NCBI GenBank assembly: GCA_017889345.1
Contig: JAGHEJ010000041.1
Location: 1-64,000 of the forward strand
Reading direction: 5' to 3'
Source: Clostridiales bacterium
Lineage (GTDB): Bacteria > Bacillota > Clostridia > Clostridiales > Clostridiaceae
Length of the DNA stretch: 64,000 nt
Positions 1 through 64,000 of this stretch are shown piece by piece (positions within the stretch are counted from its first letter, which is position 1; every line of letters starts with the position of its first letter). The position numbers and the translations under genes were made by a program. The notes below the pieces were generated by a model. That model did not search any database, was not told the DNA's origin, and saw only the letters and a list, made by a program, of their open reading frames with translations.

Positions 1-11
1 CCCCTTAATAA

Positions 12-97
12 TGGTGGAGGAAGCTGGATTCGAACCAGCGAAGTCGAAAGACAACAGATTTACAGTCTGCCCCCTTTGGCCGCTCGGGAATTCCTCC
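12..97 (-). tRNA. tRNA-Tyr (GUA)
   Basis: The reverse complement folds as a class II tRNA. The seven-base acceptor stem runs GGAGGAA to TTCCTCC, the anticodon loop is CTGTAAA (anticodon GTA), a long variable arm is present, and the T loop is GGTTCGAATCC. The 3' CCA is encoded. It lies five bases downstream of tRNA-Thr and is probably co-transcribed with it. Confidence 0.96.
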
Positions 98-102
98 AAT
101 TT

Positions 103-178
103 TGGAGCTGATGATAGGACTTGAACCTACAACCTGCTGATTACAAGTCAGCTGCTCTACCAATTGAGCTACATCAGC
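103..178 (-). tRNA. tRNA-Thr (UGU)
   Basis: The reverse complement gives a 76-base cloverleaf. The acceptor stem is GCTGATG/CATCAGC, the anticodon loop is CTTGTAA (anticodon TGT), the T loop is GGTTCAAGTCC, and CCA is encoded. It is the first gene of a two-tRNA unit. Confidence 0.96.
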
Positions 179-194
179 AACAACTAACAAGTAA

Positions 195-223
195 ATTATA
201 TTATAACTATAATTAAATTTCAA
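195..223 (-). promoter_or_regulatory. Promoter of the tRNA-Thr/tRNA-Tyr unit
   Basis: On the minus strand a TTGAAA -35 box (218-223) and a TATAAT -10 box (195-200) are separated by exactly 17 bases. They end about 17 bases before the tRNA-Thr gene, where a stable-RNA promoter is expected. Confidence 0.7.
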
Positions 224-312
224 GGTCTTTTTTAATTATTTTTATTGTTTTATTAAATAAATTCGATGTTATTCTTGATTTTAATCTATTATTCTTTATT
301 TTACTTATATTT

Positions 313-567
313 TTAATTTTCTCCACTACTATATTTCATTTTTGTAGCTTTTCCGCCGCGTATATGCCTTTCTGCTTTATTTAAATCTAATATAGTTTTT
401 GCCTCTTTTGCTATAATAGGATTTATTTTTGGAAGCCTTTCTGTCATATCCTTATGTATTGTACTCTTACTAACTCCAAAAGCTCTTGCTGTCTTTCTTA
501 TTGTAGATTTAGAATCTATTATATACTTTGCAACGCCTAAAACTCTTTCTTCAATGTAATCTTTCAT
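313..567 (-). CDS. spoIIID: Sporulation transcriptional regulator SpoIIID
   Basis: This is a small DNA-binding protein of about 84 residues that modulates the sigma-E regulon in the mother cell. The N-terminal MKDYIEERVL, the helix-turn-helix AFGVSKSTIHKD and the following TERLPKINP match the SpoIIID family, as does the C-terminal RHIRGGKATKMKY. The ATG at 567 aligns with family N termini. A GTG nine bases upstream is also in frame but sits only three bases from the AGAAGG sequence. It is the last gene of murA-spoIID-spoIIQ-spoIIID, which is the usual clostridial order. Confidence 0.95.
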   Translation of the reverse strand: MKDYIEERVLGVAKYIIDSKSTIRKTARAFGVSKSTIHKDMTERLPKINPIIAKEAKTILDLNKAERHIRGGKATKMKYSSGEN

Positions 568-621
568 ACTTACCACTTACCTTCTTTGAACATAATTATC
601 TAGTAAAAACTTACTAAATAA

Positions 622-1494
622 CTATTTGAATTTTATATATTCAGATGGATTTACCTCTTCATTATCTAAATACATTACAAAATTAAGGTGTGAACCATAT
701 TCTTCATTAAAGTAATTTCCTGCTGAATTTCCCACAGTTCCTATTATTTCACCTTTTCTAACTTTTTGACCACTTACAACTTTAACTTCCTCATCTAAAT
801 TTGTATACATTGTTTTAAATCCATCATCATGTTTTATAATTATGTATTCTCCACGCTCAGTTAAATCATTATCTATTTTTTCAACTACTCCTCCTAAAAC
901 TGCAACAACAGGAGTTCCAACTTCAGCTTTAAAATCCATTCCCTCTCTTGTTCTCCATGTATTTAATGTTTTAGAAAAAATAGTATCTGTTGTATACTCC
1001 CTTATAATTGTTCCATCAACAGGACTTACAAAAGATATATTATTTGCTGAAACTTGTGATGTTTCATCATTAGTCTCTTGTGCAAATTCTCCTTTATTTT
1101 CTACCACATCTTTTTTATCTGAGTTTTCCACAATGGTATTCCCAGTTTGTGATAAACTATTATCTTTTGATAGTTCTTGCTTTTCATTTGAATTATTAGT
1201 ATTTCCAGTATTATTAGCTATAAACTCTTGTTTAGTATCTTCCTTCTCTTTATCATCTTTAACCTGTATAGCATTATCTTTTATATTTTCATTTACATTT
1301 ACATTTAACTCTTGTTCAAATATGCTATTTTCTAAAGTTTCATTTTTAGCTAATTGGTTGTCATTTTTGTCCATATTTGTTGAACTAAATGTAAAATAAA
1401 TTAAGAACACTATAACCAAAGTTAAACATAAAAACACAAATAAATTAACTTTTTCTTTCTTTCCAAATATTTTTGATCTTCTATAATTATTCAT
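622..1494 (-). CDS. spoIIQ: SpoIIQ-type sporulation protein, degenerate M23/LytM domain
   Basis: SpoIIQ is a forespore membrane protein that spans the engulfment space and binds SpoIIIAH. One membrane helix lies at residues 17-37, followed by a long Asn/Glu/Lys-rich linker to about residue 150 and a C-terminal LytM/M23 fold at about 155-290. The zinc-binding residues look lost. The usual HxGxD is REGMD near residue 185, the usual YxHL is YTNL near 228, and the usual HLH is HLN near 267. The domain is therefore probably a binding module and not an endopeptidase. The start is preceded by GGAGGTGTTTTA. It follows spoIID, and a sigma-F-like promoter lies just upstream. Confidence 0.88.
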   Translation of the reverse strand: MNNYRRSKIFGKKEKVNLFVFLCLTLVIVFLIYFTFSSTNMDKNDNQLAKNETLENSIFEQELNVNVNENIKDNAIQVKDDKEKEDTKQEFIANNTGNTNNSNEKQELSKDNSLSQTGNTIVENSDKKDVVENKGEFAQETNDETSQVSANNISFVSPVDGTIIREYTTDTIFSKTLNTWRTREGMDFKAEVGTPVVAVLGGVVEKIDNDLTERGEYIIIKHDDGFKTMYTNLDEEVKVVSGQKVRKGEIIGTVGNSAGNYFNEEYGSHLNFVMYLDNEEVNPSEYIKFK

Positions 1495-1512
1495 TAAAAC
1501 ACCTCCATTCTA

Positions 1513-1540
1513 ATTTTGTCCAACATCTGTAAAAAAATAC
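1513..1540 (-). promoter_or_regulatory. Candidate sigma-F promoter of spoIIQ
   Basis: On the minus strand GTATT (1536-1540), a 14-base spacer and GGACAAAAT (1513-1521) match the forespore sigma-F pattern (GTATA, then GGnnAnAnT). spoIIQ is a known sigma-F target in Bacillus subtilis. The match is by eye only. Confidence 0.5.
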
Positions 1541-1561
1541 AATTAATTGGAAAATTTTTTC

Positions 1562-1593
1562 AAAAAAAATAAAAGGTACTCATAACGAGTACC
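1562..1593 (-). terminator. Rho-independent terminator after spoIID
   Basis: A minus-strand hairpin GGGTACTC/GAGTACC with a six-base loop is followed by a T-rich tract. It overlaps the spoIID stop codon and separates spoIID from the spoIIQ promoter. Confidence 0.8.
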
Positions 1594-2551
1594 CATCTCC
1601 TATTTCAACACCACTATAATAATGTTTTAAAATTTCATCATATGTATATCCAAGTTTAGCCATCTTTCCTGCTCCCCATTGAGAAAGACCTACACCATGA
1701 CCATATCCTTTAACCTTAAAAATTATATTTTCCCCATTTTTCTCCATATCTATATTACTTGAATTTACTCCAAATAAATATCTAAAATCAAGTCCTCTTA
1801 TTACTTCTTCCCCTAACTTAATTTTTCCTATAGATCCGGAAGTTGTATACTCTAAAATCTTAACGTCATCAAAAGAATCTACATCTGCATCTTTATATTT
1901 TTTATTTATCTTATTTAAAAACTCCTTCTCACTAAACACATATTCCTTATACGCATTAGGAGCATCTTGATCAAATTCACTATTTACTGATTGAAGATAT
2001 GGCTCTGAAAATGAAAACACTTCAGACGCTTCCTCTGTTACCCCACTTGAAACTGCAAAATATAGTGCATTTTTAACAATTTCTCCATTATAAATTAAAA
2101 CTTCTCCTTTGGTTTCCTCTATAGCTTGTTTAATTTTTGAAATATATTCATCTTTCTTACTACCAAATTTATTATAATAATCCTCTTCATCCATATAAGC
2201 TTGAGAATGAACAGTATCACAAACATCTGCTATATCATGTACTTTTTGTTTATTTATTATTTTACTAAGAGCATATGTTCTTGATGCAACCGCTTGAGCT
2301 TTTAAAGCTTCTATATCAAATGTAGCAGGCATTTCTGCCGCTAAAACTCCTTCTAAATATTTTTCCAAATTTATTTCCTCAACCTTATCTTTATCATGTC
2401 TATATAATTTGACCACAATCTCTTCTTTAGAATTCAAAGAAACTTCTTTAGAAAAACTTTTATCTAAATTCAAAACCAAAAGTGGAAGAGAAAATACTAT
2501 AAAAATAAATATTAGCATAAATAATAAAAACCGCTTTAAAACATATCTCAT
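1580..2551 (-). CDS. spoIID: Stage II sporulation protein D (engulfment lytic transglycosylase)
   Basis: SpoIID cleaves glycan strands in septal peptidoglycan during engulfment, with SpoIIM and SpoIIP. The 323 residues begin with a membrane anchor (about 8-28). The SpoIID signatures follow: LEGVLAAEMPATF near residue 65, AQAVASRTYAL near 86, CDTVHSQAY near 111, and the C-terminal GYGHGVGLSQWGAGKMA. The ATG is preceded by GAGGG. It lies between murA and spoIIQ as in other clostridia. A terminator overlaps its stop codon, so spoIIQ is probably read from its own promoter. Confidence 0.96.
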   Translation of the reverse strand: MRYVLKRFLLFMLIFIFIVFSLPLLVLNLDKSFSKEVSLNSKEEIVVKLYRHDKDKVEEINLEKYLEGVLAAEMPATFDIEALKAQAVASRTYALSKIINKQKVHDIADVCDTVHSQAYMDEEDYYNKFGSKKDEYISKIKQAIEETKGEVLIYNGEIVKNALYFAVSSGVTEEASEVFSFSEPYLQSVNSEFDQDAPNAYKEYVFSEKEFLNKINKKYKDADVDSFDDVKILEYTTSGSIGKIKLGEEVIRGLDFRYLFGVNSSNIDMEKNGENIIFKVKGYGHGVGLSQWGAGKMAKLGYTYDEILKHYYSGVEIGDGYSL

Positions 2552-2620
2552 TAATTCTACCCTCTAAAAAATTTTTTACACTATAAAATATGTATTATAA
2601 AAATAAAACAAATATACACA

Positions 2621-2654
2621 AAAAATAAAACACCCATTATTAAATGGATGTTTT
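2621..2654 (-). terminator. Terminator after murA
   Basis: A minus-strand hairpin (AAAACATCCAT paired with ATGGGTGTTTT) is followed by ATTTTTTG. It overlaps the last codons and stop of murA. Confidence 0.75.
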
Positions 2655-3911
2655 ATCTGTTAACCTAAATATTTCTGCTCCAAGATTTCTTAATTTATTT
2701 TCTATTTGAGAATATCCTCTATCTATATGATAAATATCCGTAATTTCACTTTCCCCTTCACAAGATAAAGCTGCAAGTATAAGTGCAGCTCCAGCTCTAA
2801 GGTCAGTAGCCTTAACTCTAGATGGTATAAATTTTTCAATTCCTTCTATAACAGCCACCCTATCGTGAATAGAAATATTAGCTCCCATTCTTCTAAGTTC
2901 CATTACATGCATAAATCTATTTTCAAAAATTGTTTCAACAATAGTACTTGTTCCAGAAACTAAAGATAACAAAGACATTAATTGTGGCTGCATATCTGTT
3001 GGAAATCCTGGATGTGGTAATGTTTTTATATTGATAGGCTTTAAATCAACATTTCCATTTACCAAAACATCAGTTCCATTAATAGTTATATCTAATCCCA
3101 TTTCATAAAATTTTGAAATAACCGCTCTCAAATGATCTTCATTTACACCCTTTATTTTAAATTTACTCTTAGTGATAGCGGCTAATGCCATATAAGTCCC
3201 TGCCTCAATTCTATCATAAATGGGCATATGTCTTATACCTTTTAACTTTTTAACACCATTTATTACTATTTTTGAACTTCCAGCACCTTCAATATCTCCA
3301 CCCATTCCATTTATAAATATAGCTAAATCAACTATTTCTGGTTCTTTAGCTGCATTTTCAATGATGGTAACTCCATCTGCTAAAGCACCTGCCATAATTA
3401 AGTTTTCAGTTGCTCCAACCGATGGAAAATCTAAATATATATTAGTTCCCTTAAGTTTTCTAGCACTAATATCTACGCAACCGTCTTTAATTGATATATC
3501 CGCTCCCAATGCTTCAAGCCCTTTTAAATGTAAATCTATTGGTCTAAGTCCAATATTACATCCTCCTGGCATATAAATACGAGCTTTTCCAAACCTAGAT
3601 AAAAGTGGTCCTAAAACTAAAAATGATGCTCTCATCTTTCTTATCAAATCTTCTGATAAATTCAAAGAATCCATGTTTCTTCCATCTATTTTTAAAATAT
3701 TATTATCATTATCCATTTGAACATTTACATTTAAACTTTTCAAAACATCGCATATGACAGAAACATCTTCAAGCATCGGAAAATTTTCAATAATACATTC
3801 ATCATCACATAATATAGTTGCTGCTATTATAGGTAATATAGAATTTTTAGCAGAGCTAACCTTAACTTCTCCTTTTAAGGGTAATCCTCCTTTAATCCTA
3901 AATTTTTGCAT
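2640..3911 (-). CDS. murA: UDP-N-acetylglucosamine 1-carboxyvinyltransferase
   Basis: MurA transfers enolpyruvate from PEP to UDP-GlcNAc, the first committed step of peptidoglycan synthesis in the cytoplasm. The 423-residue length is normal. The PEP-binding cysteine is in GGCNIGLRPIDLH near residue 116, and the C-terminal ATDLRAGAALILAAL motif is typical. The start follows GGAGGGTAATA. In Clostridium the murA next to spoIID is often one of two copies, but whether a second exists cannot be seen here. Only 65 bases separate it from the epimerase gene upstream. Confidence 0.97.
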   Translation of the reverse strand: MQKFRIKGGLPLKGEVKVSSAKNSILPIIAATILCDDECIIENFPMLEDVSVICDVLKSLNVNVQMDNDNNILKIDGRNMDSLNLSEDLIRKMRASFLVLGPLLSRFGKARIYMPGGCNIGLRPIDLHLKGLEALGADISIKDGCVDISARKLKGTNIYLDFPSVGATENLIMAGALADGVTIIENAAKEPEIVDLAIFINGMGGDIEGAGSSKIVINGVKKLKGIRHMPIYDRIEAGTYMALAAITKSKFKIKGVNEDHLRAVISKFYEMGLDITINGTDVLVNGNVDLKPINIKTLPHPGFPTDMQPQLMSLLSLVSGTSTIVETIFENRFMHVMELRRMGANISIHDRVAVIEGIEKFIPSRVKATDLRAGAALILAALSCEGESEITDIYHIDRGYSQIENKLRNLGAEIFRLTDKTSI

Positions 3912-3976
3912 TATTACCCTCCATAAAATTGCTTATAAAATATATTTTATATATCATTATATTCAAAATTTTATTT

Positions 3977-5092
3977 TTATTTATTTAAATATTTCTTCTC
4001 CAATATTTCTATAATTTTTTCTGACGTATCACCATTTCCATAAATATTATTACAATCATCTCTATATAATATTTTTCCTTCTATAAAATCTTTGGAAATA
4101 TTATAAATAATATTTTCATCAGTTCCTATTAATTTCATAAGTCCTTGATCTAAAACTTCTTTTCTTTCCGTTTCTCCTCTTAAAACAAGAACAAATTTTT
4201 TAAGATAAGGAGCTTCCTCTTGTATTCCTCCTGAATCTGTCATAACAAAGAAACATCTTGATAAAAGATTATGAGCATCCTCAATATCTATCGGATTTAA
4301 TATTTTTACATTATCAATTCCATCTAAAATATTATATATATCATTTCTAACTATTGGATTTAAATGAGTTAAAAATACAAATTGTACATCATCTTTATAT
4401 TCATTTGATAATCTCTTTATAGCTCTACAAATATTTGAAATTGGTTCTCCCCAATTTTCCCTTCTATGAGCAGTAACAACTATAACCTTTTTATTGAAAT
4501 TTATACTCTTAAGAACTTCATTTTTAAACTCATAATTGTCTTTTATTGTATATTTCATCGTATCTATAACAGTATTTCCTACCACAAAAATACTATCATC
4601 TTTTACTCCTTCTCTTAACAAATTATTCTTAGAAACATTTGTTGGAGTAAAATGAATTTTTGATAAAACTGCTGTTAATCTTCTATTTACTTCCTCTGGA
4701 AATGGGAAATATATATCATTACTTCTAAGTCCTGCTTCTACATGCCCTACATCAATTTTTTTGTAAAATGCACTAAGAGCTGCACAAAAAGTTGTTGTAG
4801 TATCACCATGAACAAGTACAATATGAGGTTTCTCTTTTAAATAAACTTCTTCAAGTTCCTTTATTATTGTTGTTGTAAGAGTTGTTAAAGTTTGCTTTTC
4901 TTTCATAATGTTTAAATCATATTTTGGTTTTATATTAAATATTTCTAAAACTTGATCCAACATTTCCCTATGTTGAGCCGTAACACATACTACACTCTCA
5001 AAATTTTCATTCTCTTCTAATTCCTTTATAATAGGAACCATTTTTATAGCTTCAGGACGTGTTCCAAAAACACTCATAACCTTTATTTTCAT
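3977..5092 (-). CDS. wecB: UDP-N-acetylglucosamine 2-epimerase (non-hydrolysing)
   Basis: This enzyme interconverts UDP-GlcNAc and UDP-ManNAc, a precursor of teichoic acids, capsules and other secondary wall polymers. The 371 residues carry the family motifs GTRPEAIKMVP at the N terminus, HGDTTTTF near residue 95, EAGLRS near 119 and TDSGGIQEEAPYL near 286, followed by TERKE. The start follows GGGGAGATAGT. It lies directly downstream of a lipid-linked sugar transferase gene, so the two probably supply one envelope glycopolymer. The Bacillus name would be mnaA. Confidence 0.95.
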   Translation of the reverse strand: MKIKVMSVFGTRPEAIKMVPIIKELEENENFESVVCVTAQHREMLDQVLEIFNIKPKYDLNIMKEKQTLTTLTTTIIKELEEVYLKEKPHIVLVHGDTTTTFCAALSAFYKKIDVGHVEAGLRSNDIYFPFPEEVNRRLTAVLSKIHFTPTNVSKNNLLREGVKDDSIFVVGNTVIDTMKYTIKDNYEFKNEVLKSINFNKKVIVVTAHRRENWGEPISNICRAIKRLSNEYKDDVQFVFLTHLNPIVRNDIYNILDGIDNVKILNPIDIEDAHNLLSRCFFVMTDSGGIQEEAPYLKKFVLVLRGETERKEVLDQGLMKLIGTDENIIYNISKDFIEGKILYRDDCNNIYGNGDTSEKIIEILEKKYLNK

Positions 5093-5121
5093 ACTATCTC
5101 CCCTAAAACCTTATCTCCTGT

Positions 5122-6144
5122 TTATTTCTTTCTTATCTCAAAAATATCTAACATAAATACTAATAAAGCTACAAACAATATACATATAAATATAAATGAT
5201 AAAAATACTATTTTCTTAGATAACACCATTCCTATAGCTATAACACTAAATACAACTGCTATTAAATACATAATAATAACTACCTTAGGATGAGAATTAC
5301 CCATGCTTATTAACTTATGATGTACATGTCCTTTATCAGCTTGCATAATAGGCTTTCCTTTTAATTTCCTCCTAACTATTGAAGTTAAAGTATCAAACAA
5401 TGGAAGTCCACAAATAATAATTGGAATTAATATTAAAAATTCTCCATTTATAGTGTTAAATCCTGTTATAGAAATTACAGATACAATAAAACCTATAAAT
5501 TGAGACCCGGAATCTCCTATAAATATTTTCGCTTTATAAAAATTGTAAGGAAGTATTCCTATTAACGTACCACACAATATAGATGAAAATATTGCACTAG
5601 AAAAATTTCCAGACAATATGCTAATTAAAAATATTGTGATAGTTGATATAAAAGATACGCCTGCTGCTAATCCATCTAATCCATCAATTAAATTAAAGGC
5701 ATTCGTAACTAATATAACCCACCCAAACATTAATGGTATTCCTAAAATTTTTAATGAAAAACTCTGCCCTCCTGGAAAAAATACAATATCCTTTATATAA
5801 ATATCATTAAAAACCAAGATACTTACTGCAATTACCTGTATCAATAACTTACTTTTAGGCTTCATTGGATATATGTCATCTATTATTCCACCTATTAAAA
5901 TAAGAGTTGAACTAACTATTATTATAAAATGTGTTTTATCAACATATTTTGTTTGAATAGTTAATGTTGTTAGAAAAGATATATATATTATTATTCCACC
6001 TAGAAAAGGCATTGGTGCCCTATGTACTTTTCTGTCTTCTTTAGGAATATCTAAAAAGTCAAATTTAAATGAAATATTCATAAATAGCGGTGTTAAAAAC
6101 AATGATATAAACATGCTAAATATAAATAACGTAATGTAATTCAC
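5122..6144 (-). CDS. Undecaprenyl-phosphate GlcNAc-1-phosphate transferase family protein (TagO/WecA-like)
   Basis: This is a membrane enzyme of the MraY/WecA/TagO family that loads a sugar phosphate onto undecaprenyl phosphate to start a surface polymer. About ten or eleven hydrophobic helices cover the 340 residues. Conserved loops are visible: NLIDGLDGLAAG near residue 150, GDSGSQFIG near 210 and the His motif DKGHVHHKL near 270. The start is a GTG with a weak ribosome-binding site. Pairing with the 2-epimerase supports a role at the start of teichoic acid or capsule synthesis. The exact sugar cannot be read from sequence. Confidence 0.9.
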   Translation of the reverse strand: MNYITLFIFSMFISLFLTPLFMNISFKFDFLDIPKEDRKVHRAPMPFLGGIIIYISFLTTLTIQTKYVDKTHFIIIVSSTLILIGGIIDDIYPMKPKSKLLIQVIAVSILVFNDIYIKDIVFFPGGQSFSLKILGIPLMFGWVILVTNAFNLIDGLDGLAAGVSFISTITIFLISILSGNFSSAIFSSILCGTLIGILPYNFYKAKIFIGDSGSQFIGFIVSVISITGFNTINGEFLILIPIIICGLPLFDTLTSIVRRKLKGKPIMQADKGHVHHKLISMGNSHPKVVIIMYLIAVVFSVIAIGMVLSKKIVFLSFIFICILFVALLVFMLDIFEIRKK

Positions 6145-6230
6145 ATAATCATCCCATTTATAACATTTTTAATACATGAGCTTATATTTTCCTATTAATA
6201 CAAAATATATTCTACCATTTTCTATATTAA

Positions 6231-7334
6231 CTAAAATGTTCCAAAAATTCTATCTCCTGCATCTCCAAGTCCTGGTACAATATAACCCTTTTCATTTAAG
6301 TTTTCATCAATTGCAGCTACATATATATCAATATCACTGAACTCATCTTTTATTTTTTGTAATCCTTCAGGTGACGCTATCAAAGACAATACTTTTATGT
6401 TTTTAACTCCATATCTTTTTAAAATATTTATAGAATCAACTATAGATCCTCCAGTTGCAATCATTGGATCAAGAAGCATTACACATGAATTTTCTATGTT
6501 TGTTGGAAATTTTGAAAAATATTCTACTGCCTTTAAAGTGGTTTCATCTCTATAAAGTCCAATATGTCCAACTTTTGCTTTTGGTAATACTTTTAAAAGT
6601 CCATCAAGCATTCCAAGTCCAGCTCTTAAAACAACTGTTAAGGTTATATTCTCTTCATTTATTTTTTTAGCATTCATTTTTGTTATTGGAGTTTCAATTT
6701 CTTCATTTACAACTTCAAAATCTTTAAGTGCTTCATATCCAAGGAAAATTGAAATATCGTTGCATAAATTTCTAAATTCACTTACATTTGTATTTTTATC
6801 TCTCATTATAGATAATTTGTGCGTTATTAATGGATGTTTTACTTCATAAACTTTTCCCATATTATCCTCCAAAATATTTAATTTATATAATAATTTATCT
6901 ATCAATAAACTTAATTTGTTAAATGTAATTCTATACGTATCAACACTTCCCATAAATGGATCTTCAATCTCACAAACATCTCCTACAAACTCAGAAAGAG
7001 TAAATACATTTTCACTATCAACTTTAAAATTACTTAGTATAAAATCTTTATGTCTTAATGTAACCGTCAAAATAATATCATAATTTTCAATCATTTTTTC
7101 ATCAAATAGTTTACATTTTCTATCATAAAAAGAGCTTTTAATATAATTCTCTTCCAAAACTTTTTTGGCATTACGGGAAATAACACTTACATTATCTGCC
7201 ATAATTCCTGCTGAATCTATTTGAAATTTATTTTCATCATACTCTCCTAGTTTCTCTTTAAGTTTCTCTTTTAAAATAAATTCTGCCATAACACTTCTAC
7301 AAGTATTTCCTGTACAAACAAATAATATTTTCAA
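6231..7334 (-). CDS. upp: Fused low-molecular-weight phosphatase and uracil phosphoribosyltransferase
   Basis: One 367-codon frame joins two enzymes. Residues 1-158 are a low-molecular-weight protein-tyrosine/arginine phosphatase with the P-loop CTGNTCRS at residues 7-14 and the general-acid motif DPFMGS near 125. Residues 159-367 are a full-length uracil phosphoribosyltransferase (uracil + PRPP to UMP) with MLDPMIATGGS near 285 and the C-terminal PGLGDAGDRIFGT. In other clostridia these are separate genes, usually with rpiB between them. The junction residues ILEDN are encoded by an intact GGAGG ribosome-binding site and the spacer before the Met-159 codon, so free Upp may also be made. The symbol refers to the C-terminal part. 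Confidence 0.92.
   Translation of the reverse strand: MKILFVCTGNTCRSVMAEFILKEKLKEKLGEYDENKFQIDSAGIMADNVSVISRNAKKVLEENYIKSSFYDRKCKLFDEKMIENYDIILTVTLRHKDFILSNFKVDSENVFTLSEFVGDVCEIEDPFMGSVDTYRITFNKLSLLIDKLLYKLNILEDNMGKVYEVKHPLITHKLSIMRDKNTNVSEFRNLCNDISIFLGYEALKDFEVVNEEIETPITKMNAKKINEENITLTVVLRAGLGMLDGLLKVLPKAKVGHIGLYRDETTLKAVEYFSKFPTNIENSCVMLLDPMIATGGSIVDSINILKRYGVKNIKVLSLIASPEGLQKIKDEFSDIDIYVAAIDENLNEKGYIVPGLGDAGDRIFGTF
6858..6870 (-). promoter_or_regulatory. Internal ribosome-binding site and ATG for upp inside the fusion
   Basis: On the minus strand GGAGG (6866-6870), a five-base spacer and ATG (6858-6860) form a near-ideal start for the uracil phosphoribosyltransferase part. They lie inside the open frame that continues from the phosphatase. 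Confidence 0.75.
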
Positions 7335-7345
7335 AAGTTTTCCTC

Positions 7346-8374
7346 CTAAAAAGTAATTACATTAAATGAAGCTGCTTTTAAAAGCCTGTTCATAATAGCA
7401 GTTGAAAAATCTTCATTTAAACACTCGCTAATTATAAAATCACAATTTAAATCATCAAATCTTCTTATACTCTCAAATAAATTTTTCCCAATTTCATTTA
7501 AATCACTTTTACTACCAACAACAACTAAGTTTAATTCTTCACTTATTTCCCTATAAAACTTATAATTCTCTTTAAAACATAAAACCCCAACTTTTTTATG
7601 ATTAATAATCTCTTGTTTTACATAAGATTTTATATTTTCCATATTCCCTTTAACTATTACCATTTTCCCCTTAGGTGCATAATGTTTATATTTCATCCCT
7701 GGAGAAATTGGATTCTCATCTAAAATTTTTTCATTTACTCTTTCATACATTTTTACACGTGGTAAAACCTTTTGAATATCTTGAAGTGTAATATATCCCG
7801 GTCTTAAAATTATTGGCTCATCATTTATCATGCTAATTACTGTAGATTCAAGTCCTATTTTACTTTCACATCCATCTATAATAAACTTGACCCTTCCTTT
7901 TAAATCATCAAAACACCTTTTAGAATTTGTTCCACTTGGTCTACCAGAAATATTAGCAGAAGGGGCAGCAATGGGACATCCACTTTCTTTTATAAGTTTA
8001 AGGGCAATTTCATTATTTGGCATTCTAAGGCCAACACTTTCTCTTCCCCCTGTTGTTTCATAAGGTATAATGGATGATTTTTCAAATATTATAGTAAGTG
8101 GGCCTGGCCAAAATTTATCTATTAATTTATTAGAATCTTCACTTATATTTTTTACATACTTAGAAATATCATAATCACAAACATGAACAATTAAAGGATT
8201 ATCTCGTTCCCTATTTTTAACTTCAAAAATTTTGTTTATAGCTTGAGGACTTAAAGCATTTCCTCCAATTCCATAAACAGTTTCTGTTGGAAATACCACA
8301 ACACCATTTTCCCTTATCTCATTAACACAATCTTTAAATCCATCTTCATAAAAATTTATAATTCTCGTATCCAT
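7346..8374 (-). CDS. tsaC: L-threonylcarbamoyladenylate synthase (TsaC/Sua5 type)
   Basis: The enzyme makes threonylcarbamoyl-AMP from threonine, bicarbonate and ATP for the t6A37 modification of ANN-decoding tRNAs. At 342 residues it is the long Sua5 form. The YrdC domain at about 10-200 has PTETVYGIGGNA, the KNRERDNPL motif and PSANISGRPSGT. The Sua5 domain at about 225-342 starts after SPGMKYKHYAP. It lies between prfA and the phosphatase-upp fusion, 11 bases from the latter, the common clostridial order. Confidence 0.95.
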   Translation of the reverse strand: MDTRIINFYEDGFKDCVNEIRENGVVVFPTETVYGIGGNALSPQAINKIFEVKNRERDNPLIVHVCDYDISKYVKNISEDSNKLIDKFWPGPLTIIFEKSSIIPYETTGGRESVGLRMPNNEIALKLIKESGCPIAAPSANISGRPSGTNSKRCFDDLKGRVKFIIDGCESKIGLESTVISMINDEPIILRPGYITLQDIQKVLPRVKMYERVNEKILDENPISPGMKYKHYAPKGKMVIVKGNMENIKSYVKQEIINHKKVGVLCFKENYKFYREISEELNLVVVGSKSDLNEIGKNLFESIRRFDDLNCDFIISECLNEDFSTAIMNRLLKAASFNVITF

Positions 8375-8399
8375 AATTCACCATGTGTAAATATAATTT

Positions 8400-8430
8400 T
8401 ATCGCCATAAGAAAAACTCTTATGGCGATA
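8400..8430 (-). terminator. Hairpin after prfA
   Basis: A perfect 12-base stem (ATCGCCATAAGA paired with TCTTATGGCGAT) lies between prfA and tsaC. The T tract behind it is short, so it may act as a partial terminator or a processing site. Confidence 0.6.
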
Positions 8431-8441
8431 ATTAATAAAAT

Positions 8442-9518
8442 TTATATACTTTCTCCCATTTGTTGCATTTTTTCTGCTTGACTGTGTGCTATAAGTCCGT
8501 CGATTATTTCATCAATATATCCATCCATAAAATTATCAAGTTTGTATATTGTTAATCCTATTCTATGGTCTGTAACCCTTCCTTGAGGGTAATTATACGT
8601 CCTTATTCTCTCACTTCTATCTCCAGAACCTACCTGACTCTTTCTATCTTCTGCAATTGATTTTAATCTTTCTTGCTCAGCAATTTCAAAAAGCCTAGCT
8701 CTTAAAAGTTTTAAAGCTTTTTCCTTATTTTTAAGCTGAGATTTTTCATCTTGACAAGAAATAACAATTCCACTTGGAATATGAGTAATTCTAACTGCAG
8801 AATCTGTTGTATTTACAGACTGACCACCATTACCTGATGATCTAAACACATCAATTCTTAAATCATTTTGATTTATTTCAACATCCACATCATCAACCTC
8901 AGGTAAAACTGCAACTGTTGCAGCTGATGTATGAATTCTTCCTGATGCTTCAGTATCCGGAACTCTCTGAACCCTATGTACTCCACTTTCATATTTAAGC
9001 TTACTATAAGCACCATGACCTTTTATCATAAATACAACTTCTTTAAATCCACCAATATCTGTATCATTTACGCTAATCATTTCAACTTTCCATTTTTTAT
9101 TCTCAACGTATTTTGAATACATCCTAAATAAATTAGCTGCAAAAAGTGCTGCTTCATCTCCCCCAGTACCTGCTCTTATCTCAACAAATACGTTTTTCTC
9201 ATCATTTGGATCTTTTGGTAAAAGAAGTATTTTAAGCTCCTGTTCAATCTCCCCTTTCTTTTCCTGAAGATCTTTTAATTCCTCTTGAGCAAGGGAATGA
9301 AACTCTTTACTTTCACTATCATTTAATATTTCTTTATTGTAGTCAATCTCTTCTAAAACTTGTTTGTATTCTCTATACTTAATAGTAATTCCCTCAAGTT
9401 CTGAATGATCTTTACAAAGTTTTTTCCATTCTTTTTGATTAGACATAACTTCAGGATCACTTATTTTTATAGATAACTCTTCATATTTTTGCTCTAAAAA
9501 ATCTAATCTTTGAAGCAT
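8442..9518 (-). CDS. prfA: Peptide chain release factor 1
   Basis: RF1 reads UAA and UAG stop codons and triggers peptide release. Its 358 residues are the normal length. The catalytic GGQ lies in [17 protein letters not shown] near residue 230, and the codon-recognition region contains the RF1-type [16 protein letters not shown]. The start follows GGAG with a ten-base spacer. The gene for its methyltransferase PrmC is directly upstream, the classic arrangement. Confidence 0.97.
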
Positions 9519-9603
9519 TTAATTTCAACTCCATGATCTTTATTTCACTTAATTAATTATTATAAATATTATTTTTTGAAATTTCAACATTAATTAAAAC
9601 TTC

Positions 9604-11346
9604 CTATTTATTATCCTTAGACCTATAATATCCAACTATAACCCTATCATTTTCATTAATATCTTTATAAATATCAATATTTACAAAATTATTATTAGCC
9701 ATTATATACATAATATCAAAAGCTTTATTATACGGAATTTCAAAAGCTATAAATCCATTATCAACAAGAACTTTTCTTGCTTGCTCACAAATTTTTCTAT
9801 AATAATCAAGTCCATCTTTTCCACCATCTAAAGCTTCATGAGGTTCATAATCCTTAACATCTTTCATAAGAGAACCTATTTCTCCACTAGGTATATATGG
9901 TGGATTTGATACAATTCCATCTAATTCTAAGCCATTTTTAATAAAGAATTCTAATAAATCACTTTTAACAATGTAACTTCTATCTTTTAAATCATGCATA
10001 CATATATTTTCTTCCGTAATCTTAAGAGGAGTTTCATAATTATCAACATATGTACAATTTATGTTTTCATTATTTTTCTGAATTGAAATTCCAACAGCTC
10101 CACTTCCTGAGCAAAGATCACATATACTTGTGTACTGTTTATTGTTTTTAAGTATTTTTAAAACCTTCTCAACTAAAACCTCAGTATCTGGTCTTGGAAT
10201 TAAAACTCCTTCTTTAACTATAAATTCATTTCCATAAAATTCTTTCTTCCCTATCATATAGGCAATTGGCTTTCCCTTTTTTCTTTCATCTATAAAATCT
10301 AAATATTTCTTTTCATCCTCTTTAGATACCTCAGCTTCACTAGTAAATACTTGAGTTGGGGTGACTCCTAGACAACATTCAAGTATTAATCTTGAATCAA
10401 GAGCGTAAGATTCAATTCCTCCATCTCTTAAAATTCCTCTTCCCATTAAGAACAACTCTTTTATAGTATTTTTAACCTTAATTCCCTCAGAAGTTTTAAG
10501 AGCAACAATTGAAACCTCTATTTCATCATCCTCAGGTTCCTTTGTTGTAAAATTTTGAATGAACTTTGATAATGAAAATAACATAGATGAAAAAGCACTG
10601 TTGCTTCTTCCAATGTACTCAACAATTTCATAGGCAAATCCAATCATAATAGGAAAAACTAAAAGCTCGATTAAAATATTTATCCCAATAGAGTATCTTG
10701 GAATTATCATAAATAAAATTAAATAACAAACAACAATATAAACTGAAAAATTACTTCCACATCTTCTATGAAATCTAGAAGCATTTTTAACATTTTCAAT
10801 TGTGAGTTTGTTGTTAAGCTCATAACAATTTATAACTTTATGCTCTGCTCCATGATATCTTAAAATTTTACTAAAATCTTTGTTTTTTGAAATAGAAATC
10901 ACATAAAGAAATATTACTCCTAATCTAAATACTCCTTTAAACAAAGATATTAAAACCTTATTATTAAAATTTGGAATTATTTTAACTATACCTTCAGGAA
11001 TCAAAAAGAATATAAATATAAAGAACAAAATTCCAATAAGAGTTGTTATTAATTTATTTTTAGAAAACATCTTCATAAAAACAACAACCATTTTAGATTG
11101 TTCGTTTTTCTCTTCTTGAACTTCATAAAAGGAAAGATTTGAAATAATATCCTTTATTATGTTTATAAAATTGTTTACCCCTCGAAGTAAAAATACCTTA
11201 TCAATTCCTTCTTTATTCTCTGTTGTGCATTTACTTCTAATTTCAACATTAATTCTACCACTTGATTTTCGTCTACATATTGCCGTACATTTTTTACCTG
11301 TCATAATTATTCCATCTATAAGTGCTTGTCCGCCAATTTGTTTCAC
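9604..11346 (-). CDS. prmC: DUF1385 membrane domain fused to release-factor methyltransferase PrmC
   Basis: The 580-residue protein has two parts. Residues 1-290 are a DUF1385 domain (YqhQ family), beginning GGQALIDGIIMTG, with several membrane helices and the GAEHKVINCYE and HRRCGSNF motifs. Its function is not known. Residues 290-580 are PrmC, the SAM-dependent enzyme that methylates the GGQ glutamine of release factors, with LIPRPDTEVLVE, a glycine-rich SAM loop LCSGSGAVG and the catalytic NPPY near residue 465. No ribosome-binding site is seen at the junction, so this is a true fusion that should tether PrmC to the membrane. The start is GTG after GAGGTGTAATAT. Confidence 0.93.
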   Translation of the reverse strand: MKQIGGQALIDGIIMTGKKCTAICRRKSSGRINVEIRSKCTTENKEGIDKVFLLRGVNNFINIIKDIISNLSFYEVQEEKNEQSKMVVVFMKMFSKNKLITTLIGILFFIFIFFLIPEGIVKIIPNFNNKVLISLFKGVFRLGVIFLYVISISKNKDFSKILRYHGAEHKVINCYELNNKLTIENVKNASRFHRRCGSNFSVYIVVCYLILFMIIPRYSIGINILIELLVFPIMIGFAYEIVEYIGRSNSAFSSMLFSLSKFIQNFTTKEPEDDEIEVSIVALKTSEGIKVKNTIKELFLMGRGILRDGGIESYALDSRLILECCLGVTPTQVFTSEAEVSKEDEKKYLDFIDERKKGKPIAYMIGKKEFYGNEFIVKEGVLIPRPDTEVLVEKVLKILKNNKQYTSICDLCSGSGAVGISIQKNNENINCTYVDNYETPLKITEENICMHDLKDRSYIVKSDLLEFFIKNGLELDGIVSNPPYIPSGEIGSLMKDVKDYEPHEALDGGKDGLDYYRKICEQARKVLVDNGFIAFEIPYNKAFDIMYIMANNNFVNIDIYKDINENDRVIVGYYRSKDNK

Positions 11347-11374
11347 ATATTACACCTCAATTTCTAAATGAACT

Positions 11375-11947
11375 TTATTGTCTTTTACTCATAAAACATT
11401 TTCCGCAAAGAGATTCATATTCAACATTTTTTTCTCCATCTATAGCACATTGCTCACCATGAAACACAAATTCACCATTAACTTTTCTTCCATTAACTAA
11501 AGCTTTGCTTCCACATTTACAAATTGTCTTAAGCTCCTCAAGAGAGTGGGCAATAAGTAAAAGTCTTTCACTCCCTTTAAATCCATTCATCAAAAAATCT
11601 GTACGAAGTCCATAACATATTACAGGAATATCCCACATTACACTTATTTCAAATAAATTGTCTATTTGTTTTGGATTTAAAAATTGAACTTCATCAACAA
11701 GAATACAGTCAATGTTCTTCTTATGCTTGTATAATAATTCTTTTAAATTTTCATCACTAGAAAGCAAATAATCCACCTTTCTAGAAATTCCAAGTCTCGA
11801 CACAATAGTATCATTTCCTTTTGTATCTATACTTGGTTTTAAAATTAAAATTCTCATACCTCTTTCTTCATAATTATGAGCAACTTGAAGAAGTGCCGTA
11901 GTCTTACCTGAATTCATTGCTCCATATCTAAAATATAATTTCGCCAT
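11375..11947 (-). CDS. tdk: Thymidine kinase
   Basis: This kinase phosphorylates thymidine to dTMP with ATP in the salvage pathway. The 190 residues show the type II fold: the P-loop GAMNSGKTTALL at the N terminus, the DEVQFL motif near residue 84, the lasso-loop region, and zinc-binding cysteines CKCG near 140 and CGKC near the C terminus. The start follows AAGGAGG. Together with upp in the same cluster it points to reliance on pyrimidine salvage. Confidence 0.96.
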   Translation of the reverse strand: MAKLYFRYGAMNSGKTTALLQVAHNYEERGMRILILKPSIDTKGNDTIVSRLGISRKVDYLLSSDENLKELLYKHKKNIDCILVDEVQFLNPKQIDNLFEISVMWDIPVICYGLRTDFLMNGFKGSERLLLIAHSLEELKTICKCGSKALVNGRKVNGEFVFHGEQCAIDGEKNVEYESLCGKCFMSKRQ

Positions 11948-12059
11948 ATATAATAAATCCTCCTTCTTATAACTTCTAATTATACCTGATAAAATGAATA
12001 TATTGAAATAAATTAAATGTATCCTCTTTTGTTTATTTAAGTAAAATTTTTTGGATTTC

Positions 12060-12089
12060 TTGACTAAATTTAAATTTTCATGATATAAT
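12060..12089 (+). promoter_or_regulatory. Promoter of rpmE
   Basis: TTGACT (12060-12065) and TATAAT (12084-12089) are spaced by 18 bases and lie about 40 bases before the rpmE start. This is a strong vegetative-type promoter. Confidence 0.8.
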
Positions 12090-12128
12090 AATGCGAGTTA
12101 TCTAATGAGACGAAAAGAGGTAGAAATT

Positions 12129-12344
12129 ATGAAACAAGGTATTCATCCTGATTATAAGAACGATGTTTTAGTTAAATGTGCTTGTGGAAATACATTTAAA
12201 ACAGGTTCTGTAAAGAATGAATTAAAAGTTGAAATTTGTTCTAATTGTCATCCTTTCTTTACTGGTAAACATAAAATTGTTGATATCGGCGGTAGAGTTG
12301 AAAAATTCAGAAAGAAATTTAACATCAAATCTGATGATAATTAA
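12129..12344 (+). CDS. rpmE: Ribosomal protein bL31 (zinc-binding form)
   Basis: This protein of the large ribosomal subunit bridges the two subunits. It is about 71 residues long and starts MKQGIHPDY. The paired cysteines CACGN and CSNCHPF mark the zinc-containing C+ type. The ATG at 12129 follows AGAGG with an eight-base spacer. An upstream in-frame ATG would add eight residues that are not found in the family. It is the only plus-strand gene in this part of the window, with its own promoter and terminator. Confidence 0.96.
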
Positions 12345-12351
12345 CAAATAA

Positions 12352-12392
12352 CAAGACCTTTCTTAATAATATTAAGAAAGGTCTTGTTTTAT
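12352..12392. terminator. Bidirectional terminator between rpmE and rho
   Basis: A 16-base perfect inverted repeat (CAAGACCTTTCTTAAT with its complement) has a T tract on the plus side and a shorter T-rich flank on the minus side. It serves rpmE and probably also the convergent rho gene. Confidence 0.88.
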
Positions 12393-13774
12393 TTTTTATC
12401 GTCTTTTTCAATAATTGATTTATAGTATTTGATAAACTCTTCGTTATTTTCCGTATTTTGAAATATTTTAATTAAATTCTCCATTATATTTTCTATATTT
12501 CCTTCTCTATGCATTATCTTTCTTAAATAGAAAGATACCTCTTTTTCATCTTCTGTAAATAAAAGCTCTTCTTTTCTCGTTCCTGATTTATATATATCAA
12601 TACTTGGAAACAACCTTCTCTCTTGAAGTTTTCTATCTAAATGAACCTCCATATTTCCAGTTCCCTTAAACTCTTCAAATATCATATCATCCATTCTAGA
12701 GCCTGTATCAACAAGAGTTGTTGCAAGAATTGTAAGACTTCCTCCTTGCTCAAAATTCCTTGCAGCTCCGAAAAATTTCTTAGGAATTCTAAGAGATCCT
12801 GGATCAAGTCCTCCTGATAAAGTTCTTCCTGTTGGAACAATTGTCAAGTTACATGCTCTTGCAAGTCTTGTTAAACTATCCATTAAAATAAACACATCTT
12901 CTCCATGTTCAACCATTCTTTTTGCTCTCTCTAAAACCATAGTAGCAACCTTTACGTGTTGGCTCGGCTCCTCATCAAAGGTTGAGTATATAACTTCTCC
13001 TCCTTCTATGGTTCTTTGCATATCCGTAACTTCCTCTGGTCTTTCGTCTATAAGAAGTATAATAAGCTTAATTCCATTATTATTTTTCAAAATATTTTGT
13101 GCTATTTTTTTAAGAATTGTTGTTTTACCAGCCTTAGGTGGAGCAACAATCATTCCCCTTTGACCTTTTCCAATAGGACACATTATATCCATTAGTCGAG
13201 AAGATAAATCATTTTTATCTCCCGTTTCTAACTTTAATCTCTCATTTGGATAAATTGGAGTTAACTCCTCAAAATTGTTTCTTTTTATGGCTTCATCAGG
13301 AGAAAATCCATTTATCTCTTCAACATATAAAAGAGCTCTATATTTTTCACCCTCTTTAGGCTCACGAACTTTACCAATTATATGATCACCTGTTTTTAAA
13401 TTAAACCTTCTTATCTGAGAAGGAGAAACATATACATCTTCTAAGCTAGTTAAATAATTTTTTCCTCTTAAAAATCCAAAACTATTATTATCATTAATCT
13501 CTAAAACTCCATTGACCTTCTCAGAAGTAGATAACATATCTTGAAGTTTATTAAATTTCTCTTTATCTGATTCTTTTTTATTATCTTGATTATTCTTAGT
13601 TTTAATCTTCTCAACTAATATAACACCATCTTTTTCAATAATAGTTGGAGAAAATTCCGAGATTCTTTCAATAAGCTCACTTTTTTTAAGCTTAGAATAA
13701 TTTTTAAGCTCTAAACTCTTTGCAGATTGTCTAAGCTCAGACAAAGACATGTCTTCTAATTTCAAAATATTCAT
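12389..13774 (-). CDS. rho: Transcription termination factor Rho
   Basis: Rho is an RNA-dependent ATPase and helicase that ends untranslated transcripts. The protein has about 461 residues: an N-terminal Rho-N helical domain (1-45), a charged linker, a cold-shock-like RNA-binding domain (95-160) and the RecA-type motor with P-loop APPKAGKTT near residue 208 and DSLTRLARA near 300. The ATG at 13774 lacks a ribosome-binding site at normal distance. The clear GAGGAGG lies about 36 bases upstream, so start and leader are uncertain. An in-frame TTG at 13780 is the alternative. Confidence 0.95.
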   Translation of the reverse strand: MNILKLEDMSLSELRQSAKSLELKNYSKLKKSELIERISEFSPTIIEKDGVILVEKIKTKNNQDNKKESDKEKFNKLQDMLSTSEKVNGVLEINDNNSFGFLRGKNYLTSLEDVYVSPSQIRRFNLKTGDHIIGKVREPKEGEKYRALLYVEEINGFSPDEAIKRNNFEELTPIYPNERLKLETGDKNDLSSRLMDIMCPIGKGQRGMIVAPPKAGKTTILKKIAQNILKNNNGIKLIILLIDERPEEVTDMQRTIEGGEVIYSTFDEEPSQHVKVATMVLERAKRMVEHGEDVFILMDSLTRLARACNLTIVPTGRTLSGGLDPGSLRIPKKFFGAARNFEQGGSLTILATTLVDTGSRMDDMIFEEFKGTGNMEVHLDRKLQERRLFPSIDIYKSGTRKEELLFTEDEKEVSFYLRKIMHREGNIENIMENLIKIFQNTENNEEFIKYYKSIIEKDDKK

Positions 13775-13810
13775 AAACAAAACATTTCACAATACAAAAC
13801 TATATTGCAA

Positions 13811-13820
13811 AATCCTCCTC
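13811..13820 (-). promoter_or_regulatory. Displaced Shine-Dalgarno sequence in the rho leader
   Basis: On the minus strand GAGAGGAGG lies 36 bases before the rho ATG, too far to serve it directly. Very short frames between the two (for example one ending in a TGA that overlaps the rho ATG) could act as a leader peptide. Confidence 0.4.
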
Positions 13821-13926
13821 TCGATTTTAAAAAGTTAAAACTCAAACAGGGTAATTTATTTTAAGAAAAGATTTTAAGAAAAGAACACTACTATTATAGA
13901 ACAGCTATTTAAAGATTATAGATAAT

Positions 13927-13955
13927 AAACTATCCAATATTTTTAAGTTTGTCAA
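13927..13955 (-). promoter_or_regulatory. Possible promoter of rho
   Basis: On the minus strand a perfect TTGACA (13950-13955) and a weaker TAGTTT (13927-13932) are 17 bases apart. The resulting leader before rho would be about 145 bases. Confidence 0.4.
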
Positions 13956-13969
13956 CAAAAATATGAATA

Positions 13970-15586
<1,617 letters not shown>

Positions 15587-15720
15587 CTAAAAAACTACAT
15601 TCAAATAAAAATAGTTTGTACCATGAATATAAGTCATTAATTCTACTTAAAATAATTTCAATTGTGTTTGAAAGTAAACTCTTTTAATAAATGTCATTTA
15701 TACATTTAACTTAAATTATA

Positions 15721-15749
15721 TTGAAAGTTAAATAAAATATCTATATAAT
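15721..15749 (+). promoter_or_regulatory. Promoter of the glycolipid glycosyltransferase gene
   Basis: TTGAAA (15721-15726) and TATAAT (15744-15749) are 17 bases apart, about 95 bases before the start codon, in the pyrG divergent gap. Nothing else was recognised in that 264-base gap. Confidence 0.65.
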
Positions 15750-15841
15750 TAAGCAGAAAAAAATATTTTTTATATAATCAATACTAACAGAGTATATACT
15801 CTTATTAAAATTTTATTTTGGAAGTAAAAGGATATAGATAA

Positions 15842-16990
15842 ATGAATGTTTTAATACTCACCTCAAACACTGGTGGTGGACACTTAAAAGCTACTGAAGC
15901 AATTTACGAACATATAAAGATGAGAAATTTAAATTACAACATAAAAATTTTTAATACTCTTGACTATATAAACCCATATTTCAATAAACTTATTACATCT
16001 TTCTACTCTGAATGTACTAAGAAATATCCGGATTTATTTGGGAAAATATATTACTATAGCGAAGAAGATCACATACCCATAACAATTTTTTCTTCAATAT
16101 TAAAAGGTCTTTCGAAAAAATTTTTACCAACTATCGAGGATTTTAGTCCGCATATCATAATATCCACTCATCCTTTTTCAACTGAAATGATTTCATACTT
16201 AAAAGAAAATGGGCACATACATAATTCAAAATTAATCAATTTATTAACTGACTACGCCCCTCATAAGTTTTGGATTCATGATTATGTTGATGCTTATATT
16301 ACTGCTAGTGAACAAATGACAAAAGATATGATAAATAGAGGAGTAAATGAAGATATTATTTACCCTATTGGAATACCTGTTGGAACAAGTTTTTTAGTTT
16401 CCTATGACAAAAAGAAAACTCTAGCTTCAATTGGTTTTTCTGAAAATCGTTTTACAATTTTGTTAATGTCAGGAAGTCTTGGTGTTGATTACGTTCTTAA
16501 AATTTTTAAAATGATTATAGAGATTCGTCGTCCAATTCAAATTATAATTATAACCGGAAATAACACATTGTTATATAACAAATTTAAAACCATTATTAAA
16601 AATTCAAATAATCCATTTATAAAATTTCACTTACTTGGATTTACAAAAGAAGTTAGTAAATATATGAGCATAAGCGATGTTATAATAACAAAGCCTGGAG
16701 GACTTACAACCACTGAAGCAATTTTTTCAAATCTTCCAATAATATTTTTCGATGCAGTTCCGGGTCAAGAAGAGAAAAACGCAGAGTTTATTTTAAATAA
16801 CAAAATGGGAATGAGAATATCTAAATCAAAAGAAAGTATAGATGAGTTTGTTAAACTTATAGATAATAGATATTTATTAGAGGAAATGAAAAATAATATT
16901 ATTTCCGTTAGAAAGGACAATTTCTTAGATAACTTAATTAATATAATAAACTCTCTTTTAAATAGAAATGATAAAGATGATAAAAACTAA
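15842..16990 (+). CDS. MGDG synthase/UgtP-family glycosyltransferase (probable diacylglycerol glucosyltransferase)
   Basis: A GT28-type enzyme of 382 residues. The N-terminal TSNTGGGHLKATEAI is the signature of the monogalactosyl-diacylglycerol synthase domain. The C-terminal KPGGLTTTEAI near residue 284 binds the nucleotide sugar. Relatives add glucose or galactose to diacylglycerol at the inner membrane, giving glycolipids and the lipoteichoic-acid anchor. Acceptor and sugar are inferred from family only. It stands alone, with its own promoter and a terminator shared with spoIIR. Confidence 0.88.
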   Translation: MNVLILTSNTGGGHLKATEAIYEHIKMRNLNYNIKIFNTLDYINPYFNKLITSFYSECTKKYPDLFGKIYYYSEEDHIPITIFSSILKGLSKKFLPTIEDFSPHIIISTHPFSTEMISYLKENGHIHNSKLINLLTDYAPHKFWIHDYVDAYITASEQMTKDMINRGVNEDIIYPIGIPVGTSFLVSYDKKKTLASIGFSENRFTILLMSGSLGVDYVLKIFKMIIEIRRPIQIIIITGNNTLLYNKFKTIIKNSNNPFIKFHLLGFTKEVSKYMSISDVIITKPGGLTTTEAIFSNLPIIFFDAVPGQEEKNAEFILNNKMGMRISKSKESIDEFVKLIDNRYLLEEMKNNIISVRKDNFLDNLINIINSLLNRNDKDDKN

Positions 16991-16992
16991 AT

Positions 16993-17026
16993 AAACTATA
17001 CCTATAATCTATTTAGGTATAGTTTA
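16993..17026. terminator. Bidirectional terminator between the glycosyltransferase gene and spoIIR
   Basis: An inverted repeat AAACTATACCTA/TAGGTATAGTTT has A/T-rich flanks on both sides and lies between two convergent genes. Confidence 0.8.
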
Positions 17027-17665
17027 AAATATTTTTTGGAAAATATTTTTTACAACTTCTGCAATTTTAAAAGATACTTTTACATTTTTCTTAGCTTGTC
17101 TACCAAAAGTAGAAACCTCCATATCTTTAGAATTGTTATTAATAACTTCTACCATAGAGTTAATATTTTTATCTTTATTGTTATCATGTATAAACCCTAC
17201 ACTTGAAAATAGTAAGCTCCAAAAATTTTTCCCTTTACCTTCTCCAATATACATTATGAAAGAATCGTAAACTCCTTCAGGAATTAAATATCCTTCATAA
17301 ATTCTATCTTCAAAATACTTTTTACCAACTTTGATATTTATTTCCTGTTCAACACCAAACTCTTTTAAAACTTCTTCTCCAATTTTTTTAATGTAATATG
17401 AGTTTTTACAAAGAGTATTTAATATTTCATCTTTGCTTCCATCAAGAGTTTCCTTTTCATTTAAATATTTAACAACCCTATCTTTTATAATATTTTTAAC
17501 TTTTTGATCAAACTCAGAATCACTATTTGCAATAACGTGAAATCTTACCATTTCGTCTTTTAAATTCTTATAGTTCAAAGTAATATCTGATGATTTAGAT
17601 AAAGCAACTTGTGTACTTATAAACGTTAATAACCCTATAAAAAACAAAAATTTGATAACTCTCAT
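17024..17665 (-). CDS. spoIIR: Stage II sporulation protein R
   Basis: SpoIIR is made in the forespore, exported, and triggers SpoIIGA to process pro-sigma-E in the mother cell. The start at 17665 (MRVIKFLFFIG) is chosen because GAGGTGAG lies four bases upstream and it begins a clean signal peptide. That gives 213 residues. The hallmark RFHVIANSDSEFDQ lies near residue 40, and KVKNIIKDRVVKYL follows. It is downstream of the gerA operon but probably has its own sigma-F promoter. Confidence 0.93.
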   Translation of the reverse strand: MRVIKFLFFIGLLTFISTQVALSKSSDITLNYKNLKDEMVRFHVIANSDSEFDQKVKNIIKDRVVKYLNEKETLDGSKDEILNTLCKNSYYIKKIGEEVLKEFGVEQEINIKVGKKYFEDRIYEGYLIPEGVYDSFIMYIGEGKGKNFWSLLFSSVGFIHDNNKDKNINSMVEVINNNSKDMEVSTFGRQAKKNVKVSFKIAEVVKNIFQKIF

Positions 17666-17683
17666 AAAACTCACCTCATGATG

Positions 17684-17713
17684 AAGTATTACAGTTACCA
17701 AATTTTTTATACA
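17684..17713 (-). promoter_or_regulatory. Possible sigma-F promoter of spoIIR
   Basis: On the minus strand GTATA (17709-17713) is followed after 16 bases by GTAATACTT, a partial match to the sigma-F -10 element. It ends at the gerC stop codon. spoIIR is sigma-F-dependent in Bacillus. Confidence 0.33.
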
Positions 17714-18823
17714 TTAAAATGAAATATTTCCAATATTTGTTATATTATTTTGTATATTAATTTTAACTTCTAATTGTTTCATCCATTCATTTTGATCTTT
17801 AATTTTTGTTTTCCAAATAGAATTTTTAAATTTATAAATATAATTTTCAAAATTTAATATATCCATCTCATCTTTATAAAATCTATTAACTAAATTTATA
17901 GAAGAATTGTAAATATTTTGATCTAAATAGTTCTTTATCTCATTTAAAAAATCTTTATTTAAATTATCATGATTAATATCTAAACAATTTTTAATAATAG
18001 TTTTTAAATCAAAATTTAAAATAACATTTCCACTATCAAGAATTTTAATCTTTCTATTTATATTTTGAGCTTCAAAATCTATATTTCCATCTTTATATGG
18101 AATTTCATTTAAAATTTTAAAACTTTCTCCCCTTAAAAAATTAATAATCATGGTGTCTTTTAAATTTAATTCTTCAACAAATTTATAGTCATCTAGAATA
18201 TAACTTCCTGAAATTTTCATTGAGGTTTTATTCTCATTTAATTTTAATAAAGGAACGAGAACCACATTATTTTGAGAGAAATAATCAAACAAGTCATTTA
18301 ATGTAATAGATTTAACTCCATTTTCTTTATTATTATGCTCTATTAAATCACTAATAAATACTTGAGAATCCTCTCCTGATTTTGGTTTAAAAGTTACATA
18401 ATCACTTCCATTTCCATCTCCAACACATACATAAACTCTCCTACTTATTTGAGGTTCATGAGATAGAAAATCTAAAAATTTCTTAAGATTTTTCTCATCT
18501 TTAGCTATTTTAGAAGATAAAATAATAACTTTTACATGCTCTAAATCAACTGTTCTCTGAGTCTTTGAAATAATATCTCCAACAGCTTCATAAAAGGTTT
18601 TTCCAAATCCACTTACACTTCCTCCCCCTTTAATCTTTGAAGACTCAGGAGAAAATTCAGATATATCAGGATAAGAAAAGTTTATAGAAAAATTTCCAGA
18701 ATCATCGACATCCACAGAAATACTAGATACAAAAAGTTTTGTATCTATACTTAAAGAATATGTACACGACTTAAACATAAATATTGTTAAAATACCTAAG
18801 AGTGTAAAGAGAAACTTTCTCAA
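17714..18823 (-). CDS. gerAC: Spore germinant receptor subunit C (Ger(x)C lipoprotein)
   Basis: This is the C subunit of a GerA-type germinant receptor, anchored to the outer face of the spore inner membrane. A signal segment ends at Cys-20 (FKSC), a plausible lipoprotein cysteine. The rest matches the Ger(x)C family, with SISVDVDDSG near residue 34 and a C-terminal domain near 240-365. Its start overlaps the end of the B-subunit gene by four bases, so they are translationally coupled. The symbol is by family. The germinant is unknown. Confidence 0.88.
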   Translation of the reverse strand: MRKFLFTLLGILTIFMFKSCTYSLSIDTKLFVSSISVDVDDSGNFSINFSYPDISEFSPESSKIKGGGSVSGFGKTFYEAVGDIISKTQRTVDLEHVKVIILSSKIAKDEKNLKKFLDFLSHEPQISRRVYVCVGDGNGSDYVTFKPKSGEDSQVFISDLIEHNNKENGVKSITLNDLFDYFSQNNVVLVPLLKLNENKTSMKISGSYILDDYKFVEELNLKDTMIINFLRGESFKILNEIPYKDGNIDFEAQNINRKIKILDSGNVILNFDLKTIIKNCLDINHDNLNKDFLNEIKNYLDQNIYNSSINLVNRFYKDEMDILNFENYIYKFKNSIWKTKIKDQNEWMKQLEVKINIQNNITNIGNISF

Positions 18824-19938
18824 TTTTTCTCACCACTCTTTCTTAAAAATTGTTTTAAATAACTAACTACAAAAAGTACAATAGGCACCCCAAAAACTAT
18901 AACAAGAGAAATTGGAAACACAATATTGTTTATCATAAAATTTATATCATTTAAATTTTGAGGAACCAAAGTTAAAACATATATAATTGGTATAAACATG
19001 GTAGAAGAAACTTTATGTTTATACATTCCTAAAGATTTACTATTTATATAACTAGAATAAAAATATAAGTTTATAAAATTCATAAGAAAGAAAATTATAC
19101 AAATAGTTATAATAATCCCTTCTACTCTTTCAACAAATCCACCAGGAACATCAACTGTTGTAAAAGCTAAAATTATTGGCCAAATTGATTTTATAGTTTG
19201 ATTTATATTTAAAACGCTCACACAAATTAAAAATACAAAAGCTAAAAATATAAATGAAAAAATTGTGGATTTATAACTTACATGAAATTTCTTTTTATCC
19301 CCAAATTTATACATAGGCAGTAGATAAAACAACATAATTATTCCTGAAAAATAACTTCCAAGGGTAAGAAAACCTTTAAAATAGCTTTCTTTAGTTTTAA
19401 TTGTAATAGGTAAAAGATTTGTAATATCCACATTTTTATAAACAATTACTAAAATAACAAAACATGAAATCATAAGAAATACAAACATTATTTCATTTAA
19501 TCCAATTAAAGCTCTATCTCCTTGCCTTACAGCATAATAACTTACAAAAAGTGTAATAATTATCATAAACTCACTATTTATATTTGGAAATATATAGGTT
19601 TTTATAGATTCAATAAAAACCCTAAGTTCAATCGATACTAAAAATATAATTCCAAAACTTAATATAAACAAAAGAGTTCTTCCAATAAATTTTCCAAAAC
19701 TCTTTTCCATAATTTCATCTAATGATGAAAACCCATTTATCTTAACAATTTCATAAATCATTCTCACAAAAATCAAATAAATTATTCCATAAATAATAGT
19801 CGGTAAAAAACCATTATTCCCAAGAATCTTTCCTATATTTTGAGTATACGTAAACACACCAAATCCAACTAAACTTAAAAAAAGAGTTGCAAAAATACCA
19901 AAACTTCGAATTTTATTATGATCAACCTTATCTCTCAT
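18820..19938 (-). CDS. gerAB: Spore germinant receptor subunit B (GerAB/endospore permease family)
   Basis: A 372-residue integral membrane protein with about ten helices, related to amino-acid/polyamine permeases of the APC superfamily. In GerA-type receptors the B subunit senses the germinant. The start follows AAAGGAGTAGTATT. It is third of four genes in the operon (small membrane protein, A, B, C). Confidence 0.9.
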   Translation of the reverse strand: MRDKVDHNKIRSFGIFATLFLSLVGFGVFTYTQNIGKILGNNGFLPTIIYGIIYLIFVRMIYEIVKINGFSSLDEIMEKSFGKFIGRTLLFILSFGIIFLVSIELRVFIESIKTYIFPNINSEFMIIITLFVSYYAVRQGDRALIGLNEIMFVFLMISCFVILVIVYKNVDITNLLPITIKTKESYFKGFLTLGSYFSGIIMLFYLLPMYKFGDKKKFHVSYKSTIFSFIFLAFVFLICVSVLNINQTIKSIWPIILAFTTVDVPGGFVERVEGIIITICIIFFLMNFINLYFYSSYINSKSLGMYKHKVSSTMFIPIIYVLTLVPQNLNDINFMINNIVFPISLVIVFGVPIVLFVVSYLKQFLRKSGEKN

Positions 19939-19950
19939 AATACTACTCCT

Positions 19951-21411
19951 TTACTTTTGTCTTCTCTTATCTTGAGTATTCATATATTTAGGTCTATCCT
20001 TAAACATATAAAGAGGATATTTTACAAAAACATCTTTAAAGTCCCTTTTTCTCATATTTACAACTGGTGATAAATATGGAATTCCAAAACTTTCAATTTT
20101 AAGCAAATATGTAAGAAATATAAATGTTCCAAGTATTATTCCATAGAAACCTATAATACTTGACATTATGATATATAAAATTCTAAAAATTCTAATAGAT
20201 AATGTAATTTCATAATTTGGAGACATAAATCCACTTATAATGGTTAAAGCCACAACAACAATCATAACAGGACTTACCAAACCTGCACTAACTGCCGCTT
20301 GCCCTATAATAAGTCCTCCAACAATTCCAATAGTGGAGCCTATTGCCTTTGGAAGTCTAACAATTGCCTCAAGTAAAAATGCTAAAAACACTTCCATTAT
20401 AATAGCTTCAAACACTGGAGGAAAAGCAATTCCTTGCCTTGAACTTGCAATAGCATAAGCAAGCTTTGTTGGAATAATTGAGGTGTGAAAACTCGTAACA
20501 GAAATATACAAAGCTGGAAGTACAAGAGATACAATTAAAGCCATAAATCTTATAATTCTTGAAAAACTACTATAAATCCATCTCAAATTATAATCATCAG
20601 GAGTTTGAAATAAATTTGAAAAAGTCGATGGAACAATTAAAACAAAAGGAGAATTATCAACAACAATACAAACTTTTCCTTCATATATAGCTGAAGCTAC
20701 AACCTCTGGTCTTTCAGTTGCTTGAACTTGAGGGAATATACTCCACTTTTCCCCTTCAATAAGTTGTTCTATATACCCACTATCTAAAATTGCATCTATA
20801 TCTATTGATGATATTTTTTGTTTAACCTCATTTAAAATATCTTTATTAACAATGTCATCTATGTACATAATTGCAATGTCTGTTTTAGATCTAACACCAG
20901 CAATAGTTCCATAAACTTTTAATCTCGTATCTCTTACTCTTCTTCTTATAAGAGCAGTGTTAAATCTTAAAGATTCAGTAAATCCATCTCTTGATCCTCT
21001 TATAACAGACTCTCCTGAAGGTTCACTTACTCCTCTATTTGGCCAAGCTTTTGTAGAAATAATATAAACCTCTTCACACCCATCTACAAAAACAACTGTT
21101 TCTCCAGATAATACACTTACAACAGCCTTTTCCATGCTATTACTTTTCTTCATATCAGAAGTTGTAACAATTTCCTCTAAACTTTTATTTATATCTACAT
21201 GCTCTTTGTTACTATCAAGAAGAGTATCTACTATAAATTTACTAACAAATTGTTTATCTCCTAGACCATCTATGTATACAATAAAACATTTCTTACCTTC
21301 AACTTTAAATTCTCTAAACACAAGATCGCTATTATCTTTAAATAAATTTTTCAAATACAAAATCGTATCATCTATATTTTTAAAAATTTCATCTCTTATT
21401 TCTTCTTTCAT
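19951..21411 (-). CDS. gerAA: Spore germinant receptor subunit A (GerAA family)
   Basis: The 486-residue protein has an N-terminal cytosolic domain of about 250 residues followed by about five membrane helices. Family features include EPSGESVIRGSRDGFTESL near residue 130, RRRVRDTRLK near 158 and PALYISVTSFHTSIIPTKL near 310. A subunits form the oligomeric ion channel that starts germination. The start follows AAAGGAGGTAAAT. This appears to be the only receptor operon in the window. Confidence 0.93.
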   Translation of the reverse strand: MKEEIRDEIFKNIDDTILYLKNLFKDNSDLVFREFKVEGKKCFIVYIDGLGDKQFVSKFIVDTLLDSNKEHVDINKSLEEIVTTSDMKKSNSMEKAVVSVLSGETVVFVDGCEEVYIISTKAWPNRGVSEPSGESVIRGSRDGFTESLRFNTALIRRRVRDTRLKVYGTIAGVRSKTDIAIMYIDDIVNKDILNEVKQKISSIDIDAILDSGYIEQLIEGEKWSIFPQVQATERPEVVASAIYEGKVCIVVDNSPFVLIVPSTFSNLFQTPDDYNLRWIYSSFSRIIRFMALIVSLVLPALYISVTSFHTSIIPTKLAYAIASSRQGIAFPPVFEAIIMEVFLAFLLEAIVRLPKAIGSTIGIVGGLIIGQAAVSAGLVSPVMIVVVALTIISGFMSPNYEITLSIRIFRILYIIMSSIIGFYGIILGTFIFLTYLLKIESFGIPYLSPVVNMRKRDFKDVFVKYPLYMFKDRPKYMNTQDKRRQK

Positions 21412-21422
21412 ATTTACCTCCT

Positions 21423-21617
21423 TTAAACTCTTATTCTAAATATTAAAATTCCTATAATCCAAATTAAATATAAAACTATTAAAATTTTTGATATTAAAAC
21501 ATCCCTTTTCATTTTCGGATCTTTTTTATATCCATTAACTTCATTAAAAATTAAAATTCCAATAACTATAATCATCAAAACGTAAAATTTTTCATTTGCA
21601 ATGGTAAGTATTGTCAT
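21423..21617 (-). CDS. Small two-helix membrane protein at the head of the ger operon (candidate receptor D subunit)
   Basis: A 64-residue protein. The ATG at 21617 follows GGAAGG, while an upstream in-frame TTG would overlap that site. Two hydrophobic helices (about 8-26 and 43-62) are joined by a short basic loop KKDPKMKRD. It ends 12 bases before the A-subunit gene and sits behind the sigma-G-like promoter. Some Bacillus germinant receptors have a two-helix D subunit of about this size that modulates germination. The assignment rests on size, topology and position. Confidence 0.55.
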   Translation of the reverse strand: MTILTIANEKFYVLMIIVIGILIFNEVNGYKKDPKMKRDVLISKILIVLYLIWIIGILIFRIRV

Positions 21618-21651
21618 TATATTAATTCCTTCCAAAATTAAATAATAACTT

Positions 21652-21682
21652 TAGTATTTTCTAATTTTTTTGTAATTATACA
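21652..21682 (-). promoter_or_regulatory. Candidate sigma-G promoter of the germination operon
   Basis: On the minus strand TGTATA (21677-21682), an 18-base spacer and AATACTA (21652-21658) match the forespore sigma-G pattern (TGAATA, then CATACTA). Germinant receptor operons are sigma-G-dependent in Bacillus. Confidence 0.55.
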
Positions 21683-21687
21683 TATAA

Positions 21688-21724
21688 AAATAGGATACAT
21701 ACAAAATTCGTATATATCCTATTT
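21688..21724 (-). terminator. Terminator after ispE
   Basis: A minus-strand hairpin AAATAGGATATATACG/TGTATGTATCCTATTT with a T-rich tail overlaps the ispE stop codon. It insulates the ger operon, whose promoter begins just downstream. Confidence 0.75.
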
Positions 21725-22576
21725 ATCTATGGTCTTAGTTAAAAACACCTCATATTTATTTTTAAACTCATCATAACAATTTTGAGCTTTATTAAAATCA
21801 TCAAACATTCCATAAACACAAGAGCCACTTCCACTCATTGAAGAAGCATCTGCCCCCAAATTTATAAACTCCTCTTTTATTTCTCTAATTACATCCATTC
21901 CAAAAACATTTGAATACTCCAAAGTATTTGATACATTTTCATATACCTCATTAAAGTCCCTATTCTCTAAAGCCCTTATCATATGATTCTTATTTATATT
22001 ATATTTCATATTTTCAATATTAAAATTCTCATACACATCTTTAGTTGAAAATCCAAAACTCGGTTTAACTATAACAACATATTTGTTTGATAAAGAAGGA
22101 AGTTTATAAATTTTCTCCCCAATTCCTTCACACAAAATACTACCACCAAGTATTGAATATGGAAAATCCCCACCGAGTATAATGCTTTCTCTTGATAAAA
22201 TCTCCAACGAAATATTTAATTCATAAATTTCATTTAATAGTTTTATAATTTCTGCAGCGTTACTTGTACCTCCACCAAGGCCACCAAATACAGGTATATT
22301 TTTATAAATAACAATGGTAACTTTTCCTTTTAAATCATATTTTTCCATAAACCATTTACAAGCTTTATAACACAAATTTTCATGGTTATTTGGAACATTT
22401 TTATGATTGCAAGTAACTTCTATTTCTACTCCATTAAAATTTTTATCAATATTTACCTCTATCTCATCAAATAAATCAATTCTTTGTATCAAAGTTTCAA
22501 TATCATGATATCCATCTTTTCGTCTACCAATAATATTTAGGAAAAGATTAATCTTACCATAACTTCTTATCCTCAT
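21719..22576 (-). CDS. ispE: 4-diphosphocytidyl-2-C-methyl-D-erythritol kinase
   Basis: IspE phosphorylates CDP-methylerythritol in the MEP pathway to isopentenyl diphosphate, used for undecaprenyl phosphate. The 285 residues show the GHMP-kinase N-terminal YGKINLFLNI, the ATP loop GGLGGGTSNAAEI near residue 92 and the C-terminal SMSGSGSCVYG near 242. The start follows ATAGGAGAAAATTT. It shows that the organism makes isoprenoids by the MEP route. Confidence 0.96.
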   Translation of the reverse strand: MRIRSYGKINLFLNIIGRRKDGYHDIETLIQRIDLFDEIEVNIDKNFNGVEIEVTCNHKNVPNNHENLCYKACKWFMEKYDLKGKVTIVIYKNIPVFGGLGGGTSNAAEIIKLLNEIYELNISLEILSRESIILGGDFPYSILGGSILCEGIGEKIYKLPSLSNKYVVIVKPSFGFSTKDVYENFNIENMKYNINKNHMIRALENRDFNEVYENVSNTLEYSNVFGMDVIREIKEEFINLGADASSMSGSGSCVYGMFDDFNKAQNCYDEFKNKYEVFLTKTIDK

Positions 22577-22640
22577 AAATTTTCTCCTATACCTTTTATA
22601 ACCCTTAAATTATATAAAAAACTTTTGTTAAAATCAAAAA

Positions 22641-22671
22641 AATAATCAGGAATATTAAATTCCTGATTATC
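22641..22671 (-). terminator. Terminator after cphA
   Basis: A stem of AATAATCAGGAAT with its complement is followed by TTTTTTTG on the minus strand, directly behind the cphA stop. Confidence 0.85.
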
Positions 22672-22677
22672 AATAAT

Positions 22678-25281
22678 TTATGCTAAATCTCTCTTAGATA
22701 ATTTCATATTTTGTTTATCTAAAATTACATTGTATAATTTATCATAATCCTCATAGAAAGCTACAATAATATCTCCCTGCTTACCATTATCTATAGCCTC
22801 ACTTAGAGCATCTCCTTCATCTAATATAACTTTATATTTACTAGAATCTTCAAAGCCTTTTTTAATAATATTTGCAATCTCAAAATCTTTTCGTCCACGC
22901 TTATCACTATCTTCTTTTATATAACTAAAAGATAAATTCTTAGAACATAATTTTCCTATTTCTAAAGCAACTCTATCTCCTCTATCTCCAGGTATACCAA
23001 TAACCCCAACAATATTTTTATATCCCATGTTCTTTATACTTTCAAAAACTGCCTTAAATCCCTCTATGTTATGAGCATAATCTAAAACTACTTTTATTCC
23101 TTTGACATCAAATTGATTAAATCTTCCTTTATTATGTTTATCATCACATAAAAAACTCTTTAATCCTTTTGATATTATACAATAATCTATTTCAAGACCT
23201 ACCAAACAAGCAGTTGAGGTTAAAACATTTTCTATATTATGAACAAGAACTCCTCCACAAGTAATAGGAACATCTTTTAAATCAGCAATATGAAATATTC
23301 TCTTATTTTTTTCAACATATAAAGATCCATTATCTATATATACTCCATAATTTCCTTTTTCCAAGTTCTCTCTCAAAAACTCATTCTCACGATTTTTTGA
23401 AAACACGATCAAATTTCCTTTAGCTCTAGAAGATATTTTCTTACACATTTCATCATCACCATTAATTATAGAATATCCATCTTCTTTAACCGCTTCTACA
23501 ATTAAGGATTTAACATGAGCAAGCTCCTCTAATGAATTTACCCCATCTAAACCTAAATGATCATCACTAATATTCGTTATAACTCCAACATCTGCTAAAT
23601 CATAAGCAAGACCTTTTTTTATAATTCCTCCCCTAGCAGTTTCTAAAACCGCAATATCTACATCTTTATTTAAAAGAACACTTCTGGCACTATAAAATCC
23701 TGTCATATCTCCTTTAGCAATACATTCATCATTTACAAAAACTCCACTAGTAGTTGTCATACCAACCGTGTATCCAAGGCCTCTTAAAGTATGAGCCACA
23801 ATTCTAGTTGTAGTAGTTTTACCATTAGTTCCTGTAATAGAAATAACCGGTATACTCTTTGGAGAATTTTTAAATAAAGCTGACACTATTGCCCCAGATA
23901 CATCTCTAGGTACACCTTCACTTGGATAATGATGCATTCTAATACCAGGAGCTGCATTTATTTCAACAATAACCCCATTATCATATAATGGTTTAGATAC
24001 ATCCTCACAACATAAATCAATTCCACAAATGTTAAGTCCTATAGCTTTTGCCGCTCTTATACAAATATCTATATTTTCCTTACAAATTTCATCAGTGCAA
24101 TCAATTGAAGTTCCACCCGTTGATAAATTAGAATTCTCTCTTAAAACAACACTGTTATCTTTCTCTAATACATCTTCTAAATTATACCCTTGCTTAGAAA
24201 TACAGAAAATTAATTCGCTATCTATTTTAATTTTTGTAAGAGGCTTCTCATGACCATCTCCACGATTCTTATCTTTATTTAAAATATCAATAAGTTCTTT
24301 AATACTACTTATCCCATCTCCTGTGACAATAGGAGGAATTCTCTTAGAAACTGCTACAACTTCTCCATCTACCACACAAACTCTATAATCATAACCTCTC
24401 ACAAATTGTTCAACCATAACATCTCTAAACTTATTTTTTATATCTTCATACGCCTCAATTAATTGTTTCTCATTTTTTATATTTAAATATACCCCTTTAC
24501 CTTGATGACCATATTGAGGCTTTAGAACAACAGGATATCCTATATCTTCTGCTTCAAGTAAAAGTTCTAATTTGCTATTTACTTTATCTCCTTTTGCAAC
24601 TGGCAAAAATTGCATTTCTAAAAGTTTCTTAGTTAAAACCTTATCACTTGCAATATCAACACTTATGGAACTTGTATTTGAATCTATTGTTGCCTGTATC
24701 ATTTTGCTATATCTTCCATATCCAAATTGAAATAAAGAATTATCATCAAATCTTATAATAGGTATACCTAAATTTTTTGCAGCATCACACAATGCAAGGG
24801 CACTTGGTCCCAAATTTTCATATTCTAATATTTCTTTAATATCTTTAATTCTTGAATCAATATCTATATCTTTCTTTAAAATCAAAGAATTTATTAAATC
24901 AATTGCAAGTCTAGCTATAGCTAAAGCAGTTTTTTTGTAGATATATTCAAATACAACGTAATATAAATCCCCTTCGATTTCACGAGCTTTTCCATAAGCA
25001 ATTTCAAGCCCAACTCTACTATGTAAAGCAATAATAGTATGCTCACAAATGTGAGCTAAATAAGTTCCTTCTCTTAATCTTTTTACAAATCCATGGTCCT
25101 CGTCTATTCCACATCTATGTTCCCATATTTCTGGCAATAAATCAATTAACTTATCATTAAATCCATCTATATCTTTACTTGGAGTTTCACAATATCCCTG
25201 TAAATCAACATCCATTCTGACCACTTTTCTATGAGAGTAAATATTTTTACCCTCATAAGCTCTGTAATTTAAAATTTTCAT
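22678..25281 (-). CDS. cphA: Cyanophycin synthetase
   Basis: CphA polymerises aspartate and arginine into the storage polymer cyanophycin using ATP. The 867 residues have the expected order: an N-terminal domain (1-160), an ATP-grasp domain (about 210-470) with PVVLKPQYGHQGKGVY and the NAAPGIRMHHYP loop, and a Mur-ligase-like domain with P-loop SITGTNGKTTTTRIV near residue 490 and LDYAHN near 730. Its ATG overlaps the cphB stop by one base, so the two are coupled. Confidence 0.95.
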   Translation of the reverse strand: MKILNYRAYEGKNIYSHRKVVRMDVDLQGYCETPSKDIDGFNDKLIDLLPEIWEHRCGIDEDHGFVKRLREGTYLAHICEHTIIALHSRVGLEIAYGKAREIEGDLYYVVFEYIYKKTALAIARLAIDLINSLILKKDIDIDSRIKDIKEILEYENLGPSALALCDAAKNLGIPIIRFDDNSLFQFGYGRYSKMIQATIDSNTSSISVDIASDKVLTKKLLEMQFLPVAKGDKVNSKLELLLEAEDIGYPVVLKPQYGHQGKGVYLNIKNEKQLIEAYEDIKNKFRDVMVEQFVRGYDYRVCVVDGEVVAVSKRIPPIVTGDGISSIKELIDILNKDKNRGDGHEKPLTKIKIDSELIFCISKQGYNLEDVLEKDNSVVLRENSNLSTGGTSIDCTDEICKENIDICIRAAKAIGLNICGIDLCCEDVSKPLYDNGVIVEINAAPGIRMHHYPSEGVPRDVSGAIVSALFKNSPKSIPVISITGTNGKTTTTRIVAHTLRGLGYTVGMTTTSGVFVNDECIAKGDMTGFYSARSVLLNKDVDIAVLETARGGIIKKGLAYDLADVGVITNISDDHLGLDGVNSLEELAHVKSLIVEAVKEDGYSIINGDDEMCKKISSRAKGNLIVFSKNRENEFLRENLEKGNYGVYIDNGSLYVEKNKRIFHIADLKDVPITCGGVLVHNIENVLTSTACLVGLEIDYCIISKGLKSFLCDDKHNKGRFNQFDVKGIKVVLDYAHNIEGFKAVFESIKNMGYKNIVGVIGIPGDRGDRVALEIGKLCSKNLSFSYIKEDSDKRGRKDFEIANIIKKGFEDSSKYKVILDEGDALSEAIDNGKQGDIIVAFYEDYDKLYNVILDKQNMKLSKRDLA

Positions 25282-26102
25282 TATCTTATTCTTTCCTCCT
25301 CAAGTGGTTGTTTTTTATTTAAATCGAAACAATTCCCACTTTTTAAAACATGCATTTTAACATTAAATAAACTTAAAGGAACTTCATTTTCTTGCTCTAA
25401 TAAACTGCTATATGTTAAATTTCTTCCATCTATTATATAGACAGCACCAGATCCTATAACGCTAAAATACCCTTGTTTTTTGTTAACTACTATTGCTGTA
25501 TCTTCATCTATTCCAATCCCCAATACACTTGGATTTTCTGCAATAGCCCCAAGAAGTCTTCCAATTCTCCCTCTTTGAGCAAAGTGCTGATCTATCATAA
25601 CTCCTTGCATAAATCCAAACCCTGGACATTTAGACAAATTATGTTTTTTTGGAGACTCTTCATCAGGACCTCTAACAATCATTGTTTCACTCATAACAGA
25701 TGCTCCTGCTGAAGTTCCTGCAAATATCCCTCCATTTTCATGAAGTTTTTTTATCTCTTCATATAAAGGAGTCCCCCCTACCAAACTAGTTATCTTAAGC
25801 TGATTTCCACCTGTAAAAAATATTAATGAGGCATTTCTTACCATATCTAAAAAATTCTTATCTTCACATTGTTCTCTCGTTGAAACATCTAATATTTCAA
25901 CATTTCTAACTCCTAAATCATGAAATAAATTTTTATAATCATAACCAATTTCTCTTCCAATTTCAGAAGCTAATGTAGCAATTATCATATTATCTTCTTC
26001 TTTGTTAATCATATCTGCAACTTTTCTTAAAATTTCTCTATTTCCACTTTTATCTTCTGCTCCACCTATAATTATAAGTTCACCGCTAATAATAGAATTC
26101 AT
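25281..26102 (-). CDS. cphB: Cyanophycinase
   Basis: This serine peptidase of family S51 cuts cyanophycin to beta-Asp-Arg dipeptides. The 273 residues include the N-terminal GELIIIGGAEDK, FFTGGNQLKI near residue 95 and the nucleophile elbow GTSAGASVMS near 129. The start follows GAGGTGAGAAGTTA. It is first in a two-gene unit with cphA, so the polymer can be both made and broken down. The dipeptidase (IadA/isoaspartyl type) needed to finish breakdown is not in the window. Confidence 0.95.
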   Translation of the reverse strand: MNSIISGELIIIGGAEDKSGNREILRKVADMINKEEDNMIIATLASEIGREIGYDYKNLFHDLGVRNVEILDVSTREQCEDKNFLDMVRNASLIFFTGGNQLKITSLVGGTPLYEEIKKLHENGGIFAGTSAGASVMSETMIVRGPDEESPKKHNLSKCPGFGFMQGVMIDQHFAQRGRIGRLLGAIAENPSVLGIGIDEDTAIVVNKKQGYFSVIGSGAVYIIDGRNLTYSSLLEQENEVPLSLFNVKMHVLKSGNCFDLNKKQPLEEERIR

Positions 26103-26261
26103 TAACTTCTCACCTCATACTATTTAATATTGTTAACCACTATAAAAAATAATATTCATAATTTTCTAATAACCCCGTTATTAATCTACTTAAAATAAAC
26201 CAAGTTATAGTATGTACAATTATTATTTTTAAAATACATAGATTTATTAAATCAAAAAATT

Positions 26262-26293
26262 AAAAAGCACAGCCAGTTTGGCTATGCTTTTTA
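26262..26293 (-). terminator. Terminator after sipL
   Basis: A strong minus-strand hairpin AAAAGCATAGCC/GGCTGTGCTTTTT is followed by AATTTTTTG. It overlaps the sipL stop codon. The remaining 160 bases up to cphB hold no recognised feature. Confidence 0.88.
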
Positions 26294-27844
26294 AAATATA
26301 GCTTTTAATGGAATCAATAATTTTTGTCCAAAAATATCATCATCTTGATTTAAATCATTAATTCTACAAATATCTTCTATAGCTACACAATATTTTTTAG
26401 CTATACTCCACAAAGTATCATCTTCTCCTACAATATAAATTATAACACTACAATCTTTTTCAGGAGCTTCTTCTTGAGTTCTATATATATCAACTAATAT
26501 ATCTTTTCTAACCTCAGATCTTAATTGAGTTTTAACATTAACAATAACTTTTATTCCTATTGTTTTAGCTTCAATATAAGCATCTATACTTTCTAGATTA
26601 CATTTACCAATAACATCCATATCTATTTTTATATTTTCATTTTCAATAGATGTTGAAAATGGAATTTCATGTTTAAAGCTTACAAATTCATTTTCTTTAG
26701 AATTAGTTTTATATATTACCTCAGCTTTAACAACTCCATCTACTATAACTTTTCCTTCAATAATTTTTTTGTTAGTTATAAAACATCTTCCAGTACTATA
26801 AACAATATTTGTTGGTACCTCTTCAACTTCAACATTATCTTTAACAATTATGTCTGTACTATTGTAATCTTCAATATTATTTATTTTATAACTATTTTTA
26901 ACTAAATTTATAAATGAAGTCTTACTATAAGCATCATCTATAGCAGAAATTATATTATTATGCATTACCTTTAAATCGCATTTTAAATTTAAATAAATAT
27001 TTATAATTCTGCTTTCTCCTGACTCATCTTCATCTATCATATATTCAAAACCAATCATACTCCAATTATCAACTGGAATCATATCTTCTGAAACATCTTC
27101 AGAATCAATCTCTTTAGTCAAATAAATATCTTGCTCTAAATAACATAATTCATCAGAGCCTACTCCCTTATATAATACCTTTATTTTACAATAAGCATTA
27201 TAAACAATTTTCCCTTCTAAAAGCTTACACTCTGTTTTATATATATAAGAATCACAAACTAATATTTTTGAAATAGATACCTTATCTAAAGGTATATTTA
27301 TTATTGTTTCATTTGAAAGTTCTTCTGTAAATGTACCTTTTAATTCACAAATTTTTATATCCTTCATTAAAAGTTGAATATCATTTTGTCCTTCTAAATC
27401 ATATACAACATCTACATCTAAAACTTCGTTTGCTATAGATGTGAATTTTAAAACTCCATCAACACTTATTTTTCTTTCATTTAATACTAACGAATCTATT
27501 CTTATAACATCTGTTGTAACATTATATAAACTTTCTTTCTTCATACCAAAAGTTTCAATATACAAATTAAATTTATCTGAATAAGAAACATTATATGTAT
27601 TATCTTTCTCCTCATCTTTTGATGTATAAATTACTGTATATAAAATCTCCCCTTCAACAAACACTTTATCTGTAAAAGATTCTGTATTATTAATCTTAGG
27701 TTTAACTTCTACCATTAATATTTTATAAACATCTGGATGCGTATCTGGAATTAAATACTCTCCTTTAACTGTAAACTCATTAGTTCCCTCAACTGATTTA
27801 CCTTCGTAACTAATTTTTTGTTTCTTTAAATTAATTTCTTCCAC
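26291..27844 (-). CDS. sipL: SipL-like spore coat morphogenesis protein (DUF3794 repeats and LysM)
   Basis: The 517 residues carry three DUF3794-type beta-rich repeats and a C-terminal LysM domain (about 470-515, with the YIVGEDDTLWSIAKKYC start). This architecture matches SipL of Clostridioides difficile, whose LysM domain binds SpoIVA to attach the coat to the forespore. The start is GTG after GGAGGTAGAAAA. Position near yabG and veg is as in other clostridia. Confidence 0.9.
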   Translation of the reverse strand: MEEINLKKQKISYEGKSVEGTNEFTVKGEYLIPDTHPDVYKILMVEVKPKINNTESFTDKVFVEGEILYTVIYTSKDEEKDNTYNVSYSDKFNLYIETFGMKKESLYNVTTDVIRIDSLVLNERKISVDGVLKFTSIANEVLDVDVVYDLEGQNDIQLLMKDIKICELKGTFTEELSNETIINIPLDKVSISKILVCDSYIYKTECKLLEGKIVYNAYCKIKVLYKGVGSDELCYLEQDIYLTKEIDSEDVSEDMIPVDNWSMIGFEYMIDEDESGESRIINIYLNLKCDLKVMHNNIISAIDDAYSKTSFINLVKNSYKINNIEDYNSTDIIVKDNVEVEEVPTNIVYSTGRCFITNKKIIEGKVIVDGVVKAEVIYKTNSKENEFVSFKHEIPFSTSIENENIKIDMDVIGKCNLESIDAYIEAKTIGIKVIVNVKTQLRSEVRKDILVDIYRTQEEAPEKDCSVIIYIVGEDDTLWSIAKKYCVAIEDICRINDLNQDDDIFGQKLLIPLKAIF

Positions 27845-27937
27845 TTTTCTACCTCCAAGCCTTAATTAATACATATTTATTTAAAAATATTAAAAATATT
27901 CCTAATTTTAACTTTAGAGATAAAAAATAATAAAAAA

Positions 27938-27968
27938 TAAGAGTTTCTAAATTTATAGAAACTCTTTT
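27938..27968 (-). terminator. Terminator after veg
   Basis: An 11-base stem AAGAGTTTCTA/TAGAAACTCTT is followed on the minus strand by ATTTTTTATT. It lies between veg and sipL. Confidence 0.85.
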
Positions 27969-28016
27969 AAAACACACTCTCTCTTATTATCATATGTAAA
28001 CTAAATTATTGTACCA

Positions 28017-28253
28017 TTAACTCGCGTAAACTATTTGAACTGTATTAGTCAACACATCAGAATAACTATATGTTACTATACGTTGGGTGTCAGTTTCCAA
28101 TCTTATTAAAAAGATACTTCGATACGTTTTTTCAATAGTACCTTTATCAATAAAAATACGTCGCCTTCCTCCATTAGCCTTAAGAGTAACCTTATGACCA
28201 AGATGATTTTCTATATCTCTCTTTATAGATGCTAGGGTTTTAACACTCCCCAT
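28017..28253 (-). CDS. veg: Veg family protein
   Basis: A conserved 78-residue Firmicutes protein with an Sm-like beta-barrel, linked in Bacillus to biofilm gene control and spore outgrowth. The N-terminal LASIKRDIENHLGHKVTLKA and the basic GGRRR turn match. The start at 28253 (MGSVKTL) is chosen because GAGGG lies at the right distance. An upstream GTG overlaps that site. In Bacillus veg lies beside ispE and yabG. Here it sits just upstream of sipL and downstream of yabG. Confidence 0.9.
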   Translation of the reverse strand: MGSVKTLASIKRDIENHLGHKVTLKANGGRRRIFIDKGTIEKTYRSIFLIRLETDTQRIVTYSYSDVLTNTVQIVYAS

Positions 28254-28331
28254 AATCAACACCCTCTTTCCTATTTCTTATTGTACTATATTTAATTAAT
28301 AATTGTCAAATTTTACTATTTTAAATATAAA

Positions 28332-29219
28332 CTACATATAAAAAGATTTAGGAAATCCCTCTCTATATTTACCACGAGTTTGTATTCCTCCAATTCCATT
28401 AAAACCTGTTATAGTTTCATTTAAAAGTTCATCTATTCTCACAGTTTTATCTATAGAGGTATTAAACACTTTTGAACATACCAAAACAGGATCTAAACAA
28501 TGAACTAAAACTCTTTTAGGAGAAGTTGCAAAATTTGCACCTGCCTCTATTAAAAGTTCATAACAACTTTGACATGCCCCTGCAAATATAACTAAATTAT
28601 CTAAGTTTTTTTCATAACGCCTAAGCTTTTTTACACTCTCTACAAAATATTTTGAGTTCTTATAAAAATTCAAATCCATATAATCGTATATATTTTTACT
28701 CATACTATCATGACCAGTTAAAACTACAATATCTGGACGATAAAACTTAACAAGATCTAAAATAACATCTGGTTGTTTACTCTCTTCAACACATTCTCCA
28801 TGAGCATTTATTAATAACTCTTCGTAAACTTCCATGCACTTACATAAATAATCAAAATCTCCATCTATATGAAGAACACTTCCGCTTTTACCAAAGTTAA
28901 ATGCCTTTTTTTTTACAACTCTTACATCTCTTGCCTTACTCTGTTCTAATTTTAAACTTTCTGAATCATTTCTAAATTTAAGGTTTTTTTTATTAGAATA
29001 AGCTTGCTTTATTTTCTCTTTAATTAAATTAGATGCCTTTTCATTTGAAGAAGTATTATTTATAACTTCAAGATCATCTTCAAATGCATCTGCAATAATT
29101 CTTATACTTTTTCCCTTTAATATATATCGCTTTTTATTTTCATGCTCTTTTATATCAACAACTTTAAATTTAATATCTTTATTGTAAGATTTTCTAACTA
29201 CTATATCTCCAATTTTCAT
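28332..29219 (-). CDS. yabG: Sporulation-specific protease YabG
   Basis: YabG (peptidase family U57) trims coat and cortex-associated proteins during late sporulation under sigma-K. The 295 residues begin with the SH3-like MKIGDIVVRKSYNKD. The conserved catalytic half has VLHIDGDFDYL near residue 115, VLTGHDSMSK near 160 and FAGACQSCYELLIEAGANFASP-like sequence near 215. The start follows AAAAAGGACTTTT. It is between fabI and veg, the usual clostridial neighbourhood for veg. Confidence 0.93.
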   Translation of the reverse strand: MKIGDIVVRKSYNKDIKFKVVDIKEHENKKRYILKGKSIRIIADAFEDDLEVINNTSSNEKASNLIKEKIKQAYSNKKNLKFRNDSESLKLEQSKARDVRVVKKKAFNFGKSGSVLHIDGDFDYLCKCMEVYEELLINAHGECVEESKQPDVILDLVKFYRPDIVVLTGHDSMSKNIYDYMDLNFYKNSKYFVESVKKLRRYEKNLDNLVIFAGACQSCYELLIEAGANFATSPKRVLVHCLDPVLVCSKVFNTSIDKTVRIDELLNETITGFNGIGGIQTRGKYREGFPKSFYM

Positions 29220-29224
29220 AAAAG

Positions 29225-29269
29225 TCCTTTTTAATCATATTCTTAATTAAAAATATGTTTTAAAAAGGA
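29225..29269 (-). repeat. Long inverted repeat between fabI and yabG
   Basis: TCCTTTTTAATCATAT and its imperfect complement flank an A/T loop. It could be a weak fabI terminator. Its distal arm contains the yabG ribosome-binding sequence AAGGA, so folding would mask yabG initiation. Confidence 0.45.
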
Positions 29270-29283
29270 TTTATGATACTTTT

Positions 29284-30066
29284 TTAAACGTTTCTTCCAC
29301 CTAATATATTAAATCCTGAATCAACGTGGATTATTTCTCCAGTTATTCCTCTTGAAAGATCACTTATTAAAAATAATGCAGTATCCCCAACTTCTGACGG
29401 ATCAGTTGTTCTTCTAAGGGGAGCATTCTTTTCAATTTCTTCTAAGATTAAATTAAAATCTCCAATTCCTTTTGCTGAAAGAGTTTTTATTGGTCCTGCC
29501 GAAATTCCATTAACTCTTATGTTTTTCTTTCCTAAATCATTAGCTAAATATCTAACGCTCATATCAAGAGATGCCTTTGCAACTCCCATTACGTTATAGT
29601 TTGGAATAACTTTTTCACTTCCATAATAAGTAAGAGTTACTATGCTTCCTCCTTCTGTCATATACTTAGAAGCTTCTTTTATGACTCCTGTTAAAGAATA
29701 AGCACTTATATTTTGAGATAATAAAAATCCTTCCCTTGTAGTATTTAAATATTCTCCCTTTAACTCTTCTTTATTTGCAAAAGCTATTGAGTGAACAATT
29801 CCGTGGATTACTCCAACTTTTTCTCCTATTGTTTTAAAACAATTTTCTATACTTTCGTCGCTTGAAACATCACATTCAACCATTAAATACTTTTTTCCAA
29901 GAGTGTCTACTAATTTTTCAAGATTCTTTTTAAATCTTTCATTTACATATGTAAAAATAATATTTGCATCAGCTTTATGTAAAGATTGAGCAATATGCCA
30001 AGCTATACTAAAATTGTTAGCAACTCCCATTATTACTACATTTTTTTTGTTTAATGATATCTCCAT
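29284..30066 (-). CDS. fabI: Enoyl-[acyl-carrier-protein] reductase (NADH), FabI type
   Basis: FabI performs the last step of each fatty-acid elongation cycle. The 260 residues show the FabI form of the short-chain dehydrogenase fold: NVVIMGVANNFSIAW at the N terminus, CDVSSDESIE near residue 63, VHSIAF near 91, and the Tyr-x6-Lys pair in YNVMGVAKA near 157. The start follows TTAGGAGGAGTAAA. It stands alone here. Many Clostridium species use FabK inside a fab cluster instead. No other fatty-acid synthesis gene is in the window. Confidence 0.95.
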   Translation of the reverse strand: MEISLNKKNVVIMGVANNFSIAWHIAQSLHKADANIIFTYVNERFKKNLEKLVDTLGKKYLMVECDVSSDESIENCFKTIGEKVGVIHGIVHSIAFANKEELKGEYLNTTREGFLLSQNISAYSLTGVIKEASKYMTEGGSIVTLTYYGSEKVIPNYNVMGVAKASLDMSVRYLANDLGKKNIRVNGISAGPIKTLSAKGIGDFNLILEEIEKNAPLRRTTDPSEVGDTALFLISDLSRGITGEIIHVDSGFNILGGRNV

Positions 30067-30146
30067 TTTACTCCTCCTAATTTTTAATTATAAAACTCCC
30101 TGTTATAATTCAAAATTATTTTTGACTATTTTTGTAAAAAAGTCAA

Positions 30147-30186
30147 TAAAAAACAACTAAAACGTGTAAAAACTAATACACGTTTT
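30147..30186 (-). terminator. Terminator after the cotS-like gene
   Basis: A perfect ten-base stem AAAACGTGTA/TACACGTTTT is followed on the minus strand by AGTTGTTTTTTATT. Confidence 0.85.
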
Positions 30187-30191
30187 AATTG

Positions 30192-31196
30192 TTAAATTTT
30201 TATAGAATATTCATTCTTAAATTTAGTTAAAAATTCCATATACTCATCTTTTTCATTTAATATTTTTTCAAAATGATTCATGAAAACATTTTGTCTTATA
30301 AGCATGTCATTATAAAAATATCTATTAGAAAGTCTCCAAAACCTTTGTGGAAACATTAAAAATCCATAAATTAAAAATATTTCATCATCACTAAGTTTTG
30401 AAACCTTATCATAACTTTCAATTATGTTTTTACAAATCTCAATATCCCAATTATTCTTCTTTAAAACTTTTGTTATAAAATTTGCAACGTCATAACTTCT
30501 AATTTCTCTCTTACAATAATCAAAATCTACAACATTAAACTTCTCATCATTATCTATTACAATATTGTGATGAGTGTAATCATGATGGCAAAAGCTTTTC
30601 TCTTCCTCTGCAATTTTGCAAATATCATAATATTTAGACACCTCAAAAAGAGCATAAGCTTCTTTTGCAAGATTTTTATAAAACTCATAATTTTTAAGAT
30701 ATATCATGTCCACATCATTTTTGATTCCTTTTTTACGAACCATATCTCTCATTTTATCAAAAGACTTTATGCGTTTACTCATAACGCTTGGCCATCTTTC
30801 AAGATCACTTTTAAGCTTTGAATGTTCAGGGGGCTCATATCCTCTAGATGCAATATGAAGATTTGCAAGAGTATTAGAAGCTTTAACAACTTCATCTATG
30901 TTCATAAAATCACATTCTCTTCCCTCAATCCATTGAGAAAGTGTGTAAATATCTTCATTAACTATCGCATAAGGATTATTTTCTACATTTAAATAAAACC
31001 TATCTATGTTATCAAATCCATTTTTAATTAAATGTTCTTTTGCTCCATATATAAAAATTAATTTCTGTACACCATAAGAAACCTTTTTTAAACACATTTC
31101 TCCTTTATTAGTCTTTAAAAAATAAATTCCCTTACTTGGTTTTATTTTCTCTATTTTTAAATCAAATTGTCTTTCAATCTCAAATTCTCTCATCAT
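30192..31196 (-). CDS. CotS-family spore coat protein (kinase-like fold)
   Basis: The protein has about 334 residues of the CotS/aminoglycoside-phosphotransferase-like family found in spore coats. The catalytic-loop residues are present as HHDYTHHNIVID near residue 205, with VDFDYCKRE replacing the Mg-binding DFD/DFG region, so kinase activity is possible. The ATG at 31196 is preferred because GGAGG lies 11 bases upstream, while the upstream GTG overlaps it. It is divergent from a glycosyltransferase gene, a pairing seen for cotS-type loci, suggesting coat or crust glycan work. Confidence 0.85.
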   Translation of the reverse strand: MMREFEIERQFDLKIEKIKPSKGIYFLKTNKGEMCLKKVSYGVQKLIFIYGAKEHLIKNGFDNIDRFYLNVENNPYAIVNEDIYTLSQWIEGRECDFMNIDEVVKASNTLANLHIASRGYEPPEHSKLKSDLERWPSVMSKRIKSFDKMRDMVRKKGIKNDVDMIYLKNYEFYKNLAKEAYALFEVSKYYDICKIAEEEKSFCHHDYTHHNIVIDNDEKFNVVDFDYCKREIRSYDVANFITKVLKKNNWDIEICKNIIESYDKVSKLSDDEIFLIYGFLMFPQRFWRLSNRYFYNDMLIRQNVFMNHFEKILNEKDEYMEFLTKFKNEYSIKI

Positions 31197-31314
31197 AGTT
31201 ATATTCACCTCCTTTATATCAATATGAAATGAATATAAAAATTATTATTTTCATTAACAAATTTAATTTACTTTAATATGTTAATACTATAAAATTCAGA
31301 AGAAAGGCATAAAA

Positions 31315-32373
31315 ATGCGTATAGCAATCGATGGTAGATCTGCTTTTTTTTATAGAGGAAGTGGAGTTGGAAATTACTCTTATGAACTTATAAAAAATAT
31401 TTTTAAAATAAATTCCTCTAACTTAATTCACATACATTCAAACCCAATTCCTAAAACCTACAAATCTTTTTGGGAATTATCAAATACACCCTTAGTTTTA
31501 ACAAAACATTACGATACATTTCTAAATCCACATAACGGAATTGGTCTTCCAAAAAATAACTCAGAAAAAATTATAACAACTCTTCACGATATTATTCCCT
31601 CAAAATTACCAGAAACTGTTAGCCCTACTTATTTAAAAATATATAATGAAAATATTTTTAAAATCCTTGAGAGGAGCCACAAAATTTTAACAGTTTCAAA
31701 TTTTTCAAAAAATGATATTTCAAAGACTTTTAACATAAATAAAGATAAAATACACGTAACTTATCTTGCTCCTTCTAAAATCTATAAACCAATTAATAAG
31801 AATCTTTGTAGAAATTTTTTAAAAAAATTCTATAACATAAATTTTAATTACGTTTTATATATAGGAGGGTTTAGTCCTCGAAAAAATATTTTGGGCTTAA
31901 TAGAAGGTTTTTCAAAACTTCGTTATAAAATTCCAAACATTAAACTTTTAATAGTTGGATTTAAGGGAATCTCTTATGAAAATTATTTCAAAAGATGTTG
32001 TGAGCTTAATTTATGTAATGATGTAATTTTTACTGGATTTATTCCAACTTGCGATCTTCCATTTTTTTATAATGGAGCAAAATGCTTTATATACCCCTCT
32101 TTTTATGAAGGATTTGGTCTTCCTCCCCTTGAAGCTATGGCTTGTGAAACTCCTGTTATAACCTCAAAAGTTACCTCAATGCCTGAAATTTTAAAAAATG
32201 CTCCAATTTATATCGATCCATATAATATAGACGATATTTATGATGGTTTATATAATTTATTAAAAGACTCCTCTCTTCAAAAAAAAGCTATTAAAAATTC
32301 TTTAAACCACGTTAAAAATTTTTCCTGGGAAAAAACCTCAAGAAAAACCTTAGAATTTATATACAAAAATTAA
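31315..32373 (+). CDS. Glycosyltransferase, GT4 family
   Basis: A 352-residue GT-B enzyme. The N-terminal RIAIDGRSAFFYRGSGVGNY and the C-terminal nucleotide-sugar motif YPSFYEGFGLPPLEAMACETPVI-like region (about 260-285, with conserved E-x7-E) define family 4. Sugar and acceptor are unknown. It starts after AGAAAGGCATAAAA. Divergent placement against the cotS-like gene suggests sporulation-related surface glycosylation. It shares a terminator with the thioredoxin gene. Confidence 0.88.
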   Translation: MRIAIDGRSAFFYRGSGVGNYSYELIKNIFKINSSNLIHIHSNPIPKTYKSFWELSNTPLVLTKHYDTFLNPHNGIGLPKNNSEKIITTLHDIIPSKLPETVSPTYLKIYNENIFKILERSHKILTVSNFSKNDISKTFNINKDKIHVTYLAPSKIYKPINKNLCRNFLKKFYNINFNYVLYIGGFSPRKNILGLIEGFSKLRYKIPNIKLLIVGFKGISYENYFKRCCELNLCNDVIFTGFIPTCDLPFFYNGAKCFIYPSFYEGFGLPPLEAMACETPVITSKVTSMPEILKNAPIYIDPYNIDDIYDGLYNLLKDSSLQKKAIKNSLNHVKNFSWEKTSRKTLEFIYKN

Positions 32374-32411
32374 AGCTCTAATATTTTCCACAAACATTAG
32401 AGCTTTTTGTT
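32372..32411. terminator. Bidirectional terminator between the glycosyltransferase and thioredoxin genes
   Basis: An 11-base stem AAAGCTCTAAT/ATTAGAGCTTT has a T tract on the plus side and lies between two convergent genes. Confidence 0.85.
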
Positions 32412-32726
32412 TTATATATTTGATTTTATAAATTCTTCAATATCACTTATAGAATTTATTTTATTAGGCATAAGTCTTCCTTTTTGTTCCCCATTTTCAT
32501 AAACTATCATAGTTGGAAGACCCATAACCTTTTCTTTAATACAAAGCATTTTATCTTCATCCACATTAAATTTAAAAAACTTCATACTATCTTTATATTT
32601 TTCAGATAATTCCACAACTCCATCCATAAATTGTAAGCATTTTTGGCAACTATTACTCCAAAAATCTACAAAACAAACTCCTTCACTTAATTCTTGTTTA
32701 AAATTATCTTTGCTTAATGATACCAT
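32412..32726 (-). CDS. Thioredoxin-like protein
   Basis: A 104-residue thioredoxin fold. The redox site is Cys-Gln-Lys-Cys within FWSNSCQKCLQF (about residues 22-33), not the usual Cys-Gly-Pro-Cys, and the cis-proline loop is GLPTM near 70. It lies 23 bases downstream of trxB and probably forms the working pair with it. Clostridia often carry several thioredoxins with variant sites. The reduction partner is unknown. Confidence 0.85.
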   Translation of the reverse strand: MVSLSKDNFKQELSEGVCFVDFWSNSCQKCLQFMDGVVELSEKYKDSMKFFKFNVDEDKMLCIKEKVMGLPTMIVYENGEQKGRLMPNKINSISDIEEFIKSNI

Positions 32727-32749
32727 TTAATTTTCCTCCTAAAAATATT

Positions 32750-33661
32750 TTAATGTCCCTCTATAAACTTTTCAGCCATTATACTAGCTATAGCTCCATC
32801 TGAAGCCGCTGTTATAATTTGTCTTAAATCTTTCTTTCTTAAATCTCCTGCAACAAATACTCCATCTATATTTGTTTTCATATCTTCCCCAGCTAGTACA
32901 TATCCACCTTCATCAAGTTCTATTTTTCCTTTTATAATATCATTTATTGGATCAAGTCCAACAAATACGAAACATCCAGAAACTTCAAGCTCACTTTTTT
33001 CTCCAGTTAATGTATTCTTCAAAATAAGCTTCTCTAAAAGTCCATCTCCTTGAGCTTCCTCTACAACAGAATTTAAAATAAATTCAATTTTTTCATGCTC
33101 TTTTGCTTTATTTACAAGAGATTTTGCAGCTCTAAACTCATCTCTTCTATGAATAATTTTTATAGACTTTGCAAATCTTGTTAAAAATATTGCTTCAGTT
33201 AATGCAGAATCTCCTCCACCAATAACAGCTATATCCATCCCTTCAAAGAATGCTCCATCGCATGTTGCACAATATGAAACTCCCATACTTCTAAATTCTT
33301 CTTCATTTTTAAATCCTGCAAGTCTTGGCTTTGCTCCCATAGCAAGTATAACTGTTTTACCTTGTAATTCCCCTTTAGATGTAATAACCTTCTTTATTTT
33401 ATCATCAAATTTTACACTTTCTACATCACCCTTTAATATTTCAACACCAAATTTTTCAACTTGTTCTTTCATTGTTTCTGATAATTCTGGTCCTGTAACT
33501 TTTAAAACTCCAGGATAATTTTCAACTTCATGAGTTGTTGATGTTTGACCACCAAAAGTTTCCTTCTCAATTAAAACAGTATTTAACTTTCCTCGACCTG
33601 CATATAGTCCTGCAGAAAGACCAGCAGGTCCACCACCTATAATAATCACATCATAAATCAT
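32750..33661 (-). CDS. trxB: Thioredoxin-disulfide reductase
   Basis: A flavoprotein that passes electrons from NADPH to thioredoxin. The 303 residues include the FAD motif IIGGGPAGLSAGLYAGRG at the N terminus, the redox pair CATCDG near residue 132, the second nucleotide fold VIGGGDSALTEA near 147 and the C-terminal GVFVAGDLRKKDLRQI. The start follows AAGGAGGAGTTTTTA. It is directly upstream of the thioredoxin-like gene and downstream of degV. Confidence 0.96.
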   Translation of the reverse strand: MIYDVIIIGGGPAGLSAGLYAGRGKLNTVLIEKETFGGQTSTTHEVENYPGVLKVTGPELSETMKEQVEKFGVEILKGDVESVKFDDKIKKVITSKGELQGKTVILAMGAKPRLAGFKNEEEFRSMGVSYCATCDGAFFEGMDIAVIGGGDSALTEAIFLTRFAKSIKIIHRRDEFRAAKSLVNKAKEHEKIEFILNSVVEEAQGDGLLEKLILKNTLTGEKSELEVSGCFVFVGLDPINDIIKGKIELDEGGYVLAGEDMKTNIDGVFVAGDLRKKDLRQIITAASDGAIASIMAEKFIEGH

Positions 33662-33676
33662 TAAAAACTCCTCCTT

Positions 33677-34513
33677 TTAATCATTTTTTATAAATACTCC
33701 CGTACACCCTTTTCCAGCATATGCACCAATTACACACCCAACATGACTCACATAAAAATTATATCCTCTATTATTCAAATAATTTTTTATATCCTCTAAA
33801 ATAATTGATCCTTTTGAATATACTATATAAATTTTGCTATCCTTATCTATATTATTTTTCTCTATAAATTGAATTAAATAATTTAAAATAGCTTTTTTCC
33901 CTCTTACTCTTCCTAAAAGTATTATTTCTCCACTTAATAACCCTATAATGGGCTTTATTTTTAATACGCGTGCTAAAACTCCTAAAGTCTTTCCAATTTT
34001 TCCTGATCTTATTAAATTTACTAAATCTTCTATAACAATACAAGATTTAATTGTAGAAATATCCTTTTCTATATTTTTACATACTTCCTCTAAAGAATAC
34101 CCATCTCTAACCATCTCCGCTGCTTCTTTAACAATAAGTCCAAGACCTAATCCAGCATTTAAACTATCGTATATATAAATATCTTTCGTTTCCAAAATAT
34201 TTTTAGCAATTGAAGCTGATTGATAAGTTTCACTTAGTTTACTTGAAAGATGTATAGAAATTATTTTGTATCCTCTATCTAAATATTTTTCATATACTTC
34301 TTTAAATACATCTGGCGTAACTTGAGATGTGGTTGGAAAATCCTCGTCCTTATCCACTATTTCCATAAGTTCATCAAAAGTTATATTTTTCCCATCTTCA
34401 TAAGATTTAGAATTTATATTTACAGAAAGATATACAACTTTTACGCCAAGATCATTTAATATATCTTTTGGTAAATCACATGTGCTATCTGTAATAATTT
34501 TTATTTTATCCAC
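33677..34513 (-). CDS. DegV family protein (fatty-acid-binding)
   Basis: About 279 residues. DegV proteins bind a fatty acid in a two-domain fold, and relatives (FakB) present exogenous fatty acids to the kinase FakA. IKIITDSTCDLP at the start and DEDFPTTSQVTP near residue 55 are typical. The real start is judged to be GTG at 34513, five bases after GGAGG. A longer frame would begin inside that site. With only fabI seen for lipid synthesis here, a role in uptake of external fatty acids is plausible. Confidence 0.9.
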   Translation of the reverse strand: MDKIKIITDSTCDLPKDILNDLGVKVVYLSVNINSKSYEDGKNITFDELMEIVDKDEDFPTTSQVTPDVFKEVYEKYLDRGYKIISIHLSSKLSETYQSASIAKNILETKDIYIYDSLNAGLGLGLIVKEAAEMVRDGYSLEEVCKNIEKDISTIKSCIVIEDLVNLIRSGKIGKTLGVLARVLKIKPIIGLLSGEIILLGRVRGKKAILNYLIQFIEKNNIDKDSKIYIVYSKGSIILEDIKNYLNNRGYNFYVSHVGCVIGAYAGKGCTGVFIKND

Positions 34514-34526
34514 TATTTCCTCCAAG

Positions 34527-34993
34527 CTACCTCATATTTAAAAAACCTACTTGCCTTAATGCCTCATATAAAATTATATTTGCAGTATTAGCTACATTTA
34601 AGGATCTAGTAGTTGTATTTATCATAGGTATTCTTATTTTATAATCATCTTCTATCATATCCATTATTTCCTGAGGAAGTCCTTTTGATTCCTTCCCAAA
34701 TAAAAAACAATCTCCAAATTTATAAGAAGGATTTGTATAAAATTGAGTAGCTTTTGTGGAACAAATAAAAATTCTATTATGTTTATATTTTTCATAAAAT
34801 AAAAATTTTCATAAACTGATAAATTAACATCTTTCCAATAATCAAGACCTGCACGTTTAACCTCTTTTTCATCTAACGAAAAATTAAAAGGCTTTATTAA
34901 ATGAAGCTTAGAATTAGTTAAAACACATGTTCTTCCAATATTTCCAGTATTTAAAGGTTTTTCTGGTTCAAATAACACAATATTAAAACACAT
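34527..34993 (-). pseudogene. trmL: tRNA (cytidine(34)-2'-O)-methyltransferase TrmL, frameshifted
   Basis: The N-terminal half reads MCFNIVLFEPEKPLNTGNIGRTC, a clear SPOUT/TrmL start, up to VYENFYF. The frame then breaks near 34800 in a T/A-rich run. The neighbouring frame continues the same protein (YEKYKHNRIFICSTKAT and later FGKESKGLPQEIMD, ending ALRQVGFLNMR and a stop at 34527). One extra T in the run would restore about 156 residues. It is either a one-base deletion or a sequencing error. TrmL methylates the wobble base of two leucine tRNAs, so loss would be tolerable. Confidence 0.85.
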
Positions 34994-35022
34994 TTTAATA
35001 CTTCTCCTTTGTTTTTTATATA

Positions 35023-35062
35023 TAAAAAAGGATTATATTCATAATAAATATAATCCTTTTTT
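35023..35062 (-). terminator. Terminator after the vanW-family gene
   Basis: A 16-base stem AAAAAAGGATTATATT/AATATAATCCTTTTTT is followed on the minus strand by ATATATAAAAAAC. The U run is supplied by the distal arm. Confidence 0.85.
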
Positions 35063-35089
35063 GAAATTTTTTAAAGATATTTTTAATAT

Positions 35090-36487
35090 TTACTTAGTTC
35101 CAACGTGAACAACTTTTTGTTGTGGTAAATAATAATCTTTCCAAAGTAATTTTTTCTCTAAAAGTTTTCCAGTTTGTTTATCACTAACAAGTAAATAAAC
35201 ATTAACCTTTGTTCCATTTACTCCATTTTTCTTAACAACTTTTTGTCCTTTTGAAAGAGTATTATCTTTAACCTCTTTTGTTGTATATGGAACTGATTCA
35301 TAAGTTTCTGATTCCATAGAATAAGTCTTATCAACTAAAGTTACATCTCCATAAATAGAAATTGTAAGTGTTCTATTTGCAGTAGACACATCAATTAATA
35401 TTGGGAAATCATATGGATTTTTAAATACATAATCAAGACTTCCCCATGCAACAACCGCATCAAATCCAAGAGGCATATAAGATGTAGGAAGAGAATGGTT
35501 TTTTCTTTGAGTTGGAATTATTCCAGATCTTATAACAGCTTGATGAAGAGTACTTAAAGTTTGACATATTCCTCCTCCAAGACCTGACTCATACACATCT
35601 CCAACAATTATTGCTGCATCTTTATATCCTCTCTCTCTTGTTCTTGGTCCAACAGTTTTATTAAAACTAAAACTTTCTCCTGGCATTAAAAGAACACCAT
35701 TTATAACATTTGCTGACAATTCTACATTTGTAGCTCTCTCTTTTGATGAACTTTTAAATGTAGTTGTATATGATCCCAATTTTCCGTTTATTTTCCCTAA
35801 AACATCTGAAGAGATTCTAGGGTCAACAGATTTTGTAGGAACTTCAAATCCATTTTGTGAAGCTGAATTTGGGGTAGAATCATTTATCATTTTAATTAGA
35901 GCTTCTTTGTCAACTTCTATTCCACTTGAACTTTCAGTTACTACAACTTGTCCATTTACAATAGATGCCTTAGCATCAACAGGACTCACATTAAAAGTAT
36001 TGGAAAGTTTTTCATATAAAATATCTATAACTTTATTTGCATCAAACTTTTCTTCAAGAGTAATATTTAAACTTTTCTTAGGATTAAAAATTTGATTTAC
36101 CTTCTCATAATAAGAAAAATCCTCAGAAAAATTAAACGCTTCTACTATCGCTTTATCGTAATCATAAGTTAATCCAAGCTCTTTATAAGAAACCTCTAGC
36201 ACTTTATCACCTAGAGTAAACTTAACCTTACCTTCTTTTGTTGGTTCACTAAATTCTTCTAATAAAAATTCACTAAGAGAAACCTTACTTAATCCACTAA
36301 CATCAACACCGTTTATACTAACCCCATTATAAACTTTTCCTTCCCAACTATTTACAATATTTGAAATTCTAAAGTTTAAAATTGAGGCAACGAAAATAAT
36401 ACTAATAAGAATTAATCCAATAACTGTTCCGTGAAAAACTCTACTATTTAGTCGCAAATTTCTGTACATTTTTGAAACTCTATACAT
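35090..36487 (-). CDS. VanW family protein with peptidoglycan-binding domain
   Basis: The 465-residue exported protein has a membrane helix at about 17-37 and a PG_binding_4-type domain (about 55-210). The VanW domain (about 250-390) shows LLMPGESFSFNKTVGPRTRERGY and GGGICQTLSTLHQAVI, and a short beta-rich tail follows. Similar proteins (YoaR type) are common in clostridia, but their activity is not established despite the resistance-cluster name. It lies near ddl, though nothing here suggests vancomycin resistance. Confidence 0.88.
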   Translation of the reverse strand: MYRVSKMYRNLRLNSRVFHGTVIGLILISIIFVASILNFRISNIVNSWEGKVYNGVSINGVDVSGLSKVSLSEFLLEEFSEPTKEGKVKFTLGDKVLEVSYKELGLTYDYDKAIVEAFNFSEDFSYYEKVNQIFNPKKSLNITLEEKFDANKVIDILYEKLSNTFNVSPVDAKASIVNGQVVVTESSSGIEVDKEALIKMINDSTPNSASQNGFEVPTKSVDPRISSDVLGKINGKLGSYTTTFKSSSKERATNVELSANVINGVLLMPGESFSFNKTVGPRTRERGYKDAAIIVGDVYESGLGGGICQTLSTLHQAVIRSGIIPTQRKNHSLPTSYMPLGFDAVVAWGSLDYVFKNPYDFPILIDVSTANRTLTISIYGDVTLVDKTYSMESETYESVPYTTKEVKDNTLSKGQKVVKKNGVNGTKVNVYLLVSDKQTGKLLEKKLLWKDYYLPQQKVVHVGTK

Positions 36488-36562
36488 ACTTTATACCTCT
36501 AATTTTTATAATTTAATTACAAATATGGTAAAATCATATCACAAATTAGTTTATAATACTAT

Positions 36563-36594
36563 AAAAAAAGTACAAACATATTTGTTTGTACTTT
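36563..36594 (-). terminator. Terminator after ddl
   Basis: A minus-strand hairpin GAAAGTACAAACA/TGTTTGTACTTT is followed by a T run. Confidence 0.85.
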
Positions 36595-36600
36595 CATTTT

Positions 36601-37500
36601 TTACTCTTTTAAAGAGCTCTCTATTAATAAATCTAAAAGACTTGAAAATTCTATTCCAATACTTCTTGCCATCTTTGGAAACAAACTTCCCTTAGTCATC
36701 CCAGGAAGAGTATTTATCTCAAGAAAATACGCTTCATCATCTTTAATTATAAAATCAACTCTTCCATAAACTTTACATCCTAAAATTTCGTAACATTTTT
36801 TCGAAATATTTTTAATTTCTTCATCTAAATAAGAAGGAAGATTTGCTGGATCTTCTTTTGTTGTATCATCATATTTTGATTCATAATTAAAAAATTCTCT
36901 ATTTTGAGTTATAATCTCAAGAATTGGAAGAGCTTCCCCATTTAATATTCCACAAGTAACTTCTCTTCCTTTTATAAATTCCTCAACTAAAACTACATCA
37001 TCATATTTAAATACGTCTTGTAAAAAACTTTCAAGCTCCTCTTTATTATTACAAATTCCCATTCCAACACTAGATCCTCCAGAATTTGGTTTAACTATCA
37101 CAGGAAATTTTAATTTGAAATTTTCTAAATCATAATTATGCTTCTTAAAAATTTCTCCCTCAGCCATTTTCACATTATAATTTCTCAAAATATCTTTAAC
37201 AATAGATTTATTCATACAAATTCCACTTGTTAAAGAATTACTTCCACTATATTTTATATCAAGAGTTTCAAGTACACTTTGGGCAGTTCCATCTTCTCCA
37301 AACTCTCCATGTAAAGCAATAAATACAAAATCAAGTCCATCGCATTTTAATATATCTCTCTTAGAGTTTAAAAGTATGTCATAAACCTCATACTTATCTC
37401 TATTAAGATTTTCAATAATTTGCTTTCCTGTGTTTATAGAAACTTCCCTTTCTGAGGATATTCCTCCATATAATACTCCTACCTTTAATTTCTTATCCAT
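36601..37500 (-). CDS. ddl: D-alanine--D-alanine ligase
   Basis: Ddl joins two D-alanines for the peptidoglycan precursor. The 299-residue ATP-grasp enzyme shows VLYGGISSEREVS at the N terminus, ALHGEFGEDGTAQ near residue 62, VKPNSGGSSVGM near 137 and the metal-site EINTLPGMTKGS near 270. The start follows GGAGGCTATATA. It lies 16 bases downstream of nth. Confidence 0.96.
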   Translation of the reverse strand: MDKKLKVGVLYGGISSEREVSINTGKQIIENLNRDKYEVYDILLNSKRDILKCDGLDFVFIALHGEFGEDGTAQSVLETLDIKYSGSNSLTSGICMNKSIVKDILRNYNVKMAEGEIFKKHNYDLENFKLKFPVIVKPNSGGSSVGMGICNNKEELESFLQDVFKYDDVVLVEEFIKGREVTCGILNGEALPILEIITQNREFFNYESKYDDTTKEDPANLPSYLDEEIKNISKKCYEILGCKVYGRVDFIIKDDEAYFLEINTLPGMTKGSLFPKMARSIGIEFSSLLDLLIESSLKE

Positions 37501-37515
37501 TATATAGCCTCCATT

Positions 37516-38157
37516 TTATAAATGTTTATTCTTATAATAGTTACAATAGCTTTTTATTGTACACTCCTCGCATTTTGGATTTCTAGAGGTGCAGCATCTT
37601 CTTCCATGAAAAATTATTGTGTGGTGACAAATAGTCCATAAATTTTCATCTATATTTTTCATAAGCTCTAGTTCAGTTTTTTCTGGCGTGTTAGCTTTTG
37701 CAAGTCCTATTCTATTTGAAACCCTAAATACATGAACATCAACTGCAAATGCTTGTACTCCAAAACAATTTGATATAACAACATTTGCAGTTTTTCTTCC
37801 AACTCCAGGAAGAGTTATAAGTAAATCCCTCTCTTTTGGAACCTCTCCATTAAATTTTTCCTTAAGAATTTTACATAAATTCATTATATTTTTGCTTTTA
37901 GTTTTATAAAGACCAATAACTTTTATCTTCTCTCTTAGCTCTTCTTCTGTTAAGGTTAAAAAACTATTTAAATCTCCATGAGTTTTAAATAGTTTTTCCG
38001 TTACCTCATTTACTTTTTTATCTGTTGTTTGAGCTGATAAAACAGTTGCAATTAATAATTGAAATGGTGTTTCATATAAAAGCTCACATCTAGCATCAGG
38101 ATATGTTTTTATAAGGGTATCAACTATTATTTTTATTTCCTTCTTCATCTTCACCAT
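37516..38157 (-). CDS. nth: Endonuclease III
   Basis: This DNA glycosylase/AP lyase removes oxidised pyrimidines. The helix-hairpin-helix LPGVGRKTANVVI, the catalytic Lys/Asp region (AVDVHVFRVSNRIGL) and the four-cysteine iron-sulfur loop (C-x6-C-x2-C-x5-C) at the C terminus are all present. The start is ATG 38157 or ATG 38148. AAAGGAG lies three bases before the first and 12 before the second. The 5' end overlaps plsC by about 30-40 bases, so translation is probably coupled. Confidence 0.95.
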   Translation of the reverse strand: MVKMKKEIKIIVDTLIKTYPDARCELLYETPFQLLIATVLSAQTTDKKVNEVTEKLFKTHGDLNSFLTLTEEELREKIKVIGLYKTKSKNIMNLCKILKEKFNGEVPKERDLLITLPGVGRKTANVVISNCFGVQAFAVDVHVFRVSNRIGLAKANTPEKTELELMKNIDENLWTICHHTIIFHGRRCCTSRNPKCEECTIKSYCNYYKNKHL

Positions 38158-38875
38158 ATACTCCTTTGTACTCATTAGGTAAAATCTCTGCAATACCTTT
38201 CATAAGAGTTAAAATAAATCTCTCTTCATACTCTTGCTTATCTTCATTCTCATTTTTCTTAGGAATATTTATTGGATCTCCTATTGTTACATAAACATCT
38301 GCATTATTAAAAGTCTCATTATTCATATTTCCACTTTGATCAATGGGCATAAATTTCTCACTTCCATAAATACTCAAAGGAACAATTGGAACACCACAAA
38401 GCTTTGAAATTAAATAAATTCCTTTTTTAGCTTTTATCATTTTACCATTACGACTTCTTGTTCCCTCTGGGAAAATTAAAATGCTATTTCCCCCTTTTAC
38501 ATGCTTTACTAAATTTGAAATAGCACCTCTATCTGGAGAAGAAGGTGTTATACTAATTGTTTTTACAATTTTACATCCAAGATTTGTCATAGGATCTTGT
38601 GTAAGTTTAACACCCATGATAAAAGTTACATCTTTCTCTTTTAAAACCTTATTTAAAATAAGTCCATCTGCATTACTTAGATGGTTGCAAATAAATATCA
38701 CAGGACCTTTTATTTCATCTAACTTTTGCTTATTTATAACTTGAAGATTAGCGTACTTTTTTATGTATCCATCAATACCAAAATTAATTATAGATTTAAG
38801 AGTTTTTTCCGGAAGTATTTTCTCTAAAAATATAACAATAGAAGTTATAATTTTCATAAATGATATTTTTTTCAT
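38120..38875 (-). CDS. plsC: 1-acyl-sn-glycerol-3-phosphate acyltransferase
   Basis: This enzyme converts lysophosphatidic acid to phosphatidic acid at the membrane. The 251 residues contain the acyltransferase box NHLSNADG (HxxxxD) near residue 69 and FPEGTRSRNGKM near 136, after an N-terminal hydrophobic segment. The start follows GAGGTAAAAATTTT. It overlaps nth at its 3' end and follows queG by seven bases, forming a compact run of four genes (queG-plsC-nth-ddl). Confidence 0.93.
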   Translation of the reverse strand: MKKISFMKIITSIVIFLEKILPEKTLKSIINFGIDGYIKKYANLQVINKQKLDEIKGPVIFICNHLSNADGLILNKVLKEKDVTFIMGVKLTQDPMTNLGCKIVKTISITPSSPDRGAISNLVKHVKGGNSILIFPEGTRSRNGKMIKAKKGIYLISKLCGVPIVPLSIYGSEKFMPIDQSGNMNNETFNNADVYVTIGDPINIPKKNENEDKQEYEERFILTLMKGIAEILPNEYKGVYGEDEEGNKNNS

Positions 38876-38882
38876 AAAATTT

Positions 38883-39899
38883 TTACCTCTGATTTTTATT
38901 ATTTAATAATGTATTTTTATAGTTGTTTAAATAGTCTACATTATCAAAATTTAATTTTTCTAAAAATTTTAGATTTTCTCTATTTTTTATCATTACATTT
39001 CTCTTTAATAGATTTTTACCTCTCCAAGAGCAAGAAAGCTTTTTAAAATTCTCCTTAAAATATTTATTATCCATATTAATTATAGTCTTATCATCTACAT
39101 CTTTTAAAAACTCTTGAATCTTAAATCTTTCATCAAAAGCATAATCTATAACTTTATTTTTAGGACAACTATCTTGACATACATCACATCCAAAAATCAT
39201 TTCATTTAAATTTTTCATTTCCTCTGAGTTTAAATGTTTTTGTTGAGTCAAATTAGATACACACTTATTAAAATTTTTCTCAATCAAAACATTGTTTGGA
39301 CAATTTTTTATACAACTATAACATTTACCACATTTTCTAAACTCTGAAATTTCTCTAAACTTTTCTTCATAATAAGAATTTGGTTTTTCTTCACACAAAA
39401 CTACGTTTGTTATAATTTCTCCTAAAAAAACATAAGAGCCATATTTCTTAGTATAAAGTAAACTGTTTCTCCCAATATGACCAACTCCACTTAAATAAGC
39501 AATGTATCTTTCAGGAAGATTATTAGTATCGCAAAAATATTTACAATTATATCCAAATTCCTTTATAAAATTACATACTTTATTTAAGTAATCAGAAACA
39601 ACGAAATGATAATCCATCCCTTGAGTATATTTTGAAATATCTTTTTTATAGTTCTCATTATTATGTAAATACGGAATAGCTATTGAAATTATCGTCTTTC
39701 CATTTTCAAAATAAAGAAAAGGATTAATCCTTTTTTCAACATCTTTTTCCTCAAACTCTGTTAAGTGAGAATTCTTAACCTTACTTTCAAAATAACTTTT
39801 AAGTTCAAAAAATTTCCTACAAGGAGTAAATCCATAATGAAAAATATTTAAAGATTCAAAAAGATTTATCAATCCCTCTCTTAATTTAATATCTAACAT
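38883..39899 (-). CDS. queG: Epoxyqueuosine reductase-like iron-sulfur protein
   Basis: QueG reduces epoxyqueuosine to queuosine in tRNA using cobalamin and two 4Fe-4S clusters. CGKCYSCIKNCP near residue 190 and CDVCQDSCPKN near 235 give the paired cluster motifs, and YLSGVGHIGRNSLLYTKKYGSYVFLGE-type sequence near 125-150 matches the family core. The ATG at 39899 follows GGAGAAAATT. An upstream ATG overlaps that site. Family members of other function exist, and no other queuosine gene is nearby, so the exact role is moderately sure. Confidence 0.82.
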   Translation of the reverse strand: MLDIKLREGLINLFESLNIFHYGFTPCRKFFELKSYFESKVKNSHLTEFEEKDVEKRINPFLYFENGKTIISIAIPYLHNNENYKKDISKYTQGMDYHFVVSDYLNKVCNFIKEFGYNCKYFCDTNNLPERYIAYLSGVGHIGRNSLLYTKKYGSYVFLGEIITNVVLCEEKPNSYYEEKFREISEFRKCGKCYSCIKNCPNNVLIEKNFNKCVSNLTQQKHLNSEEMKNLNEMIFGCDVCQDSCPKNKVIDYAFDERFKIQEFLKDVDDKTIINMDNKYFKENFKKLSCSWRGKNLLKRNVMIKNRENLKFLEKLNFDNVDYLNNYKNTLLNNKNQR

Positions 39900-39911
39900 A
39901 ATTTTCTCCAT

Positions 39912-39949
39912 AAAAATAAGTTTAAAAGAACTCCTCTTTTAAACTTACT
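39912..39949 (-). terminator. Terminator after the MgtE/CBS gene
   Basis: A 13-base stem TAAGTTTAAAAGA with its complement is followed on the minus strand by TTTTTA, just before queG. Together with the queG start it bounds two transcription units. Confidence 0.75.
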
Positions 39950-39970
39950 AAATGATATTTTTATATTATT

Positions 39971-41221
39971 TTAATTTTTTAAAAAGTCTTTTGTCAATAC
40001 ATCATGTATAAATAAAGAACCGCATATTTTCATATTTTTATCAACAACAGGTATGCTAACTAAATCATATTTTAAAAATATTTCAAGAGCAGTATTTAAA
40101 TCTTCAGTATCATAAAGATAAATAAATTTCTTGTCCATAACATCGTACACATCTAAATGTCTTTCACCAAACATAAGAGTTTTAAAATTAATGACCCCTT
40201 CTAAAATATTCTCCTCATTAAGAACATAAATGTTATACAAATATTCATCCTTAAAATCAATATCTTGAATAATCTCAAACATTTCCCCAAGTTTCATATT
40301 AACATTAAAACTTATAAATTCTGTATTCATAAGACTTCCTACAGTATCATCTTCATAAGACATTAAAGTTTTTATAGTTTTAATATCACTTTCCTCAAGA
40401 TTTATAAGAATTCTCTCTTTTGATTTATCATCCATTTCCTCTAAAATATCTGCAAGCTCATAATTTGAAATATAATCAAGAATACTTATAATCTTTGAAT
40501 CGCTTAAATCTTTTATAAGATCTACTCTTATATTATTGTCCTCAATCTCCTCTAAAATTTCACTTGCTAAATCATCATTAAAACTCTCAAAAATTCTCTT
40601 TCTATCAATATCACTTAAATCTTCCAAAATACTTGCAATATCCGCTGGGTGCATTGTTGATATTTTCTGGTGAGGTATTGATATGGCTAAATTATTATTT
40701 TCAATAAATTCAATAGACTCCATGTCCTCCCATTTTATAACCGTATCTATAGTTTTCTTAAAAATTTGATTGACAGCTCTCTTAAAAAATGAAGGAATAT
40801 ATTTTATGTTATATCTTCTTAAAAAGGAAGTGATTCCACTTTCAACTGCAACTATCCTCACTTCATTTCCAATATTTGCTATATGAAGATCCATTATCTT
40901 AACAACTTTTTTACCATTAATATCTACTATCTGTTTGTCTAAAAGCTCTTTTGATAAAAGGTATTTATAACTTTGGGGTAAAATATCATAAACTCCAGAT
41001 ACTTTTATTATAATTTTTCCCCTATGTTCATAAAAATTAATATTCCTAAACTCATAATAAAAATCTTCCCTATCTTTTAAAACTTTATATCCAATAAAAA
41101 TAGGGTATCCCTTCTCCGTTGAAACATAAACATCTTTTAATTTCCCAAGACTATCTCCAAATTCATCATATACGCTTTTATTTAAAATACTTCTGAAGTA
41201 TACTGAATTAACCTTAACCAA
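39971..41221 (-). CDS. PRC-barrel/MgtE N-domain/CBS-pair protein lacking the channel
   Basis: About 416 residues without membrane helices. A PRC-barrel-like start (GDSLGKLKDVYVS) is followed by a second such region (DINGKKVVKIMDL), an MgtE N-terminal superhelical domain (about 190-300, HPADIASILEDL) and two CBS domains (about 300-416). MgtE magnesium channels use the last two parts as the Mg sensor, but the transmembrane part is absent here. Clostridial relatives often sit beside a transporter, which is not the case here. The TTG at 41221 is chosen as start, eight bases after AGAGG. Confidence 0.83.
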   Translation of the reverse strand: MVKVNSVYFRSILNKSVYDEFGDSLGKLKDVYVSTEKGYPIFIGYKVLKDREDFYYEFRNINFYEHRGKIIIKVSGVYDILPQSYKYLLSKELLDKQIVDINGKKVVKIMDLHIANIGNEVRIVAVESGITSFLRRYNIKYIPSFFKRAVNQIFKKTIDTVIKWEDMESIEFIENNNLAISIPHQKISTMHPADIASILEDLSDIDRKRIFESFNDDLASEILEEIEDNNIRVDLIKDLSDSKIISILDYISNYELADILEEMDDKSKERILINLEESDIKTIKTLMSYEDDTVGSLMNTEFISFNVNMKLGEMFEIIQDIDFKDEYLYNIYVLNEENILEGVINFKTLMFGERHLDVYDVMDKKFIYLYDTEDLNTALEIFLKYDLVSIPVVDKNMKICGSLFIHDVLTKDFLKN

Positions 41222-41398
41222 ATAAATCACCTCTTAACTAAAAGATTTTCAATATTTTAAACCTTCCAATTTATTTAAAGAAATATTCTACTGAAATAAG
41301 TTTCAAAAATTTTTAAATTATCTCAATATATTTTAAAATATTATTTTTATTTTAAAAAGAGATGTAATAAAATTAATTGGAATAACTTTAAAAACAAA

Positions 41399-41433
41399 TA
41401 AAACCCCTCTAAAAATTTTTATCAGGGTTTTGT
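41399..41433 (-). terminator. Terminator after the Cys-rich hypothetical gene
   Basis: On the minus strand AAAACCC pairs with GGGGTTTT around an A/T stem, followed by ATTTGTTTTT. The 165 bases between here and the MgtE/CBS gene hold no recognised feature. Confidence 0.7.
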
Positions 41434-41470
41434 ATTTATTAAATTTAATATATGTATGCTCTAAAATCAA

Positions 41471-41932
41471 TTATTTATCTTTAGGTGTTTTATCTTGAGC
41501 ATCCTTATTATCACAATGAGAATTACAAGTTGTACATGATTTTTTTATAGAAGATTTTAATTTGGGTGAACATAATGTTAAAAACTTATTTTTAAATTCA
41601 GGATTTAAATCTGATAAAATTTCCTTTTCAACTTCCAATCTCACAAAATCACAATTTATAATTTCACACAACACTTCACATTTTAATCTCACATATTTTA
41701 AATAGCACATTTGAGCATGACATATAGCTTCTAAAACCATATCTATAATACATCCTAATTGTTCAACTTGTTTTATTGCCTTTCTTTTTTTAGTTCTTGA
41801 TATGAGTACATTTAAGTTTACATCATTAAGAGTGGAAACTAAATTTCTATAATCTACTATATAACCATCTAACAATTTTACTAAATTGGATAATTCTTCC
41901 TGGTAAATATCTATAGCACTTTTGTAAGACAT
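41471..41932 (-). CDS. Hypothetical Cys-rich helical protein
   Basis: This 153-residue protein was not recognised. It is predicted largely helical and has ten cysteines, several in pairs (CHAQMC, CEVLCEIINC) and a C-terminal cluster CTTCNSHC followed by a charged tail. There is no signal peptide. AAGGAT precedes the ATG. It follows the serine dehydratase genes on the same strand by 50 bases and may be transcribed with them. The cysteine pattern could bind a metal or form cross-links, but no function is assigned. Confidence 0.7.
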   Translation of the reverse strand: MSYKSAIDIYQEELSNLVKLLDGYIVDYRNLVSTLNDVNLNVLISRTKKRKAIKQVEQLGCIIDMVLEAICHAQMCYLKYVRLKCEVLCEIINCDFVRLEVEKEILSDLNPEFKNKFLTLCSPKLKSSIKKSCTTCNSHCDNKDAQDKTPKDK

Positions 41933-41982
41933 ATATTAAATTAATCCTTATTCAAAAATATATTTATAATATATTTAAATAA

Positions 41983-42879
41983 TTATTCTAATGTTCCCAT
42001 ATTAAAATTTTTAATTCTTTGTTTTAATCTCTTAGCAGATTTTGTTTTAGCAAGTCCCCCTAAAGCAGTCTCTCTATATTCTTTTGCCATATCTCTTCCA
42101 ACTTCATCAAGGGCTTTTACACAATCATCAAAATCAATTTTACTTCTAACTCCAGCTAAAACTAAATCACTCACACTAAGAGCATTAACAACTCCTGAGG
42201 CATTTCTTTTTGCACAAGGAATTTCAACAAGACCAAGAACAGGATCACAAATAAGTCCCAATACATTTTTTATACAAATAGCTGCAGCATGAAAAGAAGC
42301 TTCACAATCTCCCCCCATCATATAAACAACAGCAGCTGAAGCCATAGCAGAAGCTGTTCCACATTCAGCTTGACACCCACCTTCAGCTCCAGAAATTGTT
42401 GCATTTTCTATAAAAATCATTCCTATAATTGAGGCAACTAAAAGAGCTCTTCTTATTTTTTCCCTATCAAAATTAAATTTCTCACTAACACTTAAAATAG
42501 CTGCTGGTATTATTCCACACGCTCCAGCTGTGGGCATAGCAACAATTTTTCCCATAGCAGCGTTAACTTCAGAACAAGAAACTGCTCGTCCCATAGCTTT
42601 TACTAAAAAATAATCCGTAACTAAAGGGGAATTACTTTCTAAATATTCTTGAATCTTTTTACTATCGCCACCAATAAGACCGCTTAAAGAAACTACAATC
42701 TCTTCTCTTCCACGTTTACTAGATGACTCCATAACATCTATTACATAATCTAAATCCTTATAAATCATCTCTTTTGTTTTATTCCCAAGGGATAATTCAT
42801 ACATAAGAGCAACTTCCCAAAGCTCTTTATTTAATTCATAACACTTTTTTAAAATTTCTTCTCCGGTTAAAATAAACAT
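41983..42879 (-). CDS. sdaAA: L-serine dehydratase, alpha subunit
   Basis: With the beta subunit it deaminates L-serine to pyruvate and ammonia using an oxygen-sensitive 4Fe-4S cluster. The 298 residues include MPTAGACGIIPAAIL near residue 110, EGGCQAECGTASAMA near 165 and GLICDPVLGLVEIPCAKRN near 208, supplying the cluster cysteines. The start follows GGGAGGGAATTT, 12 bases after sdaAB. It gives the cell a direct amino-acid fermentation route to pyruvate. Confidence 0.96.
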   Translation of the reverse strand: MFILTGEEILKKCYELNKELWEVALMYELSLGNKTKEMIYKDLDYVIDVMESSSKRGREEIVVSLSGLIGGDSKKIQEYLESNSPLVTDYFLVKAMGRAVSCSEVNAAMGKIVAMPTAGACGIIPAAILSVSEKFNFDREKIRRALLVASIIGMIFIENATISGAEGGCQAECGTASAMASAAVVYMMGGDCEASFHAAAICIKNVLGLICDPVLGLVEIPCAKRNASGVVNALSVSDLVLAGVRSKIDFDDCVKALDEVGRDMAKEYRETALGGLAKTKSAKRLKQRIKNFNMGTLE

Positions 42880-42891
42880 AAATTCCCTCCC

Positions 42892-43560
42892 TTACTCCAT
42901 AGATTTGATAAACACACAACTCTTTATGTTTTTAACATTTTTAATTTCTTCTATTATATTTGAAGAAATAACATCATCAAGTTCAAACACCATCGAAGCA
43001 TTATCTCCTCTTTTATCTCTAAAAACTTTTAAATAAGCGATGTTTATATTCTCTTTACATAAAATTCCTGAAACATTATGAACAATTCCAGGTTTATCGA
43101 TATGATTTATAAGAAGCGTATTATATTTTCCTGTGAAATAAACATCTTTTCCATCTATATTTAAAATTTCAATATTTCCCCCTCCAACAGATGATCCTAT
43201 TATTGAAGTTTTTCTATTAGATTCTGTAATTATTTGGAGTTTAACTGTATTAGGATGATAATTATTCCCTAGATTTTCCTCAACAAAAGAATAAACAAGC
43301 CCCTCTTTATTTGCTATTTCCATAGAATCAATTATTCTTTTATCATCTGTATCCATTCCAAGAAGCCCTCCAACAAGAGCTCTATCTGTTCCATGTCCTT
43401 TATAAGTTTTACCAAAAGATCCATGAAGATAAAAAACAACTTCTTTAATTTTTTCATTTACAATAATATTGGTAATTTTTCCTATTCTACAAGCTCCCGC
43501 AGTATGAGAGCTAGAAGGACCTATCATAACAGGTCCCAAAATCTCAGATAAACTTCTCAT
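42892..43560 (-). CDS. sdaAB: L-serine dehydratase, beta subunit
   Basis: The 222 residues start with the conserved SEILGPVMIGPSSSHTAGA and end in an ACT domain (about 148-220, HIDKPGIVHNVSGIL), the likely site of serine sensing. The GHGTDRALVGGLLGMDTDD region near residue 55 is typical. The start follows ATAGGAGAAGGTTT. It is first in the two-gene unit with sdaAA and divergent from the DUF421 gene. Confidence 0.95.
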   Translation of the reverse strand: MRSLSEILGPVMIGPSSSHTAGACRIGKITNIIVNEKIKEVVFYLHGSFGKTYKGHGTDRALVGGLLGMDTDDKRIIDSMEIANKEGLVYSFVEENLGNNYHPNTVKLQIITESNRKTSIIGSSVGGGNIEILNIDGKDVYFTGKYNTLLINHIDKPGIVHNVSGILCKENINIAYLKVFRDKRGDNASMVFELDDVISSNIIEEIKNVKNIKSCVFIKSME

Positions 43561-43658
43561 AAACCTTCTCCTATTTTTTAATTTACATAATAAATATATT
43601 TAAGATAATACTAATGTTATATTTTTATTTAAACTTACAAAGGAGGGATAATTTTAAA

Positions 43659-44309
43659 ATGCTTATAGTTCTAATTAGAACCTTGGTTCTTTTTGCAATT
43701 ATGTTTTTCACAATGAAGATGATGGGAAAAAAATATATTGCACAATTAGAACCTTACGAATTTGTTGTATCAATAATGATAGCAGAACTTGCAACGCTTC
43801 CTTTAGAAGACACATCTATTCCACTTTTATATGGAATTATTTGTATTTTTACAATTCTATTTATTGAGTTTATTGTATCACAACTTCAACTTAAAAATAT
43901 TCTGCTTAGGAAATTTTTTGGAGGGACTTCTATTGTTTTACTTAAAAATGGAAAATTTATAAGAGAGAATTTAGAACAAGAAAAACTTACCATAAATGAT
44001 GTTTTAGAACAGCTTAAAATTAATGGAAATTACGATATTTCTCAAATTGCTTTTGCCATCTTAGAACGTACAGGAAATATTACTGTAATACCAAAAGATG
44101 CCAATAACCAAAAAATTTATTTGCCTACTTCAATAATTATTGATGGTGAAATAGATACTGCTGGCCTTAAATACATAAATAGAGATATTTCTTGGCTTAA
44201 TAAAGAACTTAAAAATCATAAAATTTCTCACCTTAAAGATGTATTTTACGCATACACAGACACTCAAGGAGTTTTCCAATATCAATTAAAAAAACGAGAG
44301 GGTAAATAA
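43659..44309 (+). CDS. DUF421 membrane protein (YetF family)
   Basis: The ATG at 43659 follows AAAGGAGGG. The longer frame starting at 43614 lacks a ribosome-binding site. The 216-residue protein has three N-terminal membrane helices and a cytosolic domain with GGTSIVLLKNGKFIRENL near residue 85, typical of the family. Clostridial relatives are often made in the spore membrane. The function is not established. It lies four bases before a DUF4363 gene, a common clostridial pair. Confidence 0.88.
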   Translation: MLIVLIRTLVLFAIMFFTMKMMGKKYIAQLEPYEFVVSIMIAELATLPLEDTSIPLLYGIICIFTILFIEFIVSQLQLKNILLRKFFGGTSIVLLKNGKFIRENLEQEKLTINDVLEQLKINGNYDISQIAFAILERTGNITVIPKDANNQKIYLPTSIIIDGEIDTAGLKYINRDISWLNKELKNHKISHLKDVFYAYTDTQGVFQYQLKKREGK

Positions 44310-44313
44310 TTAA

Positions 44314-44703
44314 ATGAAAAACAATATTAAAAACATATCTGTATATGGACTTTACATAATAACTGTAATCATAGCTATTTCTTTATTTTTTGATTTAAAA
44401 CACAAAACCCATAAAATAATTAATGAGTTAAATTCCATCTCTCCCTACATTGAAAAAGAAGATTGGGAAACATGTAAAACTAAATTTACGGAATTTAATG
44501 ATAAGTATACAAAAAAAATTGATCATCTATCTTTCATTCTAAACCATGAAGAGATAAATATTGCTCTCGCTATGATTGAAGATGTTTTTACAAATATAGA
44601 GCTTCAAAATAAAGTTTTTTGTTTAAATAGTCTTGAAGGATTAAAATTTAGAATTTTAAATTTTTATCGCTCCCAAGTGCCTAATATAATAAATATTTTT
44701 TAA
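44314..44703 (+). CDS. DUF4363 family protein
   Basis: A 129-residue protein with one N-terminal membrane helix (about 7-26) and an outside helical domain containing EKEDWETCKTKF near residue 48. The family is known from clostridia next to DUF421 genes, and the role is unknown. The ATG follows GAGGGTAAATAATTAA. It is second of a two-gene unit. Confidence 0.8.
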   Translation: MKNNIKNISVYGLYIITVIIAISLFFDLKHKTHKIINELNSISPYIEKEDWETCKTKFTEFNDKYTKKIDHLSFILNHEEINIALAMIEDVFTNIELQNKVFCLNSLEGLKFRILNFYRSQVPNIINIF

Positions 44704-44801
44704 TTTTTAAAAGTTTGTCCAAAATTTTTATATTCCTTAAATAATTTTCCTATTAATTTACTATAATAATATAGTACGTAAAAGTTTTTATTAATTAAGA
44801 T

Positions 44802-44830
44802 TTGGACTTTTTTAATTTTACTATTATAAT
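44802..44830 (+). promoter_or_regulatory. Promoter of fba
   Basis: TTGGAC (44802-44807) and TATAAT (44825-44830) are 17 bases apart and about 57 bases before the fba start, which has its own AAGGAG. This fits a highly expressed glycolytic gene. Confidence 0.75.
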
Positions 44831-44887
44831 AAAAAAGTAAAATTTTTCATATAAAAGTTATAGTAATTTAAGTTAAGGAGTGATTAT

Positions 44888-45853
44888 ATGCCATTAGTTA
44901 CTACAAAGGAAATGTTTAAAAAAGCATATGAAGGAGGTTACGCAATAGGAGCCTTCAACATTAACAACTTAGAATCAATAAAAGGTATAATAGAAGCTTG
45001 TAAAGAGAAAAAATCAGCTGTTATTCTTCAGTGTTCAACTGGAGCTATAAAATACGCTGGAATGGATTATTTAGTTTCACTTGTTAACACTGCTGCTAAA
45101 GAAAGCGGTTTAGATATTGCTCTTCACTTAGACCATGGTCCTGACTTTGAAACTTGTAAAAAATGTATTGATGCTGGATTTACTTCTGTTATGATAGATG
45201 GATCTCATCATAGTTTCGAAGAGAACATAAAATTAACAAAACAAGTTGTTGAATACGCTCACTCAAAAGGAGTAACTGTTGAGGCTGAACTTGGAGTTTT
45301 AGCTGGAGTTGAAGATGATGTTGTTGCTGATGACCACATCTACACAAATCCTGATGAAGCTGTTGAGTTTGTAAAACAAACAAATTGCGATTCTCTAGCT
45401 ATAGCTATTGGAACTTCTCACGGAGCATTCAAATTCCCTCCAAACTTTAAACCTGAATTGAAATTTGATATTCTTGAAGAAATTCAAAATAGATTACCAG
45501 GATTTCCAATAGTTTTACACGGGGCTTCTGCTGTAGATCCACAAAGTGTTAAAACTTGTAATGAGTATGGTGGAAAAATAAATGACGCTGTTGGTATTCC
45601 AGTTGATATGCTTAGAAAAGCTTCTTCAATGGCTGTTTGTAAAATAAATATGGATACTGATTTAAGACTTGCAATAACTGCAAACATTAGAAAAGTATTT
45701 GGAGATACTCCTTCTGAATTTGATCCTAGAAAATATTTAGGAGCTGCAAAAGATGGAGTTAAAGAAGTTGTATTATCTAAAATAGAAAATGTTTTAGGTT
45801 CTGAAAATTCAAGCTCACCAAAAAAATGCGGATGCAAATGTAATTGTAAATAA
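44888..45853 (+). CDS. fba: Class II fructose-bisphosphate aldolase with Cys-rich C-terminal tail
   Basis: This zinc aldolase splits fructose 1,6-bisphosphate in glycolysis. The 321 residues carry the class II motifs: LHLDHGPDFE near residue 80 (catalytic Asp and zinc His), VEAELGVLAG near 130, LAIAIGTSHG near 175 and VLHGASAVD near 208. Family members end near residue 307. This one adds about 14 residues ending KKCGCKCNCK, with four cysteines that could bind metal. It is monocistronic with a strong promoter and terminator. Confidence 0.96.
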   Translation: MPLVTTKEMFKKAYEGGYAIGAFNINNLESIKGIIEACKEKKSAVILQCSTGAIKYAGMDYLVSLVNTAAKESGLDIALHLDHGPDFETCKKCIDAGFTSVMIDGSHHSFEENIKLTKQVVEYAHSKGVTVEAELGVLAGVEDDVVADDHIYTNPDEAVEFVKQTNCDSLAIAIGTSHGAFKFPPNFKPELKFDILEEIQNRLPGFPIVLHGASAVDPQSVKTCNEYGGKINDAVGIPVDMLRKASSMAVCKINMDTDLRLAITANIRKVFGDTPSEFDPRKYLGAAKDGVKEVVLSKIENVLGSENSSSPKKCGCKCNCK

Positions 45854-45856
45854 ACA

Positions 45857-45886
45857 AAACGTGGATAAATTTATCCACGTTTTTAT
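45857..45886. terminator. Bidirectional terminator between fba and thiT
   Basis: A 13-base stem AAACGTGGATAAA/TTTATCCACGTTT is followed by a T tract on the plus side, between convergent genes. Confidence 0.88.
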
Positions 45887-46476
45887 TTAATTTTTGAAAA
45901 TTTCTCAATTCTATTTAATGGAAAAATCATCATAACAATTGTTGTTAAAATAACCTCAACTCCAAGACTTGAAAAATTATATATAAATGAATATATCCAC
46001 GGATTCATATTTTCAGGAGAAAACTCTGAGAAAAATATCGCTCCAGAAATAACACTAAACATAACTCCTAAAAATCCACTTATAATACATCCAAAAAATA
46101 TTTTAAATTTATTATCTCTTCCAAACATTCCTGAAAATCCTAAAGCCATATTAGAAAGTATATAATCTAATAAAAATTGTATAGGATGAATAAAAGTTAT
46201 TCCATCTGTCATTTTTAAAAATCCTAATAAAATTCCAGAAGTAAGACCAACTCCCTTTCCATATAAAAGAGATAAAGCCATTACAGGAAGCATTGAGAAA
46301 AGTGTAATTGATCCTCCTTGAGGCATTCTTATAAATTTAATCAAATTTAAAACGTATGCTAAGGCTGTAAAAATTCCTATTATAAATATTAATCTTGTTG
46401 TAAACTTAGTTTTTCTAATTTCTCTTATGTAGATTATAAACATTATAATTCCAATTATTAAACTAACATAAATCAT
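45883..46476 (-). CDS. thiT: Thiamine transporter ThiT (ECF S component)
   Basis: ThiT binds thiamine in the membrane and works with the shared ECF energising module. About 197 residues form six helices. The diagnostic LPQGGSITLFSMLP-type segment is present (MPQGGSITLFSMLPVMALSL), followed by YGKGVGLTSGILLGFLK. The ATG at 46476 follows AGGAGGAG. A longer frame lacks such a site. It is controlled by a TPP riboswitch, which confirms the substrate. The ECF module genes are not in the window. Confidence 0.95.
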   Translation of the reverse strand: MIYVSLIIGIIMFIIYIREIRKTKFTTRLIFIIGIFTALAYVLNLIKFIRMPQGGSITLFSMLPVMALSLLYGKGVGLTSGILLGFLKMTDGITFIHPIQFLLDYILSNMALGFSGMFGRDNKFKIFFGCIISGFLGVMFSVISGAIFFSEFSPENMNPWIYSFIYNFSSLGVEVILTTIVMMIFPLNRIEKFSKIK

Positions 46477-46489
46477 TTTACTCCTCCTA

Positions 46490-46526
46490 AAAAATATAAA
46501 AGCCATATCCATTCCTGAACACGGCT
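46490..46526 (-). terminator. Riboswitch-controlled terminator before thiT
   Basis: On the minus strand AGCCGTGTTC pairs with GGATATGGCT, then TTTTATATTTTTT follows. It lies between the TPP aptamer and the thiT ribosome-binding site, as expected for an off-switch acting on transcription. Confidence 0.85.
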
Positions 46527-46552
46527 AACTAACTAATTAAATTTTATTTAAT

Positions 46553-46640
46553 AGCTTTCCTACGCTGGCATTATCCAGTTCAGGTATAAGGGTTAATGAA
46601 ATAAAAATTTCATCTCTCAGCACTAATGCACCCCTAGCAA
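46553..46640 (-). ncRNA. TPP riboswitch aptamer
   Basis: The minus strand carries the conserved TPP aptamer in order: GGGGTGC, GTGCTGAGAGATG, the P3 extension, ACCCTTATACCTGAACTGG, and GGATAATGCCAGCGTAGGAAA. All universally conserved blocks are present. It controls the thiamine transporter gene downstream. Confidence 0.97.
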
Positions 46641-46701
46641 AATTATTCAATTATAATCACAAAATGATTATACTTCTTAATTAAAGATTATGTCAACAAA
46701 A

Positions 46702-46998
46702 TTATATTTGCACTTTTGAAAGCTCCTGATATGCTTCAACTAATTTATTTCTAATTTCTATTGCAGTTTGCATTGTAAGTTTTGCTTCCTCCATTGCAAT
46801 CATAACGTTATGAATTTCATTTTCATCTCCCTTTATAAAAGACACAACATTATTATCAGCAATCCTTTGATATTCATTAAGAGTATTTATAGAATTCTCC
46901 AGTATATTAGAAAAAATATTTTTATTATCTACACTTCCTACAACCCTCTGTAAATTTCCAAATGATACATTATTTAATCCATAAATTGAATTAATCAT
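46702..46998 (-). CDS. fliE: Flagellar hook-basal body protein FliE
   Basis: FliE joins the MS ring to the proximal rod. The 98 residues end in the conserved helical region (AMEEAKLTMQTAIEIRNKLVEAYQEL), which matches FliE. The start follows AGGGGGTAAAATCT. It lies downstream of fliF, the reverse of the usual flgB-flgC-fliE-fliF-fliG order, and no other flagellar gene is in the window. Confidence 0.85.
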   Translation of the reverse strand: MINSIYGLNNVSFGNLQRVVGSVDNKNIFSNILENSINTLNEYQRIADNNVVSFIKGDENEIHNVMIAMEEAKLTMQTAIEIRNKLVEAYQELSKVQI

Positions 46999-47017
46999 AG
47001 ATTTTACCCCCTAATTT

Positions 47018-48529
47018 TTATCTTGTATCCTCCATCATCCAAGATTTTATAATATCTACTACTTGACTTGGTTTATTTACTGCGTAATTTTTAATTTCAT
47101 CTTCAAGCATTTTATTTTCTGGATTCGTATCTTCTATTGCTGTTTTCTCAATTTTCTCCTTAACAGATTGCTCGATCATTTCTTTTGTATCTACTCCACT
47201 AGAAGGAGGTACAATATCTTCTTCCTTATTTTTCTTAAATTTTCTTAACAATATTACAATTATTATTACCCCAATAATTGCACATATAATAGGAACCATA
47301 TTTCTCCTAGTTTTTGCTCCAATATCTTCTTTAACTTTTTTAAATTCCATTCCAACAATGGAAACGGAATCTCCTCTTTCTGCATTAAATCCTATAACCC
47401 CATTTATAATACTCTCTAAGTTTGTTCTCATATCTTGAGTAATATTCCCATCATACACAAGAGAAGCAGTAAGTCTTTTAACCTCTCCTGGAGCATGAAT
47501 TGTTGTAACTTCTTGTTTAGAAACCTCATAATTTACAGTACTTTCCTCTCTTTTTGAGGAATCACCTGAAGAGTTAACCTCAACATTTGACATGTTATTA
47601 TCAATTGGTCCTCCTCCACCATTTAAGGAAGATCCATTCTCTTCTTTTATAGTATGCTCACTTATTGGAACATTATTTTCATCTATAATAAGTTCTGTTC
47701 TTCTTTTAGAATCAAAATCAAGGTCTGCATTAATTCTAATTCTAACTTTTTCAGCTCCAAGAACAGGCTCTAATAAAGATAAAAGTCTATTTTCAAGTTC
47801 ATACTCAAATTTTCTTTTAAGATTCATTTGAGCATCTAATCCAGAAAGATTTCCATCTTCACTTCCATCATAAATTCCAAGAGATAATAAATTCATTCTC
47901 GCATCTACTACCTCAACATTTTCAAAAGGTAAATTATTCCAAGCTGATGAAACTAAATGTATTATTGATTTAACCTGTTCTCTTGAAAGAGATTCACCTG
48001 GATGTAATTTAATACAAACAGAAGCCTTTGCTGGATCCTTTTCAGTCATAAATACATTACTTTTTGAAGGCGTTATATGTACTCGTGAATCTTTAACCTG
48101 AGAAAAACTCTTAATAGTTCTCTCCAGCTCCCCCTGAACAATTCTTTGCTTTTGTATTAAAAACTCCTCATCTGTAAACCCAAATCCACTACTTTTATCT
48201 AAAAGTTCAAACCCTTTACTCCCACCATTTAAATCAGGAGAAAATGTTAATCGAAGTTCATCTACCTTTTCCCTTGGAACATAAATAGATTTCCCCCTAA
48301 TTTTTACATCTAGTCCCATATCTACCAGTTGCTGATGTATATACTTACTATCTGATGGATCCAAATCCGAATAAAGCAATCCATATTTCGTAACACTAGA
48401 GTATACGAAGAAAATAGAAAGTAAGGAAACTAATACTATAATTGATGTAATTATAACTTTTTTTCTCTTGGGAGGCATATTCTTTATAAATTCTTTTATC
48501 TTCTTAATTATTTCGCTCAATTTTCCCAT
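47018..48529 (-). CDS. fliF: Flagellar MS-ring protein FliF
   Basis: FliF forms the MS ring and the export-gate housing at the flagellar base. The 503 residues have two membrane helices (about 24-44 and 413-430). The YscJ-like ring domain includes QGELERTIKSFSQVKDSRVHI near residue 130 and LHPGESLSREQVKSIIHLVSSA near 175. A C-terminal FliG-binding tail ends VVDIIKSWMMEDTR. The start follows AAAGGAGTATACC. It is unlinked to fliG here, so the rest of the flagellar system must lie elsewhere. Confidence 0.94.
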   Translation of the reverse strand: MGKLSEIIKKIKEFIKNMPPKRKKVIITSIIVLVSLLSIFFVYSSVTKYGLLYSDLDPSDSKYIHQQLVDMGLDVKIRGKSIYVPREKVDELRLTFSPDLNGGSKGFELLDKSSGFGFTDEEFLIQKQRIVQGELERTIKSFSQVKDSRVHITPSKSNVFMTEKDPAKASVCIKLHPGESLSREQVKSIIHLVSSAWNNLPFENVEVVDARMNLLSLGIYDGSEDGNLSGLDAQMNLKRKFEYELENRLLSLLEPVLGAEKVRIRINADLDFDSKRRTELIIDENNVPISEHTIKEENGSSLNGGGGPIDNNMSNVEVNSSGDSSKREESTVNYEVSKQEVTTIHAPGEVKRLTASLVYDGNITQDMRTNLESIINGVIGFNAERGDSVSIVGMEFKKVKEDIGAKTRRNMVPIICAIIGVIIIVILLRKFKKNKEEDIVPPSSGVDTKEMIEQSVKEKIEKTAIEDTNPENKMLEDEIKNYAVNKPSQVVDIIKSWMMEDTR

Positions 48530-48622
48530 GGTATACTCCTTTCAACTTCTAGTATTACCAAAGAATTTAAAAATAATCTTTGAAAATTTTTAAAATTGTG
48601 AAATCCATATTTTACAAAAACA

Positions 48623-48653
48623 AAAACACCCAAAATAATTTTGGGTGTTTAAT
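48623..48653 (-). terminator. Terminator after feoB
   Basis: A stem AAACACCCAAAAT/ATTTTGGGTGTTT is followed on the minus strand by TTGTTTTTG, just behind the feoB stop. Confidence 0.85.
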
Positions 48654-50762
48654 TTAAACAAAAATCTTTAATATGAAATTTACAATAAAACAAACAACAA
48701 AAGCAACAATCGTTGGAATTAAAAATGATAAAAATGTCCACTTATTACTTCCTGTCTCTTTTTTTATGGTCCACAAAGCAGTTGAACATGGAAAATGTAA
48801 AAGGGAAAAAAGCATTGTGTTTATTGCAGTAATTATTGTCCATCCATTATCTCTTAAAATTATTCCAAGAGAACTAGCCGTATCAAAATCTATTAATTGT
48901 CCTGTAGATAAATAACTCATAAGCATTATAGGAATAACAATTTCATTTGCTGGTATTCCAATAATAAACGCAGCTAAAATAGTTCCATCAAGTCCTATAA
49001 CTTTTGCAATTGGATTTAAAAATGAAACTATATGGCCCATTATACTTACATCATTTATAAATATATTTGCTAAAACCCATATTATAATTCCAAAAGGAGC
49101 AGCAATCATAACCGCTCTTCCTAAAACAAAAATAGTTCTATCTATAAATGAAGTATAAAGAATTGTTCCTAATTTTGGTTTTCTATAAGGAGGAAGCTCA
49201 AGAGTAAAAGATGATGGCTCTCCTTTTAATAAAGTTTTAGAAAGAATATATGATATAAGAAGAGTTATACAAATTCCAATTATAACCATACCTGTTACAA
49301 TTAAAGAAGTAACTACGGAGTTAACAACCGTACTTGTTGTAACTGAGAAAAATATACTAGATAAAACTATTATTAAAGGAAATCTTCCATTACAAGGAAC
49401 AAAATTATTTGTAATAATAGCTATTAATCTTTCTCTTTTTGACTCTATTATTCTAGTTCCAATAACTCCCGCACAATTACATCCAAATCCCATACACATG
49501 GTTAAACATTGTTTACCATGACAACCTGCTCGTTTAAATATATGATCCATATTAAAAGCAACTCTCGGTAAATATCCAAGATCTTCTAAGAAAGTAAACA
49601 TTGGGAAAAATATGGCCATAGGTGGGAGCATAACTGAAATTACCCATCCAGTAACTCTAAAAATACCATATACAAGCATATCATGTATAAATACTGGAAA
49701 ATGCAAATAATTTAAAAAAATGGAAAGCTTTCCTTCTAAATAATTAAACATATTTGACAAAATAGAGGAAGGAATATTTGACAAATTAATTGTTATAAAT
49801 AAAATTACTGCAATAAGAGAAATCATTATAGGTATTCCAAATTTTTTAGATGTGATAATGTCATCTATTTTTCTATCTCTTAAGTGCTTGTCTCCTTTTT
49901 GTTCTACATAATTGCTTCTTATACTTTTACACTTCTCATATATTGTTTCAATTATGTTCTCTCTAACTTCTTTAAAGTTTCCTTCATTATATTCTTCCCT
50001 TAAAAGTTTTAATTTCTCATTTTCCTCCTCTGTTAAATGAGATTTCATAAATGAGAAAAAATCCTCATCACTATCTAAAATTCTAAGAGAAATCCATCTT
50101 TTATTATCCGTACTTTTTAAAAAATCTAATTTTTCACAAATACTAGTTACCTTTTTTTCAATCTCCTCTTCATACTTTAAATCATTTTCTTTAAATTCGT
50201 ATTTATTATCTAAAACATCTCTTATTTTATCTTTAAGCTCCTCAATTCCAATATTTTCTTTAACAGAAGTTTTTATAATTGGAATTTTAAGTTCCTCTTC
50301 CATTTTATTTATATCAACAATTATATTTTTATCTCTCGCTTCATCACAAAGATTCAAACAAAGTATAACCTTTTTATTCATCTCAAGTATTTGAAACAAA
50401 ATGCTTATATTTCTTTCAATACATGTCATGTCACATACAACAACTAAAACATCATATTTTCCAAAACATATAAACTCTCTTGCAACTTCCTCTTCTTCAG
50501 AATATGAAAAAACTGAATAAATTCCTGGAAGATCAATTACACCATAATCTTCTCCCTTATGTTTATATTCTCCATAAGCATTAACAACTGTTTTTCCTGA
50601 CCAATTTCCCGTATGCTGATGAAATCCTGTTAATTCATTAAAAATACTACTTTTTCCTGTGTTTGGATTTCCAACTAAACATACAATTTCTTTGTTTTTA
50701 TCATTAGTATCAAAAATATCTTGCATAAAATCTTTATTTGAAGATGCTTTGGTAAGTCCCAT
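48654..50762 (-). CDS. feoB: Ferrous iron transporter FeoB
   Basis: FeoB is the GTPase-coupled Fe(II) importer. The 702 residues start with a G domain: P-loop GNPNTGKSS near residue 32, switch region TGNWSGKTV, G3 DLPG near 78 and G4 NLCD near 138. A helical linker follows to about 310. The membrane core has about 11 helices with the two Gate motifs, including FGCNCAGVIGTRIIESKRER and NNFVPCNGRFPLI. The start follows AGGGAGGATTT. It follows feoA by nine bases. Confidence 0.96.
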   Translation of the reverse strand: MGLTKASSNKDFMQDIFDTNDKNKEIVCLVGNPNTGKSSIFNELTGFHQHTGNWSGKTVVNAYGEYKHKGEDYGVIDLPGIYSVFSYSEEEEVAREFICFGKYDVLVVVCDMTCIERNISILFQILEMNKKVILCLNLCDEARDKNIIVDINKMEEELKIPIIKTSVKENIGIEELKDKIRDVLDNKYEFKENDLKYEEEIEKKVTSICEKLDFLKSTDNKRWISLRILDSDEDFFSFMKSHLTEEENEKLKLLREEYNEGNFKEVRENIIETIYEKCKSIRSNYVEQKGDKHLRDRKIDDIITSKKFGIPIMISLIAVILFITINLSNIPSSILSNMFNYLEGKLSIFLNYLHFPVFIHDMLVYGIFRVTGWVISVMLPPMAIFFPMFTFLEDLGYLPRVAFNMDHIFKRAGCHGKQCLTMCMGFGCNCAGVIGTRIIESKRERLIAIITNNFVPCNGRFPLIIVLSSIFFSVTTSTVVNSVVTSLIVTGMVIIGICITLLISYILSKTLLKGEPSSFTLELPPYRKPKLGTILYTSFIDRTIFVLGRAVMIAAPFGIIIWVLANIFINDVSIMGHIVSFLNPIAKVIGLDGTILAAFIIGIPANEIVIPIMLMSYLSTGQLIDFDTASSLGIILRDNGWTIITAINTMLFSLLHFPCSTALWTIKKETGSNKWTFLSFLIPTIVAFVVCFIVNFILKIFV

Positions 50763-50771
50763 AAATCCTCC

Positions 50772-51002
50772 CTAAATCTTTCTACCATAAATAAATTTTG
50801 ATTCCTCTTCTCTAAGTGCAATCATTGCTCCTCTTACATCAAAAACTGTTAAATTTTTATTAGGTCCAATTCTTATAACTTCAATAATTGCTCCTTTGGT
50901 AAAACCAATTGAAAGCATTCTTTCTTTTTGATAGCCTAAAAGATTAACTGATACAACTTCTATAAAATCTCCTACTTTAAAATCACAAATACTCTTTTCC
51001 AT
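50772..51002 (-). CDS. feoA: Ferrous iron transport protein FeoA
   Basis: A 76-residue SH3-like protein that binds FeoB and supports transport. KVGDFIEVVSVNL, ERMLSIGFTKGAIIEVIR and the C-terminal RGAMIALREEESKFIYGRKI match. The start follows AGGGAGAAAAATTA. It is the first gene of the feoAB unit and is divergent from a DtxR/MntR-type regulator across about 137 bases, a likely control region. No clear metalloregulator palindrome was identified there by eye. Confidence 0.93.
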   Translation of the reverse strand: MEKSICDFKVGDFIEVVSVNLLGYQKERMLSIGFTKGAIIEVIRIGPNKNLTVFDVRGAMIALREEESKFIYGRKI

Positions 51003-51138
51003 TAATTTTTCTCCCTAAATTTTACTTTTAACCACAGCTAACTTTTATAAATATATGTAATTATTTTTAAAATAGTTCTACACCTTAATAAGATTTAAGT
51101 ATTTATAATTGTTTATAAATTTTATAAGGAGATTAAAA

Positions 51139-51606
51139 ATGAATGAGGAAAAATTTTATACATTCTGTTATTTAACTAAAAATTTAGATAATTTTCTAAC
51201 CCCATCAGAAGAAGACTACATTGAAATGATTTATAGAATTTATATGCAAACTAATTCCCCTATAAGAGTTAACGATCTAGCTTCAAAATTAAATGTAAAG
51301 CCTCCCTCTGTTACGAAAATGATTAAGAAACTTTCTTCAAAAAATATTCTCTCTTTCCAAAAATTTAAACACATATATCTCTCAGACAAAGGAATGGCAA
51401 TTGGAAAATTTCTAATTAATCGCCACAATATAATAGAAAAATTTTTAAAAATATTAAATACAAATGTTAATCTTACATATGAAACGGAGAAAATTGAACA
51501 TACTTTAAGCAATGAAACTCTCTGTAAAATAAATCTCCTAATAGATTTTTTTGAAAAATACGAAAATGCTTCAAAAAACTTTTATAATTTTTGTCGAAAT
51601 CATTAA
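51139..51606 (+). CDS. DtxR/MntR-family metal-dependent regulator
   Basis: About 155 residues. The N-terminal winged helix LTPSEEDYIEMIYRIY...VNDLASKLNVKPPSVTKMIKKL and the dimerisation segment with TYETEKIEHTLSNETL place it in the MntR/IdeR family, which senses Mn(II) or Fe(II). The ATG at 51139 follows AAGGAGATTAAAA. It lacks the SH3-like third domain of DtxR, as in MntR. The divergent feoAB genes make them the likely target and iron the likely ligand. Confidence 0.88.
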   Translation: MNEEKFYTFCYLTKNLDNFLTPSEEDYIEMIYRIYMQTNSPIRVNDLASKLNVKPPSVTKMIKKLSSKNILSFQKFKHIYLSDKGMAIGKFLINRHNIIEKFLKILNTNVNLTYETEKIEHTLSNETLCKINLLIDFFEKYENASKNFYNFCRNH

Positions 51607-51720
51607 GAGTTTAAATTCCCAAACGATATATATGTCATAACTTAATTTGAAATCTATTCCTGTGAATCATTAAATTTTGAATGTTATGAAAATTGATATA
51701 TATTGTTTTGGAGGTTTAAT

Positions 51721-53094
51721 ATGAATAAAAAAGTTAAATTACTTTCTGGATTATTAATGGCTTCTATTATTTCTAGCTCTTTTGTTGATTTTGATAATTT
51801 TTACTCTGCAAAAGCTTCTAATAAAATTTCTACCACTAGAAACTCTTCTGCTTCAACGAAAAATTCTTCAGAAACATCTGATGAGGAAATCTTAGAAGAA
51901 GATGTTTTAGATGAAGAAATTATAAAAGAAGAAGTAATAGACGAAACTCTTGAAGATGAAATGGTTGATGAAACCATTGAAGATGAAGAATCATCTGGAA
52001 CAACCAATTTATTAGAAATGTTAAACTCTGATGACTCACTTACTATGGAAGATATTTCTAACTTTGCTGCTCCTATTTCTAACTCTCCTGGTTTTATAGA
52101 TGAATTTAAAACAGAATTTCCAGATTTAAGTCCTCTTAGAAAACTTTCTCCTATAGATGGAGGATCTAAAAACTATTTAGATGTTAACTCTGAATCTATT
52201 CAAACACTCCCAATCTTCTTAGATAAACCTACCTCAATACCTTCTATTTACAGTGAACAAAATATGTGTTTTACTTTGTTAAATGAAATTGACTCTGCTT
52301 TAGAAGATATTGAATCACAAATTAGCGAGGAATTACCATCAACAATTTTTTCTTTACAACCAACTATTATAGTTTTTAAAGATACTTACAACATTCTTTA
52401 CGATGAATACTATTCAATTGTTAATAGTAACTCTGAAAACCAAATAACGTTAAATATGCTTTTGAAAGATACTGAAGAAAAATTAACTACTCTTTTAACT
52501 TCCATTAATGATTTCAGAGGACAATTACCAGATCTTATTGATACTTTAAATGATCTTGTATTAGGGTCTTCCTCTAGTAGCGACTCCCAAGATGAAGAAT
52601 TAGTAAGTGATGATGAGTTACTTAATGAAGAATTAACTGATGAAGAAATTGTTGACGAGGAAATTGTTGATGAAGAGTTAACTGATGAGGAAATTATTGA
52701 TGAAGAATTAGTCGAAGAAGAAGTTAGTGACGAGGAAGTTGTTAATGAAGAATTAACTGATGAAGAAATTGATCCTACTCAAGTAATTTTATACTTTGGT
52801 GATTATGGACAAGAACTTGTTTATGACGAAGAAAGTGATTCATTCTTTCAATTAGATCCTGAAAATCCAGATTCTGGAGATTTAGTTGAATACACTGGAG
52901 AAGTTAGTGAAATGACTCTTGCTGAATATTTAGATATTGATGTTTATTTTGATACTAATGGAAATGAATTATTATTTGATGGGGATACAAATAGTTATTT
53001 CATTCTTAACACAGAAACTGGTGAGTTTGAAGTATATGACGGAGAAGTTATTCATATGAAAATGAAAGATGTTCTTGAACAATCTAGTGAATAG
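51721..53094 (+). CDS. Exported acidic protein, first of a tandem paralogous pair
   Basis: Not matched to a named family. The ATG at 51721 follows GGAGGTTTAAT and gives 457 residues. A signal peptide (1-32) is followed by an acidic stretch, a helical core (about 100-280, with IYSEQNMCFTLLNE and STIFSLQPTI) shared with the next gene, and a Glu/Asp repeat (about 290-350, units like EELTDEEIVD). A C-terminal region (about 355-455) has two copies of a 45-50 residue unit (YFGDYGQELVYD..., YFDTNGNELLFD...). It is probably surface-exposed or secreted, and the acidic repeats may bind cations. Function unknown. Confidence 0.8.
   Translation: MNKKVKLLSGLLMASIISSSFVDFDNFYSAKASNKISTTRNSSASTKNSSETSDEEILEEDVLDEEIIKEEVIDETLEDEMVDETIEDEESSGTTNLLEMLNSDDSLTMEDISNFAAPISNSPGFIDEFKTEFPDLSPLRKLSPIDGGSKNYLDVNSESIQTLPIFLDKPTSIPSIYSEQNMCFTLLNEIDSALEDIESQISEELPSTIFSLQPTIIVFKDTYNILYDEYYSIVNSNSENQITLNMLLKDTEEKLTTLLTSINDFRGQLPDLIDTLNDLVLGSSSSSDSQDEELVSDDELLNEELTDEEIVDEEIVDEELTDEEIIDEELVEEEVSDEEVVNEELTDEEIDPTQVILYFGDYGQELVYDEESDSFFQLDPENPDSGDLVEYTGEVSEMTLAEYLDIDVYFDTNGNELLFDGDTNSYFILNTETGEFEVYDGEVIHMKMKDVLEQSSE
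52591..52770 (+). repeat. Acidic Glu/Asp coding repeat
   Basis: Degenerate 15-base and 30-base units encode variations on DEELTDEEIVDEE inside the first paralog. The second paralog lacks this section entirely. Confidence 0.75.
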
Positions 53095-53128
53095 AGAATA
53101 AGTTCTACTTATTCTCTATTTTATTTTT
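53093..53128 (+). terminator. Terminator after the first exported paralog
   Basis: The stem AGAGAATAAGT/ACTTATTCTCT overlaps the stop codon and is followed by ATTTTATTTTT. The second paralog is therefore read separately. Confidence 0.85.
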
Positions 53129-53259
53129 CGAAAATATTTATGTGATTTAAGATTAAAATCCTAAATTTTAATTCGATATATAAAATATAATTTTGATTTA
53201 ATTTAAATTTTAAAAATTTTAATGTTTATAAATCTTGATATATTATTTGGAGGTATATT

Positions 53260-54036
53260 ATGAATAAAAAAGCCAAAATAATTCCCAGCTTATTAATAGT
53301 TTCACTTATTTCTATATCAACTATATATTCTAACTGTGTAAAAGCACGAGTTTCTAGACCAGTTATAGTTAATAACGACTTTAATTCTATTAAAGATAAA
53401 CCAAATAAAAATTCTTCAAACAACACAACTACACCTCTAGAAATATTAAACTCCAATGATTCTTTAACCATAGAAGATATTTCATCTCTTGCTTCTCCTA
53501 TTTCTAATTCTGAAAAATTTATTGAAAAATTTAAAACAGATTTCCCAGAATTAAACGCCTATAGAAAATTATCTCCTATTGATACTAACTATAAAATTTA
53601 TTTAGATATTAATTCTAACTCAATTGAATCAATCCCAAATTTTTCAAATGAATTTAATTCAAATCTTTCTATCTATAGTGAACAAAATATGTGCTTTGCA
53701 TTATTAAACGAAGTTAATTCTTCTCTTAGTGATATAAAATCTAAAATTTCAAAAGAACCTCATTCAACAATTTTCTCATTAATGCCAACTATTATGGTAT
53801 TTGAAGATACCTACAATATTTTATCTCTTGAATATTCCTCAATTATTAAAAACAATTCATCTAATCCCTCATCTTTAAACATAATTCTTAAAGATACTGA
53901 AGAAAATTTATCTATTCTTTTAACTTACATTAATGATTTAAAAAAACAATTACCCGATCTTATTAAAACCCTAAACTCTCCTACTAATAACAACTCCCAT
54001 ACTGAAAAAACTTCTAAAAAACAAAAAAGAGATTAA
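53260..54036 (+). CDS. Exported protein, second of the tandem paralogous pair
   Basis: A 258-residue protein with an N-terminal signal segment (MNKKAKIIPSLLIVSLISIS) and a core about half identical to the preceding gene: LNSNDSLTIEDIS, SPISNSEKFIEKFKTDFPEL, RKLSPID, IYSEQNMCFALLNE and FEDTYNILSLEY. It stops where the first paralog begins its acidic repeat and lacks the C-terminal units. It starts after TTTGGAGGTATATT. Tandem duplication and domain gain or loss is the simple reading. Function unknown. Confidence 0.8.
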   Translation: MNKKAKIIPSLLIVSLISISTIYSNCVKARVSRPVIVNNDFNSIKDKPNKNSSNNTTTPLEILNSNDSLTIEDISSLASPISNSEKFIEKFKTDFPELNAYRKLSPIDTNYKIYLDINSNSIESIPNFSNEFNSNLSIYSEQNMCFALLNEVNSSLSDIKSKISKEPHSTIFSLMPTIMVFEDTYNILSLEYSSIIKNNSSNPSSLNIILKDTEENLSILLTYINDLKKQLPDLIKTLNSPTNNNSHTEKTSKKQKRD

Positions 54037-54058
54037 GCTTAATCTCTTTTTTGTTTTT
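54027..54058 (+). terminator. Terminator after the second exported paralog
   Basis: A hairpin AAAAGAGATTAAGC/TTAATCTCTTTT overlaps the stop codon and is followed by TTGTTTTTTAAT. Confidence 0.8.
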
Positions 54059-54082
54059 TAATATACATATTAAAAGTTAAAA

Positions 54083-54889
54083 TTAAATTCTTCCTTGGTA
54101 AATATTTAATTTCTTCTGAAAAATATAAGAGGAAATATAAAAGTAAATAAAACTCATAATAATTCTTGAAACAATTAAAAGTCCTACTATAACTCCTAAA
54201 TCTTTAAAACTGTATATTATCAATAAATCCACGGAAAAAGAACTCAATATTAACAACAGGAAGTATAGTAAAGACAATACCCCTTTAAATTTTAAACTCA
54301 TGTTAGATAAACTAATTGCACAATAAGATAATAGAACTAAACTTATTGTACTTAAAATTCCAAAAGTAATAAATACACTTAACACTTCTATAACAAATCT
54401 ATATATTTCCTTAATGTAGATCCATAAATTTAAAGGTACTCCTATATATTGAAAAAATCCCATCAACCAATCTACAATAAATTTTCCTATATATAGAATT
54501 CCCCCAATAATTTTCCAAAAAGGAATAATAATTCCAATAATTAAGATAATTAAACTAAAAAATATAAACATCAATCCCACAAAAAATTTCCAAAATATAA
54601 TCATAGAACTTGAAGCCTCAAATGAATAATTTACATCAATTATATTTTGAAATACGCTTCCATTAAATCTTAAAATCACAAATAATATGGTTAATGCAAC
54701 AACAGATAAAAGCAATACGCTATAAATAATACCTATTGATATGTATAACTTTCCCTCTAATAACTCCCTATAACTTCTATTTTCGTTAAACAATTTAAAT
54801 ATCCATGATAATGCAAAAATTAAAATATATAATGGCAATAATCCTCTTGATAAATTTTTAAATTCATTTTTAATTATTTTGGTAACCAT
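54083..54889 (-). CDS. Multi-pass membrane protein, unknown (ABC-2 permease-like)
   Basis: A 268-residue hydrophobic protein with about six membrane helices. It begins MVTKIIKNEFKNLSRGLLPLY, which resembles the cytosolic lead-in of ABC-2 type permeases. No ATP-binding partner is next to it. The ATG follows AAGGGGATGTAAGA. It sits between two groups of exported proteins, facing the three low-complexity genes on the same strand, and might help export or anchor them. This is a guess from position. Family assignment is weak. Confidence 0.6.
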   Translation of the reverse strand: MVTKIIKNEFKNLSRGLLPLYILIFALSWIFKLFNENRSYRELLEGKLYISIGIIYSVLLLSVVALTILFVILRFNGSVFQNIIDVNYSFEASSSMIIFWKFFVGLMFIFFSLIILIIGIIIPFWKIIGGILYIGKFIVDWLMGFFQYIGVPLNLWIYIKEIYRFVIEVLSVFITFGILSTISLVLLSYCAISLSNMSLKFKGVLSLLYFLLLILSSFSVDLLIIYSFKDLGVIVGLLIVSRIIMSFIYFYISSYIFQKKLNIYQGRI

Positions 54890-55009
54890 TCTTACATCCC
54901 CTTAACTAAAAAATTACTATGTACTATCTTAAATATCTCCTAGATTAATCCTGTCAAACTTATTTTACGACATAATATTTTTCTCCATCAATAGGATCTT
55001 TAAATAAAT

Positions 55010-55037
55010 ACAAAAAGGAGAGCTTAATTGCTCTCCC
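55010..55037 (-). terminator. Terminator after the exported triplet
   Basis: A nine-base GC-rich stem GGAGAGCAA/TTAAGCTCTCC is followed on the minus strand by TTTTTGTATTTATTT. It ends the three-gene unit 60.2-55.0 kb. Confidence 0.88.
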
Positions 55038-55042
55038 TAAAA

Positions 55043-56212
55043 TTATTCTTCTCCATAAAATTCTTCATATATTTCATACATTAACTCAATTGCTCCAGCA
55101 TAACTTTCGTCACTAATTTCTCCATTTTCATACATAGTATTTAAAATATTCTCATCAATTGCTCCAACTCTTATTCCATAATCATAAAGTATCAACTCTT
55201 CACTAGTTAAATATCCTTCTTGAACTAATCTATGATTTAAAGCTGTTTCTTCATCCATAACCATACTTTCATCAAACTCTACAGCATCTTCTGATAAAAA
55301 CTCCCCTACAACTCCTACTCCATGAGCAACTAGATCTTCATAAACAACATTTTCCTCATCGCTTAAATCATTTGAATTCTCTTCAAAAGATAATTCAAAT
55401 TTTGGTGTAGTAGAATTCCCTGTCTTATTAGTATGATCTTTTAAACTATTTTGTGGTTTTTTATTTTGAGTTTCTTGTTTATTTGATTCTGTTTTATTAG
55501 TTGTATTTTGAGTAGTGTTCTCTCCTTTATTATTTCCATTTGTTTGTGTAGTTTCTCCTGTTGTTGTGTGAATTACTGGTGGCTTAGTTTCATTTGTAAC
55601 ATCTGTGACTTCATCTTGCATCTCAGTATTATCTACTTCTTCATTTAATTCTACAGTCTCTTCTACCTCTTCAGAAATATTTTCAACAACTTCTTCTTCC
55701 TCAACCTCATCTGCTACTCCAAATCCTCCAACTTGTATTCCTTTAGGAGGTGCTGGTGGCTTATTTAATTTTCCACTATTTGTTTTAACACCATTTGATC
55801 TGCTTCCTTGAGATCCTTGATTAACTAAATCCGCATTATTAGCTATTGAAATATCTATTTCTTTTCCTGTTTCTTCTTCTGCTTCTTGTCCAACCCTTAC
55901 ATTATGTTCTGATGAATTCTCTAATTGTTCTCTCATTTTTGCTTGTCTAGCTTCTTCTTCTGCTTGTTTTTTTGCTGCTTCTTCTGCCCTCCACTGCTGG
56001 TCAGCACTTACTGCAGTTTGAGCAATACCTGCTCCAACACTCACAACTGTAGTTACAAGAGTAACAATCAATCCTATCAAAGCATCAGATTCTTTTGGTT
56101 TTTGTCCTCCTACAGTAACAGCTCCAGTTATACTAGCAGCTGTTGCAAGTAACGCTGCTTTCTTTAAAATTTTCTTCCTTGAAGTTTCATTAGTATTATT
56201 TACTCTTTCCAT
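55043..56212 (-). CDS. Exported repeat-family protein, smallest and last of three
   Basis: A 389-residue protein. The N terminus SRKKILKKAALLATAASITG is a signal segment close to that of the two neighbours. A Gly/Val-rich hydrophobic helix (about 43-69) and an Ala/Glu/Gln-rich coiled coil (about 70-105) follow at once. Then comes a long Asn/Thr/Glu linker (about 110-290) and a C-terminal helical pair (about 320-385: LVQEGYLTSEEL, MYENGEISDESY). It lacks the Asp/Gly 15-residue repeats of its neighbours. Function unknown. A surface role is inferred from the export signal and low-complexity linker. Confidence 0.78.
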   Translation of the reverse strand: MERVNNTNETSRKKILKKAALLATAASITGAVTVGGQKPKESDALIGLIVTLVTTVVSVGAGIAQTAVSADQQWRAEEAAKKQAEEEARQAKMREQLENSSEHNVRVGQEAEEETGKEIDISIANNADLVNQGSQGSRSNGVKTNSGKLNKPPAPPKGIQVGGFGVADEVEEEEVVENISEEVEETVELNEEVDNTEMQDEVTDVTNETKPPVIHTTTGETTQTNGNNKGENTTQNTTNKTESNKQETQNKKPQNSLKDHTNKTGNSTTPKFELSFEENSNDLSDEENVVYEDLVAHGVGVVGEFLSEDAVEFDESMVMDEETALNHRLVQEGYLTSEELILYDYGIRVGAIDENILNTMYENGEISDESYAGAIELMYEIYEEFYGEE

Positions 56213-56241
56213 TTTATTTTCCTCCCTGAATTAAACTAATC

Positions 56242-58314
56242 CTAAATTTTTCCACTTTTTTCGTATGTGTCTAAAAGTTCTAATACAACATTTAATTGTT
56301 CCTGTGTTAATTGACCAGCATCTGCCATACTCTTTGCAGTATTTGTATTAATCTTTGAAGAAACTATTAAGTTAACTATCGAATCATATTCTCTAGGAGT
56401 AAATATTCCATCTTCAACACTTTGATGAGAAGAGGCTTTTGTTGCAGCGTCCTCGTATGCAGATTTATCATATGCTTTTGCCCCATAGTTACCACTTTGA
56501 TTTATTGGAGTATCTCCTCCAAAATTACTATCTACATACATTCCTCCATATCCAGCACCACCAGATACTCCTACAACAGAATTAATTGAGCCTGATGGAT
56601 GAAAATTACCATCTGGATCAAAATATCCACTTCCATCATCTAATATTAAGTTTCCATCTTTATCTATTGTTCCAACTCCATCTACATCAATTTCTCCATC
56701 TGGTTTTATTACACCACTACCATCTGGTAAATGTAGATTTCCATTTTGGTCAACCCAACTTCCATCTGGATAAGTTACAATTCCCGTTACAACATTAAGT
56801 TCACTTCCATCTGGAAGAACTATAACCCCTCTATCTGGATCATAAGTTCCACCTAATTGAGCTGCTAATTTTTCATACTCCTCTTTCTGCTGATTTTTCA
56901 TAAGTTCTTCTTGAGCTTTTATAGCATCTTCTTGAAGTTTTTGTTGCATTGATAAAGATTGTTGTCCTTGAAGTATACCAGCTATTGAAGTTCCTAGGAA
57001 TGCAACTGTACTTACAATACCAATAACTCCCACAATTTTTCCAAATTTATCTGATCCACCTTTAGGTGGTGTTGTATTATTTGTTGTATTATTCGTTGTT
57101 GTTGAAGTTATTCTATTATTATTTACAGTGTTATCTCCTTCTAATGAACGTGATGCATGTGTTCCTGATGTTGTCGCTCCTTTTAATGATCCTCTATTAG
57201 AATCTGGTCCATCTGGACCATCTGGATCATTTGTTCCTGGCTTATTTGTATTTGGTTTTCCTGTAGTACCATTTGTTCCTGGTCCATCTGGATCATTTGC
57301 TCCTGATTTATTTCCTTGATTATTATTTGGTTTATTATTATTTGGTTTATTATTATTTCCATTAGAATTTGGCTTACTTGTATTTCCTCCAAGTGTTGGT
57401 TTACCATTATTTGTTCCTGGTCCGTCTGGATCATTTGCTCCAGGCTTGTTTCCTTGATTATTATTTGGTTTATTTGCACTTGTATTTCCTCCAAGTGTTG
57501 GCTTACCACTGCTTGATCCTGAACTTGTTCCACTTGAATTTGGTTTACTTGTACTTGAGTTTCCTCCAAGTGTTGGCTTACCACTGCTTGATCCTGAACT
57601 TGTTCCACTTGAATTTGGTTTACCACCTGTTTGAGTTATTACTGGTTGCTTATTTGAGTTTGATCCTCCACTTGTATTTGGTTTATTTGTTTGAGATGAA
57701 TTATTCATATTAGGCTTACTTGGAGCAGTTGTTCCTGAACCAGATGAAGTATTTGGTTTTGGTGGTGCTGTTGGTTTTCCTCCTCCTCCATTCATACCTT
57801 CAAATTTATTTACTAAATTACCTGTATTTCCTGGCTTTATACCAGTTCCTTCTAAATTTGGCTTATTTGAACCTGTATTTGGTTTAGCTGGAGGTTTAAC
57901 TGCATTATTTGTTGGTGGCTTAGTAGTAGTTGTTGGTGGTTTAACTGTATTACTTGTAGGTGGCTTAGTAGTAGTTGTTGGTGGTTTAACTGTATTACTT
58001 GTAGGTGGTTTTGTTACCGGTGGCTTAACCACACTTGTTGTTGGTGGCTTCACTACAGGTGAAGTTGGTCTATATCCTCCAGTTGATCCTACAAACCCTC
58101 CCCCAGGTCTTAAAGAAGGTGTTGATGGTGGTTTAACTGTTGGAGGCTTCATCATAGCTGAAGTTTTCTTTATCTCTGCTAAACTTGATCCTCCGATACT
58201 TGCAATTCCAACAAAAGCTGTTGCCATTGCCATTTTATTTAAAAACTTTTTTCGTTTTAAAAGCTCTAATTGTTCTTGACTCTTATCATTTTGCTTCTTA
58301 TCATTTGATTTCAT
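56242..58314 (-). CDS. Exported repeat-family protein, largest of three
   Basis: A 690-residue protein. The signal segment KRKKFLNKMAMATAFVGIAS is followed by a Pro/Lys/Thr then Gly/Asn/Ser/Pro low-complexity stalk (about 40-415). Its units include GKPTLGGN, repeated with a 25-residue period, and NDPDGPGTN. Then come a hydrophobic helix (about 421-450), a Gln-rich coiled coil (QQKLQEDAIKAQEELMKNQQ) and about six degenerate 15-residue units (488-572, such as LPDGSGVIKPDG and IDKDGNLILDDGSG). A C-terminal helical pair (GIFTPREY, DAGQLTQEQL) ends it. Architecture matches the next gene. Function unknown, probably a surface or spore-envelope component. Confidence 0.78.
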   Translation of the reverse strand: MKSNDKKQNDKSQEQLELLKRKKFLNKMAMATAFVGIASIGGSSLAEIKKTSAMMKPPTVKPPSTPSLRPGGGFVGSTGGYRPTSPVVKPPTTSVVKPPVTKPPTSNTVKPPTTTTKPPTSNTVKPPTTTTKPPTNNAVKPPAKPNTGSNKPNLEGTGIKPGNTGNLVNKFEGMNGGGGKPTAPPKPNTSSGSGTTAPSKPNMNNSSQTNKPNTSGGSNSNKQPVITQTGGKPNSSGTSSGSSSGKPTLGGNSSTSKPNSSGTSSGSSSGKPTLGGNTSANKPNNNQGNKPGANDPDGPGTNNGKPTLGGNTSKPNSNGNNNKPNNNKPNNNQGNKSGANDPDGPGTNGTTGKPNTNKPGTNDPDGPDGPDSNRGSLKGATTSGTHASRSLEGDNTVNNNRITSTTTNNTTNNTTPPKGGSDKFGKIVGVIGIVSTVAFLGTSIAGILQGQQSLSMQQKLQEDAIKAQEELMKNQQKEEYEKLAAQLGGTYDPDRGVIVLPDGSELNVVTGIVTYPDGSWVDQNGNLHLPDGSGVIKPDGEIDVDGVGTIDKDGNLILDDGSGYFDPDGNFHPSGSINSVVGVSGGAGYGGMYVDSNFGGDTPINQSGNYGAKAYDKSAYEDAATKASSHQSVEDGIFTPREYDSIVNLIVSSKINTNTAKSMADAGQLTQEQLNVVLELLDTYEKSGKI
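57486..57622 (-). repeat. 75-base direct repeat in the stalk-coding region
   Basis: A block of about 62 bases occurs almost identically at 57486-57547 and 57561-57622, period 75 bases (25 codons), coding GKPTLGGN-type stalk. Near-identity at DNA level indicates recent duplication, so copy number may vary between strains. Confidence 0.85.
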
Positions 58315-58364
58315 GTTCTCTTCCCTCCTTGAATAGATATCTCTTCCTTGAAAAATTTTTAAAA

Positions 58365-60158
58365 TTAAAACCCTCCATTAGTTTGGAAATGTTTTAAAAT
58401 TTCAAGAGCAGCATTTGATTGCTCTAAAGTAAGAACTCCCTGCTCGTACATATATTCAATCGTAAAGAAATTAATTTTACCGCCTTCTATATTCTCTTTT
58501 ATCGACTGAAGTTCTCTGTGAGTGAAGACCCCTTCACTAATAAATTTTTCAAATATATCTTGATCTCTAACTAATGTTGCTTCTTCAACTCCTAATTCAA
58601 ATATTTTCTCATTACTTTCTCCTTCTACGTCATCATAGTAAGTTGAATAAGTACTTCTCCTAGTTTCATCAGTATTTTTCTCTATTACAACAGCATCTTC
58701 ATATCGTTCCTCTTCTTCGCTATCTCCAAACTCTCCAGAATTTTCTATAAAGTTTCCATCTTTGTCATAATATCCATCTTCATCAGCTGGATAGAAATTT
58801 CCATCTTTATCGTAATATCCCGTTCCATCTGATAAATGAAAATTACCATTTTTATCTAAATATCCTGTTCCATCTGAATAATAAAAATTCATATCCTTAT
58901 CATAATATCCAGATCCATCAGCTAAGTGGAAATTACCCTCTTTATCAACGTATCCCGATCCATCAATTAATTGGAAATTTCCATCTTCATCATAATACCC
59001 TTGTACAGTATTTCCATTTACTTCACCTTCTTCAATTTGAGAACCACCTTCTTCATAACTACCTTCTCCTGATGAATCTCCTCCTGTCATACCCTGTTGA
59101 GCTGCATACATAGCTTCCTGTGCTTTTAACATTTCTCTATCATGTTCATGCTGCTTTTGTTGCATTTTTTCTTGAGCTGCTATTGATTCTTCTTGAAGTC
59201 TTTGTTGAAGTTCCATACTTTGAGCTGTTTGAACTGCTCCTGCAATACCTGATGCTAAGAATCCTAATCCCATAACGTTTGATGCAATTGCTGATCCTAC
59301 TTGAACCTTATCTGTCTTTTCAGGTTTTAAACTTTGATCAAGATCTGTTTTATTTCCATTTGTTGAGCTAGGTGGCTTATCTGGTGTTGTATCTGTTTTA
59401 TTTCCATTTGTTGAACTAGGTGATTTATCTGGTGTTGTATTTGGTTTATTATTTGTTGAGTTATTCGGTTTATTGTTAGTTGAACTGCTTGGTTTATTAG
59501 TATTTGTGTTATTTCCATTTGGTTTCGATGGAGAATTTGTTGGCTTTGATGGTCCATTTGTTGGTTTCGACGGAGAATTCGTTGGCTTTGACGGTCCATT
59601 TGTTGGTTTCGATGGAGAATTCGTTGGCTTTGATGGTGGTTTTACTGAATTACCTGTTGATGTATTTGGTTTTGATGTGCTTCCATTATTAACAGGTTTC
59701 TTTATTGTATTTCCTGTCTGACTTGATGAAGATGATGAAGATGAACTTCCAGGTTTTTTTATTGTATTTCCCGTTGAACTTGATGGTGGTTTACTTGTAG
59801 ATGATCCTCCACTTGGCTTTGATGTAGTTGATCCTCCTCCTACAGGTTTATTTACATTTGAAGAACTTAAAGAACTACCTCCTGGTTTTGACGAACTTGA
59901 CGCCCCTCCTACAGGTTTATTTGAACTTGATGAACTTGAACTTCCTCCTGGCTTTGATGTTGGTGGCTTTGTTGGCTTCGGTGGTTTTGGTGGTTTTTTT
60001 ATCGGTACTTTAAATTTTGCTTGAGCTTCATACTGAGGTATATCCGCTAAGGTTACACCTGTTATAGTTGCAAGAGTAGTTGCTACCCCTAATGCTTTTA
60101 AAAATTTCTTTCTATGATTTTTTCTATCTTTATTTAAATCATTCGTATCCCTACTCAT
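58365..60158 (-). CDS. Exported repeat-family protein, first of three
   Basis: A 597-residue protein after CAAGGAGGAAATAT. The signal segment HRKKFLKALGVATTLATITG leads to a Lys/Pro then Ser/Gly/Asn/Pro stalk (about 55-280) with a 14-residue unit KPTNSPSKPTNGPS. A Gly/Ala hydrophobic helix (about 286-317) runs straight into a coiled coil rich in Gln/Glu (QQRLQEESIAAQEKMQQK). Six 15-residue repeats of the form GYYDKDGNFHLSDGT follow (387-476). The C terminus has the helical pair SEGVFTHREL and EQGVLTLEQ (about 545-590). Function unknown. It has the clearest repeats of the family. Confidence 0.8.
   Translation of the reverse strand: MSRDTNDLNKDRKNHRKKFLKALGVATTLATITGVTLADIPQYEAQAKFKVPIKKPPKPPKPTKPPTSKPGGSSSSSSSNKPVGGASSSSKPGGSSLSSSNVNKPVGGGSTTSKPSGGSSTSKPPSSSTGNTIKKPGSSSSSSSSSQTGNTIKKPVNNGSTSKPNTSTGNSVKPPSKPTNSPSKPTNGPSKPTNSPSKPTNGPSKPTNSPSKPNGNNTNTNKPSSSTNNKPNNSTNNKPNTTPDKSPSSTNGNKTDTTPDKPPSSTNGNKTDLDQSLKPEKTDKVQVGSAIASNVMGLGFLASGIAGAVQTAQSMELQQRLQEESIAAQEKMQQKQHEHDREMLKAQEAMYAAQQGMTGGDSSGEGSYEEGGSQIEEGEVNGNTVQGYYDEDGNFQLIDGSGYVDKEGNFHLADGSGYYDKDMNFYYSDGTGYLDKNGNFHLSDGTGYYDKDGNFYPADEDGYYDKDGNFIENSGEFGDSEEEERYEDAVVIEKNTDETRRSTYSTYYDDVEGESNEKIFELGVEEATLVRDQDIFEKFISEGVFTHRELQSIKENIEGGKINFFTIEYMYEQGVLTLEQSNAALEILKHFQTNGGF
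58731..59000 (-). repeat. Six tandem 45-base coding repeats
   Basis: Six exact-length units encode G-Y-x-D-x-x-x-N-F-x-x-x-(D/S)-x-x, for example GYLDKNGNFHLSDGT. The first five agree closely and the last is diverged. Regular Asp/Gly turns with alternating aromatic residues suggest a beta structure. Confidence 0.85.
59521..59640 (-). repeat. 42-base tandem repeat in the stalk-coding region
   Basis: Two full units (59521-59562 and 59563-59604) and a partial third encode KPTNGPSKPTNSPS. Units differ at only a few bases, so slippage or recombination can change copy number. Confidence 0.85.
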
Positions 60159-60250
60159 ATATTTCCTCCTTGAAAATTTTTATTTACAAATTCAAATCTC
60201 TATTTTTCTCTTACTTATTTATCGTACGTATGTTAAATTTTTTTACAAAA

Positions 60251-60283
60251 AAAAATGAAAACTTGAAATTCAAGTTTTCATTT
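60251..60283 (-). terminator. Terminator after the M28-like gene
   Basis: A 14-base stem AATGAAAACTTGAA with its complement is followed on the minus strand by a run of nine T. It separates this gene from the exported triplet. Confidence 0.9.
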
Positions 60284-61751
60284 AATCTTTTTTATTTAAA
60301 ATTGAAAAAATTATTCTAAGTAAAATATATATAACAACTAACACACCTAAAGTTATGGATAAATTCTTTATCATTTTATCATTTTTATCCATACTATCTT
60401 CTTCAGTTCCATTTCCTTCTACTAAATAGTCAAATAATAATTTTTTAACTCCTACATTAAATCCACTTTCACTAATATCTTTTCGAGTGCTTTCATAAAT
60501 ATCCGTAAATTCTTCTCTATAAGTATAAGTATCTATCTCATCATTTACAAATACAAATTCTCCGTTAGAATCAAAGTTAAATTCAAACTCATTTATATTT
60601 TTTAAAAATTTAATCTCTTGAGAAGCAGAAACCTCAACCTTATAAGATCCATTTTCTAATTTATCGAAAATTACAATGGAATTTTCATCTGATTTTTTTG
60701 TTTTAATTTTCTTTCCATCTTTGTATAAAGTATAAGTTATCTCTCCAACTTTAGAAATATTTTCCTCAGTTAAAGATGTAATTATCTTTATACTTTTGTC
60801 TTCTCTTACTAAAAATTTATAAATAAGCTCACTTGCATTATTTAAATTTTCAGAAACTCTATCTTCAAAAGTTTCCATAATATCTGCATAATTATTATAC
60901 TTACTTCCATCTATAATTCCCAAACCTTCCCCCGTTGGATCATCAGGTATTTGAAATTCAGATGAAATAGATTCCCATGAAGTTGCTTCCATAAATCCAT
61001 AAGGAACATTACTATATTTAAATGGAACTTGGTCTCCTATATCATATCCAACACCTTCTGGAATTAAAAATTCTTCCATAGCTGGACTCGTAAATAATTT
61101 AATATTATTTTCCTTTGCTATTTCTAACAATTCATCTCTTACAAATCCTTTCGCTCCTTCATTTCCATAAATATACAATTCTTTTCCACTTCCAAGATTT
61201 GTAATATTTAAAAAGCACATTATCTTGTTTAAATCTTCCTGTGATCTTGTAGAAACATAATGAGTCGCTCCAATATTTCCTTGCTTTCCTGCTCCAAATA
61301 AAACAAACTTAACTGTGTAAGGTAACTCTATTTCCTTAATTTTATTTGCAATTTCAAGAAGGAGAGAAACCCCTGTTGCACCTTCAAATCCTGTACTTCC
61401 TTTTACATCTGATGAATCATAAGAGGCTCCAATTAAAATTTCTAAATCACTTTGTCCAGGTTTAGTGGCAATAATATTATGAGATAAAAAATCTCCCTGT
61501 TCAAAATTTAAAATCGTATTATCTGGAAACAATATTTCTTCAAATACGGTATCATATCCCATATCTCTAAAAAGTCTTCCTAAATAATCTGCTGTATAAA
61601 CCTCTCCTTCTGTAAACGCAACTCTCTGTATTCTACAAAGCTGCTCTAAAATCTTCACAGCATCATCTCCAAAAGATGTTGCACTTGTAAAAGATCCTAA
61701 ACAAAATACAAATAGAGAGATAAGAACAAAAAATTTATAAATTCTCTTCAA
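60282..61751 (-). CDS. Exported M28-family protein with all zinc ligands replaced, membrane-anchored
   Basis: The 489 residues comprise a signal peptide (1-24), an M28 aminopeptidase fold (about 25-310), a beta-sandwich-like domain (about 325-390, YTLYKDGKKI, FDKLENGSYKVEV) and a C-terminal membrane helix (about 462-484) with a KKD tail. The M28 frame is easily followed, but the metal and catalytic residues are lost: GASYDS for GAHxDS (near 107), GFEGATGV for the DDN/ASG motif (near 120), GAGKQG for GAEEQG (near 150), NITNLG for NxDMxG (near 183) and GDQVPF for SDHxPF (near 238). It is probably a non-enzymatic binding protein. The start is a TTG after AAGGATGAGAATAG. Confidence 0.8.
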   Translation of the reverse strand: MKRIYKFFVLISLFVFCLGSFTSATSFGDDAVKILEQLCRIQRVAFTEGEVYTADYLGRLFRDMGYDTVFEEILFPDNTILNFEQGDFLSHNIIATKPGQSDLEILIGASYDSSDVKGSTGFEGATGVSLLLEIANKIKEIELPYTVKFVLFGAGKQGNIGATHYVSTRSQEDLNKIMCFLNITNLGSGKELYIYGNEGAKGFVRDELLEIAKENNIKLFTSPAMEEFLIPEGVGYDIGDQVPFKYSNVPYGFMEATSWESISSEFQIPDDPTGEGLGIIDGSKYNNYADIMETFEDRVSENLNNASELIYKFLVREDKSIKIITSLTEENISKVGEITYTLYKDGKKIKTKKSDENSIVIFDKLENGSYKVEVSASQEIKFLKNINEFEFNFDSNGEFVFVNDEIDTYTYREEFTDIYESTRKDISESGFNVGVKKLLFDYLVEGNGTEEDSMDKNDKMIKNLSITLGVLVVIYILLRIIFSILNKKD

Positions 61752-61883
61752 CTATTCTCATCCTTCCCAATTTCTAATTACATTCAACAACTTTTAAAAT
61801 TTATTTACTCTTTGTTATTTTGAAACTTTTAGTTAATATTATACTTTATATTTTAAAATTTAGTAAATAATTTTAAATAAAAA

Positions 61884-61917
61884 TAAAGGTAGTTAATTCC
61901 TCTTAACTACCTTTTTG
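61884..61917 (-). terminator. Terminator after pepF
   Basis: A 12-base stem AAAGGTAGTTAA/TTAACTACCTTT is followed on the minus strand by ATTTTTATTT. Confidence 0.88.
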
Positions 61918-61924
61918 AAAATTT

Positions 61925-63718
61925 CTATATATTCTTCTCCAAAATATTTAAAAGCTCTGAAAATCTATCCATTACTTTTTGCATTGGAGCTTTTGTTGTC
62001 ATATCAACTTTTGCTGATTTTAAAATTTCTATTGGATAATTTGATCCTCCCATTTTTAGGAAATTATTTATATAATTTTCAACAGCTCTTTCTCCATTTT
62101 TCAAAATATCTTGAGAAAATGCAAAACTTGCAGCGTATCCAGTTGCATATTGATAAACATAATAAGCTGAATAAAAATGCGGTATTCTGCTCCACTCGTA
62201 AATTATATAATCATCTAAAATTAAACTCTTTCCATAATATTTTTCATTTAAATCTTTCCAAATTGAAGAAAAACTATCGCTTGTTAAAGCTTCTCCTCTT
62301 TCAACCATTTCATGAGTTATAAGTTCAAACTCTGCAAATAAAAGTTGTCTAAACACTGTTGTTCTAATATTTTCTATCTCTTTATTTATAAAATATAATT
62401 TCTCTTTTCCTTCTGTTGTATCTTGCATGTATTTATTTAATAAATGCTCATTACATGTTGATGCAATTTCTGCTAAGAAAATTGGATAATTTGAATTAAA
62501 GAAAGTTTGATTCTTTCTTGAATAATAAGAATGTATTGAATGTCCCATTTCATGAACAAGAGTTGATACATCATTAAATGTGTTTGAATAATTTAAAAGA
62601 ATATATGGATCTGTATCATAACACCCAGAAGAATACGCTCCACTTCTTTTTCCCTTATTTATATAAACATCTATCCATCTATTTTCAACTGCTTCCTTAA
62701 ATATATTTAAGTATTCTTCCCCAAGAGGAGCTAATGCTTTAAAGGAAATTTCTAAAGCTTTTTCATAGGGAATATCTTTAACTAGATTTTCAAACAATGG
62801 AACATATAAATCATAACTTCTTAACTCATCAACATTTAATAGTTTCTTTTTTAAATCTATATATTTATGAATTTTATCAAAGTTTTCATGTACAACCTCG
62901 ATTGCATTTAAATAAACAGATTTATCTATATTATTTCCAAATAAATTTCCTTCTAATGTTGAATTAAATTTCTTCGCTTTTGCATATAAAACATCATTTG
63001 TAATTGAAGTTGATAAACATGTAGCTAATGTGTTTTTATAACTTTTATATGTTTCATAAAATTTCTCGTAAGCTTCTTTTCTTACTTCCCTATCTTTTGA
63101 AGAAATAAATGCAACGTAATTTCCTTCGTTTAATCTAACCTCTTCTCCTTTTTCGTTTTTTGTGTTAGGAAATTCCATATCAACATTTTTAAATATTCCA
63201 GCAATATTTGATGGAGCATCCATTGAAGAACCAAACATACTTAAAATCTTTTCTGCTTCTTCTGATAAAATGTGCTCCTTACTTCTTATAAGTCCTTTTA
63301 TTTTAAATCTTACATCTTTAAGAGATTCATTTTCTAAAAGAGATTTTAAATAACTTTCATCTTGTGATATTAATTCTGTATCTATAAAACTACTTTCAGC
63401 TGAAAAAGCATAATAAAATTGCTCAACTCTTGACATTAATCCTTGATATAAAGTAACAGATCCATCTTGATCTTTTTTCATATGGGCATAATTTATAAGT
63501 TTTGTAAGAATTCTATATGCCTTCTCTAAGTCTTTAAATAAATTAACTACTTGTTTCTCATCTGAAAGCTTTCCTTTATAATTTCCTATATTTTTTGAAA
63601 ACTCTTTTACATATTCAAAATCTTTTTCAAACTCTTCAATATTTTTATAAATCTTCTCTAAGTTCCACGTATACTTTTCTTCAATATCCTTTCTATCTTC
63701 AAAATATTTTATATCCAT
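61925..63718 (-). CDS. pepF: Oligoendopeptidase F
   Basis: A zinc metallopeptidase of family M3B that cuts cytosolic oligopeptides. The 597 residues have the catalytic VHEMGHSIH (HExxH) near residue 385 and the third ligand region in FLAEIASTCNEHLL near 413. The conserved C-terminal YQYATGYAASFAFSQ near 525 is also present. The start follows TAGGAGGATAAAT. It follows a second pepF-like gene by 12 bases. Peptide use fits an organism that depends on amino-acid uptake. Confidence 0.96.
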   Translation of the reverse strand: MDIKYFEDRKDIEEKYTWNLEKIYKNIEEFEKDFEYVKEFSKNIGNYKGKLSDEKQVVNLFKDLEKAYRILTKLINYAHMKKDQDGSVTLYQGLMSRVEQFYYAFSAESSFIDTELISQDESYLKSLLENESLKDVRFKIKGLIRSKEHILSEEAEKILSMFGSSMDAPSNIAGIFKNVDMEFPNTKNEKGEEVRLNEGNYVAFISSKDREVRKEAYEKFYETYKSYKNTLATCLSTSITNDVLYAKAKKFNSTLEGNLFGNNIDKSVYLNAIEVVHENFDKIHKYIDLKKKLLNVDELRSYDLYVPLFENLVKDIPYEKALEISFKALAPLGEEYLNIFKEAVENRWIDVYINKGKRSGAYSSGCYDTDPYILLNYSNTFNDVSTLVHEMGHSIHSYYSRKNQTFFNSNYPIFLAEIASTCNEHLLNKYMQDTTEGKEKLYFINKEIENIRTTVFRQLLFAEFELITHEMVERGEALTSDSFSSIWKDLNEKYYGKSLILDDYIIYEWSRIPHFYSAYYVYQYATGYAASFAFSQDILKNGERAVENYINNFLKMGGSNYPIEILKSAKVDMTTKAPMQKVMDRFSELLNILEKNI

Positions 63719-63730
63719 AAATTTATCCTC

Positions 63731-64000
63731 CTAATTTTCACAAACTAAACTTTTATATTTTTCAAATTTATCCTTAAGAATTTCTATAGAATTTTTGAAA
63801 AACTCCTTCTTAGTTATATCAATTCCACACATATTACACAAATCTTTTAAATTATTCTTTCCAGAATTTTTCAAAATCATATTATATTTTGGAATAAACT
63901 CCTCTTTATTATTTAAATAAAATTTATAAAGTCCCAAAGAAAATAAATGTCCAAAGGTGTAAGGGAAATTATAAAAATTATTGTAAAAATCATAATAATG
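63731..64000 (-). CDS. Second oligoendopeptidase F-like gene, C-terminal part (cut by window edge)
   Basis: The frame is open to the end of the window. Reading in from 64000 it gives YNFPYTFGHLFSLGLYKFYL, the conserved C-terminal segment of M3B oligoendopeptidases, then a tail ending EKYKSLVCEN. About 89 residues are visible and the catalytic HExxH lies outside. The apparent start within the window is only an internal TTG. It lies 12 bases upstream of pepF, so two M3B peptidases are in tandem. Confidence 0.85.
   Translation of the reverse strand, partial: HYYDFYNNFYNFPYTFGHLFSLGLYKFYLNNKEEFIPKYNMILKNSGKNNLKDLCNMCGIDITKKEFFKNSIEILKDKFEKYKSLVCEN

Follow-up and report, generated by a model that had tools for sequence, protein, structure and literature searches.

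A small two-helix gene at the head of a clostridial gerABC operon, a probable fourth component of one lineage of GerA-type germinant receptors

Germinant receptor operons of the GerA type may encode more than their A, B and C subunits. In the 64,000-nucleotide stretch analysed here (the window), the gerA-gerB-gerC operon is preceded by a small gene, hereafter D, which is probably a dedicated, D-type fourth component of one GerA-type receptor lineage. The support comes from the gene itself, its order and conservation, its occurrence in three different ger-linked arrangements, purifying selection, a divergence correlated with that of the receptor genes, and conservation of the promoter. In the model that we propose, D would be the first gene of the operon and would be co-transcribed with gerA, gerB and gerC in the forespore. 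Its product would span the inner membrane of the spore as a two-helix hairpin, the basic loop facing the core, and would pack against GerA and/or GerB; it could thereby help receptor assembly or tune receptor sensitivity, as Bacillus D subunits do.

By sequence, the host is a segmented filamentous bacterium (SFB), Candidatus Arthromitus, and its closest named GerA match is that of Candidatus Arthromitus sp. SFB-turkey (81% identity). The ger operon of the window is the only GerA-type receptor in the 1.66 Mb assembly (95% complete), and two congeners have one GerA each. Genes for all three classical subunits are present in one operon (PF03323, PF03845, PF05504/PF25198), gerC and gerB overlapping by 4 bp, and the whole unit reads terminator, promoter, small gene, gerA, gerB, gerC (Table 1). 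An Rfam scan of positions 21000-22600 gave no match. The layout agrees with the excerpted text of PMC9482736, in which SFB carry a single ger operon with cphAB and ispE in front; the same excerpt proposes that cphAB/ispE may be co-transcribed with the ger operon, and the strong ispE terminator lying in between argues against this. Two further observations concern the flanks. Upstream of ispE, positions 22678-29219 form a compact, partly sporulation-related neighbourhood with cyanophycin synthetase and cyanophycinase-like genes, a SipL/LysM protein, Veg and YabG. Downstream, SFB-turkey is said in the excerpt of PMC9482736 to encode no SpoIIR; this is contradicted by an intact spoIIR that we find after gerC in that genome (locus L180, 1689-2402, minus strand; PF09551 109 bits, phmmer 3.3e-83).

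Table 1. Features of the ger operon and its flanks, in window coordinates
Feature	Coordinates	Strand	Evidence
Candidate D-type subunit gene, CLC_0170-like, 64 aa, two predicted membrane helices	21423..21617	-	ORF, phmmer, NF042414 17.9 bits, AlphaFold
Ribosome-binding site GGAAGGA for the ATG of the small gene	21626..21632	-	sequence reading
Putative forespore-type promoter TGTATA-18-AATACTA, also GTATA-15-GAAAATACTA	21652..21682	-	sequence reading, upstream-region comparison
gerA, receptor A subunit, sole GerA in assembly	19951..21411	-	PF03323, 613 bits
gerB, receptor B subunit (spore permease)	18820..19938	-	PF03845 / TIGR00912
gerC, receptor C subunit	17714..18823	-	PF25198, PF05504, TIGR02887
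spoIIR, conserved downstream flank, not claimed as receptor part	17024..17701	-	PF09551, synteny
ispE, conserved upstream flank, outside the unit	21719..22576	-	TIGR00154, synteny
Intrinsic terminator of ispE, sets ispE apart from the ger operon	21688..21724	-	17 pairs; fold z-score -7.1

Between ispE and gerA, an ORF of 64 codons runs on the minus strand from an ATG at 21617 to a stop ending at 21423. An alternative TTG start 18 bp further upstream would yield 70 aa; the ATG, with GGAAGGA as a good ribosome-binding site, is the favoured start. The AlphaFold model (mean pLDDT 78, pTM 0.54) has two long helices, residues 9-29 and 34-63, and suggests a helical hairpin. An earlier, sequence-only reading of this DNA had described a 64-residue two-helix protein encoded by the first gene of a gerA-gerB-gerC operon; the ORF and the two modelled helices confirm the former point, and the latter agrees with the position of the ORF, on the same strand as gerA and separated from it by an 11-bp spacer. 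A Pfam scan of the 64-aa protein gave no match, and an NCBIfam scan gave one chance-level match together with, below threshold, family NF042414.

The small ORF is, on the sequence comparisons that follow, a diverged relative of NF042414, the CLC_0170 family, which is functionally unnamed in NCBIfam. The window protein scores 17.9 bits against this model, under the curated cut-off of 30, while its SFB-turkey orthologue scores 33.1 bits, over the cut-off, and the third SFB orthologue gives no match to it. Searching the plus-strand ORFs of 74 loci with the window protein (phmmer) returned ten matches, namely itself, the two other SFB proteins and seven proteins from three other genera (3e-6 to 7e-4), all of which sit directly between ispE and gerA; 59 other D genes lay beyond the reach of this single-sequence search. 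When a profile free of SFB sequences was used, the window ORF ranked first among the 173 ORFs of the window (E 7.9e-5; next 0.11). Together, the SFB-turkey score, the phmmer matches and this ranking argue that the kinship is real. With the CLC_0170 family the window protein shares its length, its two helices and its position ahead of gerA; it differs in having no Asp after helix 1, a residue conserved in 94% of the 66 non-SFB members, whose most conserved positions include Tyr10 (98%), Asp26 (94%) and Phe7, Phe30 and Leu56 (88% each). On sequence grounds, the small gene belongs to a family that is widespread in clostridia and that already has an NCBIfam entry. The open-access literature yielded neither a paper naming CLC_0170 nor an experiment on any member of the family.

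Conservation beside receptor operons was assessed at three taxonomic levels. The window's family (Clostridiaceae, going by the named members) was represented by 116 genomes, of which 65 have an over-cut-off NF042414 match; each of these 65 is followed, at 66-270 bp, by a gerA in the same orientation. Such matches are found in 65 of the 106 genomes with GerA versus none of the 10 without (Fisher p 1.6e-4, kinship ignored). The usual order in the family is ispE-D-gerA-gerB-gerC-spoIIR. We inspected 73 loci, comprising the 65 with a match and eight further gerA loci of the ispE type without one; the 115 best GerA rows contained nine unmatched gerA genes with this match length (up to 459 codons), of which these are eight, and the sequence of the ninth (L189) begins just before gerA. 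A small ORF of 53-69 aa is present in 69 of the 73. In four of the eight unmatched loci the small gene is present but diverged or short (the window, the third SFB, G066 and G031), and in the other four (G028, G051, G009 and G073) there is just a short gap. Given these D-less gerABC loci, and the GerA-bearing family genomes in which no small gene was detected (up to 37 of 106), the small gene appears to serve one receptor lineage, not receptors in general, and is dispensable there. The four loci with a gap (L181-L184), which keep the ispE-gerABC-spoIIR arrangement without the small gene, amount to a natural experiment.

Taken alone, the conserved ispE-spoIIR order could reflect hitch-hiking. 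The small gene would then be a neighbour without any receptor role, or a translated leader that merely couples translation to gerA, and its presence at the same ispE-spoIIR locus throughout the window's family is what such a reading would lead one to expect. Outside the family, however, this order is no longer the rule: D may precede gerA, follow the operon or converge with gerC. The class-level sample held 391 genomes taken regardless of GerA, 54 of them with an over-cut-off match; 48 of the 56 matches outside the family were fetched, eight at 20.3-22.2 bits being left out. D stands before gerA in 28 of these 48 loci, after the operon in 8 and convergent with the 3' end of gerC in 10; in the remaining two, which have no ger genes, the contig ends just past D. 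In the phylum-level sample (299 genomes, again taken regardless of GerA, 35 over the cut-off; 40 of 41 matches fetched), D precedes gerA in 16 loci, follows the operon in 15 and is convergent in 4; one locus has no ger genes, and four have them at a greater distance within the sequence fetched (one of the four, L303, lies inside a long ORF and is a doubtful reading). Paenibacillus lignilyticus likewise carries a D gene, convergent with gerC. The neighbourhoods around class- and phylum-level matches reach 3 kb at most. The check that the sequence-only reading had proposed, conservation of the small gene beside ger operons in other clostridia, thus came out positive, through the 65 of 65 family matches and the three arrangements. 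Neither a leader nor a hitch-hiker of ispE explains the after-operon and convergent positions, the protein is under purifying selection, and its divergence tracks the Ger genes over the flanks (see below); we regard a bystander or leader role as very improbable.

The history of the gene was followed on two GerA trees, both of them quick and with many weak branches. On the first, built from 72 chosen rows (43 of the 74 family loci and 29 others), the 57 D-linked and 4 D-less receptors form one group with SH-aLRT 94, a value slightly short of the tool's star, and the clostridial paralogues and Bacillus receptors in the set fall outside it. The presence of D on this tree needs four changes and fits one gain with three losses. 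On the second, made from the C-terminal parts of GerA (71 chosen rows), receptors with D before, after or convergent fall largely in different groups, which suggests that D changed place yet stayed with receptors. The small gene is under purifying selection: its dN/dS is 0.10-0.31 in 14 closer pairs, mostly higher than that of gerA in the same pairs, and 0.36-0.44 among the SFB small genes, for which dS is nearly saturated; the values for the ger genes cover the pairs other than the two with SFB-turkey. Over 59 loci, the divergence of D correlates at 0.80-0.82 with that of gerA, gerB and gerC, versus 0.66 with ispE and 0.64 with spoIIR. Partial correlations between D and the ger genes given ispE are 0.63-0.66 (permutation p 0.0005), whereas those between D and ispE are 0.35 given gerA (p 0.0005), 0.12 given gerB and 0.16 given gerC. 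As the ger correlations exceed those with ispE and spoIIR, and the partial correlations behave likewise, the divergence of D is tied more closely to the receptor than to the neighbouring genes.

Correlated divergence of this kind fits a subunit or a chaperone alike, and the product of the small gene might be an assembly chaperone or membrane-insertion factor that acts on GerA/GerB during sporulation, not a stoichiometric subunit. A chaperone role is suggested for D subunits in the excerpted text of PMC4661057, and the second helix of the CLC_0170 family bears a weak similarity to SecE/Sss1: Sss1 is the only PDB sequence that it matches (E 0.0045), and 3 of 24 members match a SecE model. The SecE similarity, however, spans about one helix and may be a chance resemblance between membrane helices with a basic flank. 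We consider a chaperone or insertion factor rather unlikely, and keep a dedicated fourth component as the preferred reading.

Upstream of the small gene, the sequence-only reading had proposed a sigma-G promoter, TGTATA-18-AATACTA. By itself, a single match of this kind is weak. Of the 69 homologous regions upstream of D, 5 match a loose sigma-G pattern (shuffle mean 1.6, maximum 5), three of the five being the three SFB genomes. The canonical sigma-G -10 box of B. subtilis is CATNHTA; at the right spacing, this B. subtilis consensus is present in none of the 69 regions. What the regions have in common is a core, G[ACT]ATA-N17/18-[AG]ANANTA, which is present in 62 of 69 against a shuffle mean of 1.9 and maximum of 5, a count that is partly circular because the core was derived from these same regions; a fuller form, G[ACT]ATA-N14-16-GNNRANANTA, is found in 51 of 69 (shuffle mean 0.3). 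An independent check is given by the class-level loci with D first, which had no part in the derivation: 18 of 28 contain the core before D (shuffle mean 0.55, maximum 4). When one locus per genus is counted without SFB, 22 of 27 have the core. It is never seen before D in the 20 class-level loci arranged otherwise (10 convergent, 8 downstream, 2 cut), and we therefore do not extend the forespore reading to convergent D genes.

Within the operon, neither form of the core occurs in the 150 bp before gerA in the 69 loci with D, a stretch that consists mostly of the small gene itself; in the D-less loci, the core precedes gerA in three of four. Ahead of gerB it is found in 8 of 69 loci (shuffle mean 1.5, maximum 6), and in 5 loci each ahead of gerC and at -300 to -150. 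Two other promoter types were tried and rejected: a sigma-F-like pattern with GG is seen in 1 of 69 regions only, and sigma-A patterns precede D in 9 of 69, below the shuffle mean of 14.4. The conserved -10 box GNNRANANTA lies between the sigma-F and sigma-G types of B. subtilis. We read the core as a putative promoter of forespore type, recognized by sigma-G or sigma-F, that serves the operon as a whole, sigma-G being the likelier by analogy with the Bacillus ger operons. The forespore character of the earlier promoter call is thus retained, but its assignment to sigma-G was too specific. As a separate observation, 21 of 63 family loci have the core in the 150 bp upstream of spoIIR, near where gerC ends (shuffle mean 3.7, maximum 6), and spoIIR may have its own promoter there.

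Clostridial germinant receptors have so far been studied and complemented as three-gene units. From the locus numbering, CLC_0170 presumably stands before the counterpart of the C. botulinum operon gerXA1. The receptor of the window is a clostridial GerA receptor, like gerXA1 and its C. sporogenes homologue. In the excerpted text of PMC4161481, gerXA1 (CBO0123-0125), of which CBO0123 is needed for amino-acid germination, is called tricistronic and ger operons are taken to consist of A, B and C genes; the description of gerXA1 in that excerpt names no small gene. If a fourth gene and a forespore promoter precede gerA, constructs starting at gerA would miss both. SFB are immune-active gut commensals with one GerA-type receptor, of which the small protein would be a part. 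Our analysis also provides a functional lead for the unnamed family NF042414, and bears on the role of D subunits, a question left open in the excerpt of PMC4661057.

The best-documented point of comparison is GerUD of Bacillus megaterium. According to the same excerpt of PMC4661057, GerUD modulates germinant affinity, the apparent Km for glucose going from 1.7 to 7.5 mM without it; GFP and PhoA fusions place its loop outside, and the protein tolerates extreme sequence change, even reversal (Table 3 therein). For D subunits, this text cites Paredes-Sabja 2011, a review that covers Bacillales and Clostridiales and could already name D genes of clostridia; the open-access literature yielded no paper treating D subunits in clostridia, the one candidate being, by title and abstract, about B. 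subtilis spores. Like GerUD and GerKD (B. megaterium, B. subtilis), the clostridial protein is a small two-helix membrane protein whose gene lies in or next to a ger operon. For sequence comparison, we used gerUD on pBM700, divergent from gerUA, which was recognized without its locus tag, from its length of 76 aa, its place and where its helices lie; no ORF was present between the two gerB genes, where gerUD was also sought, and tblastn of GerC in the plasmids gave no match.

These resemblances raise the prospect that the small gene and the Bacillus D subunits (GerUD/GerKD) are truly homologous but have diverged past recognition: size, helices and adjoining ger genes are the same, and the tolerance of GerUD to extreme change, even reversal, would allow for such divergence. 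Profile comparison, which the sequence-only reading had proposed as a check, showed no homology to the tested subunit GerUD: hhalign gives a probability of 0.7% (E 0.082) between the clostridial family and the GerUD group, whose alignment is thin (4 rows). A B. subtilis control genome has no NF042414 match at E 0.01 or 0.001. The loop also differs. Of the 69 family members, 68 have a net positive loop, as do 40 of 48 at class level; the mean charge is +4.0 over the 69 and +3.0 in the three SFB, versus -1 in two GerUD proteins. By the positive-inside rule, the clostridial loop is predicted to face the spore core, whereas the net negative loop of GerUD is outside by reporters; the orientation predicted for the clostridial protein is thus opposite to that of GerUD.

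A second group of Bacillus genes bears on this question. Small two-helix ORFs lie directly after gerC in Bacillus relatives (L313, 4404-4643; L323, 3285-3506; L324, 3482-3715; L327, 3304-3531; L328, 4345-4578); in three of them the loop charge was determined and is basic, as in the clostridial family. As a group they show no profile similarity to GerUD, and they are possibly a further D-type family. The clostridial profile gives one of them 11.8 bits (E 9e-4), against 6.7 bits for the best shuffled control, and a distant kinship with the clostridial family is possible. The hhalign probability between the clostridial family and these gerC-side ORFs is nevertheless 6.5%, from a thin alignment (5 rows), and the GerUD and gerC-side groups give no profile match to each other, again with thin alignments (4 and 5 rows). 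All in all, we judge true homology with the Bacillus D subunits unlikely.

We accordingly file the small gene as a family of its own with a D-like function, because it has no profile similarity to GerUD and its predicted orientation is opposite. The earlier identification of a D subunit holds as regards size, helices, place and conservation, but not as regards membership of the tested Bacillus D family; the range of that family is not widened by the present gene, which belongs, as far as sequence tells, to a different one. CLC_0170 proteins may or may not prove, with the balance in our view even, to be an ancient and widespread fourth receptor subunit across Bacillota, unrelated and opposite to the GerUD type. 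If they do, spore formers recruited two-helix D-type partners more than once, and the sole receptor of SFB is a four-part machine. For the tuning role that we propose for the clostridial protein, GerUD of B. megaterium would offer, by analogy, the precedent.

Follow-up and report, generated by a model that had tools for sequence, protein, structure and literature searches.

A membrane-anchored M28 peptidase homologue with an overwritten catalytic site in segmented filamentous bacteria

Background

Homologues of M28 peptidases without peptidase function are already known as a kind. When PMC4000134 appeared, MEROPS listed more than 550 of them, with the transferrin receptors as characterised examples, and these receptors and other non-peptidase members act through protein-protein contacts (PMC4000134). 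Transferrin receptor 1 (M28B) presents an M28 fold without peptidase function at the cell surface, and its protein-binding role (PMC4000134) is the one proposed below for the protein described here, pM28. Unlike pM28, the receptor is an animal protein of type II membrane topology and carries helical and PA domains. Nicastrin likewise carries an inactive M28-like ectodomain on a C-terminal membrane helix, as does pM28, but belongs to gamma-secretase. CA_C2195 of Clostridium acetobutylicum (DUF4910) resembles pM28 as an M28-like protein from a clostridium in which catalytic residues are gone (PMC4000134), but it has a winged helix and a DUF2172 insert and still holds one zinc.

Two active enzymes are closer to pM28. 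AaaA, a surface aminopeptidase of Pseudomonas aeruginosa (PDB 9oqa), is the nearest solved structure both by sequence (E=2e-18) and by fold (Z 37.2); unlike pM28 it has intact metal-site motifs in the alignment and is a Gram-negative autotransporter. The intact long M28 aminopeptidase of segmented filamentous bacteria (SFB; L002 in the genome studied here, L025 and L027 in relatives) has the same succession of signal peptide, M28 domain, SpaA-like beta domain and hydrophobic C-terminus, and forms the sister clade of pM28 with 31-33% identity over 400 residues. It differs in having a complete set of metal and catalytic residues, a weakly hydrophobic C-terminal tail and a different location in the genome. 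We found no paper in the literature that names or describes pM28, which is a new, SFB-specific subfamily of unusual architecture.

The window, that is, the whole stretch of 64,000 nucleotides analysed here, comes from an SFB ('Candidatus Arthromitus'/Savagella), one of a group of gut commensals that attach to the wall of the intestine. Its genome of 1.66 Mb is in line with published SFB genomes (PMC13153320), and the G+C content of the window, 27.7%, is lower than the 30.6% reported for a Malian human SFB species (PMC13153320). Three SFB genomes were compared: that of the window's own species, the turkey SFB (G070, 'Candidatus Arthromitus sp. SFB-turkey isolate UMNCA01') and a genome in a single contig of 1,515,556 bases (G041), presumably that of the rat SFB. 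By pM28 identity the window species is closer to the turkey SFB (67%) than to the single-contig genome (60%).

Gene and protein architecture

The gene and the segments of its product are as follows (window coordinates).

60282..61751, minus strand: pM28 gene, encoding an exported, C-terminally anchored M28 pseudo-peptidase of 489 aa; TTG start kept in all three SFB species
61680..61751, minus strand: signal peptide ending near residue 24, in a hydrophobic stretch that spans residues 1-27, from hydropathy, with the cleavage point estimated from sequence
60804..61670, minus strand: M28 fold, residues 28-316, from Pfam PF04389, an AF2 model (pLDDT mostly above 80-90) and VIA-align Z scores of 29-37 to solved M28 enzymes
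60537..60797, minus strand: SpaA/prealbumin-like beta domain, residues 319-405, from sub-threshold Pfam SpaA and SdrD_B matches and strands in the AF2 model
60495..60611, minus strand: late beta strands and start of the juxtamembrane stretch, residues 381-419, where constraint has been gained in pM28
60306..60377, minus strand: C-terminal transmembrane anchor, residues about 459-482, with a basic tail, from hydropathy

The open reading frame is genuine. Stops throughout rule out a plus-strand reading of the same interval, a ribosome-binding-like GGAAGG precedes the start, and both relatives begin at the same TTG. Hydropathy upholds the signal peptide and C-terminal anchor of the original prediction, with hydrophobic segments at residues 1-27 and 459-488, the latter a transmembrane segment. 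The extra beta domain fared less evenly: residues 319-405 are modelled with high confidence, but curated Pfam cut-offs are reached neither by SpaA (20.1 bits against 23.1) nor by SdrD_B (22.4 against 29.7), and the strands match a SpaA/Cna-B-like prealbumin domain in topology only. A linker of low confidence in the AF2 model separates this domain from the transmembrane helix.

Membership of the M28 fold family (PF04389), which includes non-peptidase homologues, is clear from profile score and fold comparison (Z 29-37). Pfam Peptidase_M28 matches residues 92-257 with E=3.5e-13 and clears its curated cut-off, at 50-57 bits in the dead proteins against 97-114 in the intact SFB paralogues. Compared by VIA-align with solved M28 structures, the predicted model of pM28 scores Z 37.2 with AaaA, 30.4 with the Streptomyces griseus aminopeptidase and 29.1 with the A. 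proteolytica aminopeptidase. It thereby matches as well as the model of the intact paralogue does (37.2 with AaaA, 30.8 with the S. griseus enzyme). Since the alignment supplied to AF2 included active M28 enzymes, these scores show compatibility with the fold and do not constitute an independent discovery of it. Transferrin receptor 1 (3kas) is matched with Z 28.8, but pM28 does not have the M28B architecture: its M28 domain is followed directly by the beta domain, with neither a helical dimerisation domain nor a PA insert. Pfam Nicastrin gave weak matches to the active SFB paralogues and not to pM28.

Loss of the metal site

An active M28 peptidase has five metal ligands (His, Asp, Glu, Asp, His) and a general-base Glu that precedes the ligand Glu. 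The residues that stand at these positions in pM28 are encoded as follows, with the states in the window species, the turkey SFB and the single-contig SFB in brackets.

61422..61424, minus strand: S110, in place of the first metal His (S/A/S)
61383..61385, minus strand: E123, in place of the bridging metal Asp (E/E/E)
61284..61289, minus strand: G155-K156, in place of the catalytic and ligand glutamates (Gly-Lys throughout)
61200..61202, minus strand: T184, in place of the second metal Asp (T/S/T)
61029..61031, minus strand: Q241, in place of the last metal His in the window species only (Q/H/H)

None of the five ligands (S110, E123, K156, T184, Q241) is identical to that of an active enzyme, and all three orthologues have G155 where the general base would stand. 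When about 37 M28 relatives were aligned, essentially all members outside this group had the first metal His, the bridging Asp, the catalytic and ligand glutamates and the second Asp; the exceptions are one truncated frame and the partly degraded clostridial homologue L023. The last-His column holds His, Tyr, Ser or Cys in other relatives and is therefore the least diagnostic of the six positions. The claim that every metal and catalytic residue has changed is thus fully true of the window species only, as the turkey and single-contig SFB keep the last His, while the change at the other five positions extends to all three orthologues. The replacement of Asp by Glu is conservative, so that E123 by itself is no proof of metal loss.

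The loss is targeted. Among columns conserved in at least 85% of relatives, all five catalytic ones have changed in the three orthologues, compared with 8 of 27 others (hypergeometric p ~0.006). The remaining 19 family-wide conserved positions are retained in all three, which indicates that the domain is otherwise conserved. The original observation is confirmed, for a gene on the minus strand. The predicted model and the sequence alignments place the changed residues at the ligand positions, as originally predicted. The refuting case of intact ligands elsewhere was not seen, in that the aligned site of the three orthologues holds no other set of invariant His, Asp, Glu or Cys residues that could act as substitute ligands. 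pM28 probably binds no co-catalytic zinc, and K156, possibly paired with E123, would occupy the former metal site. There is good support for describing pM28 as an M28 homologue that is exported and anchored but has no catalytic site.

Duplication and selection

Three M28 genes are present in every SFB genome examined: pM28, an intact paralogue that shares its architecture, and a further intact gene, which is short. pM28 orthologues lie at the same locus in all three genomes. In a maximum-likelihood tree the dead clade is sister to the clade of the intact long SFB proteins with a support of 96/94, and the dead form is a duplicate of that paralogue. The stem of the dead clade is long (1.03, against 0.49 for the intact clade), whereas tip branches are similar (0.17-0.20 and 0.15-0.22), as are the identities among orthologues (60-67% for the dead form, 59-68% for the intact one). 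We interpret this burst after duplication, followed by ordinary constraint, as resembling the gain of a new role; it speaks against decay. In accordance with purifying selection, the frame is intact, the alignment of the three orthologues is nearly free of gaps, and the NG86 estimate of dN/dS is about 0.31, with dS close to saturation. pM28 is thus a non-peptidase M28 homologue in the sense that it retains the fold without the catalytic residues and is under selection.

The distribution of constraint differs between the two duplicates, although tests of constraint rest on three species and are weak for that reason, again with dS near saturation. Columns within 3 residues of the ligand positions are invariant in 97% of cases among the orthologues of the intact paralogue, but in 69% among the dead ones. 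Residues 381-419 show the reverse: 69% of these positions are invariant among the dead proteins, compared with 31% among the intact ones (p=0.0014, an optimistic value because the region was picked after inspection of the block profile). The C-terminal helix is strongly hydrophobic in the dead group only, with Kyte-Doolittle values of 2.6-3.2 compared with 1.2-1.3 in the intact group, so that pM28 has the stronger anchor. We read this as a move of constraint from the chemistry of the cleft to contacts near the membrane, in the late beta domain and juxtamembrane stretch. Conservation is also raised within 8 residues of the dead site (71%, against 51% in the rest of the domain; p=0.0025), which counts against this reading, as the old cleft could still be the functional part of the protein.

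Close relatives outside SFB were absent from searches of the family, the order (225 genomes) and the class (391 genomes). Scanning the contigs of genomes with a single sequence returned no relative, while a scan with the alignment of the three orthologues did find one. As to dead relatives of the same type outside the genus, the other relatives retrieved keep the catalytic residues, except for L023, which is partly degraded. In this protein (from G093) the bridging Asp and the catalytic Glu have become Gly and the last His has become Ser, but the first His, the ligand Glu and the second Asp are retained, and its loss is independent of that in pM28.

Genomic context

The elements that surround the gene are these.

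61925..63718, minus strand: PepF-type M3B oligopeptidase gene, the upstream neighbour; order shared by all three SFB
61885..61914, minus strand: intrinsic terminator 3' of the oligopeptidase gene, recognisable in the turkey and single-contig SFB
61838..61867, minus strand: promoter TTTACT-18-TATAAT within a block of about 55 bp that is nearly identical in the three species
60253..60283, minus strand: intrinsic terminator 3' of pM28, recognisable in the turkey and single-contig SFB
58365..60158, minus strand: exported protein 1, rich in Pro/Ser/Gly, with DGSGYYDKDGNF repeats and a conserved C-terminal domain
56242..58314, minus strand: exported protein 2
55043..56212, minus strand: exported protein 3

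The order PepF, pM28 and exported proteins 1, 2 and 3 is identical in the window and the single-contig genome. The turkey SFB follows the same order up to its contig ends, with PepF, pM28 and the start of exported protein 1 on contig C17 and the exported C-termini on C3. The suggestion that the exported triplet could be the partner of pM28 is weakened by these data: adjacency is conserved, but pM28 has a promoter of its own and conserved terminators on both sides, which place it outside the transcription unit of the triplet and rule out co-transcription. From its signals, pM28 is most likely transcribed on its own.

The core of the promoter block does not occur a second time in the three SFB genomes. 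A partly palindromic block, TTAACTAAAAGTTTTAAAATAA (window 61796-61847, minus strand), lies 3' of the pM28 -10 box and is nearly identical in the three species. Its core likewise has no other site in the three SFB genomes, and the block is a possible candidate operator. Past the pM28 terminator and upstream of exported protein 1, window 60159-60240 (minus strand) holds a TTACGATA-type motif that is conserved in the three SFB species and reads TACGATA in the window; it may be a promoter element for a non-housekeeping sigma factor.

The triplet (55043-60158) encodes proteins of 389-690 aa that share a domain of about 60 residues at the C-terminus and have low-complexity middles rich in Pro/Ser/Gly/Asn. 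By sequence, this domain was found in these genes only within each SFB genome. No Pfam family matched the triplet above threshold, and a DUF4214 surface domain was rejected for want of a Pfam match. The idea that one of the triplet proteins is the Th17 antigen P3340 was not supported. The epitope of that antigen, QFSGAVPNKT, back-translated, is absent from the three genomes at up to 2 mismatches, and the reported mass of 113.7 kDa (PMC12780176) exceeds the size of the triplet proteins; an orthologue with a diverged epitope may lie elsewhere in the genome.

Further differences in gene content occur nearby. Two adjacent related exported proteins of 463 and 258 aa (window 51703-54036, the second being the shorter) correspond to a single one in the single-contig SFB (L036:6575-8035), as if a gene had been duplicated in tandem and shortened. 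Following the triplet, at 54083-54889, is a gene for a membrane protein that has no counterpart at that place in the single-contig SFB. On the other side, two PepF-type oligopeptidases stand in tandem (window 61925-64000 and beyond, L038). The turkey and single-contig SFB have an alpha/beta hydrolase-like gene between the pair, which the window species lacks.

Possible functions

An active site that has been overwritten in a protein that is nevertheless intact and conserved in three species probably indicates a binding or scaffold role and not an enzyme. We accordingly regard pM28 as a dead, surface-held M28 protein that works by binding, with a probability of roughly 70%, and infer that what it binds is protein or peptide. 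To see it as a receptor or adaptor, as originally suggested, is reasonable. Under this reading, pM28 would have arisen by duplication of a secreted SFB M28 aminopeptidase of the same architecture; its signal peptide would direct export, and the C-terminal helix would hold the protein to the membrane from the outside. There the M28 domain, folded but zinc-less, would form a non-catalytic binding module together with the SpaA-like beta domain. The partner would be a conserved SFB envelope protein, touched through the late beta-domain and juxtamembrane stretch. pM28 changes at the pace of its paralogue, unlike its exported neighbours, which diverge faster (44-58% identity), and this argues for a conserved partner. 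A conserved envelope component is thus the most likely partner and is favoured over a fast-diverging host receptor, a choice much less certain than the general claim of binding.

More specific forms of binding must be weighed against this. The partner could be the intact M28 aminopeptidase itself, which pM28 would pair with, position or regulate, for example as a membrane tether. The two proteins are sister duplicates with a common signal peptide, M28 domain and beta domain in every SFB genome, and the strong membrane anchor of the dead form is set against a weak hydrophobic tail on the active one; their genes are unlinked, however (contigs C100 and C87), and pM28 does not have the helical dimerisation domain of the M28B receptors, so we consider this special case unlikely, if well worth keeping in mind. 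A host-facing adhesin or receptor for epithelial attachment appears less probable again. Such a role would suit an exported and anchored protein in bacteria that have no sortase and whose attachment components are unidentified (PMC7474095; PMC12780176), and the transferrin receptor shows that a dead M28 fold can serve as a binding surface. Yet pM28 evolves at an ordinary pace (60-67% identity) and not faster, as SFB extracellular hypothetical proteins are reported to do (mean 52%; PMC7474095), and it is tethered to the membrane beneath a thick wall instead of being displayed on the wall.

Still more doubtful is a receptor whose zinc-less cleft captures peptides and delivers them for oligopeptide uptake by a bacterium that is auxotrophic for amino acids. 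SFB depend on imported peptides (PMC9482736), PepF-type oligopeptidases always adjoin pM28 and conservation is moderately raised around the old cleft; but the Asp and Glu that hold the free amino end of the substrate are also gone (T184, G155), and the transcription unit is separate. Residual or altered enzyme activity at a non-canonical site seems very improbable: E123 and D112 are still there and the last His is kept in two species, but both glutamates, the second Asp and the first His are lost in all three orthologues, and no conserved substitutes stand at the aligned site. That pM28 is a functionless gene in decay is hardly credible, for although its catalytic residues are lost, its promoter and terminators, like its frame, are conserved in three species. 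We therefore retain non-catalytic binding as the preferred reading.

Implications

Intimate attachment by SFB drives Th17 and IgA maturation, but these bacteria are barely culturable, and their surface make-up and adhesins are largely unknown (PMC7474095, PMC12780176). pM28, intact in all three SFB genomes despite its dead site, offers a defined candidate, amenable to expression, for a protein with a structural or binding function, and the same genome supplies a built-in control in its intact sister enzyme. The organism and this paired control are the main reasons for interest in it. More tentatively, and with considerable doubt, the subfamily might represent a duplicated surface aminopeptidase that became fixed in SFB as a membrane-tethered, zinc-free envelope scaffold or receptor, possibly within the machinery for building the surface or attaching to the gut epithelium. 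Together, pM28 and its paralogue provide a bacterial duplicate pair in which the change from an M28 enzyme to a binding protein may be studied.
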